Part shown: piece after piece, positions 1 through 64,000 of the stretch
How positions within the stretch are numbered: position 1 is the first letter of the stretch
How the letters are laid out: each line of letters opens with the position of its first letter
Origin: Bacillus sp. ISL-41
GTDB taxonomy: Bacteria; Bacillota; Bacilli; Bacillales; Cytobacillaceae
DNA length: 64,000 nucleotides
Direction: 5' to 3'
NCBI RefSeq assembly: GCF_018613235.1
Contig: NZ_JAGGQP010000012.1
Span: forward strand, 1 to 64,000
The notes under the pieces: model-generated
The model's input: only the letters and a program-made list of their open reading frames with translations
Databases searched by the model: none
Told to the model about the DNA's origin: nothing
Position numbers and translations under genes: made by a program

Positions 1-16
1 CCGACGCTTTAGTGTG

Positions 17-598
17 TTAAATTACTTTATATTGTTTTTGTACGTATTCCATCGCCTGCCATAACGCTACATGCGAGGTTGTTACTGCCTGTGCTCCGGC
101 ACTCAGCGCACAATTCACTTCTTCTTTTGTGGTCACAAGACCTCCTGCGAGGATGGGTATGTCGATGTCATTGGATAGCTTTTTAATAAAGCCCGGAATG
201 ATTCCTGGCAGGATTTCCAGATAATCTGCGTTTGTTTTATGGGCGATATCATAGCTTTTCTCCAAAGCTTGAGAATCTAGCAAAAAGACTCGCTGAATGG
301 TCAGAAGGCCTCGCCTTTTTGCTTTGGCAATTACGCTTGGTCTCGTCGAGATGATTCCATACGGCTTGATGTCCTGACAAATGTACTCTATTGAATATTC
401 GTCGTTCTTGAGGCCCTGGATTAGGTCTGTATGGATTAAAACCTTCTTGCCATATTCCTTTGCAAGCTGTGAAATAGGCTTCAAATGAAGCAGGTCTGTA
501 TCAAGGTACACTCCACACTCGTAGCTGCTTTTCAAAAACAAATCATATTGGCGTTTATTCTTGGAAACTGGAATCAAACTTTGTCCATTAAAGCACAT
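17..598 (-). CDS. GlpP-type glycerol-3-phosphate responsive antiterminator, paralogue 2
   Basis: The protein is about 193 residues and belongs to the GlpP family, a TIM-barrel-like RNA-binding antiterminator that responds to glycerol-3-phosphate. Family features visible are the IPILAGGL segment and the AGAQAVTTS segment near the C terminus, and the YGIISTRP and RVFLLDSQALEKS stretches, all of which match the second copy at 9721-10269. I chose the ATG at 598 (MCFNGQSL) because AAAGGGTGG lies just upstream. It is the last gene of the dha operon, 11 bases after the HPr gene. A GlpP copy inside a dihydroxyacetone kinase operon suggests that it links glycerol and dihydroxyacetone use, perhaps by acting on a different leader. 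That role is inference. Confidence 0.85.
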   Translation of the reverse strand: MCFNGQSLIPVSKNKRQYDLFLKSSYECGVYLDTDLLHLKPISQLAKEYGKKVLIHTDLIQGLKNDEYSIEYICQDIKPYGIISTRPSVIAKAKRRGLLTIQRVFLLDSQALEKSYDIAHKTNADYLEILPGIIPGFIKKLSNDIDIPILAGGLVTTKEEVNCALSAGAQAVTTSHVALWQAMEYVQKQYKVI

Positions 599-609
599 AA
601 TTCCACCCT

Positions 610-855
610 TTATAAGTTTTTGATAAGCCAATCCATCGCTTCCTGTTCATCTCTGCCGTCCACGGTCACGCGAACCGTTTCCCCTTGTTTAATGACTGAT
701 GTCATCAAACTGATGATGCTTTTGGGATTTAGCCTTTTCCCTCCAGCTTGGAACTCCACATTGCTGGCGAACTCGTTGAGCCTTTTTACAAGCAATGCAG
801 CAGGACGTGCATGAAGTCCCTTTTCAATTGAAATCGTAATATCTCTTTCTATCAT
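610..855 (-). CDS. HPr-like phosphocarrier protein in the dha operon
   Basis: This 81-residue protein has the full HPr pattern: GLHARPAA with the phosphorylatable His15, and KSIISLM with Ser46, the residue phosphorylated by HPr kinase in Firmicutes. It is therefore HPr rather than Crh, which lacks His15. The ribosome binding site is GAGGAGAG. It lies between dhaM and the second glpP gene. In PTS-dependent dihydroxyacetone kinases phosphate passes from PEP through EI and HPr to DhaM. In some bacteria the HPr part is fused to DhaM; here it is a separate small gene. No EI gene is present in the window, so general EI would be needed. Confidence 0.9.
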   Translation of the reverse strand: MIERDITISIEKGLHARPAALLVKRLNEFASNVEFQAGGKRLNPKSIISLMTSVIKQGETVRVTVDGRDEQEAMDWLIKNL

Positions 856-949
856 AAAACTCTCCTCAGGCGATACGGCAGCGCTTTTACATTTTAAGTG
901 CGCAACTCTTCCTACAAAATTGATTTTTCAAAGAGCTTTTTGACACTGC

Positions 950-1348
950 CTATCGCATCACTTTTTGAAGGCTCTTAGCTTCTTCGGCCGAAGCGATGAC
1001 CTCATCTAGACTGCTGCCTATTCCTGACTGGATGACAGCGGCATACGCACCCTCGACCAGCGGCGCATCCGCAATTTTAATCTTTTTGACTTCATCTCCC
1101 ATCATTTCCAGAGCCATTTCGGCATTGATCAACGCACTGCCTAAATCAAAAAGAATGGCAACACCCTTCTCAGAGTATACCGATTCAATAGCTTTCTTGA
1201 TTTTGAATACATCCGTTCCAATTTCATTTACACTTGTTCCACCTGCTGTGGCAATCGGGACATTTTGCTGTATTTGATCCAGCAATTCCTCCAGTCCTTT
1301 GACAAGCTCATGACTATGGGAAATCAACACAATTCCAACGTTCTTCAT
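950..1348 (-). CDS. dhaM: Dihydroxyacetone kinase phosphoryl donor subunit DhaM (EIIA-like)
   Basis: The protein is 132 residues, the size of a single EIIA-mannose-type domain. The N-terminal motif VLISHSHELV places the likely phosphorylated histidine at residue 11. DhaM passes phosphate to ADP held by DhaL, which then phosphorylates dihydroxyacetone bound to DhaK. Compared with the three-domain DhaM of enterobacteria, the HPr and EI-like domains are missing, and a free HPr follows in the operon. Its ATG overlaps the TGA of dhaL by four bases (ATGA), so translation is probably coupled. Confidence 0.93.
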   Translation of the reverse strand: MKNVGIVLISHSHELVKGLEELLDQIQQNVPIATAGGTSVNEIGTDVFKIKKAIESVYSEKGVAILFDLGSALINAEMALEMMGDEVKKIKIADAPLVEGAYAAVIQSGIGSSLDEVIASAEEAKSLQKVMR

Positions 1349-1968
1349 GACCGGGCTCCTTGGCAGACTTTTGACAGTTCAATGAATAAGAAGGCGGATG
1401 AGGCTGCTCCAGGATCAATATGGCCGACAGAACGGGGACCCAAATAGGAGGCACGGCCTTTTTTAGCTTCGATTTGCTTCGTGCCTTCCATATTTTCCCG
1501 TGTTAACTGGATGAACCGGTCCCAATCTACATTTATTTCCTTTTGTAAAAATTCAACTGCAGGAATCCAGACATCCAGCATCGTTTTATCTCCTAAACTT
1601 GCTTTCCCTCTTAGCTTCAATCCCTCGAGAGACTCAGCTAAAGCTGCGGCAAGCTCTTCTGTGGAAGCGGAGGTTTTTTCTTTTAATGGTCCTGCTGCTT
1701 TTAAAAAAGCTGTCCCATAAAGCGGCCCGGAAGCTCCACCTATCTTTGACAGCAATACCATGCCCGCATCTTTGAAAAGAGAACCCAGGTCAGCATATTG
1801 GGCTGTTTCCAGCTTCTGACTCAGTTCTTTGAAGCCCCTGGCCATGTTTATGCCATGGTCACCATCGCCGATTGCCTGGTCAAGCTCGGTCAGATACATT
1901 TTTTGTTGCTGGTAGACTTCATTCAAATTCATCAGCCATAACTTTGCTTCTAGCACTCTGAATGACAT
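1345..1968 (-). CDS. dhaL: Dihydroxyacetone kinase ADP-binding subunit DhaL
   Basis: This 207-residue protein has the DhaL signature GDGDHG at residues 34-39, whose aspartates hold the Mg-ADP cofactor, followed by NMARGF. Further family segments are GGASGPLYGT and GAASSAFLF near the C terminus. DhaL carries ADP permanently bound and cycles between ADP and ATP through DhaM. It follows dhaK by 18 bases and overlaps dhaM by four, as expected for a translationally linked complex. The start is supported by GAAGGAGAG. Confidence 0.95.
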   Translation of the reverse strand: MSFRVLEAKLWLMNLNEVYQQQKMYLTELDQAIGDGDHGINMARGFKELSQKLETAQYADLGSLFKDAGMVLLSKIGGASGPLYGTAFLKAAGPLKEKTSASTEELAAALAESLEGLKLRGKASLGDKTMLDVWIPAVEFLQKEINVDWDRFIQLTRENMEGTKQIEAKKGRASYLGPRSVGHIDPGAASSAFLFIELSKVCQGARS

Positions 1969-1986
1969 AGCGTACTCTCCTTCTCG

Positions 1987-2982
1987 TTATTTCTTGAATG
2001 CAATGGTATCAGCTGCGGCATCAAGCAGTTCTGCCAGCTGCTGATCAAGACGCAGAAGTGTGATCGAACAGCCTGCCATCTCAAGCGATGTCATATATTC
2101 TCCGACAAATGTTTCACGGACTGAGATATTCATTTCATTCAATACAGCTGAGACTCGATTATTGACAATATAGAGTTCCATCAACGGGGTAGCTCCAAGT
2201 CCATTAATCATCACAGCCACTTCATCGTCTTCGTCAATCCCCAGCTGATTGACCACTTTATTTAAAAGAATATCCGTTACTTCATCAGCCGTTTTGATTT
2301 CGCCCCGTTCAATCCCTGGTTCCCCGTGGATGCCTGTTCCAATTTCTATTTCATTTTCAGCAAGCGTAAAACCCGGTTTCCCCGCAGCTGGGACCGTGCA
2401 AGGAGTCAATGCCATGCCTATCGAGCTCAAGTTGGTTATGACCTTGTTTGCAACCGCTGCCACTTCTTCCAATGAAGCACCCGTTTCCGCCAATGCTCCA
2501 GCAATTTTGTGGACGAAAATGGTCCCTGCTATGCCGCGCTTGCCGACTGTATATGTAGAATTTTCTACTGCGGCATCGTCATTGACGATCACTTTTTCAA
2601 CTGAAATCCCTTCCGCCTCTGCAAGTTCAGCAGCCATTTCAAAATTCATCACATCTCCGGTATAATTCTTGATGACCAGCAGGACTCCTTTGCTACCATC
2701 GACTGCCTTGATCGCTTCAAAAACCTGATCAGGAGTTGGCGATGTGAAAACTTCCCCGGCCACCGCCCCGTCAAGCATTCCCTTGCCGACATATCCTCCA
2801 TGGGCTGGCTCGTGGCCACTGCCGCCACCGCTGATGATGCCGACTTTTCCCTGGACGGGAGCGTCTGCCCTTACGACGACATTTGTTCCAGGAACCCGCT
2901 TTACTTTCTTTGGATTGGCAGCCACGAATCCGGCAACCATCTCCGAAACTACATTTTCAGGATGATTAATCAATTTTTTCAT
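1987..2982 (-). CDS. dhaK: Dihydroxyacetone kinase substrate-binding subunit DhaK
   Basis: The 331-residue protein is a normal-length DhaK. The N-terminal SGGGSGHEPAHGG segment (51-63) belongs to the substrate pocket, and GTGIHGEPG contains His219, which in this family binds dihydroxyacetone covalently as a hemiaminal. It is the first gene of the dhaKLM-HPr-glpP2 operon. The start ATG follows AAGGAGGG. About 95 bases upstream lies a near-perfect sigma-54 promoter, so expression should depend on RpoN and on the activator encoded just upstream. The product yields dihydroxyacetone phosphate for glycolysis. Confidence 0.96.
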   Translation of the reverse strand: MKKLINHPENVVSEMVAGFVAANPKKVKRVPGTNVVVRADAPVQGKVGIISGGGSGHEPAHGGYVGKGMLDGAVAGEVFTSPTPDQVFEAIKAVDGSKGVLLVIKNYTGDVMNFEMAAELAEAEGISVEKVIVNDDAAVENSTYTVGKRGIAGTIFVHKIAGALAETGASLEEVAAVANKVITNLSSIGMALTPCTVPAAGKPGFTLAENEIEIGTGIHGEPGIERGEIKTADEVTDILLNKVVNQLGIDEDDEVAVMINGLGATPLMELYIVNNRVSAVLNEMNISVRETFVGEYMTSLEMAGCSITLLRLDQQLAELLDAAADTIAFKK

Positions 2983-3077
2983 GCAAAACCCTCCTTTTTT
3001 TCAGCAGTATTTTTACAGCTCAGAAATCCTGCCCTCCACCTGTTTTTTCATACTGCCATAGCTTCGTGTTATTAAGT

Positions 3078-3093
3078 TGCAAGAAACATGCCA
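3078..3093 (-). promoter_or_regulatory. Sigma-54 (-24/-12) promoter of the dha operon
   Basis: Read on the minus strand the site is TGGCATGTTTCTTGCA, which matches the RpoN consensus TGGCAYG-N4-TTGCW at every defined base. The predicted start is about 12 bases below the GC of the -12 element, leaving a leader of roughly 85 bases before dhaK. A short inverted repeat TCAGG-N9-CCTGA at 3113-3131, just past the activator stop codon, is a weak candidate for the activator site. Confidence 0.9.
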
Positions 3094-3146
3094 AAGCAGC
3101 TTACTGGTTTTGTCAGGAAAGACGGGCCTGATTTGGATACTTTCTA

Positions 3147-5174
3147 TCAAGTATGTTGATAATTTTTCCCAAGCAAATGGTCAAGGTTATATTTTCTCAG
3201 TTTACTGGCAGCTGTCTTATGGGTGATTCCCAGCGCTTTTGCCAGCTGGTTGTAGCTTGGATAAAAACGGACTGCGTGTTCAAAGATTTGCTTCTCGTAT
3301 GCTTCCAATGTCAACACTTCCTGATTGAAATCCAGTGCCATCGTTTTCCGGCTCTGATTCAATATGTATTCAGGCAAGTCCCGGCAGTAAAGTGTGTCAT
3401 CAGTTGTCAGTGCAGCAGTTCGTTCAATAATATTCTGGAGCTCCCTGATGTTCCCCGGCCAGTGATAGCTTCCGAGCGCCTCCAGAAACCCTTTTTCATA
3501 CAGCTTGATACTTTTTCCCATCTGACTGTTAAAATGGTTGCGAAAGTGATCAGCCAGGAGCGGAATATCTCCTTTTCGGTTCCTTAAAGGCGGCAGATGG
3601 ACCGGGATTACATTCAAACGATAATAAAGGTCCTCTCTGAACTTCTTTTCATCCATCAATTTGGACAAGTCTTCATTTGTTGCCGCAATAATTCGCACAT
3701 CCAGCTTAATGGTTTTATTTCCGCCCACTCTCTCAAATTCACGCTCCTGCAGAACCCTGAGCAGCTTTGCTTGTAAATCCATGTCAAGCGTCCCGATTTC
3801 ATCAAGGAAGATCGTTCCTAAGTCAGCCAGTTCAAATTTTCCCTGGCGTGTTTTATCCGCACCTGTAAAAGAACCTTTCTCATGCCCGAATAATTCGCTC
3901 TCAATCAGATTCCGCGGAATGACTGCACAATTCACTCTTATGAATGGTTTGTTTTTTCGATTGCTGGATTCATGGATGGCACGCGCCACAAGCTCCTTTC
4001 CTGTTCCGCTTTCACCGGTGATCACTACAGTAGAAATCGTCCTGGAGACCTTGTTGGCAATGGTAAGACTTTCCATAAGCGCTCCACTTCGCCCGATAAT
4101 ACAAGAAAAAGATTCATCAAGCTGAAGGTGCTTGTAAAGCTCACCCTCAAGATATTTCGTACGTTCTTCCATTACCTCAAGCTTTTTCATTAACGACCTG
4201 ACTTCATCAAATGGGCTTAAAGAAACGACGGCACCACGAAACTTGCTATCTATCAATATCGAATTTACTTTTACAATATAAGAGTCATTTTGAATCATTT
4301 TAATATCATTATAAAAAGCCGTTTTTCCAGCTGTCAGCTTTGACCACACTTTTTGGCCAATAAGCTTTTCAACGAACCTCTCCTTACACAAACCTTCCAA
4401 AAGCCTGTCCATCTGTTCATTCATATACATACAGCTGCCATCCCGGTCAGTAAGTGCTATGTAATCTGTGACAGAATCCAACACAAGATTTAGCTGTTCT
4501 TGAAGCTCCCGTTCTCTCCTCAGTTCCGAATTTATTTTTTCAAAATCAGAAATGTCCTGAAAAATAGCAACTGCACCAATGATTCTTCCATCGAGAAATA
4601 TAGGGGCCCGGTTTGCGAGAATCGTATATTTTTTGAGTATTTGCTTTTCAGCAAATACTGTCTTCCCGGTTTGCAGGATTTCATGGAGCTTGTAGTGGGG
4701 AACGATTTCATCGGCTCTTCTATTCAACAGCTCAAAAGCTGGTATTCCTAAAAGCCTGACTGCCGCTTCATTTACGAAGGTAATCATATTTTTGCTGTTA
4801 ACGACGATCATACCGTTAGGCATATTAGAGACAGCTTCCTGCATGATCACGGAGTTTTCCATCAGGAGCCTGTCCGTTTCAAGCTCCTTCCTGTCCTGCT
4901 GTACAGGTTCAGCAAAGAAGCTGGTAATTTCGTTTTTCAAATCAATGGGTAGATCGTCTTCAAACAGGAGTTTGATTTGCTCACCCTGATTCACTTTAAG
5001 GGAAACGAGCGAAAGCAGGTTGGTAACCCCGACGCGGCGGCCCTTATATTCAACAAAGAAGTTTTTCAGCGCAGAACCGTCCTTGAGCGCTCCTTGCAGC
5101 ATGGCAATCAATGACGCCGCACTTCTGACATGCAATCCATTTTTTTGGTTCATTTGAATGACTAGTTCATACAT
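3147..5174 (-). CDS. Sigma-54-dependent activator with an N-terminal HPr-like domain
   Basis: This 675-residue protein has in order an HPr-like domain (1-90, with GLHVRSAA and a His at 15), a PAS domain (about 112-215), a second PAS-like region (230-330), a short coiled coil, an AAA+ domain (about 355-590; Walker A GESGTGKE at 387-394, sigma-54 contact loop GSFTGA at 434-439, Walker B TIFLDE) and a C-terminal Fis-type helix-turn-helix. In the HPr domain the His is kept but the position equal to Ser46 appears to be Asn. This suggests sensing of PTS or DhaM phosphate but not of HPr kinase. It ends about 54 bases from the sigma-54 promoter of dhaK, so it is the likely dha regulator. The start follows AGGAGG. 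Confidence 0.93.
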   Translation of the reverse strand: MYELVIQMNQKNGLHVRSAASLIAMLQGALKDGSALKNFFVEYKGRRVGVTNLLSLVSLKVNQGEQIKLLFEDDLPIDLKNEITSFFAEPVQQDRKELETDRLLMENSVIMQEAVSNMPNGMIVVNSKNMITFVNEAAVRLLGIPAFELLNRRADEIVPHYKLHEILQTGKTVFAEKQILKKYTILANRAPIFLDGRIIGAVAIFQDISDFEKINSELRRERELQEQLNLVLDSVTDYIALTDRDGSCMYMNEQMDRLLEGLCKERFVEKLIGQKVWSKLTAGKTAFYNDIKMIQNDSYIVKVNSILIDSKFRGAVVSLSPFDEVRSLMKKLEVMEERTKYLEGELYKHLQLDESFSCIIGRSGALMESLTIANKVSRTISTVVITGESGTGKELVARAIHESSNRKNKPFIRVNCAVIPRNLIESELFGHEKGSFTGADKTRQGKFELADLGTIFLDEIGTLDMDLQAKLLRVLQEREFERVGGNKTIKLDVRIIAATNEDLSKLMDEKKFREDLYYRLNVIPVHLPPLRNRKGDIPLLADHFRNHFNSQMGKSIKLYEKGFLEALGSYHWPGNIRELQNIIERTAALTTDDTLYCRDLPEYILNQSRKTMALDFNQEVLTLEAYEKQIFEHAVRFYPSYNQLAKALGITHKTAASKLRKYNLDHLLGKNYQHT

Positions 5175-5199
5175 ACGACTGCCTCCTATTGCACCTATG

Positions 5200-5226
5200 A
5201 AAAAACCTCCTATTTAAGGAGGTTTT
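5200..5226 (-). terminator. Intrinsic terminator after glpD
   Basis: An inverted repeat AACCTCC/GGAGGTT with a six-base loop is followed on the minus strand by TTTTTT. It separates glpD from the sigma-54 activator gene, so the activator probably has its own promoter. Confidence 0.85.
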
Positions 5227-5312
5227 CATATAGAAGTTATATGCAATTTTACCACAAAATTTCCAACTTCTCACAAATTAACAAATCTGTCATCCTCTTT
5301 TAATCTATCTAC

Positions 5313-6965
5313 TTAAACAACAGGAGTAGTGGCCATATTGATTTCCTTATCAAGCTCTGCTTCATATCTTTCTTTTTCAGCATCGGCCCAGTTAAATTGT
5401 TCGGCCATATAGCCGCTGACAGCTGCTCTCGTTTCATGTACGGAGGTGATATCAAACAGCAAGTCGCCAGTCCTCCTGAAATAGAAATCAACCGGCGTTG
5501 CAATGAGCTCGTGCTCGATGCCATAAACCATTTTAGCAAAGGTGACTAACGGGATGCTGAACTTCTCAGCTTCTGCTTTTTTCTGGCTGACAAGATCGAA
5601 GATGATAGCGGAATTTGATCCATAGAACGCAGCAATATGCTTCGCTTCCTCTTTGGAGAAGCCGGCCTTTACTCCCTGCTGTGCAGCTGCTTCGACAAAC
5701 TGCGTGAACTTCTCTGAACCACCGAAGTCCCCTCCGGATATCGGCAAATGCATCGTCTGGCTTGGCTTCAGTTTCCGACCTTCCTCTGATTCAAACTTCC
5801 CGGCCACAAGGTCAACAATCGTTTCCGCCATCTTGCGATAACCCGTCAATTTGCCTCCGGCAATCGTAATTAAACCTGAATCAGATTCCCAAATTTCATC
5901 TTTACGGGAAATCTCGGAAGGTCCCTTGCCTTCTTCATGGATCAGCGGACGAATACCAGCCCAGCTTGACTCGACATCTTCAGGCTTCGCTTTCACCTCT
6001 GGGAACATGTAATTAATCGCATTGATCAAATAATCCATATCTGCCTGAGTCATTTTTGGGTCCGCTTTGTCCTCATCATAAAACGTATCTGTCGTCCCTA
6101 CATACGCCTTGCCGTTGCGGGGAATCGCGAACACCATTCTTTTATCTGGTGTATCGAAATAGACTGCCTGCTTGAGCGGGAATCGGGACTGGTCGATCAC
6201 GATGTGAACGCCTTTTGATAGAATCAGGCTCTTACCTTTCTTGGAGCCGTCTTTTTCACGGATGTTATCCACCCACGGACCAGTTGCATTGATGATTTTC
6301 TTCGCATAGACCTCGTATTTTTTCCCAGATAGTTGATCATTGACGATGACGCCCACAATCCTGCCATTTTCATAGAGAAGATTCTCGACCTTGGAATAGT
6401 TCAGAGCTGTTGCGCCTTTTTCAACCGCTGCCTTCATGACCTCGATTGTCAGGCGCGCATCATCGGTGCGGTACTCGACGTAATATCCGCCGCCCTTTAA
6501 ACCTTCCTTTTTAATAAGCGGCTCTCTCCGCAATGTTTCATCCTTGGAAAACATCGTTCTCCGTTCGCTCTTTTTTACCCCTGCTAAAAAGTCATAGACG
6601 CGCAGGCCGATGGAAGTCGTGAAGCTGCCGAATGTTCCGCCTTTGTGGAACGGGAGCAGCATCCACTCAGGAGTCGTTACATGCGGCCCGTTTTCATATA
6701 CAATCGCTCTTTCCTTACCGACTTCAGCTACTACCTTTACATCCAGTTGCTTTAAATAGCGCAAACCGCCATGCACAAGCTTGGTTGAACGGCTGGATGT
6801 ACCGGCCGCAAAATCCTGCATTTCAAGAACGGCGGTACTTAATCCTCTGGTCGCAGCGTCCAAAGCAATTCCGGCGCCTGTAATACCGCCGCCAATCACA
6901 AGTAAATCAAATTTATTTCTTTTTAAATTGGAGATAATATCATTGCGTTTTGTATTCGTGAACAT
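5313..6965 (-). CDS. glpD: Glycerol-3-phosphate dehydrogenase, aerobic FAD type
   Basis: The protein is about 550 residues from the ATG at 6965 (MFTNTKRND), which has AAGGGAGG in front. An upstream in-frame start at 7010 lies inside the leader terminator and is unlikely. The N terminus holds the FAD-binding [15 protein letters not shown] fold, followed by HGGLRYL and the C-terminal DAO_C region. It oxidises glycerol-3-phosphate to dihydroxyacetone phosphate at the membrane and feeds electrons to the quinone pool. The gene has its own promoter and a long leader terminator, so GlpP should control it separately from glpFK. Confidence 0.96.
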
Positions 6966-6991
6966 GGTGTTTTCCTCCCTTAGAACAGGAA

Positions 6992-7042
6992 AAGAGACCA
7001 CGAAAAACATTACCTAATGGACGGTAATGCTTCGCGGTCTCT
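6992..7042 (-). terminator. glpD leader terminator, probable GlpP antitermination target
   Basis: Between the promoter and the glpD start, the minus strand has a long inverted repeat. The outer arms are AGAGACC/GGTCTCT and the inner arms CATTACC/GGTAATG, and TTTT follows. B. subtilis glpD has an equivalent leader terminator that GlpP overrides when glycerol-3-phosphate is present. The same arrangement precedes glpF here. Confidence 0.85.
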
Positions 7043-7075
7043 CCAGATCTCCTGCCGTTTTATTAACTTGTTATT

Positions 7076-7105
7076 ATTGTATCAGATTCCTCTATGATAT
7101 GATAA
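7076..7105 (-). promoter_or_regulatory. Probable sigma-A promoter of glpD
   Basis: On the minus strand a -10 TACAAT and a -35-like TTATCA are 18 bases apart, directly upstream of the leader terminator. The -35 matches 4 of 6 consensus bases, so strength without help would be moderate. Confidence 0.55.
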
Positions 7106-7124
7106 TGTCTTATTTTTGAATTTT

Positions 7125-8630
<1,506 letters not shown>

Positions 8631-8666
8631 CTATTATATTTAACCGTTTTCATTTTTATCGATATA

Positions 8667-9491
8667 TTATACGCCTACTTTAGATGGATCTATCTGCCCT
8701 GCTTGTTTTTTTCCTACTGTATAAGCTAATGCAAGAATTATTGCTACTATACCAACTACAACCCAAAAAGTCTCTGTGACTGCTCCCGTGAAAAGAGCTT
8801 TGTAAGCGACTGCTCCAAGTGATCCTCCTAACAGAGGTCCAACGACCGGAATCCATGAATAGCCCCAGTTTGATCCGCCTTTGCCCGGAATCGGCAGGAC
8901 GAAGTGGGCAATTCTCGGCCCAAGATCACGTGCCGGGTTGATGGCATAACCTGTTGTACCGCCCAGTGACATACCAATTACAACAATCAATAATCCAACT
9001 GCAATCGGGTTTAATCCCTCTGTAAACTGATTTGCTCCGATAAACAATAATCCTAAAACAAGAATAAAAGTGCCAAAAACTTCACTGAATAAGTTAGAAA
9101 ATGTGTTTGGAATTGCAGGTCCTGTTGAGAAAACGCCCAATTTTGTGCCCGGATCATCTGTTGCCTTCCAGTGAGGAAGATAATGCAAGAATACTAGTGT
9201 TGCTCCAATAAATGCACCAATCATCTGCGCCAGCATATAGCCTGGTACATCTGCCCATGGGAATGAGCCATCAATCGCAAGTGCCAGAGTAACCGCAGGG
9301 TTCAAGTGCGCCCCGCTTATTGAACCAACCGCAAAAACTCCCATTGTAACCGCAAGTCCCCACGCAATTGTAATGACAATCCAACCGGCATCCTTAGCAT
9401 AAGAATTCTTTAGCGAAGAGCCAGCTCCAATCCCGGCACCGAAGACAATCAAAATCATCGTGCCAATTACTTCTCCCATAAATGCTGACAT
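8667..9491 (-). CDS. glpF: Glycerol uptake facilitator (aquaglyceroporin)
   Basis: The protein is 274 residues from the ATG at 9491 (MSAFMGEVIG), which has GAAAGGGGA in front. A longer reading frame to 9620 passes through the leader terminator and is rejected. The two NPA boxes of the MIP family are present, in HLNPAVTLAL and AINPARDLGP. The Asp after the second NPA (NPARD) is typical of glycerol channels rather than water channels. Six membrane spans are expected. It is the first gene of glpFK, controlled by a strong sigma-A promoter, a cre-like site and a GlpP leader. Confidence 0.96.
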   Translation of the reverse strand: MSAFMGEVIGTMILIVFGAGIGAGSSLKNSYAKDAGWIVITIAWGLAVTMGVFAVGSISGAHLNPAVTLALAIDGSFPWADVPGYMLAQMIGAFIGATLVFLHYLPHWKATDDPGTKLGVFSTGPAIPNTFSNLFSEVFGTFILVLGLLFIGANQFTEGLNPIAVGLLIVVIGMSLGGTTGYAINPARDLGPRIAHFVLPIPGKGGSNWGYSWIPVVGPLLGGSLGAVAYKALFTGAVTETFWVVVGIVAIILALAYTVGKKQAGQIDPSKVGV

Positions 9492-9546
9492 AAACAATTC
9501 CCCTTTCGTGTATATCATTAAGATGTATATACAACTAAGAAAGTGC

Positions 9547-9607
9547 AAAAAAAAGGAGATCCACACAGCATACCTAAAAAAGCATAGGTATTTCAGTGTG
9601 AATCTCC
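9547..9607 (-). terminator. glpFK leader terminator, probable GlpP antitermination target
   Basis: The minus strand carries a long hairpin whose arms run from GGAGAT/ATCTCC at the base through CACAC-like and TACCTA/TAGGTA segments, followed by eight T residues. It lies between the promoter and glpF. Its position, and the similar element before glpD, fit the GlpP antitermination mechanism known in Bacillus. Confidence 0.88.
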
Positions 9608-9639
9608 CAATCTCCGTCACATTCTTAACTTGTATCTAA

Positions 9640-9668
9640 AGTATACTTACGATTGAAAACGCTGTCAA
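9640..9668 (-). promoter_or_regulatory. Sigma-A promoter of glpFK
   Basis: On the minus strand a perfect -35 TTGACA and a -10 TATACT are separated by exactly 17 bases. The start of transcription would be about 20 bases before the leader terminator. Confidence 0.88.
9654..9667 (-). promoter_or_regulatory. Candidate CcpA site (cre) over the glpF promoter
   Basis: The minus-strand sequence TGACAGCGTTTTCA differs from the cre consensus TGWAANCGNTNWCA at one position. It covers most of the -35 box and the start of the spacer, where CcpA binding would block RNA polymerase. This fits known catabolite repression of glpFK in Bacillus. Confidence 0.7.
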
Positions 9669-9720
9669 CAGGTTAATTTTATTATTTTGATTTTTACATT
9701 TTCAATAGGAGATTTGTGAA

Positions 9721-10269
9721 TCATTGAGCAAAGTGTTTCCAGCATTCTTTCTTCGAAGTCGTGACAGCTTCGGCTCCAGCATCCAGAGCTTTTTCCACAT
9801 CCTGAATACTTCTGATGAAACCCCCAGCTAACAGGGGAATCTTAACCCTTTCCTTCACCTCTCCTATTATCTGGGGTACAATGCCCGGGAGGACTTCAAT
9901 AAAATCAGGCTTCGTTTTTTCAAGAAGTTTATAGCTTTTTTCAAGCGCATGGGAATCCAGTAGAAAAATCCTCTGAATCGCCAGGACATCTTTCTGCTTC
10001 GCTTTTAAAATCACATTGGACTTGGTCGAGATCAGCCCATATGGTTTATATTCCTGACAGATAAACTCCGCGGAATAATCATCGCTTTTAATTCCATGGA
10101 TCATATCCATATGGTAAAGCATCTTCTTCCCATGTGCTTCCGCCATCGTACTAACATGCTTCAGCTGAGCAATATGCATTTCAAGAAAGACGCCAACTTC
10201 ATATGGGCTTTCCAGGAACCGCTCAAAATCCTTCATGTTCGTGCATGCCGGGAGAATTTTTTGATTCAT
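9721..10269 (-). CDS. glpP: Glycerol uptake operon antiterminator GlpP
   Basis: The protein is about 182 residues from the ATG at 10269 (MNQKILPAC). Family stretches are YGLISTKSNV, RIFLLDSHALEKSY, VLPGIVP, IPLLAGGFI and AGAEAVTTS. GlpP binds leader RNA in the presence of glycerol-3-phosphate and prevents termination. It precedes glpFK with its own transcription unit, as in B. subtilis. A longer in-frame reading to 10389 runs through a dispersed repeat and is not credible. The ribosome binding site (AAGGATG) is modest. It resembles the second copy at 17-598 along its whole length, so they are paralogues. Confidence 0.93.
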   Translation of the reverse strand: MNQKILPACTNMKDFERFLESPYEVGVFLEMHIAQLKHVSTMAEAHGKKMLYHMDMIHGIKSDDYSAEFICQEYKPYGLISTKSNVILKAKQKDVLAIQRIFLLDSHALEKSYKLLEKTKPDFIEVLPGIVPQIIGEVKERVKIPLLAGGFIRSIQDVEKALDAGAEAVTTSKKECWKHFAQ

Positions 10270-10329
10270 ACATTTCATCCTTTTAAAATCGTTTATTTTC
10301 CATGATAAAGAGAAGAGTGAGCAGGGGGT

Positions 10330-10408
10330 GAGCAGGGGGACGGTTCTCCTGCTCACTTTTTTTGTGTCCGGGCGGTTAAATGTGAGCACAAGAACCGTCC
10401 CTCTGACA
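10330..10408. repeat. REP-like inverted pair, simple type
   Basis: Two inverted copies of the 26-base unit (core GGGACGGTTCT and AGAACCGTCCC) are separated by about 28 bases containing TTTTTTTGTGTCCG. It ends five bases from the stop codon of the M20 peptidase gene and lies before glpP. Confidence 0.9.
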
Positions 10409-10412
10409 ACAT

Positions 10413-11555
10413 TTACTCCTCATCCTTTGTCCCAATACTAACCAGCAGGTTTGTGAAAAATGCTGCTCGTTCTGGGATTTGGCTGATGATGATGTGTTCG
10501 TTTCTTGCATGGATTCCGTCACCAATGATACCAAGGCCATCCAGGGTTGGGATTCCCATGTTGGCTGTGAGGTTTCCGTCACTTCCTCCTCCAACAGAAG
10601 CTTCTTTTAATTTGAAGCCTTCTTCTTTTGCTGCTTCTTTGGCGGTCTGGAATAGATCTTTTGTATCTTGGTTTCGTTCCATCGGCGGGCGAGAAATGCC
10701 CCCTCGAACGTCGATACTTGTTCCCTCTGTGAATGGTGTCAGTCCACAAATTACTTCATCAATGTTTTCTTGTTCTTCACTGGTTATCGCACGGACATCG
10801 ATGCCAATCTCTGCATGATCAGCCACGACATTGAGCTTGCCTCCGCCTTTAACAAATCCAACATTGACTGTGGTTCCGGCCTCGTAATCTGTCAATGACT
10901 CTAAATAATCAATGACCTTGGCAGCCTCTTGAATAGCACTTGCTCCTTCATGATGGTTGTTGCCAGCGTGGGCAGCCTTGCCTGTAATATCAATATGATA
11001 ACGCGCTGACCCTTTTCTAGCTGTTTTTAAGGCACCCGTCCGAACAACGGGTGGTTCCGTAACCAATGCATAATCACAATCCTTCGCTATCTCTTCAATA
11101 ACATAGCGTGATGTCGGACTGCTCACCTCTTCATCACTGGTAAAAAGGAAAACAATTTTCTTTGAGAACGGGATGTTCAGTTCCTTAATGGCTCTTATTG
11201 CCCAAAGCGCTTGCACAAGGCCTCCCTTCATATCCAGGATGCCAGGCCCATATGCACAATCGCCTTCGATTTTAAACTCTAATTCTCCAGGCTCCCATAC
11301 TGTATCAAAGTGGGAAAGGATTAAGATGGTTTCATCTCCTTCCCCGAATTCAAATTTCAAATGATTCCCGTACTTCTCTTCTTCCAACACTTCTGCCCGT
11401 TCGCCAAAGTAGCGATATAAAAGCTCCTGTATCCTCTCTCCACACTCGTCCACGAGTTTTTTATTTAAGGATGGAGAATCACTTTCGACCAGAAACTTGA
11501 TATCATCTAAAATCTCCTGCAAATGGTCCTCCATAAACTGCCTTATGGAATCCAT
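10413..11555 (-). CDS. M20 family metallopeptidase (carboxypeptidase G2-like)
   Basis: This protein of about 380 residues has the M20 dizinc pattern: SHFDTVW (His and Asp), GPGILDMKGG (bridging Asp), TSDEEVSS (catalytic and zinc Glu pair), EPP and a late His in ARNEH. There is an internal dimerisation domain with GKAAHAGNNHHEGASA. The family cleaves terminal amino acids from peptides or acyl amino acids; the substrate cannot be read from the sequence. I prefer the ATG at 11555; a GTG at 11564 in frame is also possible. The stop codon is five bases from a REP-like pair. It is divergent from the amino acid transporter operon. Confidence 0.9.
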   Translation of the reverse strand: MDSIRQFMEDHLQEILDDIKFLVESDSPSLNKKLVDECGERIQELLYRYFGERAEVLEEEKYGNHLKFEFGEGDETILILSHFDTVWEPGELEFKIEGDCAYGPGILDMKGGLVQALWAIRAIKELNIPFSKKIVFLFTSDEEVSSPTSRYVIEEIAKDCDYALVTEPPVVRTGALKTARKGSARYHIDITGKAAHAGNNHHEGASAIQEAAKVIDYLESLTDYEAGTTVNVGFVKGGGKLNVVADHAEIGIDVRAITSEEQENIDEVICGLTPFTEGTSIDVRGGISRPPMERNQDTKDLFQTAKEAAKEEGFKLKEASVGGGSDGNLTANMGIPTLDGLGIIGDGIHARNEHIIISQIPERAAFFTNLLVSIGTKDEE

Positions 11556-11630
11556 TAATATCACGCTGCTTTCTTAAATTTATTTGATAAATCCGCGTAT
11601 TCGATTTTACTATTATAACATTTACATAGT

Positions 11631-11711
11631 GTGCAGGGGGACGGTTCTCGTGCTCACTTTTTTGGTGCCAGTGCACTGAAAGGTGAGCACAAGAACCGTC
11701 CCTGTGCTAAC
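11631..11711. repeat. REP-like inverted pair, simple type
   Basis: An inverted pair of units with cores GGGACGGTTCT and AGAACCGTCCC brackets about 28 bases starting CACTTTTTTGGTGCC. It is in the divergent region between the M20 peptidase and the ABC transporter, one of the few copies at 5' ends of genes on both sides. Confidence 0.9.
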
Positions 11712-11817
11712 ATTCTACCCCTCCCAAAAGTCCCAAAAGCCTTTTCTTTTGCATCGGACAGGAAATGTTTGTTAACATGACTAATGTACTGAATTATCAA
11801 ATAATTGGAGGGGTTGG

Positions 11818-12600
11818 ATGAAAAAAATAAAGATATTTGGCTTTTTAATGATGGCAGTGATGCTGGTTTTGGCTGCATGCGGATCGAATGATGCAGCAAA
11901 CGGCAGCGGGGATGAAGACGGGAGCAAAACGTACACTGTTGGTACGGATACTACTTATCCTCCGTTTGAATTTGAAGAAAAGGGTGAGTATAAAGGAATT
12001 GATATCGATATCATCAATGCCATTGCGGAGGAAGAGGGCTTTGAAATTGAATTGAAGCCGATGGACTTCGGAGGCATCATCCCAGCGATTCTTGCTGATC
12101 AGCTGGACGTAGCCATTGCCGGCATGAGCATCACGGATGACCGAAAAGAAAAAGTTGACTTTTCAGATCCATACTTTGATGCGGGGTTAACACTTGTTGT
12201 TTCAGAAGATAACAACGACATTACCAGCGTTGATGACTTGAAAGGTAAAGTTGTCGCCGTTAAGAATGGTACAACAGGTGCTGACCATGCCGAGAAAATC
12301 AAAGATGAGGCTGGCATTAAAGAAGTTCGCCAATTCAATGACAGCCCATCCATGTTCCAGGAAGTGGCAAATGGGAACGCAGATGTATTGATTGAAGACT
12401 ACCCGGTTATCGCCTATGCCATCAAAACAAGCGGCCTTGACCTAAAGACCGTTGGGGACCGCCTGAATGGCGACCAGTATGGCATCGCTGTAAAAAAAGG
12501 CGAGAACCAGGAACTGCTTGAAAAAATCAACAGCGGCCTTCAAAAAATCAGGGACAACGGCAAGTACGAGGAAATCTTGAACACTTATCTTGAAGAGTAA
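11818..12600 (+). CDS. Polar amino acid ABC transporter, substrate-binding lipoprotein
   Basis: The 260-residue protein has a lipoprotein signal peptide ending in LVLAACGSN, so it is anchored at Cys21 outside the membrane. The mature part is a family 3 solute-binding protein with VGTDTTYPPFEFEEKGEYKG, FGGIIPAIL and the MSITDDRKEKVDFSDPYF hinge region. The fold and gene order match arginine, glutamine or cystine uptake systems of Bacillus (ArtP and YqiX type), but the exact substrate cannot be decided. The start follows GGAGGGG. It is the first gene of a three-gene operon. Confidence 0.93.
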   Translation: MKKIKIFGFLMMAVMLVLAACGSNDAANGSGDEDGSKTYTVGTDTTYPPFEFEEKGEYKGIDIDIINAIAEEEGFEIELKPMDFGGIIPAILADQLDVAIAGMSITDDRKEKVDFSDPYFDAGLTLVVSEDNNDITSVDDLKGKVVAVKNGTTGADHAEKIKDEAGIKEVRQFNDSPSMFQEVANGNADVLIEDYPVIAYAIKTSGLDLKTVGDRLNGDQYGIAVKKGENQELLEKINSGLQKIRDNGKYEEILNTYLEE

Positions 12601-12609
12601 AATTTTTTT

Positions 12610-12642
12610 CAGCGCGCTCCCAGTAAGCGCGCTGTCTTTTTC
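12610..12642 (+). terminator. Intergenic hairpin between binding protein and permease genes
   Basis: The stem CAGCGCG/CGCGCTG is followed by TCTTTTTCT. It lies 10 bases after the binding-protein stop. It is probably a partial terminator that lets the binding protein be made in excess over the membrane components, a common design in such operons. Confidence 0.75.
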
Positions 12643-12664
12643 TAATAAAGAAAGGAGCTAGAAA

Positions 12665-13309
12665 ATGGAAATATTCCAGGAAGCCCTTCCCGTCTTATGG
12701 GCCGGGATAAAACTGACAGCCTATATAACACTTATCGGCTTGCTGTTTGGATTCATCATCGGTTTAATTACAGCACTTTTCCGCCTTTCTCCGATTCCGC
12801 CTTTACGGTGGATCGCCATTTGGTTCATTAACTTTGTACGCGGAACGCCTTTCCTCGTTCAATTATTCTTTATATATTTCGGTTTGAATTCACTTCCCTT
12901 CATTTCGCTGCAACCTGTTACCGCAGGGATCGTTGGGATTGCCATCAATGCAGGCGCCTATATAGCTGAAATTGTCCGAGCCGGCATCCAGTCCATCGAC
13001 AAAGGACAAACGGAAGCTGCACGGACTCTGGGACTGACCAGTGCGCAGACGATGCGTTATATCATCCTGCCGCAGGCATTAAGAAGGATGCTGCCGACAT
13101 TTGTGAACCAGGCGATCATCAGCCTGAAGGACACCTCGCTTCTGTCTGTCATCGGAATCGCGGAACTGACACAAAGAGGGCAAGTCGTCGTATCAGCAAC
13201 CTATGAACCTTTCAAAATATGGGGAATGGTCGCTCTCATGTACTTCATCCTGATTTACTTGTTGACCAAACTCGGCGACTTTATAGAGAGGAGGTATGAA
13301 CTGCGATGA
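12665..13309 (+). CDS. Polar amino acid ABC transporter, permease
   Basis: The 214-residue membrane protein has the HisM/GlnP-type pattern: about five hydrophobic spans, [15 protein letters not shown], and the EAA loop [24 protein letters not shown] that docks on the ATPase. It starts at an ATG after AAAGGAG. Its TGA overlaps the next gene's ATG by four bases, so both are probably coupled in translation. Confidence 0.93.
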
Positions 13310-14034
13310 GTGTGATCCAGGTCAATAACCTTAAAAAATCCTTTGGGGAACTTGAAGTTTTAAAAGATATCAGTACAGAGGTGAAAGAGCAGGAAGTGGT
13401 CTGTGTCGTAGGTCCTTCCGGCTCTGGAAAAAGCACCTTCCTGCGTTGCTTGAATAGACTCGAGGAAATCACAGATGGCCATGTCATCGTGAATGGAAAT
13501 GACATCACCGACCCGAAAATCAACATCAATAAAATCCGCCAGGAAGTAGGGATGGTGTTCCAGCACTTCAATCTCTTTCCTCATAAAACCGTGCTGCAAA
13601 ACATTACGCTGGCACCGATCAAAGCCAAGGGTGTCGACAAAGAGGCTGCCAAACAGACAGCCCTTGAACTTCTCAGGAAAGTAGGCCTTGAGGAAAAAGC
13701 AGATAGCTATCCCGGAGAATTATCCGGAGGACAAAAGCAGCGTGTCGCCATTGCCAGGGCACTTGCCATGGAACCAAAGGTCATGCTGTTCGATGAACCA
13801 ACCTCTGCCCTCGACCCCGAGATGATCGGAGAAGTCCTCGAGGTTATGAAAGACCTCGCCCGAGAAGGCATGACAATGGTCGTCGTGACACATGAAATGG
13901 GATTCGCCCGTGAAGTCGGCGACCGCGTCATCTTCATGGACGGCGGGTATATCGTTGAAGAGGATGTACCAGGCGAGTTGTTTGGGAATCCTAAACATGA
14001 ACGTACGAAGGCTTTTCTGGGGAAGGTGTTGTAA
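13306..14034 (+). CDS. Polar amino acid ABC transporter, ATP-binding protein
   Basis: The 242-residue protein is a GlnQ-type ATPase with Walker [10 protein letters not shown], signature LSGGQKQR, Walker [15 protein letters not shown] and the switch histidine in VTHEMGFA. The length is normal. It ends the operon; the region after it contains a composite REP-like element with a terminator hairpin rather than a simple terminator. Confidence 0.95.
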
Positions 14035-14050
14035 AGGGGATGGTGAAGCA

Positions 14051-14260
14051 ATCACAGGGACGGTTCTTGTGCTCACTCTCCACCGTCGTGAGCAAGCACA
14101 GGGACGGTTCCACTGCTTTTTTTTGCCTTGCCGGCAGGCAAAGGATGAAAAACCAGGGATGGTACCTACATATATTCCCACCAATATTAAAAAACTCGAT
14201 TGCATTAGTCTGCAATCGGGTTTTTTAATAAGAAGTTTGAGCAGGAGAAACGTCCCCTTT
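14051..14260. repeat. Composite REP-like element with two forward units, a terminator and one reverse unit
   Basis: Two direct units (14051-14075 and 14096-14117) are followed by a bidirectional hairpin of the CTCGATTGC/GCAATCGGG class and a decayed reverse unit at 14238-14260 (GAAACGTCCC). It fills the space between the convergent ABC ATPase and small membrane protein genes. Confidence 0.85.
14189..14226 (+). terminator. Terminator hairpin nested in a REP-like element
   Basis: AAAAAACTCGATTGC pairs with GCAATCGGGTTTTTT around a short loop. A-tract and T-tract on the two sides allow termination from both directions. It is the likely terminator of the amino acid transporter operon. Confidence 0.85.
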
Positions 14261-14282
14261 CCTGATTTAATTATTTTTTATA

Positions 14283-14309
14283 AAAAAGAATCCCCACCAT
14301 CGGGGATTC
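14283..14309 (-). terminator. Terminator overlapping the stop codon of the 123-residue membrane protein
   Basis: GAATCCCC/GGGGATTC is followed on the minus strand by TTTTTTATAA. The TGA stop codon overlaps the start of the stem by two bases. Confidence 0.85.
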
Positions 14310-14679
14310 ATCCTAATAACGCCATTAATATACCAAGAGACACAAAACCCAATACAACCATTCCGATAATTAATCCAACAATAATGGCTGCCATCTGCCA
14401 ATCTGACACTAACCATGTAAACAATCCGATAATCGCCACGATTCCAAAGAAACCGACTGGAAAGACCATTGACAGAGTAGCCAATACAGGGAACACAAAA
14501 AACATCCCTACAGCTAAACCGCCCATCGCTTCCCCAAAATCTGTACGAGGTATCCTTTTCCTTACGATAGGTCTATAATGAGGCACCCTTCTTTTCCTTG
14601 ATGATGATTTCTTTCTTCGAGGACTATCCCCCAACATTCCCGTATCACTTGTATAATAGTTTTCATCTTCCCAACCCAT
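14308..14679 (-). CDS. Small membrane protein of unknown function
   Basis: The 123-residue protein has an acidic N terminus, then a very basic stretch (PRRKKSSSRKRR, about residues 20-31) and two or three hydrophobic segments from residue 50 onward (VGMFFVFPVLATL, VAIIGLFTWLV, IIVGLIIGMVVLGF). I do not recognise the family. The basic block before the first span suggests the N terminus stays inside the cell. It is a single gene with its own terminator. Confidence 0.65.
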   Translation of the reverse strand: MGWEDENYYTSDTGMLGDSPRRKKSSSRKRRVPHYRPIVRKRIPRTDFGEAMGGLAVGMFFVFPVLATLSMVFPVGFFGIVAIIGLFTWLVSDWQMAAIIVGLIIGMVVLGFVSLGILMALLG

Positions 14680-15002
14680 CTATCTTCACCCATCCTGTAT
14701 GTATTAACTAACCTATGGTACATTCAGAACCATAGAATGGATAGTAACAATTCCTTCCATACGAACCAATTTGGATCCCCGGACAAATAAAATAATCACC
14801 ACCAAGCTTATATCTTATATCCCCCAATTCCCTTAATGATATAAGTAACTTAACCATTGTTGAACTATTTCAACTCCCAAAAGCGACGCGCATCACCGTC
14901 TCAGTACCTCTGTGTTTCTGTCCATAGGGAGCCCGATAGATTTTGAATTGCTGAATGTTTGAACGCATTATCTAAAATTCATCTCTACTGAAGAATTCCT
15001 CA
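14680..15002. other. Intergenic stretch without a recognised gene
   Basis: I see no coding region or conserved RNA here. The stretch is the upstream region of the small membrane protein; the repeat-associated hairpin begins right after it. Confidence 0.5.
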
Positions 15003-15125
15003 CTAAAAAGCCCGACCGCTTTCTAAAGCAATCGGGCTCTCCTCTGATATTTTTTGAGCAGGAGAACCGTCCCTCTGCTTACCTCTGCTTGAGAAATGTG
15101 AGCAGAAGAACCGTCCCTCTGCTTG
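15003..15125. repeat. Terminator hairpin followed by two direct reverse REP-like units
   Basis: A hairpin AGCCCGA.../...TCGGGCT at 15007-15038 precedes two same-direction units (15056-15081 and 15099-15124) with core AGAACCGTCCC. No forward partner remains, so this looks like half of a composite element. It ends about 13 bases from the stop of the 350-residue hypothetical gene. Confidence 0.85.
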
Positions 15126-15137
15126 TTTTTTCTCCTC

Positions 15138-16190
15138 TTATAAATTCCGGTTATTAAAGTAATTTTCTAAATACTCAAGGTCTGTTTCATAGGCATTAAT
15201 TGATTTGCTAAAATCACCATTTATGCCGTCTCTTCTATTTGAATTATCTAAGAGCCATTGAATATGTGAGACTATTTTTGAGATTGGGATATTCCTCATT
15301 GCTTTATGAATGGCGATCCATCTTTCTAGATCCGACTTGTCTGAGACTTCATAGCCATACTTTCTTAAATCACTTACCTCTTTCCAGTTTTCTGCAAATC
15401 CAGTTTTTTTATTATTTTTTTCGTCTCCTCCGTAATTTGATGCCTCAATTGGCTGCAAGTACATTCCTTCTTTTTTCAGCTGATAATATTCATTAAGTAT
15501 CTTAAGTTTCGACTGGAACTTTACATGACCTGAAATATCTACTAAAAATCCCCATGTGAAAAGTTCCTCTTCCGTAATCCAATTAAATAACAAATCCCAA
15601 TGTCCATGTAAATAGTCAAAAGCTTTATCTAACAGTTTTTTATCAATTATCCTTACAAAGTATAATAACTTTAATATCCAATCATCGTTTCTAGTAACTA
15701 AACTAGCCTTTATTAGTTCGTCCATATAAAGAGTGAATACCTCTTTATAAATAGGAAAAAGGTGCTCTTTCTTACTTGATAAGAACTCGAACAATAGCCG
15801 AAGATGTAGTTCTTCAATTTTATTCTTACTTAGCAGTTGTTTTACGAGTTTTTTAAACGCCGCTTCTACATCTATTGGTTTTAGTTCTCTATCATTAATA
15901 GATAAAAAGTTTTTATGCACATATAAATAAGCCAAATCTACTCTATCAACTTTTATCAAGAAAGTTACAAGATCTATTAATTCCTTATAACTATTAAACA
16001 TAGAATTATTTAAGTCCATGAAAACACTATAGTCATCTTCAGAGCCTTTAGGTATCAAGATCTTTAAAAAGAACTCTAAATCCGTTTTTAAAATGGAGCC
16101 TTTCACTCTCTTTTTCAATTTATTATTAAGTTGTTTTAAATGTAAATTCTCTTGTTTTAGGTGTATTTGTTCTTCTGTTGTAAAAGTCAT
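15138..16190 (-). CDS. Hypothetical protein with N-terminal coiled coil
   Basis: The protein has 350 residues. The first 30 (QIHLKQENLHLKQLNNKLKKRV) form a likely short coiled coil. The rest is charged, rich in Leu, Lys and Phe, and mostly helical in appearance, without signal peptide or membrane spans. I do not recognise a family. AT content is somewhat higher than in the neighbouring transporter genes. It is a single gene, and a REP-like array follows its stop codon. Confidence 0.7.
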   Translation of the reverse strand: MTFTTEEQIHLKQENLHLKQLNNKLKKRVKGSILKTDLEFFLKILIPKGSEDDYSVFMDLNNSMFNSYKELIDLVTFLIKVDRVDLAYLYVHKNFLSINDRELKPIDVEAAFKKLVKQLLSKNKIEELHLRLLFEFLSSKKEHLFPIYKEVFTLYMDELIKASLVTRNDDWILKLLYFVRIIDKKLLDKAFDYLHGHWDLLFNWITEEELFTWGFLVDISGHVKFQSKLKILNEYYQLKKEGMYLQPIEASNYGGDEKNNKKTGFAENWKEVSDLRKYGYEVSDKSDLERWIAIHKAMRNIPISKIVSHIQWLLDNSNRRDGINGDFSKSINAYETDLEYLENYFNNRNL

Positions 16191-16364
16191 CTAAACCCCG
16201 ACCTTATGTCTTGTATTTTTATTGTAACTATTTATGGTATCGGTTTTATTTTCCATTAGTTTAAATCTAAAAGAACGAAAACTTCATTATATGACAGGCC
16301 CAAAAAAATCTTTACCAGTACAGTTAGACCCAATATAATACAGGTAAAATAAGGAGGGAAGATT

Positions 16365-16709
16365 ATGGAATCACAAAATAATCATGTGTGGGAAGACCTC
16401 GTTTCCAAGATTTCGCCTGGTGATAAAATTGACACATTGAAAGGGAAAGCCTTTGCAAAAGTAATGGAGATTAAAAATGATAGAATTCTCCTATTGCTTG
16501 AAAAGGGTGAAATCAGAGAAATGAGGAAGGGCCACGTATTGTCAGCCGTTCAAACCATCATTACAAATGGCAGAGTACGACAAAAAGATGTTCCAGGAAA
16601 TTGTGAGCGTTTTATTCTGGGTGCTCTAAATTTTCTTCCTGAATTTCAACACGTTCAAGAATACGTTGCTTCCGAGGGGAAAAAAGTGCATTTTATCAAG
16701 TTAAAATAA
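16365..16709 (+). CDS. Hypothetical protein, 114 residues
   Basis: The gene has a strong ribosome binding site (AAGGAGGGA) before the ATG. The product is a soluble small protein with a central VMEIKNDRILLLLEKGEIREMRKGH stretch that could be a small beta barrel. I do not recognise the family. It is a single gene; a REP-like pair begins 13 bases after its stop and is shared with the convergent chemoreceptor gene. Confidence 0.7.
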   Translation: MESQNNHVWEDLVSKISPGDKIDTLKGKAFAKVMEIKNDRILLLLEKGEIREMRKGHVLSAVQTIITNGRVRQKDVPGNCERFILGALNFLPEFQHVQEYVASEGKKVHFIKLK

Positions 16710-16721
16710 CACAGTGAATGT

Positions 16722-16804
16722 CAAGCACAGGGACGGTTCTAGTGCTCACTTCCAACCACTACGACAGCAAAAAAATGAGCAGGAGAACCGTCCCCCTGCT
16801 CACA
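16722..16804. repeat. REP-like inverted pair, simple type
   Basis: The forward unit (16723-16749) and reverse unit (16776-16803) lie between two convergent genes, 13 and 5 bases from their stop codons. It may be the only transcription end signal for both. Confidence 0.9.
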
Positions 16805-16808
16805 AGAA

Positions 16809-18317
16809 TTATTTAGGTTCTTCCTCAGCGTGATATGCTTCTTCTGATTCAGTCAAGATTGTTGTTGCATTGATTGTTGTATTTTCCATTGAAACTGCAA
16901 TTTTTGAGCTATCGCTTGTCAACGTTTCAACAGTAGCACTCATTTCTTCCAGGCTGGCACTTGATTGTTCCAAGATAGATGCCAGTTCTGCGGTCGATCT
17001 TTGTACATTTGCACTATTGCTTACTACTTCTTCCGATAACTTTTCTGTTCTTTCTAAATCAGTGTAGATTCTCTCAAAACTGCTGGATAGTTTCTCAAAA
17101 AAAGCAACGATTTCTTCTGATGAATTGATTATTGCACCAATTTTATCTTCACTCGTCCCCATTTTCGATAGGGTGGTTTCATTGTCCTTACTTACCTCAG
17201 ATAAATTAACGGTAATATTTTGAGCCGTGCTGTTAGTGATTTCTGCAAGTTTTCTTATTTCATCAGCAACAACTGAAAAACCCCGGCCTGCTTCCCCTGC
17301 TCTAGCAGCTTCAATTGAAGCGTTCAGTGCCAATAGATTGGTTTGCTCAGAAATTTGCTTAATGGCATCTGAAAAAGAGCTTGTCTCTTTGATTTTATTG
17401 CTCAAATTAATAAACATAAGATTTAGATCGAATATAAAAGCTTGTATGTCTTTAACGTCTTTGTTGAACATTAACACCTTCTTCTCACCAGAAGAGGTAA
17501 TCTCATTTGTTTGCAGAGCATCTTTTGATAGACTCTTCATCATCTCTTGTAATTTGAGCATTACTTCAAATGAGACTTCTGCATTTTCAGAGATAGAATT
17601 AATTTGCTCACTTTGCTGCTGACTTCCAACAGACACCTCATTAATGACTTGCTTTATCTCGCTTTGTGCGATGATATTGCTTTGAATATGCTTATTTGTG
17701 TCTGATACTTCCTTCAGTATGTTTCTCATGTTGGACTGTATAAAATCCTTTTGCCTTTTTTGTTCTAAGGCATTTTCTTCAGAATCAAGAATTAGATTAT
17801 TTATAGTTGTAGTTTGCTTTTGGTTAAGGTGAACAATCACAAATAGAAGGATTCCGGATAAAACATACACTAAAAAAACGGTCGGGGCATTTGCCTGTAT
17901 TGTTTCGATTTCCTTCGTTCCTAATATGTAAGTTAAAGTTAGTGGAATAAACCCTAATACATACCCCATAATAAATACTTTTTTGTTTAATTGAACAACG
18001 GAGAAGATTGCCATAAAGAATGTAATAATGACAATGGACCACCCTCCACCAGTCAGATAGCCTCCAACAGTAGTAAAAAACAATGCCATTGTAATACCAA
18101 TATAAGGGAACAACCAATACTTCTTAAAGACTCTTTGAAAAAGAAACAAAGCCAATGTAAATAGCAGCAGCTCAGAGCCATATATTAAACTCTGGGTTGC
18201 GTCTTTAGATACTAAAGATTTTATTAATCCCGCCAAAAGAGATAAAGAAAATACATAAAACATTATAAAGTTCTTCTTTTTAGATTCCTCAATTTGCATT
18301 TGTTTAAGTTTATCCAT
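16809..18317 (-). CDS. Methyl-accepting chemotaxis protein
   Basis: The 502-residue protein has five to six hydrophobic spans in its first 185 residues with almost no extracellular sensor domain, then a linker coiled coil and the cytoplasmic signalling domain. The conserved hairpin tip is present: [20 protein letters not shown] followed by [19 protein letters not shown]. The lack of a large outer domain suggests sensing within the membrane or of a cytoplasmic or energy signal. The start follows AAGGTAGG. The stop is five bases from a REP-like pair. Confidence 0.93.
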
Positions 18318-18522
18318 ACTGAATTCCTACCTTACCTCAATTATTTTCGACTATTGCACTTTTATATCGACGAAAGATATAAAATGATAATATTAAAGGT
18401 GGTGGAAAATGTGTCCAAATGATATTCAGAAATATAAATAAAGGCAAAGATAGATGTCTACAGTCTCCAGGTAATAATCAGAATAAATGAACGGGCATTC
18501 TGTTGAGAAAGGAAGTTAAAGT

Positions 18523-18864
18523 TTGAAAAATAATTCAATCAAGTTAATACTAATGATTGCTATGGCTTTAATTTTCTTGGGGTACGTTGTTTTTATTTTT
18601 ACCAACCCGGAAGACACCCGTTTTCTCCCCGTTCTTGCACTAGTGAGTTTGTTTGGGGTTGTCCTTTCAATAATACTCACATACAAAGTCAAAAATTGGT
18701 CATCCTTCATTTTTAATGCTTTGCCGATGTATATACTAGCACTATCCAGTTTTGGCTACTCTATCTTGGGTTCGGATAATTACTTTAAAGTTGCCTTCTT
18801 CTTTCTAATAATTTTATATCTGATTCGGCTTGTGAAAATAGGATGGAAAGATAATACTATTTAA
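18523..18864 (+). CDS. Small membrane protein of unknown function
   Basis: The 113-residue protein is almost entirely hydrophobic, with about four spans (LILMIAMALIFLGYVVFIF, LALVSLFGVVLSIIL, ALPMYILALSSFGYS, VAFFFLIILYLIRLV). The likely start is a TTG at 18523, preceded by AAAGGAAG. I do not recognise a family. It is a single gene, with a hairpin at 18928-18961 between it and the transposase remnant. Confidence 0.6.
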   Translation: MKNNSIKLILMIAMALIFLGYVVFIFTNPEDTRFLPVLALVSLFGVVLSIILTYKVKNWSSFIFNALPMYILALSSFGYSILGSDNYFKVAFFFLIILYLIRLVKIGWKDNTI

Positions 18865-18927
18865 AACTATTAAATTTCTCAATGTCATAGGAGTAGGGCT
18901 CTATGACTGAGGGGAAAATATATCAGT

Positions 18928-18961
18928 AAAAGCCCCACTCATTAATGGGAGTGAGGCTTTT
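18928..18961. terminator. Bidirectional terminator hairpin
   Basis: AAAGCC-CACTC pairs with GAGTG-GGCTTT, with an A-tract before and T-tract after. It lies between the small membrane protein gene and the transposase remnant, whose stop codon is one base further on. Confidence 0.8.
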
Positions 18962-18962
18962 G

Positions 18963-19229
18963 CTATCTGACTAGGTATAACTTTCGATACTTTTTGTTTT
19001 CCTTAACGATTTCACCGAACTTTCCCTCTTTAACCTCTAACTTATCCAAATTATAACAATAAAAATGCGTAAAGTGATCAAATAGCTTATTCACTTGTAC
19101 CATATCATCTTTCCCCTCTTTTAATAGAACATGGATATGGTTGGACATCAAACACCAAGTAATACACCTGTAACCCGATCTTTTTATATATTCTTTAAAT
19201 CTCAAGGAACCTCCTGGGGTCCTCATCAT
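18963..19229 (-). pseudogene. Remnant of a REP-associated tyrosine (Y1) transposase
   Basis: The 88-codon frame contains WCLMSNHIHVLLKEG, which corresponds to the HUH motif region WCLMNNHLHLLVKEG of the complete transposase at 38766-39548. The segment before it (RFKEYIKRSGY) also aligns. The N-terminal start block with the first beta strand is missing, and the C-terminal half with the catalytic tyrosine segment is lost. It is therefore a decayed relative, not a functional gene. Confidence 0.8.
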
Positions 19230-19403
19230 CTCATCGTGCCCTCTTCCCCCTATAGAGAAAACCGTCTTTTCCCCTTTTTTGTTGAATGAACTTTTTTACA
19301 TTATCCAACAGTTTACTATATACCAGTATCCGTTGCTTATTATCTCTCTTAGATTTATTCTCCCTCATAGTACACTCAAAGTGCTGCCAGCTTATTAAAA
19401 GTT

Positions 19404-19446
19404 AAAGGCACGGTGAGCAGCTAAAGGAGCTCATCGTGCCTTTTTT
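19404..19446 (+). terminator. Strong hairpin with T-tract, not linked to an intact gene
   Basis: GGCACG-TGAGC pairs with GCTCA-CGTGCC and is followed by TTTTTT. A partial copy of one arm (CTCATCGTGCC) also occurs at 19231-19241 beside the transposase remnant. It may be a trace of an old repeat family tied to that transposase. Confidence 0.6.
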
Positions 19447-19469
19447 CGTACAAAATTTCAATTTGTCCC

Positions 19470-19492
19470 TTACAAGAACCGTCCCCCCTCTT
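19470..19492. repeat. Single decayed REP-like unit
   Basis: One unit with ACAAGAACCGTCCCCCC and no partner. The 440-base stretch around it otherwise holds only the hairpin at 19404-19446. Confidence 0.6.
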
Positions 19493-19675
19493 ATGGATTG
19501 GCTATATATCTCCTCATTCCGTCCTTGTAAACCCTTGCCACCCCATTTACAGAGTATCCCGCTTCATCATAATGTGCTCGAAAAACAATTTCCCCTATTT
19601 TGTTTATATATCCGGCCTAGCTACCATTTTAATTTAGCCATTTATTATGGATAGCACATGTTTTTACAACAGAAT

Positions 19676-20857
19676 TTATTGTGTTACTACGAGACCATTT
19701 AGATCTGAACCATTAATAGTGATAGGTAAACTTGCAATTGGGTTTTGTGGTTTACCGATGTTGATGGTATATTGCCCATCAACAAGACCATTTATAGCAA
19801 AATTTCCTTCCCTATCCGTATTAAAGTTATAGCCGAAAATCCCGCCATTTCCATAGCTAAAGGAAATAGACTCACTTGCTAGTGGATTTCCATTTTTATC
19901 AACGGCTTTACCTCTTACAGAATGTGTAGACACTGAAAGGTTAATATCAACATTCTCATCTTTACCATTCACCACAATCTCTGTTGGTGTTGATACATTA
20001 AATCCTGGTACATGATAACTAATTTGATAAATACCATTTGGCACTTGGAAATTAAATGTCTTAAAGTCACGAGGAGATTCAGAGTAATAGACTCCAGTAT
20101 TTTTATCGACTAATACCAAACCCGCATAAAATTCTTTTCCATTTAGATCAATCATTTTGCCCTTTATGTTGTAAAGTTGAACATTCGATATAAGGTTGAT
20201 TCCAGTTTGATTTTGACTATTAACCGAGATTGTTTTTTCAAGTAGAGGATTCTGTACGGATCCAACTTTTAATGTATATTGGCCATTTGCTAAATTCATA
20301 AGACTGAATTCACCTTGCCAGCCCGATTCAAATTGCGTTTGTTGCCCTAATTGATTAATGACATATATTTTTGCTAATCGAATTGGTTCATTATTTGTAA
20401 ATTTGATTGTTCCTTCGATTGAATAAGAGCCTTGTGATGGGTTGGGCTGCGTTCCTTGTAAGAGTCTGTTTATATCATTTCGTATAGTTGATACATCATT
20501 TTGCAAGGTGCTTAGTAAGTTGCTATTCTCGCTTGCCTGGTTGGCAAGTAACCCTAACTGCTCTTCGTGATAGGATAGCTCCTTTTGAGTATTGCCTAAA
20601 AAATTTGTAAGTGACTCAATCTTATTTTCTTGCTCGTGAATCTGTGTTTCTTGACTTTTAATGGTCATTTCCAATTGTTCGATTGAACTTGATAGATTCT
20701 TATTTGTTTCTTCCAATTCTGACAGTCTTTCCTCGATTTTTGATATTAATGCAGGTATTCCGTTATTTCCACCTTCTGCTTTTGCATAAGGGAATGTATA
20801 AATGGTTGATAATGCTAGAAAAAACACCACAAGTACGATAACTAGTTTTTTGTTCAT
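19676..20857 (-). CDS. Secreted coiled-coil protein with carboxypeptidase regulatory-like domains
   Basis: The 393-residue protein starts with a signal peptide (MNKKLVIVLVVFFLALSTIY, cut near YAKAEG). A coiled coil covers about residues 35-140 (SKIEERLSELEETNKNLSSS and later heptads). Then come at least three beta-sandwich repeats of the carboxypeptidase regulatory type, each with a YSIEGTIKFTNNEPIRLAKIYV-like opening. There is no SLH, LPXTG or catalytic domain. It is probably an extracellular structural or binding protein. The start follows AGAGGAGAG. Confidence 0.8.
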   Translation of the reverse strand: MNKKLVIVLVVFFLALSTIYTFPYAKAEGGNNGIPALISKIEERLSELEETNKNLSSSIEQLEMTIKSQETQIHEQENKIESLTNFLGNTQKELSYHEEQLGLLANQASENSNLLSTLQNDVSTIRNDINRLLQGTQPNPSQGSYSIEGTIKFTNNEPIRLAKIYVINQLGQQTQFESGWQGEFSLMNLANGQYTLKVGSVQNPLLEKTISVNSQNQTGINLISNVQLYNIKGKMIDLNGKEFYAGLVLVDKNTGVYYSESPRDFKTFNFQVPNGIYQISYHVPGFNVSTPTEIVVNGKDENVDINLSVSTHSVRGKAVDKNGNPLASESISFSYGNGGIFGYNFNTDREGNFAINGLVDGQYTINIGKPQNPIASLPITINGSDLNGLVVTQ

Positions 20858-21149
20858 TTTTACTCTCCTCTTAACTCAGTTTTCATTTTTTGTATTTCTT
20901 TTGAACCTTTTTTACAATATGTTCAGTTCTAGTAACTTATAGTTCTTGACTTATCACTCCTTAAGCACTAACCAAATCTACCTAGTATTGTAATAGTTGT
21001 TCTAAAGATTCGGTGTAGAAGTTTGTCGAAATTTTCAGTTTTTTTATAAATTTTTCCAATATTTTTGTTCATTTCTTTGCTAAATGATATAGTTTTTTAT
21101 GACAGGTGTAAGATGTCCTGTAAAATGTAAAAAATCCATCAATTCAACG

Positions 21150-21256
21150 ATTCTCCTGCCTGTATTCCCACCAATACAAAAAGCTAGACTGCTGTTACGG
21201 CAATCGAGCCTTTTATATTTGGTTTTTCAAGCAGGAGAACCGTCCCCCTGCTTACG
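21150..21256. repeat. Terminator hairpin plus one reverse REP-like unit
   Basis: A hairpin of the AAAAAGCTAGACTGC / GCAATCGAGCCTTTT class is followed by one unit (21229-21255). The sequence before the hairpin (TATTCCCACCAATA) is shared with the element at 14051-14260, so both derive from one composite ancestor. It sits in the 600-base gap between the divergent genes at 20857 and 21455. Confidence 0.8.
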
Positions 21257-21454
21257 CCCCCTAACTTCCATTTTATCTTATAAATGAAATACCTAAATCA
21301 AACAGAGGTTTTTTTGTTATAAAACCAGAACCCTATATAAAAATTGGTAATTAGCTGATATAAGGCATTAATACATTTACAAATGTTACAATGTGTCTTG
21401 GGATTGTAACTATCTCGAAAAACATACAATAGATAAAATGGGGAGAAAACGAAG

Positions 21455-21916
21455 ATGATGAAGAAAATTGCAACTTTAGTTTTAGCAACATGTTTTATTG
21501 TGTCAAGTGCATCGGCCGATATGGTTGCCCAAGATATTAAACAGACTGACTCTTTTTACAATGATGTTCAGTATGTGTTGAGTTACAATATTATGAAAAA
21601 CAAATTTGTACAGCCTGAGTACAATAGGTATGAGTTCAGACCATACGAATCAGTTCAAAGGTTTGAACTTGCAGGCAGCTTTTTAAAGTTTAGAAACATG
21701 ATGTATTGGAATGAACTGAAGCCACTTCAAGACCAAGACAAAATTCTTGAGGAAAAGGTTGAACAAGTCAGCAATCAACAAGAAGAAATACAAGCTCTTC
21801 AAGTTGAAAATAAAGAATTGAAAACCCAATTGGCTGACCTTAATGCTCGTCTTCAAACTCTTGAAGAAAATGCAAAACAATGGAATCTAAATAAACCTGT
21901 AACACCTTCTGAGTAA
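21455..21916 (+). CDS. Secreted protein with one degenerate SLH-like motif and a coiled coil
   Basis: The 153-residue protein has a signal peptide ending near SSASA. Residues 30-85 resemble one SLH motif (FYNDVQYVLSYNIMKN, then FRPYESVQRFELAGSFLKF), and residues 90-145 form a coiled coil with regular heptads (LEEKVEQVSNQQEEIQALQ). With a single motif it may not bind cell wall polymer by itself; it could pair through its coiled coil. The start follows GGGGAGAAAA. Confidence 0.7.
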   Translation: MMKKIATLVLATCFIVSSASADMVAQDIKQTDSFYNDVQYVLSYNIMKNKFVQPEYNRYEFRPYESVQRFELAGSFLKFRNMMYWNELKPLQDQDKILEEKVEQVSNQQEEIQALQVENKELKTQLADLNARLQTLEENAKQWNLNKPVTPSE

Positions 21917-22059
21917 ATATAGAGTGAGTGATCGAGCTTAGTGCTCGGTCTTTTTTTATATAAAATGAGACTTTTATTCATATAAAAAAGAATCCTCAAT
22001 TTAAATAAAATTATGGTATCAGCTGCATATGGTGAATATAAAGCCAAGAAAGATTTGGT

Positions 22060-22173
22060 ACGCAGGGGGACGGTTCTCCTGCATGTTTTTCTGTATTCAA
22101 AAAGCTCGATTGCTAATAATGCAATCGAGCTTTTTATTTGGAATTTTGCGCAGGAGCACCGTCCCTGTGATTA
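22060..22173. repeat. REP-like pair enclosing a terminator hairpin (GCTCGATTGC class)
   Basis: The forward unit (22061-22085) and reverse unit (22149-22172, GGAGCACCGTCCC variant) enclose AAAAAGCTCGATTGC / GCAATCGAGCTTTTT. The element overlaps the stop codon of the SLH muramidase-like gene by up to three bases. Confidence 0.9.
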
Positions 22174-23895
22174 CTTTATATAATGAGATGCGATGTAGCC
22201 GATTTCACCTGTTGAGACTTTCATTACTGGGTACCAGACGTAGTGGTTAGTTATAGCTGGTCTGCTATCCTGTACTGGTTTGCCGATTATTTTTAGCTCA
22301 TCGTTTGAAGTAACGGGAATCCTGTCTCCTAACGTTGCAGGAACTAGGCGCAGCCCTGACCCTTCATAGTGGACGATGTCTCCTATCGCGTAAAGTTGAT
22401 TCGATGGAGTCAGCAGGGATTCTTCGAGTTCATATGATGTTTTGATGAACTTGATTTGAGTACTTGAGTTTGGATCATATTCAAAGTCTGCTGATGTCAT
22501 ATCCAAGTTGTCGATATTGGGCAGTACTTCGTCAGCATTTCCGCTTTCCAATTTGTCATAAACCAATTCTTGATATGCCCCTGCGTTCCGCTCACCCGTT
22601 GCCTGTACTACCGGGCTGTTTGCCGGGACAATTCCGTTATAGGCCATGATCGCGAAGTACCAGCTTTCCAGGTCGGTTGGGTCATGGTCATTTATTTTTG
22701 GCAGGTCGTTACGTTGGTAGAAGTTGTTCAACAGGAATTTTACGCCTGTTTCAATATTGTACTTGATGTCATACTTCAATCTGTCGACATCATAGCCTGC
22801 TGTGTTGGTGATTTGCATGATGCCGATTCCTTCACGGCCATCCTTCTCTGTTCTAACTAAGGGTTTGCCATCTATAAACTGGGTCCAGGCACTTTCTTTT
22901 TCAGCGACTGCTTTTACAATTTCAGGCGGGATTTTGTTGCCATTTTCCATTACCACTTCGGTAATTAAGCAATTGATTGTCTGGCGGTCAGGATTGACCG
23001 TTGATGTTGAATCATAGTCGCAGGCACTGTCATAGTTCACTGTGACTTCTTTCAAGACCTTGTTGCCGGCAGCATCTACAGCTGTGACGACGATTTTATT
23101 TTCTCCTTCGGAAAGGTTCAAGACATAGCCGCTAACGCCACTTTCTTTTACAGCTGTGCCGTTATGCTTGACTGATACTGTAGCGCCTTCGGTTGCTTCA
23201 ACTTTTACAATAATAATAGGCTCAGTGGCCATTCCGTTTTCTGGGATGCCGCCGATGGTTACGGTAGGGAGCATTGGTTCCTGCTCGAACTTTTGGATAG
23301 CTTTGTAGAGCAGGATAGCAAACTCTCCGCGTGTTATATTCAGTTTAGTGCCAAATTGGGTATTCGTTTTTCCATCGGCCACACCAGATTCATAGAGTGC
23401 GTCAATGTAATTTCCGAAAGTTTTGCCGGCGTCAGTAAAAGGAGCATCCTTTGTAGCGTCAGGAATATTATAGGCATTCACCAGGATCTTAGCCATTTGC
23501 CCCCTTGTCAATTGGTCATTAACACCATACTCGGTGCTACTAATCCCACTTATGATCTTTTTTTCATAAAGAGCATTTACTGCGCCTTTATACTGACCAC
23601 TAGTATCAGTAAAGCCAGCATCAGGTGCATTTTGGGTATCCAATCCAAGAGCCCGTGCGATGATGATTGCCGTCTCCCCCCTGGTGATATTCTGGGTTGT
23701 TCCAAAGAATGTTTCTGATTTTCCATTCACAATATGATTAGCTGAAAGATATTCAATAGGAACCGTATAATGGCTGCCAACATCAGTAAAACGCATTTCT
23801 TCCGCAAATGCACCCGGAGCCGCAACCCCCACCATAATAACAGCCGCTGTTCCCGCAGCCACAAGCTTCTTTCTCATAGACTTATAGATAGCCAT
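22171..23895 (-). CDS. SLH protein with Ig-like and lytic transglycosylase-like domains
   Basis: The protein is about 574 residues from the ATG at 23895 (MAIYKSMRKK), after AAGGGGGAA. A signal peptide ends at AFAEE. Three SLH motifs follow (about 35-205; each with an FTDV start and an ITRGE or LTRGQ block), then an Ig-like domain, a goose-lysozyme or SLT-type domain with IVKAVAEKESAW (likely catalytic Glu) and EGIGIMQIT, and a C-terminal SH3-like segment ending in GEIGYIASHYIK. It is probably a wall-bound peptidoglycan hydrolase held by pyruvylated secondary wall polymer. Confidence 0.88.
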   Translation of the reverse strand: MAIYKSMRKKLVAAGTAAVIMVGVAAPGAFAEEMRFTDVGSHYTVPIEYLSANHIVNGKSETFFGTTQNITRGETAIIIARALGLDTQNAPDAGFTDTSGQYKGAVNALYEKKIISGISSTEYGVNDQLTRGQMAKILVNAYNIPDATKDAPFTDAGKTFGNYIDALYESGVADGKTNTQFGTKLNITRGEFAILLYKAIQKFEQEPMLPTVTIGGIPENGMATEPIIIVKVEATEGATVSVKHNGTAVKESGVSGYVLNLSEGENKIVVTAVDAAGNKVLKEVTVNYDSACDYDSTSTVNPDRQTINCLITEVVMENGNKIPPEIVKAVAEKESAWTQFIDGKPLVRTEKDGREGIGIMQITNTAGYDVDRLKYDIKYNIETGVKFLLNNFYQRNDLPKINDHDPTDLESWYFAIMAYNGIVPANSPVVQATGERNAGAYQELVYDKLESGNADEVLPNIDNLDMTSADFEYDPNSSTQIKFIKTSYELEESLLTPSNQLYAIGDIVHYEGSGLRLVPATLGDRIPVTSNDELKIIGKPVQDSRPAITNHYVWYPVMKVSTGEIGYIASHYIK

Positions 23896-24029
23896 AAAAA
23901 AATTCCCCCTTCGATGATTTCCACAAGTATGTATTGTAACGTGACGCACCAAAAACCAGACATTTACACTCCAACTATAAGTCTACTAGATTTTCCTGGA
24001 AAATGGAAGAATTAGAAAGTGAGCAAAAA

Positions 24030-24278
24030 GAAGCAGAGGGACGGTTCTATTGATTGATTTTATGGGTCAATAGCAACAAACAGGTACAAAGGGTGGTTCT
24101 GCTGATTGATTTTAAACCATGAGTAACAAGTAGAAGGAAATTATGTTGTTAGTAGATAGTTATGAAAATCCTAAGGGTAGACTGTTTGGGATGGTTGGTG
24201 GCGAAAAATAAGCAGGAGAACCGTCCCTGTGCTAACATTTTCTAAAAAACGAGCATAAGAACCGTCCCCCTGCTTACA
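24030..24278. repeat. Composite REP-like array, two forward and two reverse units
   Basis: Forward units at 24031-24054 and 24081-24110 (decayed, GGGTGGTTCT) and reverse units at 24209-24236 and 24250-24278 surround about 100 bases without a clear hairpin. The last unit touches the stop codon of the next SLH gene. Confidence 0.85.
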
Positions 24279-26348
24279 TTATCTATATTTCAAGGTGTAT
24301 TCGTAGGTTTTGCCGGATTGTATTTGGATTGTGTGTTTTATTGTTATTCCTTCGGATTCTTTTAGTCTGCCGAGGTAGCCGAATTGCACTCCAAGTTGGA
24401 ATTGTCCGTATGGTGTTATTTCTGTTGGTACTCCCTTGGATTGCATATATTCTTCTGAGTAGTTTTCTTTTTCGGTTGTGCCTTCATATAATTGGACGCT
24501 TTTTACGGTAATGGTCTCATCACTCAGGTTATAGAAAGAGGTACTAAGGCTAGTAATCAGTCCATTATACGAAGTGCTTCCAATGGAAAATTGGAGTGCT
24601 GGACGGTCGCTGACTGTGAATTTAAAGACGTCCGTTTTTCCATTTTCCAAGGTTGCGGTGATGTTTGCTGTCCCCTCAGTGATGGAAGTGACAAGACCAT
24701 TTTCGTCAACAGTTGCTACTGCCTCATTATCAGAGCTCCATTCCACATTGAAATCTTCTGCTTCTACAGGAGTGATTGTAGCTGTTAGCTGATATGTCTT
24801 ATTGGTTTTAATTGTGGCTTGAGCAGCATCGAGTCGGATGGTTGCTGCATCGAAAACTAGCTCTTCAAGCTTTAGTTCTGCTGCCTCAAGCTTGCTTAGC
24901 CCTTCAATTTTCATTTCAGCATATAGCTTTAATGCTTCATTCACCTTCGCTCTTACTTCGTAAACAGCTTGCTTGTCTTCTAGTGTAATTGTTTCAGGCA
25001 AGGCTGAAATCGCGGCTTCAACGTCTGCCTTTGCATTGACGATTTCTATCTTTTTTACCGCTTCGTTGATTGCAGATTTTGCCGTTTCCAAACGTGTTGT
25101 CAGCAATTCGATATTACCATCGTTTTCTGGCAGGGCAGCAATCGCGGTTTCAGCATCAGCAGCCAGTTCGTTCGCTGCGTCTACCTTTTCTTGCGTTGAA
25201 AGGTCTTTTGTTGATTCTTCTAAAGCAGTGACAGCTTTTTCAGCTTCTTTTACCAGATCCACATAGGTAACGACTTTTTCTATGACAGTCTTGTTTCCAG
25301 AAGCTTCAACCACTGTGATGACAATGGCATTCTCCCCTTCTGCAAGGGTTAAGGTGGCTGCATCGCTCACTGCCTCACCGTTTAAAGAAACCTCTACTAG
25401 AGAACCTGGTTCAGTTTCAAACTCAAGTGGGAGAATAGCGCTATTTACCACATCAGGAATACCTGAAAGAGATAGTGCAGGCGCAACGGTGTCCAAAGTG
25501 ACTGTTTTTGTAACATCTGTCTCTACCCCGAAAGATGAAGCGGAAACCGTGATTATATTCCTACCTTCCTCTAAAACGATATCATAAGTGCCTTCTTCGG
25601 TGGCCGTCACTTCCTGGTAATTGAGAAGCACCTTCACGTCCGATCCTTCAGATGCTTCTACTGTAAGCGTTTGAGTGGCCGTGTTTGTAATCATGCCGTC
25701 ATTGACTCCGGCAACTGTGATTTCAGGTTTTACCACATCACCGAACTTATTCATGGTTTTGTATAAAAGAACCGCAAATTCCCCACGGGTAATTTCATTG
25801 TTCGTGCCGAACAGATCAGCGCTTTTGCCGCCTGTGATGCCTGCCGCATATAAAGCGTCAACATATTCACCGAAGACTCCAACCGCATCTTTAAAAGGAG
25901 ACTTTTGGTCCGCTGCAGGAATATCGTAGGCTTCCACGAGGATTTTCGCCATTGCCCCGCGGGTCAATGTTCCGTTCGGATTGAATTCAGTTTCACTGAT
26001 TCCATTGATGATACCATCAGCAAAAAGAGCATTAACTGCTGGTGCATAACGTCCTACATCAGTAAAACCATTGTCTATTGCTTTTTCCGTGTCGGCATTC
26101 AGCGCCCTGGAGATGATGACTGCTGTATCTCCACGCTTGATGTTGTTGTTTGTTCCATAGGTAGTTGTAGATGTGCCATTTACTATTCCATTTGTGTAAA
26201 GGTACCCAACCCCATTCGTGTAGTGGCCGCTTACGTCAGTAAACGGAAGCTCAGCCGCCGTTGCCGCTGGAGCAGCCGCCGTAACCACAATAGCAGCCGC
26301 CGTACTGGCAGCTAAAAAGTTACGCAATGCATTCTGATGTCTCTTCAT
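24279..26348 (-). CDS. SLH protein with Ig-like and bacterial Ig (Big_2) domains
   Basis: The 689-residue protein has a signal peptide cut near TAAELPF, three SLH motifs (about 32-205), two Ig-like repeats resembling the one in the SLH muramidase, a helical region of about 130 residues (VKEAEKAVTALEESTKDLS onward) and a Big_2 domain (LDAAQATIKTNKTYQLTATI ... TANITATLENGKT). No catalytic site is visible. It is probably a structural surface-layer or adhesion component. The start follows AGGGGGAG, and a REP-like array begins immediately after the stop. Confidence 0.88.
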   Translation of the reverse strand: MKRHQNALRNFLAASTAAAIVVTAAAPAATAAELPFTDVSGHYTNGVGYLYTNGIVNGTSTTTYGTNNNIKRGDTAVIISRALNADTEKAIDNGFTDVGRYAPAVNALFADGIINGISETEFNPNGTLTRGAMAKILVEAYDIPAADQKSPFKDAVGVFGEYVDALYAAGITGGKSADLFGTNNEITRGEFAVLLYKTMNKFGDVVKPEITVAGVNDGMITNTATQTLTVEASEGSDVKVLLNYQEVTATEEGTYDIVLEEGRNIITVSASSFGVETDVTKTVTLDTVAPALSLSGIPDVVNSAILPLEFETEPGSLVEVSLNGEAVSDAATLTLAEGENAIVITVVEASGNKTVIEKVVTYVDLVKEAEKAVTALEESTKDLSTQEKVDAANELAADAETAIAALPENDGNIELLTTRLETAKSAINEAVKKIEIVNAKADVEAAISALPETITLEDKQAVYEVRAKVNEALKLYAEMKIEGLSKLEAAELKLEELVFDAATIRLDAAQATIKTNKTYQLTATITPVEAEDFNVEWSSDNEAVATVDENGLVTSITEGTANITATLENGKTDVFKFTVSDRPALQFSIGSTSYNGLITSLSTSFYNLSDETITVKSVQLYEGTTEKENYSEEYMQSKGVPTEITPYGQFQLGVQFGYLGRLKESEGITIKHTIQIQSGKTYEYTLKYR

Positions 26349-26469
26349 GATGACTCCCCCTGTTATGTATGTAATAAGTCCCGCTTTTCTCCTGCCAACG
26401 TAGATTACAAGACTATTACAAGTCTAACAAACTATTGACACAAACCTTCATGCCAATTTCTTCATTTAG

Positions 26470-26648
26470 TGAGCAGAGGCACGGTTCTAGTGATTGATTT
26501 ATGTGTTAGGGTATTAAAAGACACCATCCAATTTAGCGGATGGTGTCTTTCTGGTTTATGAATTCAACTTTACAGTTCTTCTGCTTGAGTGTTGGTTATT
26601 GACAAAAGTGAGCAGTAGAACCGTCCCCGTGCTTGTTCCCGTGCTAAC
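26470..26648. repeat. REP-like pair enclosing a different terminator hairpin
   Basis: The forward unit (26471-26496, GGCACGGTTCT variant) and reverse unit (26609-26635) enclose AAGACACCATCC / GGATGGTGTCTTT at 26517-26551. The element ends about four bases from the stop codon of the secreted nuclease gene and lies upstream of the 24279-26348 gene. Confidence 0.88.
26517..26551. terminator. Terminator hairpin inside a REP-like element
   Basis: AAAAGACACCATCC pairs with GGATGGTGTCTTTC. The stem sequence is unrelated to the other nested hairpins, although the outer units are the same. Confidence 0.8.
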
Positions 26649-26651
26649 TTT

Positions 26652-29600
26652 TTAGCTTGCTTTTTCGACTGTGTTTTCGAATGGGGATTCTATTTGGTTG
26701 CCGTATGTGTCAAAGAATTTAATGGCTGATGTATCTACGCGTTTTCCTGTGCTCCATTGGAGTACGTTTTCTGCGCCGTAGATTTCTGCTACTTTTCCAT
26801 TCTCTATTAAGACTTCTTTAATTGTTTCGCCGCTTAAGTTGTAGATGGAGCCTTTTTGGGCTGGGCTGATTACGACTTTTGTGTGTGCAAGCCCTTCTCC
26901 ATTGATGGTAGCAGTGTTTTTTAGCCAGATTCCATTGGTCAGTGTTGTTGTGATGTCCACAGTGACCAGACTATTCGGAGGTCCGACTACATATTTTTTC
27001 GCGTTAATTCCAACTAGATTGAATACCTTGTCATATGGCAGCTGAATCGGTTCTTTCAATTCAGTCTGAATCAATAATGGATCGTGGTCACTTGCGCGTC
27101 CATGCTCTTCCATGAACCCAGAGTTGATATGAACCATGTCAACTGTAGTCGATCTTTCCATATTCTTTGTTACAAGGATATGGTCAAGTACCTGGGCATT
27201 ACCCTGGTAAGAGTATGAATACCTCTCGTCAGCTGGTACTTTTTCAACCATATTGACTAATTCATCACCTTTTAAAGCCTGTAATGGATTAGAGAATTCG
27301 AAATCGTTAAAATCGCCTAATAGGATGACGTTCGCATGTGGGTCTTTTGCTTTTACATCCTCAACGAATCCATTAATTACTTTCGCAATTTCCATACGCT
27401 GCACTTCACTCTTCAATACAGGCGGTTGGTTCTTTCCGAATAATGGCTGGTCTCCGCCTTTTGAGTTGAAGTGGTTTGCGACAACAATGACACTCTTGCC
27501 CTGGAATTCAAATTGAGCTGCAAGTGATTTGCGGCTGTCTTCAAAAGCAGGGTTAGTTGGGTCGATACGTCCTGGATTTAATGTCAGCTTGCCATCTTCA
27601 AAGCCTACTGCATCGTCTGCATCTCCTTTTGGCGCATCCATTAATTGAACACGTTCTGGATTGTAAAGGAAGCCGACACGGATGTTACCGCCTGGCTGTC
27701 CGCCATCTGTCTTATCCTCTGGTGCGATTTCAGTATACGCATAAGTCGGGCCGCCAAGAGCTGCGATTGTGTTTATTAATAATTTAGCACTTTCAGTACC
27801 ATCTGTTGTGCCGCTGTCAGTTGGTCCGTCATTGTCCTGGACCTCGGTCAGGCCAATGATATCTGGCTGTTTAAGGTTTGTAACGATTGCTTGAGCAAGC
27901 TTTGTAACTTTTTCAGGATCTACCTTTGTTGAGAAGTTCTCAACATTGTAAGATGCAACTGTCAATTTTTCATCTGCCGGTACGATTGAAGTAATTTCGC
28001 GTTCGTTTGAGCCTTCTACTAATTCAGGAAGTTTTTTCGTTAAAACTTTGTAGTTGCTATAGCCGTAGCTCAGAACTCCTGTAATGGAACCATTGAACTG
28101 GTCACCCATTTTAGCAACGAAATCATCATCCCCCATGTCAATCGTAATTCTTTCAGGGTTGAAGTCACCTTCAGAGATCCGCATTCCGCCTGCTGAAGTG
28201 TTTGTTTCCATTGTTCCCGGGATGACAACAACTTCGCCATACTTTTGTGGTGCAACTACTTTCGCATCGTCAACCTGGACAAGCATGCCTTCCAAGCTTT
28301 CGTAAAAGTCGATTGCGTCTTCTTGCGGCTCAAATTTAGTTAAGCCGTCATTGTCAATAACCTCAGTTGGAGCTGTGCGGTCTTTTCCGATAATTACTGG
28401 AGCTGGAAGAGTTTCACCGCTGCCAACCTTTTCAACTTTTGATGCGTCAATTTCCGTAGAAGGAAGATCTACCTGGTAACGATCATCATATCCTTCAATG
28501 AAATACTCTTTGATTTGACCAGAGACTTTTACGACATCTCCAGGTACTAATCCATGCCCCTTCTGATAAAGAAGGATGCCATCGGATGTTGCGTCGTTTC
28601 CATCGCCCTCTAGGTCTTGGATATAGACGTCGTTTTTACCTAGAACGTAAGTTACCACACCTTCTACATTGTTTACATTTAACCCTTGGTATTTAGAGAA
28701 GTGGCCTTTTCCTTGAATATCATAGATACGGACAACCTCTTTTTGAATGATGTAGTCATACGTATAAACCTTTGTGCTTATTAATCCTTCTTTTACAGCG
28801 AAAGCTTTGATCGTCGTATCTTCATTGATTTCGAGTGGCTCACTGTATACTGAGCTGCTTGCTGTCGGCTCACTGCCATCAGTTGTGTAGTAAATTGTTA
28901 CGTCATCTGTATCAGAAGTTAATGTTACTGATTCTCCAGCATTGATAAAGCCTTCACCTGGAGTTGCAACAACTGGTCGGACATAGCTAGGGTCAAGAAC
29001 GATATCAGCTTCCATCCTAGGAATCAGCTGGTGAACATCACGATAAGCGCTAAGAACGCCTGTGATTGAGTCGTAGCTAGTATCAACTTCTAACCATTCT
29101 TGAGTTCCTGGACGAAGCTGGTAAGAGTCGCCGTTTGCATCAACAGCTGTATAGTTTCCGCTTGCGAAGCTCTCAACTTTTGATTTTCCTACTTTAACCA
29201 GCATTGCTTCATACTGTTCAGTAAGCTGCGCTGCAGTCAATTCTTTAGCAGCTGGAATTTCTTTTTGGCCGAGGACTTTGACATTCTCTGCGCTTACTTC
29301 TAATTCCAAAAGCGAATTGTAGTCAGCTACTTCACCGAATGCTTCCACTTCATCACCAGGCTGTACACTGACTGAACCGTATAGTACGATACCGGCATTT
29401 TCATCCTGGATATAGATGTTCTTGCCGAGTACTGCTGTTACAACACCCGATGTAAGCGCGAAATCACCAGGGTTCATTTCTCTTACTTCGGAAATAGTTT
29501 TAAGGCTTAAAAGAGAGTAAGTGAATTCTGCAACGTCGCTGTTTTCCAAACCATCTGCCACAGCCATTGCCTTGATTGTAGTATCCGCTGTGATTGCGAT

Positions 29601-30398
29601 TGGAGCTGAATATACTGTTGATCCAGTTGTTGGCTCAGATCCATCAACTGTGTAGTAAATTGTTGCGTCTTCTGTAGATGTTGTTAATTCCACTTTTGTA
29701 CCCGCTTTTACAGCAGACGATTGTACAGAAGCAGTTACAGGTGTAACTTTAGTAGGCTCTTCGGCTGGTGCACCTTCCATTGTGTGGGTGCCTAGATTAT
29801 CGAAAGTGTCAATTGGATGACTGCCCCATTCTAGTGCAGGGTCGAAAACGTCCTCAGTATTTACATCACCAGAAGTAATTGTACTCTTACGTACTAAAGA
29901 CTGATCCATTGTTTTTACAGTATCGCCCCAAGCTGTTACTGGGTCTTCACCTACTTTACCAAATGAATCAATAACTGTACCATTATGCTTTAAAATCAAT
30001 GCATCGTTTCCATTAAAGCTAGTAATGGAATGTACTAAATTCCCCTTCTCTTTTAATGCTGATACTGCACTTGAGTTAACAATAACAAATGTTTCACCAG
30101 CTTTTAGTGTTGATGAGAAATTTGTTAATTTTGCAAAGTCAAGAGTAGTGCCTGCCACAGTCTTACCATTAAAATATAATTCTAATGAGTATTCCTTTAA
30201 ATCTACGTCACTTCCAGATCCATTATAAAGTTCAAGTGCTTTATTATTGCTTGACCCTTCCACATACTCAGAAATGATCAGGTCTACAGCAAACTCAGCC
30301 GCTTTTACCTGTTGAGAAACAAAAGGCAAGAACAGATTAACAACTAAAGCTAGCGTTAATAAAATACTTAATGACTTCCTGTTTGATCGGTTAATCAT
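26652..30398 (-). CDS. Large secreted nuclease of the ExeM/NucH type
   Basis: The 1248-residue protein has a signal peptide (to about QQVKAAEF), a lamin-tail domain (35-205, DLIISEYVEGSSNNKALELYN), two chitobiase-type beta domains (TIYYTVDGSEPTTGS and TIYYTTDGSEPTASS), OB-fold-like segments, and an endonuclease/exonuclease/phosphatase domain in the C-terminal half. Catalytic blocks visible are SYNVENFS, GLTEVQDNDG, NHFNSKGGD, LGDFNDFEF and SDHDPLL. There is no SLH or LPXTG anchor, so it is probably released. With the SLH 5'-nucleotidase next door it could degrade external DNA. The start follows AGGAGACT. Confidence 0.9.
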   Translation of the reverse strand: MINRSNRKSLSILLTLALVVNLFLPFVSQQVKAAEFAVDLIISEYVEGSSNNKALELYNGSGSDVDLKEYSLELYFNGKTVAGTTLDFAKLTNFSSTLKAGETFVIVNSSAVSALKEKGNLVHSITSFNGNDALILKHNGTVIDSFGKVGEDPVTAWGDTVKTMDQSLVRKSTITSGDVNTEDVFDPALEWGSHPIDTFDNLGTHTMEGAPAEEPTKVTPVTASVQSSAVKAGTKVELTTSTEDATIYYTVDGSEPTTGSTVYSAPIAITADTTIKAMAVADGLENSDVAEFTYSLLSLKTISEVREMNPGDFALTSGVVTAVLGKNIYIQDENAGIVLYGSVSVQPGDEVEAFGEVADYNSLLELEVSAENVKVLGQKEIPAAKELTAAQLTEQYEAMLVKVGKSKVESFASGNYTAVDANGDSYQLRPGTQEWLEVDTSYDSITGVLSAYRDVHQLIPRMEADIVLDPSYVRPVVATPGEGFINAGESVTLTSDTDDVTIYYTTDGSEPTASSSVYSEPLEINEDTTIKAFAVKEGLISTKVYTYDYIIQKEVVRIYDIQGKGHFSKYQGLNVNNVEGVVTYVLGKNDVYIQDLEGDGNDATSDGILLYQKGHGLVPGDVVKVSGQIKEYFIEGYDDRYQVDLPSTEIDASKVEKVGSGETLPAPVIIGKDRTAPTEVIDNDGLTKFEPQEDAIDFYESLEGMLVQVDDAKVVAPQKYGEVVVIPGTMETNTSAGGMRISEGDFNPERITIDMGDDDFVAKMGDQFNGSITGVLSYGYSNYKVLTKKLPELVEGSNEREITSIVPADEKLTVASYNVENFSTKVDPEKVTKLAQAIVTNLKQPDIIGLTEVQDNDGPTDSGTTDGTESAKLLINTIAALGGPTYAYTEIAPEDKTDGGQPGGNIRVGFLYNPERVQLMDAPKGDADDAVGFEDGKLTLNPGRIDPTNPAFEDSRKSLAAQFEFQGKSVIVVANHFNSKGGDQPLFGKNQPPVLKSEVQRMEIAKVINGFVEDVKAKDPHANVILLGDFNDFEFSNPLQALKGDELVNMVEKVPADERYSYSYQGNAQVLDHILVTKNMERSTTVDMVHINSGFMEEHGRASDHDPLLIQTELKEPIQLPYDKVFNLVGINAKKYVVGPPNSLVTVDITTTLTNGIWLKNTATINGEGLAHTKVVISPAQKGSIYNLSGETIKEVLIENGKVAEIYGAENVLQWSTGKRVDTSAIKFFDTYGNQIESPFENTVEKAS

Positions 30399-30499
30399 TA
30401 AATTAGTCTCCTTTTTTTGAAAAAGTAGTTTAGGTAATTCGGATTATTACGGCTTTTTTAGATAGGCCTAAAGTAATAACAGCCCTTAAACGCACGAAT

Positions 30500-30527
30500 G
30501 GCACTTTCTAATAAATTAGAAAGCGCC
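30500..30527. other. Perfect-looking palindrome after the 5'-nucleotidase gene
   Basis: GGCACTTTCTAAT pairs with ATTAGAAAGCGCC around two bases, about 20 bases after the nucleotidase stop. There is no T-tract directly after it, so it may protect RNA ends or slow polymerase rather than terminate fully. It is unrelated to the REP-like units. Confidence 0.6.
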
Positions 30528-30548
30528 CTTCAATTTAGTTACTTTATA

Positions 30549-32684
30549 CTAGTTTTGTTGAACGTCTACAATTCTTCCTTCCACAGTTGGTTCGATTGTT
30601 TCGAACTGTTGCAGATAGTCGATGAACATTTGGTAATCAACGTTTCCTGGTTCGCTTAAACGGCCGTCTTTGTAAACGTCATTGAATACAGTATAGTTGT
30701 CTCCGCCTTTTGCGGTAAATGTGTTAGTTGCTGTGTAGTAATACTTATTTTCGTCTAATTCTGTGAATGTTCCATCCGTATTCTGGACTTCTACTTTCAC
30801 AACTCTTTCACCAGCTGGTTTGCTACTGTCGTACGAGAACTTCATGCCAGAAACATGTAAAAATGCGCCATTCGCTTCTGGAGCAATACTTACACTATGT
30901 TCTAAGGCGGTTAAAAGCTCTGAGCCTTTGAGTTTCATGATTCCCAGAGTGTTGCTGAAAGGCATAGTTGTACGAACTTCACCCAATGTGATGTCGCCAG
31001 CATCTATTGATTCACGGATTCCGCCTCCGTTAGTTAGAGCGATCACAGTTTCTGGGTTGATTTTCTTTGCAGTATATAACATGCCATCAGTAATCAGGTT
31101 ACCCAGGTTGGATTCTTGGGTACGAACGATTTCACGTTTACCTTCAAGAGCAACTGCAGCTGTTACACCAATTGACTCCGCAGACAGTTTATCCACTTCT
31201 GCTTTAAAAGGTTTGATGATCTCAAGTGCTCCTTCATCTTCAGCTTTTTCTTTTGTAGAAATTAACTCACCTGCATATGCAGTTACTGTTCCATAGTAAT
31301 CAAACTCTACATCTAAAACTCCAAGGTTATCACTATTGCTTCCAGTTTGGACGATAAGAGTAGGTTCCTCTTTTTCAATTAACATAGGTTCTGAAAGTGG
31401 AGTGTGTGTGTGACCGCCAACAATAACGTCGATACCATCTACCATTTCAGCCAAAGTTAGATCGTTATCGTACTCAACGTTATCGTCATACCCTAGATGT
31501 GTAAGAGCGATAATCTTATTAATGCCTTCAGCTTCAAAAGCAGCAACCATTCTTTCTGCTTCTTCAATATAATTGCTGAATTCAACTTTTCCCGGACTTG
31601 AAATCCCCGTAGTTTCTTCTGTGGTCAGTCCGAAGATACCAACCTTTTGTCCATCAACTTCTTTAATAATTCCATCGAAGATTTTTCCGTCGATTTCTTC
31701 ACCAATTGTGCTGCCCATTTCTAAGCCATTGAATAACTCATCTTTTGAAAAATCAGTGTTTGCACTTACAAATGGGAACTCAGCATTTTTAACAAACTCA
31801 GAAAGTGACTTATGCCCTTCTGCACTAGCACCTAAATCGAATTCGTGGTTACCGAACGTCATAGCGTCGTATCCAATATAATTCATTAGTGCGAGGTCTG
31901 CTTCTCCCTCAAATTTATTGAAATATAGTGTACCTGAGAATACATCACCCGCATCTAGTAAAAGTGCATCCGGATTTACTTCCCGCACTTCCTTAATTGC
32001 TGTAATTTTCTTAGCCATTTTTTCAACTTGTGCGTGTGTATCATTCGTATGCATCAAAGTCAGCCCAAGGTCACCGTTCTCGATCGCCATTGCAGCCTTG
32101 AATAAGAAAATCGCATAGTCTCCGCGTTTAGCAGAAGCGTTTACACCAAAGCTTGTAGAAGAGACGCCTTGTGTGACATCGTTTGCCGCTAGAGCCTGAA
32201 CGGAATCAACATATCTTCCGCTTACATCAGCAAATGCTGTGTCTGTTTTGCCTACTAATCCAAATCCTCTTTCAATCCAGATTGCCAATTCACCACGAGT
32301 GATTGTGCTGTTGGAGTCGAACAGCTTAGATGTTTTACCATCAGTAATACCAAATTCTTTGAGAGCGTTTACAGCACCCTTCGCACGATCTGGTACATCG
32401 ATGAAACCAGCATCCGGAGCGCCAACTGTATCCAAACCTAGGACATTAGCTAAAAATACCGCTGCATCTACACGTTTGATAGATTCACTGGTACCAAAAT
32501 ATGTACTTGACTTCCCTTTAACACCATTAGCCAATACAAAATCTACTGCATCCTGGTAACGTTCAGGTACGTCAGTATAATCTTTCGCGTCTGCCAGTAC
32601 ACCTGGAACAGCGGCTGTAGTCACCAATGCCGCTGCTGCAGCCGTAGCAAAAAACTTTCGGTAAGACTTCGACATCTTTGCCAT
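30549..32684 (-). CDS. SLH-anchored 5'-nucleotidase / bifunctional metallophosphatase
   Basis: The 711-residue protein has a signal peptide (to about GVLADAKD), three SLH motifs (33-200), then the calcineurin-like phosphatase domain with HTNDTHAQ, DAGDVFSGT, FGNHEFDLG, THLGYDDN and GGHTHTPL, and the C-terminal 5'-nucleotidase substrate domain (NGGGIRESIDAGDIT). It should hydrolyse nucleotides or cyclic nucleotides at the cell surface to nucleosides and phosphate. It lies directly upstream of the secreted nuclease on the same strand, 150 bases apart. The start follows ATGGGGAAA. Confidence 0.93.
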   Translation of the reverse strand: MAKMSKSYRKFFATAAAAALVTTAAVPGVLADAKDYTDVPERYQDAVDFVLANGVKGKSSTYFGTSESIKRVDAAVFLANVLGLDTVGAPDAGFIDVPDRAKGAVNALKEFGITDGKTSKLFDSNSTITRGELAIWIERGFGLVGKTDTAFADVSGRYVDSVQALAANDVTQGVSSTSFGVNASAKRGDYAIFLFKAAMAIENGDLGLTLMHTNDTHAQVEKMAKKITAIKEVREVNPDALLLDAGDVFSGTLYFNKFEGEADLALMNYIGYDAMTFGNHEFDLGASAEGHKSLSEFVKNAEFPFVSANTDFSKDELFNGLEMGSTIGEEIDGKIFDGIIKEVDGQKVGIFGLTTEETTGISSPGKVEFSNYIEEAERMVAAFEAEGINKIIALTHLGYDDNVEYDNDLTLAEMVDGIDVIVGGHTHTPLSEPMLIEKEEPTLIVQTGSNSDNLGVLDVEFDYYGTVTAYAGELISTKEKAEDEGALEIIKPFKAEVDKLSAESIGVTAAVALEGKREIVRTQESNLGNLITDGMLYTAKKINPETVIALTNGGGIRESIDAGDITLGEVRTTMPFSNTLGIMKLKGSELLTALEHSVSIAPEANGAFLHVSGMKFSYDSSKPAGERVVKVEVQNTDGTFTELDENKYYYTATNTFTAKGGDNYTVFNDVYKDGRLSEPGNVDYQMFIDYLQQFETIEPTVEGRIVDVQQN

Positions 32685-32925
32685 TAAATTTCCCCATTTC
32701 TTTGAGAATTTTGGAATCTATCAACCCAAGAAAAAAAGAAAGCTTGATAGGATAAATGAATTAATAGACACCTATAACCATTGTACCAAAAAAACGATAC
32801 TAATTGACAAATTAATTGAAATTTTACAAGATTTTATTGTTTTAAAAATAAACACACTTAATAAAAAAGTAATAGGAAAATAGAATTAGTAATGGTAATA
32901 TTTATATAAAGTTGAAAATTTTATA

Positions 32926-33006
32926 TTTTTCGGCAAACCCATCCGAAAGGTGGGGACGCAAAGCTACGAGTCTAATGTTTTTTAAACGATGGCAGTCGGG
33001 TTGCAA
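32926..33006 (+). ncRNA. c-di-GMP-I (GEMM) riboswitch aptamer
   Basis: The conserved parts are in order: GGCAAACC at 32932-32939, a CCGAAAGG tetraloop helix, GGGGACGCAAAGC, TCTAA, and the closing GATGGCAGTCGGGTTGC at 32988-33004. The P1-like ends GCAAACCC and GGGTTGC pair. It precedes the gene at 33129 by about 120 bases, with expression-platform sequence between. Confidence 0.93.
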
Positions 33007-33031
33007 ATGGAGTGTTTAACTCTCTTATTTT

Positions 33032-33060
33032 GCTGCGCCCATACGGTCGTAGCTTTTTTA
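33032..33060 (+). terminator. Riboswitch expression-platform terminator
   Basis: The local hairpin GCTGCG/CGTAGC (one G-U pair) precedes TTTTTTATTTTTC. Its 3' arm (TCGTAGCTTT, 33047-33056) is also perfectly complementary to AAAGCTACGA at 32960-32969 inside the aptamer. The two pairings exclude each other, which is the expected switch logic. Confidence 0.75.
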
Positions 33061-33128
33061 TTTTTCAGGAGGGAGGATTGCTTGGATTCACGTCATGTTT
33101 TATAAAAATAGAAAAGAGGACGATTCTA

Positions 33129-34001
33129 ATGAACAAAAAGATTATTTTGTCTGTACTTATCTTATTCTTAATTGGCGGTACCGCTGCTTATGCGGGTCAA
33201 GTTATTAAAACGTATAAAACAGTAAGAGGCACTACGGCAACTATTGAGGCTGAAGAGGTTCATAAGGGAAGAATTGGGTTGACAGTTAACGGTGCAAAGG
33301 TCAATAAGCCGACTTGGTACGCAGGCGCCACAACATATGTGCCTTTGAGAGATGTAGCAGAAATGCTTGGAGCAACAGTGAATTACAACTCAAACACTCA
33401 ATCAGCAGATATCGTTGCAAAAGCTGGCGGTTCTTCTCAAAAAGATCTTGAAACATTAAAGGTTTATTCAGACCTAAGCTACTCACTGATGGGTACAGAG
33501 GCGATAACTGACCTGTTTTTCGCGTATCAAACGATATTCCCATTAGCAATTGGGGAAATTGAAGCTAACTCGACTAGAGAAGAACTTGATTATATAATCG
33601 AACAATTTGATACCATGATTGAAGTTTACAATGGACAAGTTGATGTCTCCAATGCTTCTTTAGATAGTGCGCAAGCTTTGGGTGTATTAAAACAAGAGGA
33701 CGTTGACCTTTTCGTCGATGCTATGGAACAGTTGAGTTTGGCTTTGGATGAACTCGAATTAGCCATCATTGAGATAGACAAATATTACTATGGGGAAGTT
33801 ACAGACTACGAACAAGCCTTTGTCCATTTAAACAATTCACTAGATTACCAAAAAGCAGCAGATGACCTAATCTTCGAAGGATTAACAAACTATCACACAC
33901 TGACTCAAAACTACAACAGCGCAACCATTTCCGCCGCAGGAAAAAATCACGCACAAGCACCATCTTTCCACAAGAGAGAAAAGTATAACTCTGTTAGATA
34001 A
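33129..34001 (+). CDS. Secreted protein with copper amine oxidase N-like (stalk) domain, under c-di-GMP riboswitch
   Basis: The 290-residue protein starts at the ATG at 33129 (AGAGGACGATTCTAATG); a longer frame from 33012 would run through the terminator. A signal peptide ends near AYAG. Residues 25-100 form a copper amine oxidase N-terminal-like domain (LTVNGAKVNKPTWYAGATTYVPLRDVAEMLGATV as scattered key blocks), common in Firmicute surface proteins. The rest is helical without known family. Control by c-di-GMP fits a role in adhesion or biofilm. A REP-like element starts about 12 bases after the stop. Confidence 0.82.
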   Translation: MNKKIILSVLILFLIGGTAAYAGQVIKTYKTVRGTTATIEAEEVHKGRIGLTVNGAKVNKPTWYAGATTYVPLRDVAEMLGATVNYNSNTQSADIVAKAGGSSQKDLETLKVYSDLSYSLMGTEAITDLFFAYQTIFPLAIGEIEANSTREELDYIIEQFDTMIEVYNGQVDVSNASLDSAQALGVLKQEDVDLFVDAMEQLSLALDELELAIIEIDKYYYGEVTDYEQAFVHLNNSLDYQKAADDLIFEGLTNYHTLTQNYNSATISAAGKNHAQAPSFHKREKYNSVR

Positions 34002-34012
34002 AGATGCAAAGT

Positions 34013-34198
34013 GTAGCAGAGGGACGGTTCTTGTGCTCACTTTTTCTCTATGAGTGCGGAAAGATATAAAAAGGCAGGGCCGATTGCATTAGCAATCGGC
34101 CCTGCCTTTAGTTATTTTTACACTGAAAATCAATCAGTAGAACCGTCCCTCTGCTTGCTTTTCAAAAACAAGCAGGAGAACCGTCCCTGTGCTTACCT
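34013..34198. repeat. Composite REP-like element with nested terminator, one forward and two reverse units
   Basis: The forward unit (34014-34040), hairpin AAGGCAGGGCCGATTGC / GCAATCGGCCCTGCCTT (34070-34110) and reverse units (34131-34158, 34169-34196) fill the gap between the convergent stalk-domain gene and the SLH protease gene. Its hairpin is the most GC-rich of the nested terminators. Confidence 0.9.
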
Positions 34199-34210
34199 GT
34201 GCTTATCTGC

Positions 34211-37200
34211 TTACTTCAAACGGTCGTCGATTGCTCTTCCGAGGAAGACGGCCATTTGGAGACGTGTTACTTTTGAGCCTGGTTTATATGTGTTGTCTGC
34301 GTAGCCGCCTGTGATTTGGTTGGCTGCTAGGGTGTTGATGTAGCCTGCTCCCCAGTATCCGACTGGGATGTCTTTGAACGTTTCTTGGGTGCTGCCTTTT
34401 AAGTCGTAGGCTTCAACCAGGATTTTCGCCATTTCGGCACGTGTCAGGTGTTTGTTCGGCATGAACTCACCGTTTGCGTTGCCGGTCATGATTCCTTCGT
34501 CAACCAATGTAGCGACTGCCGCGAAGCCAGAGCTTCCTGCTGGAACATCCTTCAGGTTTGGATCTGGGCGGTTAGCTGTATCCAATCCTAGAGCTTTCAC
34601 AAGCATTGTAGCAGCCTGGTATCTTGTGATACTGTCATTGCTTCCGAAGTTGCCGTTCTCATATCCATTGATGATGCCTCTCAGGCTTAGGCTGTCTACT
34701 GCATCCTTTGCCCAGTGTCCGGATGGAACGTCCTTGAAAGCTTTTGCTTTCTTATCAGTTTTGAAGATTGAGATATTCTTAACGACAGTGTTACCAGCAA
34801 GGTCAACAAGCTTCAATTCGAAGTTGTTTTCACCGTTTTTAAGTGTCAGCTCTTCAGTCAATTTCTTTGCAGTTGTTTCCATTACGAATGGCTCGCGGAA
34901 TTCGTTGCGGAATACCTCGCTGCCATCGATGTAGAAACGTAGCTCACTGAAGTTATCCTTCAGTTCTACATCAAGATTAACTGTCTTCTGGTTCGTATAG
35001 AAAGGTCCTTTCACATCAAGAACTGGTTTAGTAGAGTCTACTAACACTTTTCTCAAGAATGAAATTTCATTTCCTTTTGTGTCGATTCCAGTAAACCTGA
35101 TGCTTTGTACTCCATCAGATTTGAATTCGACAGTTGTATCGAATGTGTAGTACTTGTTAGCTGCATCCCAAGTTAAAGCTGTCTTTTCGCCATTGATATA
35201 AAGCTCTTTAACAGCTGAATCTTCATTTACGTATCCTTGTACAGGAACTACTCTTGATGCAGTTGCGCTTAATGCTTCAGGAGTGATTGCGTTAATGAAT
35301 GGGATAGTATTGTCTTCACCAACTGTGTCGGACCCTGTGTTTCCAGCCCAGTCAGTTGCTACAACTTTAACAAACTTAACATCTTCTACATTTTCCACAG
35401 TGAAAGAACGAGTCTTAGAAGAAAGCGGTGCTTCTTCTAGTACGCTTGCTCCGTTTACAAGAACATCGTAGTAAGAAACGCCAGCGCCTTCATCTGTTGC
35501 CTTCCATGTAACTTTTCCTGTTGCTTCATCAAATGAAGCTTCTACTACAGGTGATTTTGTATCGATCAATACTGGGATTTTCTTGGACTGCCATTCTGCA
35601 TTCGGATAGTCGATTACAGATGCAATCTCGTAGTAGTACAGTCCATCAGGTACTACTTCGCCTTTCACTTTGCCATCCCATGTAGCATTGACGAACTCTG
35701 TGTATAATTTTTCAGCAGCGCCGTCATAATGCTTTCTTTGTTCATTTTCAGTGCGAAGCGTTACGATTGAGTTTTCGTTCTCGTCAAGAACAGAGAACTT
35801 CACTTTCTTCGCGTTTCTTAGGAAAGAAACCGCTGGTAGAACAACATCCTGAACTCCATCTTTGTTAGGAGAGAATGCGACTTTATCGCCAAATGCTTCC
35901 TCATCTACAGGGTTAGTGCCCAAGAAACGGAACTCTTCGCCTTCTGGAGTGACAAGTCCAGTGCCCATGTAGAATGAATCTTCTTCATAAATTGTGCTGT
36001 CAACGATTGGAGCCTTGTCCCACTCACCGTTGAAACCAACGTATGGTACTGTCAGTTCAGGGTTTGTATCATTTACATCAGTAAAAGTAACAAAACCTTC
36101 TACAAAGTATCCGTTTTCAAAGACTTCTTCTAATGGTACGTTTTGCATCCATTCAACTGTATCTGTAAGGTCTACAGTCACTTCAACTTCTACTGTTTCA
36201 TTTGCTGGTACAGTTACTTCAAGGCCAGCATCGCCTTCCGCACCGTTAGCAGAAGTGATTTCGATTGGGAATTCACCCATGTATGGTGCTTCTTCACCGA
36301 TTGTTCCCGCTTTAAAAATACCGCCAGTCTCAACCAGGTTGTAGCCTTCTTCAACAAGGTCGGTTTGGACAGTTCCGGAAGCCTTGTAAACGGCATCCTT
36401 GTCACCAAAGTTTGTCAGCAATAGCTTGAATGATGCTTTATTGTCGATTTCCTTCAGTGCTACTTTACCAATTCCGGATTGAGCTTCTGTTACAACAACA
36501 GGTGTACCCATTGCTGCATGAAGGTCCATCAATCCTGCGCCCTGACGTCGTGGTGAATAAGGGAGTGCTGTTTGCATGTATGCATTGTATAAACCAGTAT
36601 CGAATTGTGGTCTTGATGTGTTCATCAAGATGTTTTTCGCCATGTTGACACGCGCTGCACCAGAAAGGTTGAATTGCTCGTCCACTCTCTGTAAAACAAG
36701 TGCCGATCCGCCCGCAACGTGAGGGGCAGCCATGGAAGTACCGCTCATTAAGCCATACTCGTCATTTTGCAATGTTGAAAGGATATTTCCGCCTGGTGCC
36801 GTGATTTCTGGTTTGAAATCAAGGTTAGGAGTCACACCCCATGATGTGAACGCTGATAGTTTCGTATTTTCAGGGTTTAAAGACTTAACTTTTTCACCTT
36901 TGAAGGCGATTTCTACTTTGCCAGTCTTAAGTGATTCTGCCAGCTCATCTCCGAATTCTTTTAATGTAAAAATATACGGAATCTTGATGGCTGGGTCATT
37001 GGCCATGTTCACGTAACCAGAAGCATTGTTGTAGATGATAACACCTGCTGCACCAGCAGCTTGTGCGTTCAGAGCCTTCGTGACGAAAGCAATTTCCCCA
37101 CGCTGGATTAAAGCGATTTTTCCAGTTAAATCTTTGCCAGCGAAGTCATCTGCAGATCCTGAATCGCCAGGCTTTCTGCCAAGACCGGCATCAACCAGTT

Positions 37201-38521
37201 CATAGTTTTTGTCGCCAAGACTAGTAGGAGCAACATTTCCAGAAGAAACAAAAGACATTACTTCTGTATCCAGGCCTTCACGGAAAACGCTGAAGCCTTC
37301 AAGGTCCAGGTATAGATTTTCAAAAGATGCAACTTGTAATGATTCGTTTGACAAACCTGGTGAACCAACCAATCCGATATCCGGATTCTGAGCGAATGGA
37401 AGGTCGAAGCCATCGCCAAACAATGCAGAGTTACCTGCAGAGATTGCCATCATTACGCCGTTATCAACCGCGTTTTTAATTGCTTGTTGTTCAGGATCTT
37501 CTGGTAAAACAAAGCTTGCAGTGGAACCAAGACTCATATTGATAACATCGGCTCCAAGGATAATTGCTTCGTCAATAGCTTTGATATAGATATCGCTATA
37601 TGTAGAAGGCATTTGCGGGTCATTGCCGAAAACCTTCATCCCAAGAATCTGGGCTTCAGGCGCAACACCCTTAAGACCACCGTTTTCTTCATCGCCATTT
37701 GCACCGACAGTTCCGGAAACGTGCATTCCGTGCATGCTTGCATCTGGACCCAAGTCAAGGATCTGGTCATTTTCGTCTGCATAGTTGTATGCATAAGGAA
37801 CTTTTTCAGTAAAATACTTACCAACCAAGCCCTTTTCTTCTTTTAGTTTCGCAACTAATTCCTCGGATATTTCGGGCACAGTTTCTTCGCTCAATACCAT
37901 GTCCTTGTGGGAAGGATCGATACCAGTATCGATGACAGCAACTGTCATGCCTTCACCCTTATATCCATACTCCTGCCAAGTCTGCTGAGCTTTTACAAGC
38001 TCTTTACTGTAAAGCATTTCCGGCTTTTCATCCGGACGCTTATATTCATGTGCAATGTAAACATCTTTTACATTGGAAATTCTTTCGATTGTTTTAATAG
38101 ATTTATAGGCAACCTCGCCGCTGAATCCATTAAAAATCGTTGTAAAACTCTGTTCCTGCTTCATTTTAATAGAAGCGTTTTTGATCTTTTGCTTAACATT
38201 TTCTTGAGCATTTAGAGCATTAACTCGCAGCTCCTTTTTCTTTGCTTCAGACAGCTCGCTGTAGCTCTTTCCAGAACTTTGAGCAATCGAAACAACAGGA
38301 TTATCCTTCAATTCAACGATAACCCTAACCTGATCATTATCATTGTACTTCTGATCAGCTTTATCTTTTGCAAATGTTTTAGTCAGTGACCGTTCAACAG
38401 CCGGCTTCTCTGACCCCGGCACAGCCTTTTTGCCAACAGCCGCACTTGCGCCTAATACTAGATTAGAGAACACAAGCAAAAAGACCATTGTCAGCATAAA
38501 AGATCTCTTCAACATCCTCAT
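34211..38521 (-). CDS. SLH-anchored subtilisin-like serine protease (Vpr-like)
   Basis: The 1436-residue protein has a signal peptide (to about GASA), an inhibitor-I9-like propeptide (60-160), an S8 peptidase domain with Asp198 (VIDTGIDPSHKD), His264 (HGMHVSGT) and Ser596 (GTSMAAPHVAGG), a PA domain inserted at about 430-545, Fn3-like and Ig-like domains, and three C-terminal SLH motifs from about residue 1250. The layout matches cell-wall Vpr or C5a-peptidase types, with SLH instead of LPXTG as anchor. It could process other surface proteins of the island. ATG at 38521 is used; a second ATG is two codons on. Confidence 0.93.
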   Translation of the reverse strand: MRMLKRSFMLTMVFLLVFSNLVLGASAAVGKKAVPGSEKPAVERSLTKTFAKDKADQKYNDNDQVRVIVELKDNPVVSIAQSSGKSYSELSEAKKKELRVNALNAQENVKQKIKNASIKMKQEQSFTTIFNGFSGEVAYKSIKTIERISNVKDVYIAHEYKRPDEKPEMLYSKELVKAQQTWQEYGYKGEGMTVAVIDTGIDPSHKDMVLSEETVPEISEELVAKLKEEKGLVGKYFTEKVPYAYNYADENDQILDLGPDASMHGMHVSGTVGANGDEENGGLKGVAPEAQILGMKVFGNDPQMPSTYSDIYIKAIDEAIILGADVINMSLGSTASFVLPEDPEQQAIKNAVDNGVMMAISAGNSALFGDGFDLPFAQNPDIGLVGSPGLSNESLQVASFENLYLDLEGFSVFREGLDTEVMSFVSSGNVAPTSLGDKNYELVDAGLGRKPGDSGSADDFAGKDLTGKIALIQRGEIAFVTKALNAQAAGAAGVIIYNNASGYVNMANDPAIKIPYIFTLKEFGDELAESLKTGKVEIAFKGEKVKSLNPENTKLSAFTSWGVTPNLDFKPEITAPGGNILSTLQNDEYGLMSGTSMAAPHVAGGSALVLQRVDEQFNLSGAARVNMAKNILMNTSRPQFDTGLYNAYMQTALPYSPRRQGAGLMDLHAAMGTPVVVTEAQSGIGKVALKEIDNKASFKLLLTNFGDKDAVYKASGTVQTDLVEEGYNLVETGGIFKAGTIGEEAPYMGEFPIEITSANGAEGDAGLEVTVPANETVEVEVTVDLTDTVEWMQNVPLEEVFENGYFVEGFVTFTDVNDTNPELTVPYVGFNGEWDKAPIVDSTIYEEDSFYMGTGLVTPEGEEFRFLGTNPVDEEAFGDKVAFSPNKDGVQDVVLPAVSFLRNAKKVKFSVLDENENSIVTLRTENEQRKHYDGAAEKLYTEFVNATWDGKVKGEVVPDGLYYYEIASVIDYPNAEWQSKKIPVLIDTKSPVVEASFDEATGKVTWKATDEGAGVSYYDVLVNGASVLEEAPLSSKTRSFTVENVEDVKFVKVVATDWAGNTGSDTVGEDNTIPFINAITPEALSATASRVVPVQGYVNEDSAVKELYINGEKTALTWDAANKYYTFDTTVEFKSDGVQSIRFTGIDTKGNEISFLRKVLVDSTKPVLDVKGPFYTNQKTVNLDVELKDNFSELRFYIDGSEVFRNEFREPFVMETTAKKLTEELTLKNGENNFELKLVDLAGNTVVKNISIFKTDKKAKAFKDVPSGHWAKDAVDSLSLRGIINGYENGNFGSNDSITRYQAATMLVKALGLDTANRPDPNLKDVPAGSSGFAAVATLVDEGIMTGNANGEFMPNKHLTRAEMAKILVEAYDLKGSTQETFKDIPVGYWGAGYINTLAANQITGGYADNTYKPGSKVTRLQMAVFLGRAIDDRLK

Positions 38522-38647
38522 ACGCCGCCAAAACCCCCTAAATTAATAAAATTTGACAATAAAAGAAAATAATTAAATTATTTTCAAATATTACCTCTAT
38601 TTATTCTAGTCCTAATTTTCAGTCTAGTCAATTCATCCTAGACAAAA

Positions 38648-38762
38648 AGTGAGCAGGGGGACGGTTCTTGTGCTCACTTTTGTAGGGTGGATGTTAGCAG
38701 GGGGACGGTTCTACTGATTGATTTTTGAAAAAACAATCAGTAGAACCGTCCCCCTGCTTGCA
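38648..38762. repeat. REP-like array next to the RAYT transposase gene
   Basis: Forward units at 38649-38676 and 38694-38720 and a reverse unit at 38733-38761. The last two form a tight hairpin with only about a dozen bases between them. The array ends four bases from the transposase stop codon. Confidence 0.93.
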
Positions 38763-38765
38763 ATC

Positions 38766-39548
38766 TCAAAACCAGGCTTTTTTGATTAAACTGGGAGACA
38801 CACCTAGAATCCTGGATGCCTGGCGCTGCGAGAGTCCTTCTATTAATTTTATTTTCTGGAGGGTATCATTTCTCTCGGACTTTGGCAAACTCTTAATTTG
38901 CGGGATCATCATATTGCCCAAAAGTAGATTCATTTCCTCCCTTGCCTGCTCATCGGTTAGCCTTCTTCTTTTCCATCCCTCGTCCATGCATTCATCCTGA
39001 CTGCTTTGCTCGTTGAATTCCTTGAACTTTTCCCGCGCGACTGTAGGGTCCTCCGATATCATTTGAAGCACCTTTTTACTATTAAGTAAGTCATCAGGGT
39101 AATTCTTCTGACCGCAATAAGCCGGATAACTGCTCCACGCCCAGCTATCAATCCGCTCTACGATTCCTGCCTTTACCGGATTCTGGTGTATGTACCTGAT
39201 GACAGTCATGAAATAACGCCTATTCTCTACATTCTCACTTCTAAAACGGTCCTGGAATAAATGTCCTGAGGTTTGATACTTGAGGTTATAATACGCAGCA
39301 TAGCTAACGGTGATCCGTTTCATGGTTACCGAAAGTCCTTCTTCCCCTTCCTTAACGAGGAGGTGAAGGTGATTGTTCATCAGGCACCATGCATAGACAC
39401 TCATACCTGATTCATCTTTGTACTTTTTCAGGATATCCAGGAACTTCTTATTGTCACGATCATCATGGAAAATTTCCTGCTTATTGGCTCCTCTCAGCAT
39501 GACGTGATAGATACCGTTTCTACTTTTAATACGGGGTTTACGGGGCAT
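38766..39548 (-). CDS. REP-associated tyrosine transposase (RAYT, Y1/HUH family)
   Basis: The protein is about 260 residues from the ATG at 39548 (MPRKPRIKSRNGIYHVMLRG); a GTG at 39560 is also in frame. The Y1 family pattern is complete: the N-terminal strand YHVMLRGANKQ, the HUH motif NNHLHLLV (His64 and His66 of the longer frame), and the catalytic tyrosine segment VIRYIHQNPVKAG. A C-terminal helix-turn-helix follows (LSQRQASRILGVSPSLIKKAW). RAYT proteins cut and join single-stranded REP hairpins. Copies of the REP-like unit flank the gene on both sides (38648-38762 and 39754-39908), as in known REP/RAYT loci. Confidence 0.93.
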   Translation of the reverse strand: MPRKPRIKSRNGIYHVMLRGANKQEIFHDDRDNKKFLDILKKYKDESGMSVYAWCLMNNHLHLLVKEGEEGLSVTMKRITVSYAAYYNLKYQTSGHLFQDRFRSENVENRRYFMTVIRYIHQNPVKAGIVERIDSWAWSSYPAYCGQKNYPDDLLNSKKVLQMISEDPTVAREKFKEFNEQSSQDECMDEGWKRRRLTDEQAREEMNLLLGNMMIPQIKSLPKSERNDTLQKIKLIEGLSQRQASRILGVSPSLIKKAWF

Positions 39549-39753
39549 AATGGGGGTCACTGCCTTTCTGATTTGAGGTAGATAGGTTTCTTAAAGGGAA
39601 AAAAGATAGTTTAGAAGAAATGCTGGATGAATAGATTGGTGAATGGTTTACTAGGGGACGACGCAAGAAGAAAAAACTAATGGCACAAAACAAGGTTGAA
39701 ATGGATTATACTATACTAAGTATATCACTTTCTATAATATTTCAGCATATTAT

Positions 39754-39908
39754 TTCAAGCACTAGAACCGTCCCCCTGCTTCGTTATTATGCTGGAATAC
39801 CGATAGTAGGTGTGTTGGTGTTGGTCTGGACATTTGCAAGCAGAGGGACGGTTCTCCTGATTGTTTTTCCCTCGTAAAACGAGCACAAGAACCGTCCCTC
39901 TGCTCACA
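39754..39908. repeat. REP-like array upstream of the RAYT gene
   Basis: A reverse unit (39756-39782), forward unit (39837-39864) and reverse unit (39880-39907). The element lies between the transposase start and the SLH carboxypeptidase start, about 35 bases before the latter. Confidence 0.92.
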
Positions 39909-39941
39909 TTTGCTTACATAATTAATTAAAAGGGGTTTGTT

Positions 39942-41996
39942 ATGCGTATTTTTTTGTCTTTGGTTTTATTGTTTTCTATTTTTCAGCCGTTGAATACCGA
40001 GGCTGCTGTCTGGGATGATGGTGTGTATTCGTATGAGGATGTTTCTAATGAGATTAAGAGATTGAAAGGTACTCATCCTGATCTGGTGGATTATCATTCG
40101 TTGGGGAGAACTACTTATCAAAGAGAGGTCTGGGCGGTAAAGCTCGGTAAGGGGAAGCGAACGGTTTTCCTTAATGGTTCTCACCATGCCAGGGAGTGGA
40201 TCACGACTCAATTAATTATGAAGATGATTGAGGAGTATGCTAACGCGTATCAAAAGAACTTGCTTGTCGGTAAATACAATGCTCGTGATATTTTAGATGA
40301 ATACACGATCTGGTTTGTTCCTATGGTTAACCCGGATGGCGTTACGCTGCAGCAACGGGGGCTTGCTGCTTTTCCAAAAGAGGTCCATTCTAAGTTAATT
40401 GCTATGAATGAAGGAAGCAGAGATTTCACCCGTTGGAAAGCGAACGCTAATGGTGTTGATCTGAACAGACAGTACCCTGCCAACTGGGAAAATCCAAGTG
40501 AAACCAGTAAACCTTCCTGGGCTGGTTATAAGGGGCAAAAGCCTTTTCAAGAAAAAGAAGTACAATACATAAGAGATTTCACCAATAAAATCAAACCTGA
40601 TATTGCCACTGCCTATCATACATCGGGAGAAATGATTTATTGGTATTTTTACAATAAGGAAAAATTGAGAGATTATAAGCTTGTAAAAGAGCTGAGCAAT
40701 ATCACCGGATACCGGATCATCGGCACGGATGTAAAGCCGAGCGGCAGAGGTTATACAGATTGGTTTATTAAAGAGTTCAATAAACCAGGCTTCACACCAG
40801 AATTAAGTCCATATGTCGGGAATCGGCATGTGCCTCAAAGCAACTTCCCGAAAATCTGGGATAGAAATAAAACAGTCGGCTTATGGATGGCAGCCAAAGC
40901 AGGAGAAATTTTTCCTGAGAAATCAATTTATCTAAGCGCTAAAATGAAACTCGACAAATCTTACACTCTCTATAAAAGTCCATCTTTCGACTCCATCACG
41001 TCGAATAAAATAGCTTCAGAGATTGTGAGTGCAAAGAGGAAACAAGGAAATTGGTATCTAATCGGGACTTCATTCGGAGATCGCTGGATTTATGTTTCGA
41101 ATAATGAAGGTATGTTATATGGACAGAACTTCTGGGATGTGCCTGTTTCTTATTGGGCACGCGAGTCGATCGACTATACATATGAAAATAATTACATGGT
41201 AGGAAATGGTCCTTATTTTTTCCCTAATAACTCGGTTACAAGGGCGGAAGCTGCCGCGGTCATCTCAAGGGTTTACTCTCTGGCAGCGCCTCCGGAATCC
41301 GTTAAAAGCTTTACGGATGTCCAGCAATCGTATTGGGCATACAGTTACATTGAAGCTGTAAATGCCAAGGGTATTATGAATGGGACAAGCAAAGGCGTAT
41401 TCAGCCCACTTGATCCTGTGACGAGAGAGCAAATGGCAGCAATGATAGCAAGATTATTTGGCGAGGAAATACCGGATGTTACCGAAGCTCCATTCCTTGA
41501 TGTCAGTCTCACTGCATGGTCAGCCGATTCCATCGCTTTTGTAAAAGAACGCGGCATTTTCATGGGAGATGGCCAAGGTCTTTTCCATCCACAGAACAAG
41601 TTATCACGTGCTGAGTTTGCTGCTTTAATAACGCGACTTAAAACAAAATATAATCTACAGCCAAACGATAACGCAGAGGAAACTCCTGTAGAAGAAGAAC
41701 CAGGAGAAACTGAAACACCTACAGAGGATGCAGAGGAAGTTATCGACCAACAAGAGCAAGTACCGGTGGAGGAAACACCTTCTGAGAATGTTGAGGTAGA
41801 TCCAGGACAACAGGAACAAACTCCAGTGAACGAGACCGTGGTAGAAGAAACACCATCTGAGGATATAGAAGAAGTCCCTGCACAAACAGAACAAACTCCA
41901 GTGGACCAAACTGTGGGTGAAGAAACACTTTCTGAGGACAAAGAAGAAGTCCCTGCACAAGAAGAAACACCAGTAGATGGACAAGAAAAACCTTAA
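39942..41996 (+). CDS. SLH-anchored M14 zinc carboxypeptidase with acidic repeat tail
   Basis: The 684-residue protein has a short signal peptide (to about NTEA), an M14 peptidase domain (25-320) with zinc ligands His82 and Glu85 (HAREW), His226 (AYHTSGE) and catalytic Glu287 (FTPELSPY), an SH3-like linker, three SLH motifs (about 395-565) and a tail of about 110 residues rich in Glu, Thr, Pro and Gln with imperfect 25-residue repeats (VEETPSE, QEQTPV). It probably trims peptides at the wall; D,L-endopeptidase activity on muropeptides is possible. The start follows AAAAGGGG. A REP-like unit starts at the stop codon. Confidence 0.9.
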   Translation: MRIFLSLVLLFSIFQPLNTEAAVWDDGVYSYEDVSNEIKRLKGTHPDLVDYHSLGRTTYQREVWAVKLGKGKRTVFLNGSHHAREWITTQLIMKMIEEYANAYQKNLLVGKYNARDILDEYTIWFVPMVNPDGVTLQQRGLAAFPKEVHSKLIAMNEGSRDFTRWKANANGVDLNRQYPANWENPSETSKPSWAGYKGQKPFQEKEVQYIRDFTNKIKPDIATAYHTSGEMIYWYFYNKEKLRDYKLVKELSNITGYRIIGTDVKPSGRGYTDWFIKEFNKPGFTPELSPYVGNRHVPQSNFPKIWDRNKTVGLWMAAKAGEIFPEKSIYLSAKMKLDKSYTLYKSPSFDSITSNKIASEIVSAKRKQGNWYLIGTSFGDRWIYVSNNEGMLYGQNFWDVPVSYWARESIDYTYENNYMVGNGPYFFPNNSVTRAEAAAVISRVYSLAAPPESVKSFTDVQQSYWAYSYIEAVNAKGIMNGTSKGVFSPLDPVTREQMAAMIARLFGEEIPDVTEAPFLDVSLTAWSADSIAFVKERGIFMGDGQGLFHPQNKLSRAEFAALITRLKTKYNLQPNDNAEETPVEEEPGETETPTEDAEEVIDQQEQVPVEETPSENVEVDPGQQEQTPVNETVVEETPSEDIEEVPAQTEQTPVDQTVGEETLSEDKEEVPAQEETPVDGQEKP

Positions 41997-42021
41997 CACA
42001 GGGACGGTTCTTCTGCTCACT
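41995..42021. repeat. Single forward REP-like unit at a stop codon
   Basis: The unit (CACAGGGACGGTTCTTCTGCTCAC) begins within one base of the stop codon of the carboxypeptidase gene. A normal terminator follows at 42061-42098. Confidence 0.88.
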
Positions 42022-42060
42022 TTTTATAATATCTTGCTAAAAATCCGAGCCATAACAGAT

Positions 42061-42098
42061 AAGGAGGAGAACACCGAAACGTGTTTCTCCTCCTCTTT
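42061..42098 (+). terminator. Terminator between the M14 carboxypeptidase and cheX
   Basis: GGAGGAGAA-CAC pairs with GTG-TTCTCCTCC and is followed by TCTTTATT. A-rich sequence on the other side may let it serve both convergent genes. Confidence 0.8.
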
Positions 42099-42121
42099 AT
42101 TAAAGCCCATTCTCTGAACTT

Positions 42122-42580
42122 CTAATATTCATGCAAATAATAAAATTCAACCTGATGATTATTCTGCAGAAGAGTTTTTATCAATACACCCGAACGGTAT
42201 CCTGATATCCTGGCGTTCCCTTGTATTATGGTTGGAGCTGTGATATCGGTTGAAACGTTTATTTTCGACAGCATAATTGAAAAGTTTCCGCCGATCATGT
42301 TTCCTAGCTCTCCTGTAAATGACTCAAGCATAGCTCCCTCCAACCTCATGCCATACATCATTTCACTAATCCCTTGAAAAGTGTCCTCCACACCACTAAG
42401 AACTAACTTCCCTTTTATGTCTCCAGTAAGGCCTATTATTACTCCCATATGAATTTCAACAGCTAACTCGTTTTTTTCTCTTATCTCAGTATTAGTAACA
42501 CTCGGTAAAACAGCTCTCACAGCCTCCTCCAGCCTCTGAGCATGTTCAAGCAAATGCAAAGTCCTTACATCAATAGTCAC
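42122..42580 (-). CDS. cheX: CheX-type chemotaxis phosphatase
   Basis: The 152-residue protein has the CheC/CheX/FliY signature ESFTGELGNMIGGN, in which the Glu and Asn are the catalytic pair for removing phosphate from CheY. The single active-site copy and length fit CheX. The likely start is a GTG after AAAGGGG. It stands alone among surface-protein genes rather than in a chemotaxis operon, so its partner response regulator is elsewhere. The chemoreceptor at 16809-18317 may feed the same pathway. Confidence 0.85.
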   Translation of the reverse strand: MTIDVRTLHLLEHAQRLEEAVRAVLPSVTNTEIREKNELAVEIHMGVIIGLTGDIKGKLVLSGVEDTFQGISEMMYGMRLEGAMLESFTGELGNMIGGNFSIMLSKINVSTDITAPTIIQGNARISGYRSGVLIKTLLQNNHQVEFYYLHEY

Positions 42581-42668
42581 ACCACAGTACCCCTTTGTTG
42601 TAAAAATATAATCATGACTTTAGTACTGTTTATATCGTGCGAATCAAAGAAAACTTTAGTTAAAAAGT

Positions 42669-42798
42669 TGCAGAGGGACGGTTCTTGTGATTGTTTTCTA
42701 CCAGAGAAATAAAACATAGAAAAAGAGGTTGAAACCAAAATTCCTTTATGGCTGCAACCTCTTAATTTTGAAGCAGTAGAACCGTCCCTCTGCTCACT
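42669..42798. repeat. REP-like pair enclosing a GAGGTTG terminator hairpin
   Basis: The outer inverted units enclose AAAAAGAGGTTG / CAACCTCTTAATTTT. It lies between the divergent cheX start side and the stop of the SLH gene, ending about two bases from that stop codon. Confidence 0.92.
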
Positions 42799-42799
42799 T

Positions 42800-44143
42800 T
42801 TATTCCAAAATCAACACTTCTTTAACGTGGCCTGTTGGTTTTAGGTTTGTGTCATAGATTACGAGCATGATGTGGAATTCCCCTGTGTTGCCTTGTTCTC
42901 GAAAGTTGGTAAATGCTACTGGGGATGCTCCATGGCTTTCAGTGATTTTAAAAATTCTATCTCCTTTTGCTAAAATGGCATCATTGTAGGTAAAGTCTGA
43001 AAAACTGCCGTGAACAGAGTAGTATGCGCCTAAAGCTTGGAATTTTTCCGGTACTTGAGCATGGATAAAGTTATAACCACTATCACTTTTGGAAACCTTA
43101 ATAAAACCTTCATCATCAATTTGTGAGGATGGTGTCTGTGCTATCATTTTTGGATGAAGCGTGACTATGTTTTCCTGATAAGCAACTGGCTTTTTATTTT
43201 TGTCATAAAAAATAACCGTTACGTATCTTTTTAAATCTGTCAATTCATCGCCTTCAACATTATAACCAATTGATGCGTTGTTCCCTATTTTCTCTATACG
43301 GCCAGGATTCTTTATAAACTTCTCTATGGCAATAGGTTCATAGGAATAATCCCACGAAAAGTACTCCATACCCGGCTCAACAGAATCCCGAAGAAGAGCA
43401 AACTGGAAATCAGATTTAGCTCTCACGACTATATGCGCTACATTTGTCCCCCAGTTAAATTGCCTTTCCGTATCGATCTCTACTAAATCGACTTTACGAA
43501 GATTTAAGGCCGCGCCTGCTTTAAATCTGTCATCCAGAGTTCGTGCCAGCATTACTGAGAAGTCTACTCTCGTAATTACCTTGTTTGGTCTAAAGGTTTT
43601 ATCACCGAAGCCAGTGGTAATATTATTTGCCGCTAACAATTGTATGTCATCATAAGCGAAATGGCTTTTTTCTACGTCCTTGAACTCCCCGTCATATGTA
43701 CCAGTCAACTCATATGCTTTGCTTAAAATTGATGCCATCTCACCGCGAGTCAGCGGCTTTGAGGGCTGCAAGTGTTTATCCTTAACTACCTCAGCTAAAA
43801 TTCCTTCCCCCATCAGCACTTTTACTGCCAGAAAATAAGGACTTTTCTCAGGCACATCCTTTAACCCCGGATTCGGATACTTTGAAGAATCAGCCTTAAA
43901 AGCACGGGAAATCATGATAACAGCTTGTCCGCGGGTAATGTTTTCACCTGGGCGGAAGGTACCATCATTAAAACCGCCGATCACACCTTGTTCGACCAAA
44001 AATGTTATCTCATCTAGGGCCCAATACGAATCAGAAACATCCTTAAATTTAGACTTTGCAAAACCAACACCAGACAAAAGCACGCTACCCAATAAAACAA
44101 ATAAAACCATTAAACTAACACTCTTTCTAATGAGCTTTGGCAT
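42800..44143 (-). CDS. SLH protein with C-terminal domain of unknown function
   Basis: The protein is about 447 residues from the ATG at 44143 (MPKLIRKS), after GGGAGGGA. A signal peptide ends near GVGFAKS. Three SLH motifs occupy about 30-200 (FKDVSDSYWALDEI; ITRGQAVIMISRA; LTRGEMASILSKA; ITRVDFSVMLARTLDDRF). The remaining 245 residues look like beta sandwiches without a recognised family. The stop is about two bases from a terminator-carrying REP-like element. Confidence 0.85.
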   Translation of the reverse strand: MPKLIRKSVSLMVLFVLLGSVLLSGVGFAKSKFKDVSDSYWALDEITFLVEQGVIGGFNDGTFRPGENITRGQAVIMISRAFKADSSKYPNPGLKDVPEKSPYFLAVKVLMGEGILAEVVKDKHLQPSKPLTRGEMASILSKAYELTGTYDGEFKDVEKSHFAYDDIQLLAANNITTGFGDKTFRPNKVITRVDFSVMLARTLDDRFKAGAALNLRKVDLVEIDTERQFNWGTNVAHIVVRAKSDFQFALLRDSVEPGMEYFSWDYSYEPIAIEKFIKNPGRIEKIGNNASIGYNVEGDELTDLKRYVTVIFYDKNKKPVAYQENIVTLHPKMIAQTPSSQIDDEGFIKVSKSDSGYNFIHAQVPEKFQALGAYYSVHGSFSDFTYNDAILAKGDRIFKITESHGASPVAFTNFREQGNTGEFHIMLVIYDTNLKPTGHVKEVLILE

Positions 44144-44230
44144 ACTAATCCCTCCCAAATATACATGGTACAATTTTACTATACCAAGATTGAGAAAAAC
44201 AGCTGTATCTTATAAAATTTCCCAATTTAT

Positions 44231-44373
44231 CAAGCAGAGGGACGGTTCTTGTGATTGTTTTCCACCGCAGAAATACAACATAGAAAAAGAGGTTGCAGCC
44301 ATATCTCCTCCATGGTTGCAACCTCTTTATTATCCGTATTATTTGGAGCAGTAGAACCGTCCCTCTGCTCACA
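44231..44373. repeat. REP-like pair enclosing a GAGGTTG terminator hairpin
   Basis: The outer units enclose AAAAAGAGGTTGCAGCC / GGTTGCAACCTCTTTATT. It closely resembles the element at 42669-42798, including the flanking GATTGTTTTCYACC. It ends three bases from the stop codon of the lipoprotein gene. Confidence 0.92.
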
Positions 44374-44375
44374 TC

Positions 44376-45626
44376 TTATCTTGGCAGGTTGAATGTGGCG
44401 GTTTTTCCTTTGAAGGCTTCGTTGCCGTCTTTCCCAATGAATGGGCCGAATTCTAGTGTGAATTTCTTGTACAGGTCGAATTCGTCTTTTCTGAATAGGA
44501 AGACGTGCAGTTTTTCTCCTTGCTGGCCTGCTGCTATTTCAAGTGGCTGGCTTGGCTCGGCAATGCCCTGGCTGAAGTAACGTGCACGGTTATCGTCAAT
44601 ATTCAAGATTGTGCCAAGGTTGGTAATGCTGACTGCCTCGCTTGATTGGTTATCAATGTTCACTTTCACTGTCAGTGCAGTAATGCCGTTTTGACCGAAG
44701 TCAGTGAACATCTCTTTGTTCGTTTCTGTTGGGATGATTTCCGTGTACTGCACACCGTCAAGCGTCACCTTTACATCGCCAATTTGCTGTGTTTCATTGA
44801 TTCCGCTTTTCTCGAAAATCATTTTCTTGTCAGCCCAGTTATCAGAAGTCAGGCGATCCTGGTAGAATTCCTGCTGGGAGGCAACCTGCTGGGATTGCTC
44901 GTCGCTGTAGACGAAATCAAAGGACTGGGAGTTTTGCAGATAGCTATTTTCAAAGCTATCATTATCAGCGATACCGCCCTCAATGATGTATTTCGGCTTA
45001 ACGGTCTTCATTCTCTCAAACTCTTCATTCGTCAAAGCAAAAGTCACCATTCCAGATACCTTTTCCTTTGGCTCGTATAAGGTAAAATCATCTTGATTCT
45101 TCTTGATCATATTAATCTTCTGTTCTTCTGGAATCAAGCTACTCCCGTCTGACTGGATGAAATCAAAATCATTCGTCAACTGCAGACGGTGGTAGTTTGA
45201 ATACCACATTTTTTTGTCCGTTGCGTTATCAATTGTGACTTTAGCGGTAATGACATATCCTTCAGTTTGATCGTCAAACCACACTTTCATGCTATCATTT
45301 ATGTCAGTCACCTTGGCAATTTCATATCCATCGACCGAGACTTTAAAACCATTCATATCATGAGTATATTTAGCATCATTGTTTGTGAAGATAACCTCTA
45401 CATTTCCCTCTGTTTCCTCAGCGATCGCCGGGTTTAGTTCGCCACTGGCACTAGCTGACGACTCAGCCTCTGAATCTTCTTTTTCCTCTTTATCCTCTTT
45501 TGCTTCTTCCTTGTCTTCCGTTTTCGGTTTCGTTTCAGCCTCTGCCTTTGAAGCTTTTTCTTCATTACTACAAGCACTCAGGATAAGCATAAGTGAAACG
45601 ATAATCCATAAGAACTTCTTCTGCAT
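44376..45626 (-). CDS. Lipoprotein of unknown function (DUF5068-like)
   Basis: The protein is about 416 residues from the ATG at 45626, with AAAAGG upstream; a GTG at 45635 is too close to that site. The lipobox is LMLILSACSNEE. A very acidic linker with many Lys-Glu and Glu-Asp pairs follows (about 25-65), then two similar beta-rich halves (VEVIFTNNDAKYTHDMNGFKVSVDGYEI as loose blocks, and IGDVKVTLDGVQYTEI). This resembles Bacillus lipoproteins annotated as DUF5068, a call from memory. Function is unknown. Confidence 0.72.
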   Translation of the reverse strand: MQKKFLWIIVSLMLILSACSNEEKASKAEAETKPKTEDKEEAKEDKEEKEDSEAESSASASGELNPAIAEETEGNVEVIFTNNDAKYTHDMNGFKVSVDGYEIAKVTDINDSMKVWFDDQTEGYVITAKVTIDNATDKKMWYSNYHRLQLTNDFDFIQSDGSSLIPEEQKINMIKKNQDDFTLYEPKEKVSGMVTFALTNEEFERMKTVKPKYIIEGGIADNDSFENSYLQNSQSFDFVYSDEQSQQVASQQEFYQDRLTSDNWADKKMIFEKSGINETQQIGDVKVTLDGVQYTEIIPTETNKEMFTDFGQNGITALTVKVNIDNQSSEAVSITNLGTILNIDDNRARYFSQGIAEPSQPLEIAAGQQGEKLHVFLFRKDEFDLYKKFTLEFGPFIGKDGNEAFKGKTATFNLPR

Positions 45627-45778
45627 TCTTTTCACAACCTTTTCTATTGTTAAGGCTTTTATACAGCCAATGACTTTTCCATTATATAGAAAAGGATGAG
45701 CAACTACCTAATGATTTACATTAATTTTCCAAAAATGAGATAAAGGACCTATTTTCCTGATTCTGATTCCCAAAATGT

Positions 45779-45969
45779 TGCAGAGGGACGGTTCTAGTGA
45801 TTGTTTTTTGCCGATTTGCACAAAAAAGTCTGGAGCTCCTTTTAACACATGCAAAAGAGGTTGAAACTTAGCCGTTTCAACATCTTTACATATTTTCAAG
45901 CAGGAGAACCGTCCCTCTGCTCACCTCTGCTTACTATTTTCAAGCAGGAGAACCGTCCCTCTACTCAAC
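45779..45969. repeat. REP-like element with nested hairpin and an extra reverse unit
   Basis: The forward unit (45779-45804), hairpin AAAAGAGGTTGAAAC / GTTTCAACATCTTT, then reverse units at 45898-45924 and 45940-45968. It lies upstream of two divergent genes, so here it is not at a 3' end. Confidence 0.9.
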
Positions 45970-46083
45970 TTTGTGTTATGACTATAGGACTGCCTTTTTT
46001 GAAAAATAATTACAATTTACACATATTTTAGGTAAAATTATCTATATTGTTATTAATATGGAATTATACCACTGGAGGTTATT

Positions 46084-46644
46084 ATGGCAGTTAGAAAGGT
46101 TCAAAGCTTTGAAGATCAAGTTAAGTTTGATAATATATGGATTCCTTCCTGGTTGGAACAAGGGTATGAAATAGAATCCTATATTATAAAGGACTTAGAG
46201 AGATTTATTTTTTATAACAGCAAGGGGGATTATGGGAGTTTAGAATTAATACCGTATTCAACCCGAACAGATTGGCCCATCAATTCGAACTTTCCTTTTC
46301 ACGAATTTATTGAATTAGATAACAGTAAAGTGTATGAGATAGAGAAGTTATCCATAAAGATTGATTCGAGAGGGTCAATGAAATCGTTATTAGAAATTGT
46401 TTATTTCATAACTACTTATTCATTTAAAAATAATTTGGATTATTGTATCTCGTTATTAAACCCAGACGTATATGATGCGCTAGTATGGAGATTCAAAGTT
46501 CCTGTAAAACGGTTATTAAAACACGGTTACGAAGACCTGCCATATTATCCTTCTGTTATTGATGTTAATGCAGCAAAGAAATCAATTTTGGGTCAAAAAG
46601 TTTTAAAGCAGCTAAACTCAAGCAATCTAGTTAAACAGGTATAG
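46084..46644 (+). CDS. Possible GNAT-fold acyltransferase related to FeeM/autoinducer synthases
   Basis: The 186-residue protein starts after TGGAGG. Its layout is like the N-acyl amino acid synthase (FeeM) and acyl-homoserine lactone synthase group: an N-terminal part with RFIFYNSKGDYGSLELIPYS, a central VYEIEKLSI strand with the acidic residue, a helix (SLLEIVYFITTYSF), DYCISLLNPDV, and a C-terminal YPSVIDVNAA. I base this on pattern of motifs, not on a search, so it is a suggestion only. It is followed 18 bases later by a small membrane protein gene, probably in one operon. Confidence 0.45.
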   Translation: MAVRKVQSFEDQVKFDNIWIPSWLEQGYEIESYIIKDLERFIFYNSKGDYGSLELIPYSTRTDWPINSNFPFHEFIELDNSKVYEIEKLSIKIDSRGSMKSLLEIVYFITTYSFKNNLDYCISLLNPDVYDALVWRFKVPVKRLLKHGYEDLPYYPSVIDVNAAKKSILGQKVLKQLNSSNLVKQV

Positions 46645-46662
46645 TGGGAGTAAATTGCTGCC

Positions 46663-47004
46663 ATGGAATTCCTGATTACATATAAATGGTTAATCCTAAT
46701 ATCATTTGAAGCTTTCGCCTGGCTTGCAACTTTTTACATGTTCTATGCAAGATATTGGCTACAATCACATACTCAATTTTTATTATCCCTAACCTTAGCT
46801 GGACTCACCGGTTATGTACCGCATATAACCCTTGGAATACTGGATTATATAAACTCCGGTAAGATAAGCTTCTTCATCATTTCTATCATCACCATACTCA
46901 TAATAGGAGCAACATTAGGCAAAAAATACATAAAACAAATCGATCAATCAATCCAACAATGGGCAATACAAAAAAAGAAAAAAGTTGCAGAGGGACGGTT
47001 CTAG
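46663..47004 (+). CDS. Small membrane protein whose C terminus lies in a REP-like unit
   Basis: The 113-residue protein has three likely membrane spans (WLILISFEAFAWLATFYMFYA; LLSLTLAGLTGYVPHITLG; ISFFIISIITILIIGATLG) and a basic C-terminal tail. The last six codons (VAEGRF) and the stop codon are encoded by the forward unit of the REP-like element at 46986. The repeat thus seems to have replaced the original gene end. It lies 18 bases after the putative acyltransferase gene. The family is unknown. Confidence 0.65.
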   Translation: MEFLITYKWLILISFEAFAWLATFYMFYARYWLQSHTQFLLSLTLAGLTGYVPHITLGILDYINSGKISFFIISIITILIIGATLGKKYIKQIDQSIQQWAIQKKKKVAEGRF

Positions 47005-47123
47005 TGATTGTTTCTGGATCCATGTTTCAAACAGAAAAGAGGTTGAACCAGGATAATCACTGGCTCAACCTCTTTTATTTTTATATAATAAACTTTTTCA
47101 AGCAGAAGAACCGTCCCTCTGCC
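46986..47123. repeat. REP-like pair enclosing a GAGGTTG terminator hairpin
   Basis: The outer units enclose AAAAGAGGTTGAACCAGG / CTGGCTCAACCTCTTTT. The forward unit overlaps the 3' end of the membrane protein gene by about 18 bases. The right end runs into a DUF2628 gene remnant. Confidence 0.92.
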
Positions 47124-47125
47124 AA

Positions 47126-47284
47126 TTATTTACGCCAAAAACCATACCTTTGAAACCACTTAAAACTACAATACCGAAGATAATGAGCCACGTTGTATCA
47201 CTTCGGCCCGCTGCCTCTCAAATGGCCTTGGTATCAGACATAAATTTACTAACTACTCTTTTTAAACCAATTAACCCATTGACC
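47126..47284 (-). pseudogene. Remnant of the 3' end of a DUF2628-type gene
   Basis: This stretch matches the 3' end of the intact gene at 54770-55249 over about 140 bases, for example ATGAAACCAC.TAAAACT, CAATACC and GCCACGTTGTA, with frameshifts. In both places a GAGGTTG-type REP-like element lies directly beside it. It cannot code for the protein. Confidence 0.75.
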
Positions 47285-47899
47285 TTAGAACCACTTCCAT
47301 TGCCGCCAGATTACATCCCCAATGTATTCTTGTTCGACTGTATGTTTTAGCGTCCAGCGAAAATTATCAGCATTTTCAAAATCGCCAGTGACGCATCCAG
47401 AAGTAAACTGGTGACAATTATCCATAATTAAATTGTAATCACGGCTGTTCCCAAGCATCTGATTCGCCCGATCGCCAGCATAATTAAAACCAATCGCATG
47501 ACCCGTATCAGCATCACATGGAAACCAGATTTCTGGATTAAAGGTTGTAATATGGTTCGTAAAACCTTTTAGACCAACCCTTCGTATTTTGCCCTTTCCC
47601 TCAAGGTGAATAATTTGATTCCCTCCCACATATATTCCGGAGTGATCCATTGTGCCAAATCCTAGTTCACAATATACCACCGCGCCATATGCAGGCGAGC
47701 TAGCAAACTTATGTCCATCTTTACTTTTCGAAAGATGTTTCTCAATGACTTGAGGAGGAATACCCGTTGTATATTTAAAAGAATCTGCACTTATATTCTT
47801 CGTTGCTTTCGACACATTTTCTGACACTTCTTCAAATAGACCCTTTATTCCTCCGCTATTTCCTAACCCTCCATTAGCAAGCCTATTCCAAAAACCCAT
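47285..47899 (-). CDS. LRAT-like (permuted NlpC/P60 fold) protein
   Basis: The 204-residue protein has no signal peptide. The core shows FGTMDHSGIYVGGNQIIHLEG, with the His of the LRAT or H-box type, and later MDNCHQFTSGCV, which fits the NC motif with the catalytic Cys. This permuted papain-like fold is used by lecithin:retinol acyltransferase relatives, including bacterial acyltransferases or thiol hydrolases of lipids. The substrate is unknown. The start follows AAGGGGG. Confidence 0.75.
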   Translation of the reverse strand: MGFWNRLANGGLGNSGGIKGLFEEVSENVSKATKNISADSFKYTTGIPPQVIEKHLSKSKDGHKFASSPAYGAVVYCELGFGTMDHSGIYVGGNQIIHLEGKGKIRRVGLKGFTNHITTFNPEIWFPCDADTGHAIGFNYAGDRANQMLGNSRDYNLIMDNCHQFTSGCVTGDFENADNFRWTLKHTVEQEYIGDVIWRQWKWF

Positions 47900-47995
47900 G
47901 CATAAGCCCCCTTCATTCTCTTTTAATCTAGTTCTTTAGTAGTACTCATTTATAGATTCTACAAACTCTAAGAATTCCCTTCATACTAGGCAACG

Positions 47996-48079
47996 GTAAG
48001 CATGGGGGACGGTTCTACTGCTCACTTTTTTGGTGTCCGGCCGGTGAAGAGTTAGCACAAGAACCGTCCCTCTGCCCAC
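47996..48079. repeat. REP-like inverted pair, simple type
   Basis: The forward and reverse units surround TTTTTTGGTGTCCGGCCGG. The element ends two bases from the stop codon of the SLH-CAP gene. Confidence 0.92.
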
Positions 48080-48080
48080 T

Positions 48081-49704
48081 TTATTCTTTCATTTCAAAGA
48101 AGTATGTGGTGTATTGGATGGTTGCTGGTTGTCCGTCTAATCTTTGGAGTCCGGTGATGGTTATTTTGTATGTGCTGTTTTCATAGGTGTCTACTTCGCC
48201 TGGGCGGAAGATGATTGCCGTGCTGTATCCGAAGTTTTGGTTTTCTACGTTAAAATAATTGTCTTCTTCTGTGACTGTGTTGTGGGACATGTCCAGGTTC
48301 CATTCTTTTTCGTCATTTAACCTGATTAAATGCACTTTTACATCGCTTGGATTTGGTGTTTTAAAATGATATCGATTGAGTTGGACGGACCAGGCGTCTG
48401 TTTTATGTAAGAATTGATATGGAAAATATCCTTTGGCTGGCCAGCTTGTATAATCCCACTCATTGAGCCCTTCTACTCTACTTTTATCGAAAACTTGCAT
48501 TGCAGAGAATATGCCGGACTCGGAAGCAGCCATACCGAAGCCGACTTTCCCCATGTACTGGCTAAGGATCCATCTTCTGTGACCCACACGATCGATGTTC
48601 GACATATCGGAATCGCTCATGTATCCTGCAACGGTGAATGCAAGGGGACTAGATATTTCCATGTTCCTTTTTTTAAAAAACCACATTGGCGATCCTTCAT
48701 AGAATTGAAATAAGTTACTACTAGACGTAGATTGATAGCCTTTATGGAAAAAGTTCTCGTCCATATTCATAGGTTTTTCGGGATGATGTGATAAAAATCC
48801 ATTTGCAGCTGTAACTACTGCCCCATATTGGGAGAGTTCATTCAGGGATGAATCCTCTACGACCGTAGGGAGGCCAGATAAATAACGGACAAAATTGGTC
48901 ATCTTGACACCATCGTTGATGAAATCATCATTTAATTTTCCAGGTGAAAAAGGAGACTTCACGATCGGATTTATTTCATATGGATGACCTTCATATGTAG
49001 GTTTATACTGTTGCCATTTTTGATTAATCTCATCCTGGTCATGAAAATAATCGTTGATTTCAACAGCAGGTTTCGGCAAGGATTGCGGCAATCTAAAGCG
49101 TTCGTCTAGAGTCCTGGCCAGAAACGCAGCAAATTGGACCCTGTTTAATGGTTGTTCGGGTGAAAATGTATTTTCAGTCGTCCCAGCTGTTACCCCATTT
49201 GCGACAAGTTTCTGGATGTACCGGTACGCCCATTGGTCTTGCTCTACATCGGAATAATCAATTGCCGTTGTACCGGTGAGATCAAAAGTCCTGACCAGAA
49301 TTGATGCCATCTCGTCCCTGGTTACAGGGGCATTAGGATAAAAATAACCCTCCGGACGGACGATATCATAGAACACACCCTCATCCAGCAAAGTCGTGAT
49401 TATCGAATAATATTTGCTTCCCGCCTTAATATCTTGCAATCTTGGATCAGGTCGTTCCTTGACTGGAAAATCCATGGCTCGATCAATCATTATTGCCACC
49501 TGGATTCTGGTCAAAGAATCTGCTGGCCTGAATGTCCCATCATGATAGCCAGCTATAATCTCTTCTGATATTAGAAAATCAATTTCCCCTTTCGCCCAGT
49601 AATCGGAAGGAAGGTCTTTAAACCATTGACTTGCTTCCCCTTTCACCCCAAACGAAAAAAACAGCAAAATAATAGATAGATAGATAAATCAAGATTCTTC
49701 TCAT
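48081..49704 (-). CDS. SLH protein with CAP/SCP domain, frameshifted at a TATC tract
   Basis: Three SLH motifs (FKDLPSDYWAKGEIDFL, ITRIQ-like blocks) are followed by a CAP domain of about 300 residues with HHPEK, NLFQF and VGHRRWILSQYMGKVGFGMA. The SLH frame is open from 49667 but has no good start. The ATG at 49704, with AAGGGTG in front, is out of frame by one. Removing one TATC unit at 49672-49686 would join it to the SLH frame and create a clean signal peptide (MRRILIYLSIILLFFSFGVK). As sequenced the gene should be off. Confidence 0.8.
49672..49686. repeat. Tetranucleotide repeat (GATA/TATC), 3.75 copies
   Basis: Fifteen bases of period four lie in the signal-peptide region of the SLH-CAP gene. 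One unit fewer or two more would restore the reading frame, so the tract could act as a slippage switch. Confidence 0.75.
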
Positions 49705-49816
49705 ACACCCACACCCTTATGTGTTTTTCATGTTACGGTCTAACAAACTATCATTATGTAAATTATACCAATAAAGTATTTCTTTGTACCTATGAATTTC
49801 TCGAAATAAGCAAGGG

Positions 49817-49898
49817 TAAGCAAGGGGACGGTTCTCCTGCTCATTTTTTTGGTGTCCGATCAGTCAGAAGTAAGCACAAGAACCGTCCCTCTGCTTCC
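49817..49898. repeat. REP-like inverted pair, simple type
   Basis: The pair surrounds TTTTTTTGGTGTCCGATC. It lies between the divergent SLH-CAP gene and the helix-turn-helix gene. Confidence 0.9.
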
Positions 49899-50102
49899 TC
49901 ACAATGTTCGCTCGCTTGTATGGCTCTAACTTTCCCAATGAATACTTTTGCACAAATGTTCTATAAATGTTTATAAAAGGGAATAGGCAGAATATAAGAG
50001 CCGAATGCTCTATTGGGAAACGAGTACATAGAATAAAAGGTTTAATGCTTATATTGGAGATTAACAGAAAGAATGTAACCATGAGAGGGGGCTAACTAAA
50101 AA

Positions 50103-50606
50103 GTGGAAAAAGCTAAAGAATCTAAAAAATACGGGGAATTTCTAAAACATCATAGGTTAACCAGTGGGTATGCAACCCAGAAAGTTTTAGCAGAAAAAGC
50201 AGGACTCTCCACAGCAACTATCTCCAAAATTGAATCTAACTATCAATGTCCTGAACCAAGAACCATCCAGCTTCTTTCAGAACACTTACATTCAACTAAT
50301 TTCGAAGAATTAATGAAAGCCTTCGATTATCCTTCTACATTAAGTGATAGTGGTTTAAGAGTTGATTACCCGTTATTCAGAAGAATCGATACATATATCA
50401 GTTATCGGGATCAGATAAGACAATTAGAGAATAATATTTGTATCTATCAAGAATTAATTTCCCAACAACCCGATTGCATATTTAAAGAAAGCCTAATGAA
50501 AAATCTAAATCAAACAATTAGTGACCTTGAAATTTACAAACAAAAGATTTCAGGTATTGAAAAAGAGTTAAGAAATGCAGGCGTTCAATTTACTCCTCCA
50601 AGATGA
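50103..50606 (+). CDS. XRE-type helix-turn-helix protein
   Basis: The 167-residue protein has an XRE domain at about 10-70 (GEFLKHHRLTSGYATQKVLA, AEKAGLSTATISKIESNYQC) followed by a helical C-terminal region with coiled-coil character (IRQLENNICIYQELISQQ). It is probably a DNA-binding regulator. The likely start is a GTG at 50103, with AGAGGGGG about 13 bases before. The neighbouring remnant encodes a PIN-domain protein in the opposite direction. Confidence 0.82.
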   Translation: MEKAKESKKYGEFLKHHRLTSGYATQKVLAEKAGLSTATISKIESNYQCPEPRTIQLLSEHLHSTNFEELMKAFDYPSTLSDSGLRVDYPLFRRIDTYISYRDQIRQLENNICIYQELISQQPDCIFKESLMKNLNQTISDLEIYKQKISGIEKELRNAGVQFTPPR

Positions 50607-50620
50607 TTGGAAATCAGGAA

Positions 50621-50703
50621 AAAGCAGGGGGACGGTTCTCCTGCTCACATTTTTGGTGTCCGGCCAGAGAGGAGTTAGCACAAGAACCGTCCCTGTGCTC
50701 AAC
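50621..50703. repeat. REP-like inverted pair, simple type
   Basis: The pair lies 15 bases after the stop of the XRE-type gene. Its right end is fused to the broken end of a PIN-domain gene remnant. Confidence 0.9.
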
Positions 50704-51035
50704 TAGCAATCCAGCGCCTTTATCATTTGAGATAAATAATAGTTTTTGCACTTGGTTTTGTGCTTTTATGTATGATTCTATGATCTCTTCATCTGGGGTG
50801 CTTCTTAAGCCAAATTGTCTAATCTCATCTGATTTTGCCCCCTCAATTATCTTTAATGTTCCTTGCCGCTGGTATTCTTCAATTATATCGAATGATAGTT
50901 GAGCTCTTTTCCTGGTTATTGGGTCTGAATTCCTTTTTAAAACCGTCTAATTCCTGAAAAACTATTTTGCTAAGATTAATTGTGCTGTTTTTGTTATTTA
51001 ACAAAGATACACCATATTTGTTTTATTAGCAGAGG
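50704..51035 (-). pseudogene. PIN-domain protein remnant
   Basis: Minus-strand translation gives LSKIVFQELDGFKK, then after a frameshift near 50935 RKRAQLSFDIIEEYQ, GAKSDEIRQFGLRSTPDEEIIES and LLFISNDKGAGLLV. These are the ELD-LK, D-x-II and ND-K blocks of PIN-domain ribonucleases. Both ends are lost, exactly where REP-like elements begin, and one frameshift is present. It is a broken gene. Confidence 0.7.
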
Positions 51036-51184
51036 TAGCAGAGGGACGGTTCTAGTGATTGTTTCTTGTCGAGCCGAGACAGAGACTCCTTTCAACACAT
51101 TCAAAAGAGGCTGAAACAAAGTATTTAAACCTGTTTCAACCTCTTTTGTATATTTCAAGCAGTGGAACCGTCCCTCTGCTCACA
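51036..51184. repeat. REP-like pair enclosing a GAGGTTG-class terminator hairpin
   Basis: The outer units enclose AAAAGAGGCTGAAAC / GTTTCAACCTCTTTT. The right unit supplies the TGA stop codon of the next gene. Confidence 0.92.
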
Positions 51185-51785
51185 TTATTTCCTGAACAAG
51201 TGTATCAATATCTTGAACATTAGATATCCCTCCTTCAAAAACATTTGCCCAAAGATCAATCTTCTTTTCATCATCAAAATGGATGATGTAATTACCGTTA
51301 AAAGACTCTCGATACGGAGAATTTGAATCTTGGGATATGGAATAGGAAATCTCAACCCCTGTTATATCTGTGCTCCAGAAATACTCTTCGTTTTTAAAAC
51401 TCCAAAATGTATCAAAGGTAATTTTCTCTTCAGTAATCACAATGGCATTGGTGATTCCTAAATATAAAAATGGCAAGGAAATCAGTATAGGAAGTATTGC
51501 TAATTCTAGTACCAATCTCGAATTCACCTTAAATTCCTGAAAGGATTTTTTCTTAATTCCTTTTTTGATAAAAAAATAGAACCCCCATGTAATGAGTCCA
51601 TAAACGAGAGCACAAAAGAAAAAAACATAATAGGCACTAATAGGAATGAAGAAAAATATTGCATCTTCAGTATGGTATATCAGCTTGGTAATAAAATAGA
51701 AAAGAAAAAACCACACGGCTGAAAAAAGACCAAATGATAGAAAGAACATCCACCATTTTTTCTTTTCGGACTTATCTTTTTCCAC
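51180..51785 (-). CDS. Membrane protein of unknown function
   Basis: The protein is about 201 residues from the GTG at 51785, which has GAGGGGA six bases before it; an ATG at 51800 has no such site. It has three to four spans (WMFFLSFGLFSAVWFFLFYF; FIPISAYYVFFFCALVYGLI; LVLELAILPILISLPFLYLGI) and a soluble C-terminal part of about 80 residues. The TGA stop lies inside the REP-like unit at 51158-51184. I do not recognise the family. Confidence 0.65.
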   Translation of the reverse strand: MEKDKSEKKKWWMFFLSFGLFSAVWFFLFYFITKLIYHTEDAIFFFIPISAYYVFFFCALVYGLITWGFYFFIKKGIKKKSFQEFKVNSRLVLELAILPILISLPFLYLGITNAIVITEEKITFDTFWSFKNEEYFWSTDITGVEISYSISQDSNSPYRESFNGNYIIHFDDEKKIDLWANVFEGGISNVQDIDTLVQEIM

Positions 51786-52474
51786 TATATCTCCCCTCAT
51801 TCTTTAAAAACTTTAAACTCTGTCATGCCTTTATACTTTGAATAACATATTTTTTAATAAAAAATGTCGGCACCTTTTATTTCTTTATCACAATTGAACA
51901 TTTCGGTTCTCATAAAAAATTTAATCACCTCGAATCCATTGAAGTCCTATAATTTTATACGATTAACTTACATAAAAGTTCCTGTAAAATGCCCTTTAGT
52001 GGGGTAGCCTAATGGAGTTTTACGGCATCAACAAAAAAATCCTGTTTAAAAATACAGGATTTTAATCAAACTTTATTACAAATTATTAATCATTTTTATA
52101 AAGTATCAAATTTTATTTTAAAACTACAACTGTGTCTTTTTTAGTTATCTTATTAAATATTATATTTTAGATCTAACCTGACCTTGAATTGCTGGTAAGC
52201 ATAGATAAATAGATCAAGTGCCCAACTAATTTAGTATCCGGTCCATAATAGGTGCCTGAGAAAAAGAAAGAGCTTTATTTTTTGGAAGCTATTCTTTCTT
52301 TGCTGTTGTACCTACCTTAATGAATAGCGTAAATCGCAATACGAAATCTGCTCATACTAGCCCCCTTATCAGTATGAGAAAAGCATATCTTTTATGAGAT
52401 ATACGCGAAGGGGAGGAAAAATTATATTATACGAATAGTTAAAGGAGAATTATGTAAGTAGATATGCAACAAGC
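51786..52474. other. Gene-free stretch with one hairpin
   Basis: I see no coding region in about 690 bases. It holds a bidirectional hairpin AAAAAATCCTG / CAGGATTTT at 52033-52064 that is not close to any intact gene. The stretch is very AT-rich and may be decayed. Confidence 0.5.
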
Positions 52475-52507
52475 AAAAAAACCTCTGAACGATAATACGC
52501 CAGAGAT
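52475..52507 (-). terminator. Terminator after the 161-residue membrane protein
   Basis: On the minus strand CTCTG / CAGAG with a 16-base loop is followed by GTTTTTTTGC. It is 15 bases past the stop codon. Confidence 0.7.
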
Positions 52508-52521
52508 TTATTTTCTTACTA

Positions 52522-53007
52522 CTACCAGTAATAAAGTATCATTAAGAATGAGTATACAGTGCGAACCATTAACACGACACCATTAGCACCAACAAAGACC
52601 ATAGCAGGTATTCTTCCGTACTTATAAATTTTGTCTAAAGCACTTTCACTTAAAACCTTGATAGAAGACAACCATCCTGCAATCATCGCACCAAAAACCA
52701 TTAGCAAAATGGGAACCATCAGGATTGAGACACCAAAAATGAAGAACTTCCATACATAGTTGTAGTCCATCACCCCAAATATCAAATCCCAAGTTGAAAA
52801 GAAAAAGATTCCTTTAATCATCATCAGTATGATATTCTGCGGTTCAGCTACGCCCAACTGCATCATTAACCAGTAAAAAGAACTTTCAACTAATGCGATG
52901 GCACCAAAAATTAGAGCTACTACAAAGAGGTCTTTTATTGCCTTTCCCATTCCTCTATTATCACCGAAGAAGAAGGCGATTATCATTAAGAATACTAAAA
53001 ATGCCAT
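52522..53007 (-). CDS. Membrane protein of unknown function
   Basis: The 161-residue protein has five likely spans (MAFLVFLMIIAFFFG; LFVVALIFGAIALVESSFYW; IILMMIKGIFFFSTWDLIFG; FFIFGVSILMVPILLMVFGA; VFVGANGVVLMVRTVYSFLM). I do not recognise a family. It has no strong ribosome binding site. Its ATG overlaps the end of a 35-codon ORF that does, so it is probably translated by coupling. Confidence 0.65.
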   Translation of the reverse strand: MAFLVFLMIIAFFFGDNRGMGKAIKDLFVVALIFGAIALVESSFYWLMMQLGVAEPQNIILMMIKGIFFFSTWDLIFGVMDYNYVWKFFIFGVSILMVPILLMVFGAMIAGWLSSIKVLSESALDKIYKYGRIPAMVFVGANGVVLMVRTVYSFLMILYYW

Positions 53008-53102
53008 ATTGTTCGTCCTACATTTTCTTGCGTTTCCATCGGACTAATCAAAATGCTGCCCAGAATAGCGATACTTGTAATAATGGAAATAAATCTTTTC
53101 AT
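52995..53102 (-). CDS. Small ORF (35 residues), translationally coupled to the next gene
   Basis: It starts at an ATG after AGAGGGGATAATT and encodes a short peptide with a basic start and one hydrophobic segment (MKRFISIITSIAILGSILIS). It overlaps the next gene by 13 bases. It may be a small membrane or secreted peptide or only a leader for coupling. Confidence 0.5.
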   Translation of the reverse strand: MKRFISIITSIAILGSILISPMETQENVGRTIWHF

Positions 53103-53152
53103 AATTATCCCCTCTAACTTTCTTCCTAAAAACTATTTTAGTTTGCAAGTTT

Positions 53153-54508
53153 CTATTTCTTCAATTCGGCATAAGACGTGATAGGGAAAATCCCTTCGAT
53201 AGGATCATTCGCCGTTTCATACGGAACCCTATTGCTAGTCAGAGGTTGATAATGCTGCACATCAACATCCCGCTTATACCATTTATTCAATACTACTCCC
53301 TTTGGCAGTTTTACACCTGATGTAAAACGGATATATTCTGTCCCTCTTACTCTTGGTAGATTATAACCACTTTCATGTAGTGCATTATGCATCATTGAAA
53401 CATCTGTCACAAAAAAACTCTCGGAGATAATCTGGTTGTTTTTAGTGTCCTGGACCAACTTGTTGACTAATTGAGCGGATTCATCAACCGAATAAAACAC
53501 TCCATTGTACTCATAACCGCGGAAATAGTAACGAACTTCTTTTTTCCATGCATCCCCGATTGTTTTGTAGTTACGGTTGTTGTAGGTTGCCATAAACCCC
53601 TTTGCAACATTGAGATAATATTTAGTATACGACTGAGTTTTATCTACATAGGGCGAACCAATATGCATCATCCAGTCATGACTCTCTGCTAAAGTAGGGA
53701 ACAATTCATGCTTAACCGGATAGTTGCTTAATCGTTTTAAATCTGCATCTTTATCTACCCATTTTTCTAATTCTTCTCTAGTGTATTCATGAATCGGCTT
53801 TGCACCTTTGTATTGATTTACAAGTTGAGACGTATCAAAGTTCTTCCCTTTCGCATTAAGAAAACGACTTAACATAACGGCTGCCTCAGCTCTGGTGGCA
53901 CGCCCAGAAGGATCATATGAACCGTCTGCACGACCGCGAACAATACCAGAACTATCCACTAAGGCAATTAACGGCATGTCGCGTTTAATCAACTTGTGTT
54001 TATCCGTGAATGAAACTTTTATGTAGTCCAGGTTTTTAAGTCCAGTTAATGCAGAATTCCAGCTTTCGTTTTCACTGGCTAAACCTCTTGCAATCATCTT
54101 GGACATTTCCAGACGGGTGATCACTTCATTCGGGTTATATCCTGATGGATAGTCCGTCGGAATAATCACTCCCTTATCTTCTAACCCGTTCACAAACGGA
54201 GCAGCCCAATGGCCCTTCATGTTAGAGAAAGCTAGATTGTTAGATTGCACTTCCATCACACCAGCCAGGATTTTGCTGAACTGAGCTCTAGTAACCGTTT
54301 CCTGTGGCCTAAACGTTCCATCAGCATAACCACCAATTGCCCCTGTGCTTACTAGACTCTCGATTTCATGTTGAGCCCAATGGCCTTTGAGATCTGAAAA
54401 TGAAACGACTGTATTTGCAGCTGCCACTGTTGAATTTCCAATTGCATAGGCTGGTGTCATCCCGCTTACCGATAAAAGCAACGCAAAAATGAGTAACGCT
54501 CTTTTCAA
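53153..54508 (-). CDS. SLH protein with C-terminal domain of unknown function
   Basis: I place the start at the TTG at 54508, because AAGGGGAG is eight bases before it and the product then begins with a clean signal peptide (MKRALLIFALLLSVSGM, cut near AYAIG). The longer frame to 54544 has no such site. Three SLH motifs cover about 35-220 (FSDLKGHWAQHEIESL, VTRAQFSKIL, ITRLEMSKMI, ATRAEAAVML). The last 220 residues, rich in Tyr and Asn, have no family I recognise. No REP-like unit is at its 3' end. Confidence 0.82.
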   Translation of the reverse strand: MKRALLIFALLLSVSGMTPAYAIGNSTVAAANTVVSFSDLKGHWAQHEIESLVSTGAIGGYADGTFRPQETVTRAQFSKILAGVMEVQSNNLAFSNMKGHWAAPFVNGLEDKGVIIPTDYPSGYNPNEVITRLEMSKMIARGLASENESWNSALTGLKNLDYIKVSFTDKHKLIKRDMPLIALVDSSGIVRGRADGSYDPSGRATRAEAAVMLSRFLNAKGKNFDTSQLVNQYKGAKPIHEYTREELEKWVDKDADLKRLSNYPVKHELFPTLAESHDWMMHIGSPYVDKTQSYTKYYLNVAKGFMATYNNRNYKTIGDAWKKEVRYYFRGYEYNGVFYSVDESAQLVNKLVQDTKNNQIISESFFVTDVSMMHNALHESGYNLPRVRGTEYIRFTSGVKLPKGVVLNKWYKRDVDVQHYQPLTSNRVPYETANDPIEGIFPITSYAELKK

Positions 54509-54627
54509 GTTATTCACTCCCCTTATGAATTTTTTATTTTCCAATAGGACTTATGGCTTATATTCTAGCATATGATTAATACCCTACATACCTCTAATTT
54601 CATATATGACCAATTTTACCCATAGAG

Positions 54628-54770
54628 GGAGCAGGAGAGAAATTCTCGTGATTTTTTGTAGATTAAGGATGAAGCCCTTTTTTACACATGCTAAAAAGGT
54701 TGAAACACAGGTTTTTCCCTGTTTCAACCTCTTTACACATTATTCAAGCACAAGAACCGTCCCTCTGCTC
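54628..54770. repeat. REP-like pair enclosing a terminator hairpin, one unit decayed
   Basis: The left unit is decayed (GAGAAATTCTCG in place of the core), the hairpin is AAAAGGTTGAAACAGG-like / CCTGTTTCAACCTCTTT, and the right unit is intact. Its last base is part of the TAG stop codon of the DUF2628 gene. Confidence 0.85.
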
Positions 54771-55249
54771 TACCAATTAAAAATCGCTACAAAAATCATA
54801 CCCATGAAACCACCTAAAACTGCAATACCAAAGGCGCCAAGCCACGTTGTACCTCCTGTGGCTGATAACTTTTCAAGAGCGTTATTATCAGATCCAACTT
54901 TGCTTACCTCTCTTTTAACCTTGTTAAAGTAAAGCCTGTTACCAAGAAACCCCATTAGCACAAACACGCCTACATCTAATACAGTAAACTCATTGACAAC
55001 CCCTAGAAGTGAAGAAACTGTCAATAATACCAAAAGATAAATGATAGCTTCCTTGTACATCTTTCGATAACCCAGCCATGCACCACTAAATAGAGCCGCG
55101 GCCCAGTTCCAGGAGAACTTCTTTCCAGGTTGAGCCGACAAGTCTACACTGCCACCAGTATAGCCCCACTTCTTGAAATAAACGTCTGCTTTCTTACCTA
55201 TAAAAGCCCTTACTTTCTCTGACTCTGTAATTTGATTTTCTAATTCCAT
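54770..55249 (-). CDS. DUF2628 family membrane protein
   Basis: The protein is about 159 residues from the ATG at 55249 (MELENQITE), after GGGGTGG. After a soluble N-terminal part comes KFSWNWAAALFSGAWLGYRKMYKEAI, the typical DUF2628 segment with Trp-rich turn, then three spans. The family's role is unknown. The C-terminal coding end is duplicated as a remnant at 47126-47284. Confidence 0.78.
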   Translation of the reverse strand: MELENQITESEKVRAFIGKKADVYFKKWGYTGGSVDLSAQPGKKFSWNWAAALFSGAWLGYRKMYKEAIIYLLVLLTVSSLLGVVNEFTVLDVGVFVLMGFLGNRLYFNKVKREVSKVGSDNNALEKLSATGGTTWLGAFGIAVLGGFMGMIFVAIFNW

Positions 55250-55302
55250 ATAAACCACCCCTAAAGGCAAAATAACTTAAGACAAATTATACCAAAAAAA
55301 TC

Positions 55303-55384
55303 AAGCACGGGGACGGTTCTCCTGCTCACTTTTTTGGTGTCTGGCCAGTGAGAAACAAGCACAAGAACCGTCCCTCTGCTCACC
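55303..55384. repeat. REP-like inverted pair, simple type
   Basis: The pair surrounds TTTTTTGGTGTCTGGCC. It lies between the divergent DUF2628 gene and the acidic surface protein gene. Confidence 0.92.
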
Positions 55385-55477
55385 TTTGCTATATCCCATT
55401 AATATCCACTATCTGTTTTTTCTGAATGGATATATAATTCTTCTGTAATGTATATGAATTGTAGGAGGAAGAAGTAC

Positions 55478-56689
55478 TTGAAGCGTGTTTTATCTTTTAT
55501 TTTGGCTTTTACTTTGACGTTGGGACTGGTGCCATTTGCAGCTTTTGCGGCGGTTGATCCACAGGATCAAGAGTTCCAAAATTTCATCCAGGAAATCGGT
55601 ATGTCTGAGGAGGAGTTCATTGCCTATATGAGTGACTGGCATGATTACTCTTTGGAAGAGTTTGAAACTCTTGAAGAGTTGACAGACTACCTGGGAGCTT
55701 TACTTGATGAAGAAAATCTCCAGGAATTGCTTGCTGATTTTGACATGACTGAGGAAGAATTCAACCAGTTGCTTGAGGAAAATGGAGCAACATTGGAACA
55801 ATTCGTTTTTTACGATGATTTATATTTCAGTGTATCAGAATGGCTGTATACTGAAGAATTGACTCCTATTACTGACGAAAACCTGCAAACGCTTCTTGAA
55901 GATTATGAATTTGTATCGATTGAAGAATTGGAAGCTTTCCTGAATTCCTATGATGATTCAATCGAAAACTATGAATATATCGAAGACCTTGAATTTGCAG
56001 TAGCAGAACACTACTTCATGGAATCCAAGGATGATTTGATCAACACTTTGGATTCTTTTGGTCTATCGCTGGCCGAAGCTAATAACCTTGGCAATCATGT
56101 GATTGCGATCATGGAAAATCCTGACCTCGATCCTGAACAATTTTTCACAGGGTTGGAGGAATACGGTGCAAGATTAATGGATTTCCCTGAGTTTGACAGT
56201 GCAACTGATCTTTCAGCTGAAGACATTGCCGAATTTATAGAAATTTGGGATGGCATGCTTACTCTATTGGATTTGAACGTAGAATACTACTTAATTAAGG
56301 ATGGCGTTGAGTCTTCTGTTTCATTTGCTTCCCTGATGCAAATGGATTCTACTAATGGAGCGGACTTAATGATAAAAATCCTTTCTACTAATGGTGACCT
56401 TTTAGCTGATATGGTTATCACAAAGGAAATGTTCGGTTCTGAATTCATTGAAGAAACCGGAGAAAATCTGGCAGATACAACTGAGGCAGCTGAAGGAGTC
56501 AAAAATGCTGCGGAAGAAATGAAAAAAGCTGAAGAGAAATCCCCTGCGGCCAAAGCACCTGCTAAAACTGTCAAGGGCGGCAAACTTCCAAACACCGCTT
56601 CAGATTACCCGCAAAATACAATGGCTGGATTAGCTATGATTCTTTTAGGAGCTATTGTATTCAGGAAAGTGAAAGCTAAACGTGTTTAA
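55478..56689 (+). CDS. Processed acidic surface protein with LPNTA sorting motif
   Basis: The likely start is a TTG at 55478, nine bases after AGGAGGA, giving a signal peptide MKRVLSFILAFTLTLGLVPF (cut after AFA). An ATG at 55448 lies before that site. The mature protein is about 380 residues, very acidic, with repeated helical units of about 45 residues (MSEEEFIAYMSDWHDYSLEEF and similar). The C terminus has KGGKLPNTAS, a hydrophobic span and RKVKAKRV, so it is a sortase substrate with LPXTA motif. It fits the family known as processed acidic surface protein. The sortase gene follows. Confidence 0.88.
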   Translation: MKRVLSFILAFTLTLGLVPFAAFAAVDPQDQEFQNFIQEIGMSEEEFIAYMSDWHDYSLEEFETLEELTDYLGALLDEENLQELLADFDMTEEEFNQLLEENGATLEQFVFYDDLYFSVSEWLYTEELTPITDENLQTLLEDYEFVSIEELEAFLNSYDDSIENYEYIEDLEFAVAEHYFMESKDDLINTLDSFGLSLAEANNLGNHVIAIMENPDLDPEQFFTGLEEYGARLMDFPEFDSATDLSAEDIAEFIEIWDGMLTLLDLNVEYYLIKDGVESSVSFASLMQMDSTNGADLMIKILSTNGDLLADMVITKEMFGSEFIEETGENLADTTEAAEGVKNAAEEMKKAEEKSPAAKAPAKTVKGGKLPNTASDYPQNTMAGLAMILLGAIVFRKVKAKRV

Positions 56690-57314
56690 ATATATGAAAG
56701 AGAGAAGAACCGGAAAGCTGGTTCTTCTTTCCTTATCCGTTGTCATAATCACATTCGGTTTCTGGTTCAGCGGAACAAACGCTTATAAATTTATGAAGGG
56801 CTATTGGCTTTTTAAAACTAGCGAACCCCAAACAGAGGTCGTCCTTGCCAATAAGACTGCTCAGACGGCAGATAGAAAAACGCAAGAGAATTCTGCCAGC
56901 CTCTATTCCGTAAGGCCTGAAAAAGGAGAAATGATCGGTAACCTGACCATTCCTAAACTCAACGCCAATTTGCCAATCTATCATGGCACAGATGAAGATG
57001 AGCTCGAAAAGGGAGTAGGGCACTTCGCCGGCAGCGTGCTTCCAGGCGAGAAGGACAACTCTGTTCTATCCGGTCACCGTGATACTGTTTTTCGCCAGCT
57101 TGGCAAAGTTGGCAAGGGGGATTTGCTCGTTGTCTCAACAGAAGCAGGAGAATTTACGTACAAGGTCAGAAAAGTCCGCATTGTTGATGCGGATGACAGG
57201 ACAGTAATCGTCCCAAAACCTCGCGCCACCCTGACCGTTACCACCTGTTATCCATTTGATTTCATTGGTGATGCTCCAGAGCGGTATATCCTAGTTGCGG
57301 ATTTAATTGAATAA
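56682..57314 (+). CDS. Class D sortase
   Basis: The 210-residue protein has an N-terminal membrane anchor (LVLLSLSVVIITFGFWFSG) and the sortase domain with the catalytic His in LSGHRDTVF, Cys in TVTTCYPFDF and Arg in ERYILVA. The TTC-YPF context and LPXTA partner point to class D. It overlaps the acidic protein gene by eight bases if the GTG at 56682 is used; an ATG at 56694 is the alternative. It should attach the acidic protein to the wall. Confidence 0.9.
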   Translation: MFKYMKERRTGKLVLLSLSVVIITFGFWFSGTNAYKFMKGYWLFKTSEPQTEVVLANKTAQTADRKTQENSASLYSVRPEKGEMIGNLTIPKLNANLPIYHGTDEDELEKGVGHFAGSVLPGEKDNSVLSGHRDTVFRQLGKVGKGDLLVVSTEAGEFTYKVRKVRIVDADDRTVIVPKPRATLTVTTCYPFDFIGDAPERYILVADLIE

Positions 57315-57319
57315 GCATA

Positions 57320-57403
57320 ATGAGCAGAGGGACGGTTCTCCTGCTCGTTTTTTGCGTGTTAGCGCAATGAGAAGTGAGCACTAGAACCGTCCCTCTGATT
57401 GAT
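57320..57403. repeat. REP-like inverted pair, simple type
   Basis: The pair lies between the convergent sortase and SLH genes, about 6 bases from both stop codons. Confidence 0.92.
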
Positions 57404-57407
57404 TAAT

Positions 57408-58742
57408 TTAATTATTATTAAGGTCTTTATACCTTAAGGAATCTAACTTAGAATTTGGAGTTGCAAAAGAGAAAATTAAACTATATCCATCCAAGTCATA
57501 ATACATAATCCATGAACCATCCATTTCACTATATTCTTCACTGGAGGGACGACCGATTATTTGTTTGATTTGAGCAGGAGTTTTATCTATTTTACTACCA
57601 GCCATATCAATGGTTCCGATTGGAGAGCTAGAACGCTCATCTCCACCAAAGTAGATACAAGAGTTATATTGTCTACCGTATCCTCCATCATAATAACCTT
57701 CCCACTTTGTAGGAGTTCCATAGTGATTCATAACATTTTCAACTCTTACATCGTCAACTGAAAATTCACAGCCATTTAAATATCCTTCACTTGCAAGTTC
57801 GATGAAGTGTTTATTCAATACGGACTTCGTAATATCTTCTTGTGCACCTACTAATATTTCATAATTATATGCTTCCTCCCAATCATAGCCATTAGGGATA
57901 ATTTTAATATACCCTACGCCATTCTTAATTGGGACAATCGTGTTTTCATCTTCATATTCAAGGATTACACCATTGATTAAAATACGGTCCGAACCATTAT
58001 TTAATTTATTTAGTTCAATTTTTTGACCTGTTTTTAAAACAAAAAGCTTACCATTATGATAATTAGATTCTACTTTTCCATTTGAAATACTGTAGTTAAT
58101 TTCAATTGGATCTACATTTGGTATCGTAACTTTAAAATCCGGATTAAGTGCTCTAGCCAAAAATGCTGAGAATTCTGCTCTTGATAGTTCCTTATTGGGA
58201 CGGAATGTCCAATCACTATAGCCCTGAGTAATCCCTGCAGCCACAATCTTCTGGATTGATGAATATGCAGCAATACTGGAAGAAACATCGGAAAATTGCA
58301 CGTTTTTCTTTTCTGTAAGAGCAAAAGCTCTATCGATAAAGATAGCCATTTGACCGCGAGTTACCTCTTCATTTGGACGGAACGTTCCATCAGTAAAACC
58401 TCTTATTATTCCTTTGCTAACCGCAGAATCAATATACCCCGAAGCATAACTTTCCTTTGGAACATCCTTGAATGACCCTTTTCTTTGAGTGCCATCTAGA
58501 TTCAGAGCACGACCGATCATCGTAGCCGCTGCTGCTCTTGTTACTTTTTCAGTTGGACGAAAAGAACCATCAGCGTACCCACTAATGATATTTTCTTCAA
58601 CTAAATAAGAGACTTCCTGGTAAAAAGTTTGGCCAGCTTTCATATCTGAAAAAGAAGCTGCCTGTGTTATTTGACCTGGAATACTTACAAGTAAAAAAGA
58701 TAATAAAAGCATAATAGATATGTAGTATTTTATCTTATGCAA
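57408..58742 (-). CDS. SLH protein with C-terminal domain of unknown function
   Basis: The 444-residue protein starts at a TTG preceded by AGGAGGTGG. A signal peptide ends near ITQAASF. Three SLH motifs occupy about 30-205 (FSDMKAGQTFYQEVSYLVEE, VTRAAAATMIGRAL, VTRGQMAIFIDRAF, LSRAEFSAFLARAL). After a small beta domain, the last 120 residues (YGTPTKWEGYYDGGYGRQYN, QIKQIIGRPSSEEYSEMDGS as separate blocks) resemble the SmpA- or DUF4309-like small domains, with low certainty. The stop is about five bases from a REP-like pair. Confidence 0.83.
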   Translation of the reverse strand: MHKIKYYISIMLLLSFLLVSIPGQITQAASFSDMKAGQTFYQEVSYLVEENIISGYADGSFRPTEKVTRAAAATMIGRALNLDGTQRKGSFKDVPKESYASGYIDSAVSKGIIRGFTDGTFRPNEEVTRGQMAIFIDRAFALTEKKNVQFSDVSSSIAAYSSIQKIVAAGITQGYSDWTFRPNKELSRAEFSAFLARALNPDFKVTIPNVDPIEINYSISNGKVESNYHNGKLFVLKTGQKIELNKLNNGSDRILINGVILEYEDENTIVPIKNGVGYIKIIPNGYDWEEAYNYEILVGAQEDITKSVLNKHFIELASEGYLNGCEFSVDDVRVENVMNHYGTPTKWEGYYDGGYGRQYNSCIYFGGDERSSSPIGTIDMAGSKIDKTPAQIKQIIGRPSSEEYSEMDGSWIMYYDLDGYSLIFSFATPNSKLDSLRYKDLNNN

Positions 58743-58810
58743 TTTTTTCCACCTCCTATTACTATTATAATATCATTTCCATTTGTTTTAAAAGTTGTTC
58801 TTTTGTATCA

Positions 58811-58892
58811 GTAGCATAGGGACGGTCTCCTGCTTACTTTTTCTGCTCTCCAGACCGTGAGAAGTGAGCACAAGAACCGTCCCTTTGCTTAC
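58811..58892. repeat. REP-like inverted pair, simple type
   Basis: The left unit lacks one base of the core (GGGACGGTCTC). The pair is upstream of the 57408-58742 gene and marks the right border of the dense repeat zone. Confidence 0.88.
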
Positions 58893-59007
58893 GGGATTAG
58901 TCCCTGTGTCGTGACAGAACAATAAATTCGATGAGCAGCAAACGTAACCAAACGTACTTTGCTTCAAACTATTTCACTTTAGTAAAGCAAAACAGCAATC
59001 ATCCGTT

Positions 59008-59049
59008 TTCCACAAATTTCGTAACCTGAAAGTACGTCCCCTTGCACCC
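59008..59049. repeat. Second dispersed repeat, left copy
   Basis: CACAAATTTCGTAACC followed by GTACGTCCCC is shared with 61595-61651. The copies lie on the two sides of the transposase gene and are in the same orientation. The GTACGTCCCC part resembles the core of the REP-like unit. Confidence 0.55.
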
Positions 59050-59162
59050 ATTCAACAATTAGCCACTAATAGATAAAGAAAAATCACACTTACTTGCCAA
59101 TACATTCCATATACTATAACTTATTTACTAGTTTCATAAATTAGTAGATGGAGATGGTATAA

Positions 59163-60548
59163 ATGGCATTATCACGTACGAAAGAATCACAAATTCTTGA
59201 TCTCATTCTGGCAGGTCACTCTCAGCGAGCTATTGCTGCAAAAGTAGATGTTTGCTTGGCATCTGTTAATCATCGTGTTCAGTTATTCAAAGAAACAGGG
59301 TCTACAAAGCTTACCTCGTCAAAGCGTAAATCCAGATATGAGCCAATTGAAGAGTTGACTAGGCAACGCATTCGTTATTTTCTAGCAGTTGAAACCAAAA
59401 GGAACAAGTTCACAGTTGATCAATTACATGAAAAATTGCTTGATGATGGATTTCCTATTAAAAAGACAAAAGCAAAGGAATGGATTCGGTTAGAACGAAA
59501 TCGACTAAAAGAAAGTTATCTAGATATCTTTCATGAGGCTGGCCATATGGTTCAGTTTGACTGGGGGACAAAAAAGATAAAGATCAACGGTAGGAGTCGT
59601 ACAGTATGCTTTGCTGTGTTTGCTTTTCCTTATAGCAACTATCGCTATGTGCATGTAACAGAAAGAATGAATGGACGTAACTTTGTAGAAGCATTTATTG
59701 CTTTTACCAAACACATCGGTGGAGTCTATCCTGTTCTTCTGATTGATAATATGAAAATTGCGGCCCATCATAAAAAGTATCGCGATCAACAACCACAACT
59801 CACTGCATTATTTCAACAACTTGAACATCATTACAATTTGGAAGTGCGACTATGCACCCCATACCGCCCTAATCAGAAGGGAACTGTAGAAAATGCAGTC
59901 AAAACTTTAAAAACGCACTTATTTGCTTATCAAGCAGATTTTGTGTCTCTTAACAAATTACAAGAAGAAATACATAAAATCTTCAATCTTTTAAATGGAA
60001 AGAAACATCACGAAAAGAGTGATAGGATTATCAATCTACTTACACACGAAAATCGGTATAAATCGCCTGTTCCAAAGAAACATATGGCTTATTTCCAAGA
60101 AGAAATAAAATGTGTAAGAAATAATACGCTAGTTGCATTTGATGGTAACTACTACTCTGCCCCAGAGGAATACAAAAGTGAGAAAGTAATCGTCCGATAT
60201 ACAGATCGTATAGTCAGACTTGTTACGTCAGATGGGAAACAAGTCTTAGCTAAATATTCACGATGCTATGGAAAGAACCATAAGAAATATCGGGTATGGA
60301 ATATCCTCAGTAAGTTGCAGCATAAATCAGACGGTTTTGACCAATCAAGAGAAAAAAGGCAAATGCCAAAATGGTTAAAAGTAATCTACGAAAAAGCATT
60401 CGAAAAACATGCGGATGAGTTCTTCGTCTTTATAGAGTTAATCCAAAACGTGAAAAAGAATACGGTCAAGCGAATGCTAAAATGGCATCATGTATTTAAG
60501 AAGGACTTAACCATTGATTCTGCTATTGAATTTGTTTCAAGGTGCTAA
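59163..60548 (+). CDS. IS21-like transposase (IstA type) without IstB
   Basis: The 461-residue protein has an N-terminal helix-turn-helix (ILAGHSQRAIAAKVDVCLAS) and an RNase H-like DDE domain: D133 (VQFDWGTKKI), D195 (VLLIDNMK) and E243 (NQKGTVENAVK). The C-terminal domain resembles the Mu transposase beta barrel. IS21 elements normally carry a second ATPase gene, istB, but only intergenic sequence follows here. I could not define terminal inverted repeats with confidence. It may be an orphan or an element trimmed by decay. Confidence 0.85.
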   Translation: MALSRTKESQILDLILAGHSQRAIAAKVDVCLASVNHRVQLFKETGSTKLTSSKRKSRYEPIEELTRQRIRYFLAVETKRNKFTVDQLHEKLLDDGFPIKKTKAKEWIRLERNRLKESYLDIFHEAGHMVQFDWGTKKIKINGRSRTVCFAVFAFPYSNYRYVHVTERMNGRNFVEAFIAFTKHIGGVYPVLLIDNMKIAAHHKKYRDQQPQLTALFQQLEHHYNLEVRLCTPYRPNQKGTVENAVKTLKTHLFAYQADFVSLNKLQEEIHKIFNLLNGKKHHEKSDRIINLLTHENRYKSPVPKKHMAYFQEEIKCVRNNTLVAFDGNYYSAPEEYKSEKVIVRYTDRIVRLVTSDGKQVLAKYSRCYGKNHKKYRVWNILSKLQHKSDGFDQSREKRQMPKWLKVIYEKAFEKHADEFFVFIELIQNVKKNTVKRMLKWHHVFKKDLTIDSAIEFVSRC

Positions 60549-60950
60549 CAACCTTCCTTGTTCTTTGACAACTCAATAATTTTTTAAAAAAATTCTTAAT
60601 AACTCATCGCCCCCCCTTTTTACCCTCAATATTTTTCCTAATATTCCGTTACTTTAAAATAAAAAAAAGACTAGAAGAGTCTCAAATTTGACCTTTCTCG
60701 CCTTACTTTGTTCTACTTTTATTTGGACTAAGTGTTCTAGTTTTCTAAAAATTTGTCCAAGATATAAGAATCAACTTGTTTTCGCTTATTACCTATTGTC
60801 AGTGTGACGAGTACCGACATGTAACCATATATGGTTAAGATAATTTATTGGTTAAATTGGCAACTGATTCTTTTTTGTTTTCCCTATTACAAATGACTTG
60901 CACTTTCCGTTTAACCATAAACAGTAAAGAAAAAATTGAACATGCACGTA
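60549..60950. other. Gene-free stretch after the transposase
   Basis: I see no ORF with a start and ribosome binding site, no istB and no clear terminator. It contains homopolymer runs (CCCCCCC near 60612 and long A runs). Confidence 0.5.
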
Positions 60951-61064
60951 CTAGTTAATTTTTATCTGAGCTATTCTATGCTGTTCATTATGTTCTGTTT
61001 CTTTCGTCTCCATGTACCGAAGATTATACAATCCCGGCATAATGACGATATGCTTTCTTATCAT
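60951..61064 (-). CDS. Small ORF (37 residues) behind a leader hairpin
   Basis: A very strong site, AAGGAGGTGG, lies seven bases before the ATG. The peptide starts MIRKHIVIMPGLYNLRYMET and is charged in its second half (KETEHNEQHR). Upstream on the same strand are an extended -10 promoter and a terminator-like hairpin. I do not recognise the peptide. The regulatory layout argues that it is real or a regulatory leader. Confidence 0.5.
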   Translation of the reverse strand: MIRKHIVIMPGLYNLRYMETKETEHNEQHRIAQIKIN

Positions 61065-61124
61065 TTTTGCCACCTCCTTACTCCATAGATTAAAAACCTG
61101 GTGCTCTTTTTACATTCACACCAT

Positions 61125-61172
61125 AAAAAAAGCATACGAATCCACTCAATTAATAGGGTGGTTTCGTATGCT
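61125..61172 (-). terminator. Leader terminator upstream of the 37-residue ORF
   Basis: On the minus strand AGCATACGAA-CCAC pairs with GTGG-TTCGTATGCT and is followed by TTTTTTTATGG. It lies between the candidate promoter and the small ORF, so read-through would be needed for expression. Confidence 0.75.
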
Positions 61173-61229
61173 AGTGTTTGTATTAAAACTAAATAAATAT
61201 TCAGGAATAATTATTATTTTTAAGGGTAT

Positions 61230-61238
61230 ATTATACCA
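61230..61238 (-). promoter_or_regulatory. Extended -10 promoter candidate
   Basis: TGGTATAAT on the minus strand matches the extended -10 consensus TGNTATAAT. No good -35 is present at the usual distance. It is about 60 bases before the leader hairpin. Confidence 0.45.
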
Positions 61239-61527
61239 TTTACCCATCAATCCATCCTGATTTTAAATCCTTTAGAAGTAGGAATTTAATACTGGTCAGG
61301 ATAATCAAATAGAATTTTACCAGGGAAATCGATGGATAATAAGATCTTAAATATAGTTAATGAATTTATCATATAATCAACAAAACCTTTAACTAATACC
61401 ACCTTTTTTCACCTTCTTCCTAATAATTATTCTTTGGTTGTTGATAAGTGGACAGCGGCTGCACCAACACTACTTATTACATCCGCCTCCCTTCCTCATA
61501 GAATTACTCCATATTACTATGAGACGC

Positions 61528-61545
61528 GAGAACCGTCCCGATGTC
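61528..61545. repeat. Decayed single REP-like unit
   Basis: GCGAGAACCGTCCCGATG keeps the core AGAACCGTCCC but lacks the palindromic ends and a partner. Confidence 0.55.
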
Positions 61546-61594
61546 CTCCCTGGCCATCAGCAAACTACTTTACTTTATAAAGAAAGCAGAAGTC

Positions 61595-61651
61595 GTCCTT
61601 TTTACACAAATTTCGTAACCCAAAAGAAGCAAAAGGTACGTCCCCATGCTC
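61595..61651. repeat. Second dispersed repeat, right copy
   Basis: ACACAAATTTCGTAACCC followed, after a short insertion, by GGTACGTCCCC. It matches the copy at 59008-59049 to the left of the transposase gene. Confidence 0.55.
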
Positions 61652-61741
61652 TTAAAATCCTAGTAAAAGTAATCACGTCAACTAAAAGGATCACTTCATC
61701 GATTCCCCAAAATTTTTGAGAACTATCCCCGGTTACCACAC

Positions 61742-61779
61742 AAAAAAGCTGCCCCTCAGTTTATCCGAAGGGCAGCTCA
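61742..61779 (-). terminator. Terminator of the S-layer-like gene
   Basis: AGCTGCCC pairs with GGGCAGCT and is followed on the minus strand by TTTTTTG. It lies about 50 bases after the stop codon of the large surface protein gene. Confidence 0.88.
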
Positions 61780-61828
61780 GGTTATCTAACCCTATAAGGG
61801 TAAGACCAGAATTTCAAGTAATTTTTGA

Positions 61829-64000
61829 TTACTTAACAAATTGAATAGTAGTATCTTCAGCAATTGCTTTAAGGTTTAGATCCTCAACGCTTCCAGCTGA
61901 AGCATCGTATGTGATAGTAGTTAGTCCGCTATCTAGATCTGCACCAGTCATATCTAGAGTTAGTACAAGAACGTTGTCAGTACCAGTTTTAATAGCTACA
62001 CTATCAACAGTTGGGTCAACATCTGCAAGATCAGTGTCACTATCAGCAATGCTCCAACCTAATGCTAATGCAGCTAAGTCGTCAGCATCACTAGCAGTGC
62101 CGTCTCCATCAATATCTAAGTTTAGAGCTTCGCTAAATGTAATTTCGATTGTACCATCTGCAGTTACATAACGAGCATCTAATAATGATGGTGCAGCATT
62201 TGTTTTTGAAGTTCCAGCAAATTGAGCTGTGATCGCATCAGATGCAACACCGTTCATATTTACTAAAGCATCATCAGCAACAACCAATGTATATACAGTT
62301 CCTGCTACAAATTTTTGTGTAGCTGCATCTGATGAATCAAAGAAGAAAGTTGCCTTTGTTCCAGTTGCATCAAGTTCAACAGATACCGGTGCTCTGTCAG
62401 CAGTTAAGTCAACTGCAAAGTCTGCAACATCAAGAGTTTGAACTTTCTTATCGAAAGTAACTTCCAAAGTATCTTGGTTAGTTGCCACTACCGCATTTAC
62501 TTTTGGAGCTGTTGTTGTGCTTCCTACACCAGCAAATGAAACTGTTTTGTTGTAGTTTAATGTAGCAACACCAAGCTCATCATAGATGCCAGCTTGTAAT
62601 TCTAATGAATAAATCTCACCAGATGTGACAGCGCCTGTTTGAAGGTATACAGTTAAAGTTCTTCCGTCTTCAGATAGTTCAAAAGTTGCGTCAGAAACAT
62701 CTACTGCATTTCCGTCAGCATCTTCAATTACTAGATCATTTGCAACAACAAAGTCGTTAGCACCTGCATAGTCCTCTAGTTTAACTGCTTCACTGAAGTT
62801 AACTTTAATAGTTTTATTGTTGATTGCAACAGCAGCTGAAGCTTCAGGAGCAGCATTCGCAGCAGAAGAACCAGCAAATTGTACTTCATCGTAGTTAGCA
62901 TCGACAGATACACCAGCTAAGTCATTGACACCAGCAACAACAATCTTGTAAATAGTACCTGAAGTGAATGACTCCGCATCATCCCACTGTAGAAGGACTG
63001 ACATCTTATCTGCAGTACGCTTTACAGCAGTTGGGTTAGTCATACCAGCAACCGCACCACCAGCTGCAGTAGTTAATGTGAAATCACTAGCTGCTAATCC
63101 AGTTGTAGAAACTTGCTCGTTAAATGTAACACGAACTGTATTCTTGTTTACTGCTACAGCAGAAGTAACTCGTGGAGCAGTTGTATCAGTTGATCCTTGA
63201 CCTGCAAATTTGATTTCATCAGCATCTTCGCTGATTGCATTTCCAGATTGATCTGTAACGCCAGTTACATCAACTGTGTAAACCTTTGCGTTTTGTTGTT
63301 TAGTTGTAAGCACTACAGTAACACCGTCAGCTTGTAACTCAGCTTTCAATGCATATCCTAATTCGGTACCAAGATTGTAGTTTTGAGGCATATTTGCAGT
63401 TTTAGCATCTAACTTTTCGCTGAATACGATAGATACTGATTTACCTGCATTTCCAGATGTTGCAGAAACTAGAGTTGGTTTTGTTGTATCTGCGCTTAGG
63501 CCACCAAATTGGAACTCATCCTTAGAAGAGTCGATAACGTTTCCGAATACATCAGTTACGTTAGCAACAGACAATTTGTAAATAGTTCCTTCTGTTTGTG
63601 CAGTTGTAGTTAATGTAACGCCAGTTCCAGCAGTGTTCAATTTCGCAGCAGTTACTGTCAATCCTGGAATTGAATAGTTTGCTACATTTTCAGCTACTGC
63701 TTTATCTAACTTTTCATTGAAAGTTAAAGATACTTTTGTGTTTGTTGTTGCTACAGCACCTAAAAGTTCAGGTTTAGAAGTATCAGCAGCAATACCACCG
63801 AATTGTGCTTCGTCATAATCAGTGTCAACAGTGTTACCATCTTCATCAGTAACATTTGTTACAGTTAACTTATAGATAGTACCTTCTGTTTGTGCTGAAG
63901 TTTTAAGTGTAACTTTTGTCTTATCATCTGCATCAAGTTCAGCAGATACAACAGTTAGTCCTGGAATGCTGTAGTTAGCAACATTCTCAGCAGAAAGTTC
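61829..64000 (-). CDS. S-layer-like protein with tandem Ig-like repeats, C-terminal part
   Basis: The frame is open from the stop at 61829 to the window edge, giving at least 723 residues; the start is outside. It consists of at least six repeats of about 105-120 residues, each with a V-x-FNEKLD or V-x-FSEAV strand, a GTIYKL-x-V strand and a DEVQFAG or DEAQFGG end, as in SbsA-like Ig repeats of S-layer proteins. The final repeat contains DIDGDGTASDADD, an EF-hand-like calcium loop. The protein ends in ...TTIQFVK without an anchor, so any SLH domains should be N-terminal, outside the window. Confidence 0.85.
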   Translation of the reverse strand, partial: ELSAENVANYSIPGLTVVSAELDADDKTKVTLKTSAQTEGTIYKLTVTNVTDEDGNTVDTDYDEAQFGGIAADTSKPELLGAVATTNTKVSLTFNEKLDKAVAENVANYSIPGLTVTAAKLNTAGTGVTLTTTAQTEGTIYKLSVANVTDVFGNVIDSSKDEFQFGGLSADTTKPTLVSATSGNAGKSVSIVFSEKLDAKTANMPQNYNLGTELGYALKAELQADGVTVVLTTKQQNAKVYTVDVTGVTDQSGNAISEDADEIKFAGQGSTDTTAPRVTSAVAVNKNTVRVTFNEQVSTTGLAASDFTLTTAAGGAVAGMTNPTAVKRTADKMSVLLQWDDAESFTSGTIYKIVVAGVNDLAGVSVDANYDEVQFAGSSAANAAPEASAAVAINNKTIKVNFSEAVKLEDYAGANDFVVANDLVIEDADGNAVDVSDATFELSEDGRTLTVYLQTGAVTSGEIYSLELQAGIYDELGVATLNYNKTVSFAGVGSTTTAPKVNAVVATNQDTLEVTFDKKVQTLDVADFAVDLTADRAPVSVELDATGTKATFFFDSSDAATQKFVAGTVYTLVVADDALVNMNGVASDAITAQFAGTSKTNAAPSLLDARYVTADGTIEITFSEALNLDIDGDGTASDADDLAALALGWSIADSDTDLADVDPTVDSVAIKTGTDNVLVLTLDMTGADLDSGLTTITYDASAGSVEDLNLKAIAEDTTIQFVK

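Follow-up and report, generated by a model that had tools for sequence, protein, structure and literature searches.

A single-copy HUH/Y1 protein, termed RAYT-A here, probably recognises small hairpin units with the loop AGAACCGTCCC and multiplies them locally, the copies being kept between genes. That this enzyme and this repeat form a pair is close to certain. The window in which both were found is the whole stretch of 64,000 nucleotides that was analysed, C4:1-64000 of a genome of 4.62 Mb in 57 contigs (G000), which appears to belong to the genus Mesobacillus. A preliminary description of this DNA had counted about 55 units at about 27 sites, and the count holds up closely. The core AGAACCGTCCC is present in the window in 49 exact and six one-mismatch copies, against a chance expectation of 0.52 and a maximum of 3 over 100 shuffles, and after dropping the cores at 5073 and 61529, which lie outside the dense stretch and have no arms, 53 units in 26 sites are left between 10337 and 58873. 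The whole-genome search for the core that had been proposed finds 83 exact copies in G000; contigs C4 and C39 together account for 74 of these, the window alone for 49. Relatives share the core; between 61.6 and 100.7 kb of the contig there are zero exact cores.

The RAYT-A gene, its hairpin units and their placement

The units said to adjoin the gene directly on both sides are there, three downstream and three upstream, and the gene lies within a dense field of further units. The features of the window are as follows.

10328-58892: dense field, 53 units at 26 sites, almost all of them intergenic
10328-10410: divergent pair, 54-bp family (REPIN-like)
11629-11711: divergent pair, 54-bp family
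16721-16803: divergent pair, 54-bp family
38649-38760: three units downstream of RAYT-A (cores at 38658, minus; 38702, minus; 38742, plus)
38766-39560, minus strand: RAYT-A, a Y1/HUH transposase of 264 aa counted from GTG
39755-39907: three units upstream of RAYT-A (cores at 39764, plus; 39845, minus; 39888, plus)
47997-48079: divergent pair, 54-bp family
49816-49898: divergent pair, 54-bp family
50620-50702: divergent pair, 54-bp family
55301-55383: divergent pair, 54-bp family; homology to the related genome G003 starts directly beside it, at 55401
57320-57402: divergent pair, 54-bp family, after the sortase gene; the G003 ortholog is without the element

The start codon of RAYT-A is likely the ATG at 39548, giving a protein of 260 aa, because the same MPR opens most of the aligned homologs. 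The gene had been described as a complete Y1/HUH transposase, and both motifs are indeed intact, the HxH as H64-L-H66 and the tyrosine motif as Y123-IHQ-N127-P128. When the window protein is aligned with 28 homologs, each 50-71% identical to it, H64, H66, Y123 and N127 are invariant (29/29) and P128 is not. The ORF scores 57 bits with Pfam Y1_Tnp and 84 bits, above the cut-off of 80, with NF047646, the NCBIfam model of REP-associated tyrosine transposases. An AlphaFold model (mean pLDDT 87.5) has as its top Foldseek match in the PDB 4er8, the E. coli REP transposase in complex with a REP hairpin (E 1e-7; TM 0.75 by target, 0.48 by query), ahead of IS200/IS605 transposases, and a sequence profile finds 4er8 (E 3.4e-8) as its sole PDB match up to E 1. 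Family model and fold match both bear out the proposed RAYT identity. The C-terminus carries an HTH at about residues 237-261; HTH_23 is detected in 21 of the 29 aligned members at E up to 1 (best 2.9e-5) and HTH_28 in 11/29, with both scoring under the Pfam cut-off in the window protein itself. By sequence, the protein would fit the HTH-bearing TnpA-Y1 subclass 2.1/TIRYT branch. The domain Bac_DnaA_C, considered as a replication link, was rejected: the domain scan of the 29 proteins gave HTH only, and Bac_DnaA_C is absent from the families listed for them, 25 of 37.

G000 has one intact type-A gene. A weak RAYT-like fragment within the repeat field (18987-19199, minus strand; 34% over residues 44-116, E 4.5e-6) is perhaps the remnant of an older RAYT copy. 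SLH domains occur in five of ten scanned ORFs of the field (window 22171-49667), one of these ORFs also having a subtilase, one an M14 carboxypeptidase and one an SLT domain; a sortase ORF (56682-57314) is also among the ten.

In 286 exact units from 35 loci, the 11-nt core is the near-invariant loop of a potential hairpin, whose arms measure about 8 bp. The unit consensus is approximately R-A-G-C-A-S-N-AGAACCGTCCC-Y-S-TGCT-Y-A-C, preceded by an A-rich stretch, and the arms vary by species, being GTGAGCA in G000 and TAAAACA in M. subterraneus. Across the 30 loci having at least two exact units, the consensus arms pair at 175/240 positions, compared with 162 +/- 3.5 when arms are shuffled among loci (3/5000 shuffles reach 175), and 17 pair types are seen among them vs 13.7 shuffled (152/5000). 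Swapping arms between units of one locus or genome leaves pairing unchanged (0.700 vs 0.703), so that no covariation is detectable within genomes and it is visible only between loci. The preliminary description had likened the whole to REP/RAYT loci. Its layout of a RAYT with flanking inverted palindromes stands, but the units are not classical REPs: GTAG or GTGG lies directly outside the stem in 1/286 units and anywhere in the 18 nt upstream in 20/286, and the core is nearly constant between genera.

Inverted ends and a preponderance of inverted pairs had also been reported, and in the fetched G000 stretches 23 of the 34 neighbouring pairs at most 150 bp apart are divergent (unit 61529, on two overlapping stretches, is counted twice in this and in the placement and 3'-end counts below). 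Spacing is exactly 54 bp in 11 pairs of these stretches, eight of them in the window, and two of the eleven (L075, L078) differ in spacer sequence. The consensus of the 54-bp pairs fades at the outer arms, which suggests a REPIN-like element of about 80 bp; as in REPINs, the doublets are inverted and have a conserved spacer, the pair being a candidate mobile unit.

Most exact units (306/331) lie outside simple ORFs of at least 100 codons, in a count made without locus L032, which overlaps the stretches from G018. Gene 3' ends no more than 40 bp from the core were counted for 258 units: 93 are on the tail side and 15 on the head side. In the placement count, the gene ends next to a unit, at whatever distance, number 169 (tail) and 146 (head) for 3' ends and 128 (tail) and 146 (head) for 5' ends. 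Where the sortase gene ends, at 57314, a 54-bp pair is present in G000 and none in the G003 ortholog (83% identical DNA), and homology between the two genomes stops at approximately the sortase stop codon, a difference which could be the gain or the loss of an element. No target-site duplication is obvious at this one compared site pair, and no transposition, excision product or within-species polymorphism of units was seen. In 52/286 units the 8 nt behind the core are repeated in tandem 7-15 nt further on with at least 7/8 matches; control distances give 6 such cases and the 5' arm gives 3. The second tail copy follows CC in 47/52 of these, and the first follows the CCC which ends the core. 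Excision leaving a CC-tail followed by reinsertion, or else hairpin slippage, is a possible origin, and any mechanism must account for this footprint, a CC-joined tandem duplication of the unit's 3' tail.

Pairing of gene and repeat across genomes

A protein-only search of public genome contigs returned 37 loci, 34 of them at at least 50% identity. These 34 relatives of RAYT-A (50-71% identical) represent 16 named genera and three MAGs, and in every case (34/34) a core with at most one mismatch lies no further than 351 bp from the gene; an exact core lies within 600 bp in 31/34, compared with 1/34 for the reversed control. Two distant relatives (25-30% identity) have no core, and L068, a locus with a short matching fragment, has four, one of them 2 bp from the fragment. 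All 37 loci together, spanning 647 kb, hold 322 cores vs 5 of the reversed string. Co-occurrence was also counted across the order, in 219 genomes. Four or more copies of the repeat, counted as a 15-mer, are present in 21/27 of those having a close homolog (E about 1e-80 or better, a class which takes in G166 at E 1.9e-80 and the 47% identical G126) vs 14/192 others (Fisher p 4e-15). The link between RAYT-A and the core, first drawn from proximity and structure, is supported by adjacency and co-occurrence alike.

The correspondence has exceptions on both sides. Fewer than four copies are found in 6/27 genomes with a close RAYT-A, and the 14 repeat carriers without a close homolog comprise 4/31 and 7/74 genomes of the weaker-match classes and 3/87 with no match. 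Repeats without a RAYT gene or remnant had been named beforehand as evidence against the link, and such genomes do in part exist: G016 and G146, with 15 copies each, have no RAYT-A match at E 1e-10, and in G123, with 46 copies, the best protein match is just 38%, but G176 (30 copies) retains a RAYT remnant with three stops. These carriers indicate that repeats can outlive the gene or exist without it. The accompanying expectation, that genomes with the repeat carry the gene and those without lack it, is supported as an association across the order but only weakly within the genus. Nine Mesobacillus genomes whose homolog is full-length and at least 60% identical have 12 to 263 exact cores, the highest number being that of G018 (M. 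subterraneus), and nine lacking such a homolog have 5 to 27, with fragments in G009, G015 and G020; G001, which has RAYT fragments, has 5 cores. Zero exact cores are found in G010 (63% partial homolog in a genome 66% complete) and in G017 (44% homolog). The reversed pattern occurs 0 to 7 times per genome, so low core counts in the genus include chance matches, and, three genomes with 77-263 copies aside, the contrast within Mesobacillus is weak.

Locality around the gene and a second RAYT with its own repeat

Type-A copies are concentrated around their gene. Locality was counted in the 16 genomes with RAYT-A and a full position list, with no random draw and with G018 omitted (100 of its 263 places are listed). 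Units at most 200 bp apart were merged, those within 1.5 kb of the gene were dropped and the zone extended to 25 kb. Core positions were taken by 11-mer in G000, G002, G003, G006, G007, G008, G012, G021 and G022 and by 15-mer in the rest; several genome lengths are rounded, and matches on contigs other than that of the RAYT count as single far elements. Five matches on C2 of G026 were dropped, this being probably a duplicated contig because their spacing equals that of C1:3957572-3965035. Elements 1.5-25 kb from the gene are in excess in 15/16 genomes, 5- to 70-fold, with p at most 0.021 in 12/16; since the elements are not independent, these p-values are only guides. The numbers of elements within 25 kb are given here by genome.

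G000: 22/54, 40-fold
G002: 0/15, with the nearest exact core about 36 kb from the RAYT
G003: 3/16, 9.4-fold
G006: 1/10, 10-fold, p 0.09
G007: 2/12, 17-fold
G008: 1/19, 5.4-fold, p 0.17
G012: 4/70, 5.3-fold, p 0.007
G021: 7/15, 46-fold
G022: 1/6, 16-fold, p 0.06
G026: 8/68, 11-fold
G049: 3/8, 36-fold
G124: 2/5, 37-fold
G140: 2/8, 8.5-fold, p 0.021
G166: 9/35, 20-fold
G215: 9/14, 70-fold
G231: 3/11, 25-fold

The locality of type-A copies round the gene is therefore strong, with G002 as a plain exception and with G006, G008 and G022 showing it weakly (one element each, p 0.06-0.17). In comparison with the fetched parts of G007, contigs C4 and C39 of the window genome match 4.33-4.46 Mb, the site of the G007 RAYT, and contig C16 matches the side 480-700 kb clockwise. 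In the complete genomes G003, G005, G007, G009, G011 and G020, the core is found mainly in two zones flanking dnaA, one about 240-430 kb away on the counter-clockwise side and the other 480-700 kb away on the clockwise side. Type-A clusters far from any RAYT are found in the clockwise zone of Mesobacillus, where the protein search of the complete genomes gave neither a RAYT nor a remnant, and in G026 at 0.4-0.54 and 2.5-2.6 Mb. Clusters of this kind, such as that 480-700 kb clockwise of the origin, may be older relics. The seven units of C16, in the clockwise zone, have mixed arms (AAGCA twice and five others once each), as would be expected of relics, whereas in the window 44 of the 49 exact units fall into three arm types (GAGCA 23, AAGCA 11, AATCA 10); against this, in G018 the same arm type prevails near the gene (46/49) and further along the contig (15/19).

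A coupling of the two replication forks through the origin-flanking zones was considered and rejected, the zones not being equidistant and G124 and G140 being enriched at a RAYT located elsewhere. A strand bias relative to the fork, as lagging-strand coupling would predict, is unsupported overall, since single units in 12 genomes show no overall bias with fork direction (102 vs 80, p 0.12). Single genomes differ: G021, G123 and G166 show the bias strongly, G026 lacks it and G003 has it in the opposite sense, with G123 represented by 18/46 15-mer matches, G166 by the 24/40 on the dnaA contig and G026 without C2.

A second Y1 gene, 37% identical to RAYT-A, lies in G000 at C23:266495-266992 (L083:9495-9992) and is flanked by a different palindrome, GGGGTCWGACCCC. 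Genes of this type B are present in G000, G001, G009, G011, G015 and G017, at 33-37% identity over about 145-180 residues. The palindrome GGGGTCWGACCCC has 25 copies in G000, 24 in G011, 28 in G015, 11 in G017 and four in G010, one each in G001, G002 and G016, and zero in 13 others, so that at least four copies are found in 4/6 type-B carriers vs 1/15 others (Fisher p 0.011). Its excess round the B gene is 48-fold in G011, 22-fold in G015 (which has two B genes) and 20-fold in G000, the last figure resting on 17 of 25 places listed, 12 of them on C23, with the remaining 13 copies taken as far. G011 also has a second GGGGTCWGACCCC cluster (6/24 copies, 4.549-4.563 Mb) without a listed B gene. 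In G011, 0/13 type-A matches lie within 25 kb of the B gene; in G000, contig C23, which carries the B gene, has 0/83 type-A copies; and the window has no GGGGTCWGACCCC up to one mismatch. Such separate A and B fields speak against a merely permissive zone.

Proposed mechanism, rival explanations and known systems

How RAYTs spread their repeats is, to our knowledge, an open question. In the proposed mechanism, RAYT-A would recognise a small hairpin in which arms of about 8 bp enclose the loop AGAACCGTCCC and would multiply the units, frequently in the form of REPIN-like divergent pairs of about 80 bp. New units would land mainly within tens of kilobases of the enzyme's own gene, and copies would persist where they are least harmful, in intergenic DNA and above all directly behind stop codons. 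By analogy with IS200/IS605 and E. coli TnpAREP, RAYT-A may cut and join single-stranded units, an activity that only family resemblance suggests, and the units are presumed to be mobile. Locality would result from an enzyme acting near its gene, by cis preference or by reinsertion near the donor, and not from selection. A more far-reaching version, which can be put forward only tentatively, is that RAYTs of this protein branch hold chromosomal territories, each multiplying only its own loop-tagged hairpin, and only within tens of kilobases round its own gene, through a cis-restricted single-strand reaction. If this is true, one chromosome bears separate, non-mixing fields of different repeats, and specificity is carried by the near-invariant loop, not by the stem or a foot tetranucleotide.

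Locality would be uninformative about the enzyme if the RAYT spread units everywhere and these survived only in gene-poor or accessory stretches, or arrived with imported islands in which they were already present. In 12 genomes, 203 of 254 listed matches do lie 200-800 kb either side of dnaA, and the window from about 11.8 to 55 kb is without a counterpart in G003, where the flanking blocks are 2.5 kb apart. However, two RAYTs in one genus have different repeats clustered at different genes, and in G124 and G140 copies are also enriched round a RAYT that lies well outside the usual zone, and we consider permissive or imported zones unlikely. A quite improbable reading makes the units 3'-end elements (terminators or mRNA stabilisers) maintained by selection, with the RAYT as a minor supplier. 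It would account for the marked tendency of unit tails to lie at stop codons, and divergent pairs could fold into long hairpins, yet the excess round the cognate gene is left unexplained, as is the fact that the loop, and not the stem, is constant, and the type of adjoining gene end is nearly equal on both sides, with just the distance differing.

Units might also be joining points which shuffle genes in and out of the array, in a loose parallel to integron cassettes. A unit is present in most intergenic gaps from 10 to 59 kb, three of four G003 homology blocks (9730-10307, 10414-11590 and 55401-57311) have one end at most 50 bp from a unit, and the M20 peptidase gene (10413-11564), bracketed by units in the window, is in G003 separated by about 77 kb from the block next to it. 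Few blocks were compared, however, the fourth (5313-8820) has no unit at its ends, and genes lie in both orientations, a mixture which makes an integron-like array unlikely; gene shuffling is accordingly given very little weight. That some other enzyme moves the repeats and the RAYT merely adjoins them is barely credible: repeats do occur without RAYT-A in some genomes, but the core lies beside the gene in 34/34 loci, down to 50% protein identity. One loop in 16 genera, arms that vary by species, relatives with and without the gene and, within one genus, two RAYT/repeat pairs in separate fields together provide a clean comparative system, in which locality is directly testable.

Among described families, the nearest is the TIRYT/TIRtron. 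In a broad survey, TnpA-Y1 subclass 2.1 carries a C-terminal HTH and probably corresponds to TIRYTs, REP-like sequences are stated to have been detected neither automatically nor manually at its genes, and REPs are called species-specific (Quentin 2018, PMC6006769). TIRYTs are described with a TIR motif, GGGGWSAS, and with TIR families of moderate abundance (Di Nocera 2013, PMC3733652); TIRYT/TIRtron, subclass 2.1 and RAYT group 1 are probably the same group. The system described here shares with them a class 2 Y1 protein, a C-terminal HTH_23/HTH_28-like domain and flanking inverted repeats. Agreement with GGGGWSAS is mixed, being exact in the type-B repeat (GGGGTCAG) and one base off in type A, just in those units with a fourth G (GGGGACGG, 17/53). 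Unlike subclass 2.1 as surveyed, repeat families are present here for both type A and type B, and the type-A hairpin has a near-invariant loop common to 16 genera, so that a repeat family now stands beside a protein branch where the survey found none (Quentin 2018, PMC6006769).

With classical RAYT/TnpAREP systems, whose repeats are GTAG REPs, REPINs and BIMEs (Nunvar 2010; Bertels and Rainey 2011), RAYT-A shares the HUH-Y---NP core, a single-copy gene between its own repeats, extragenic copies and inverted doublets. Unlike classical GTAG REPs, its units have no GT[AG]G foot, their constant part is the loop and not the foot, the core is conserved between genera (34/34 loci, at most one mismatch), and copies are mostly local, not genome-wide. 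IS200/IS605 transposases have the same HUH/Y1 fold, but RAYT-A has a single-copy gene, Y---NP in place of Y---Q and no identical multi-copy transposase.

P. fluorescens doublets are described as randomly spread over extragenic space (Bertels and Rainey 2011, PMC3116915). REPs gathered near rayt, in regions of up to about 200 kb, are reported from three marine gammaproteobacteria and from Thauera, the Thauera accumulation being explained by recent transfer (Nunvar 2010, PMC2817692). Local accumulation is thus not new as such. The repeats here likewise build up near the gene, but in a different phylum and protein branch, and locality in 15/16 genomes and with two RAYTs looks like a standing property, not a sign of recent transfer. 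As far as these sources go, what is new is the phylum, a repeat for this protein branch, a near-invariant loop across genera and a regular locality shown twice in one genus. Open-literature full-text searches with the core 11-mer and 10-mer on both strands gave, among the matches listed, none on bacterial repeats by title and start of abstract; matches to the type-B string were unrelated by title, and among the matches listed from the RAYT/TIRYT literature none was, by title, on a Bacillaceae RAYT repeat.

The type-A repeat is itself, judged by the junctions, evidently the target of an insertion sequence of about 1.73-1.76 kb with the ends GAGACCAGTGAAAAA, whose copy in L051 encodes an IS1182-family transposase (NF033551). 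Complete copies in three genera (L045:3309-5034, L049:10852-12606 and L051:11706-13432) are all inserted at one identical point in the repeat core, between AGAACCGTCC and GAACCGTCCC, with a 9-bp duplication, and half copies with one junction each lie in L061 (117, 10054) and L098 (11878).
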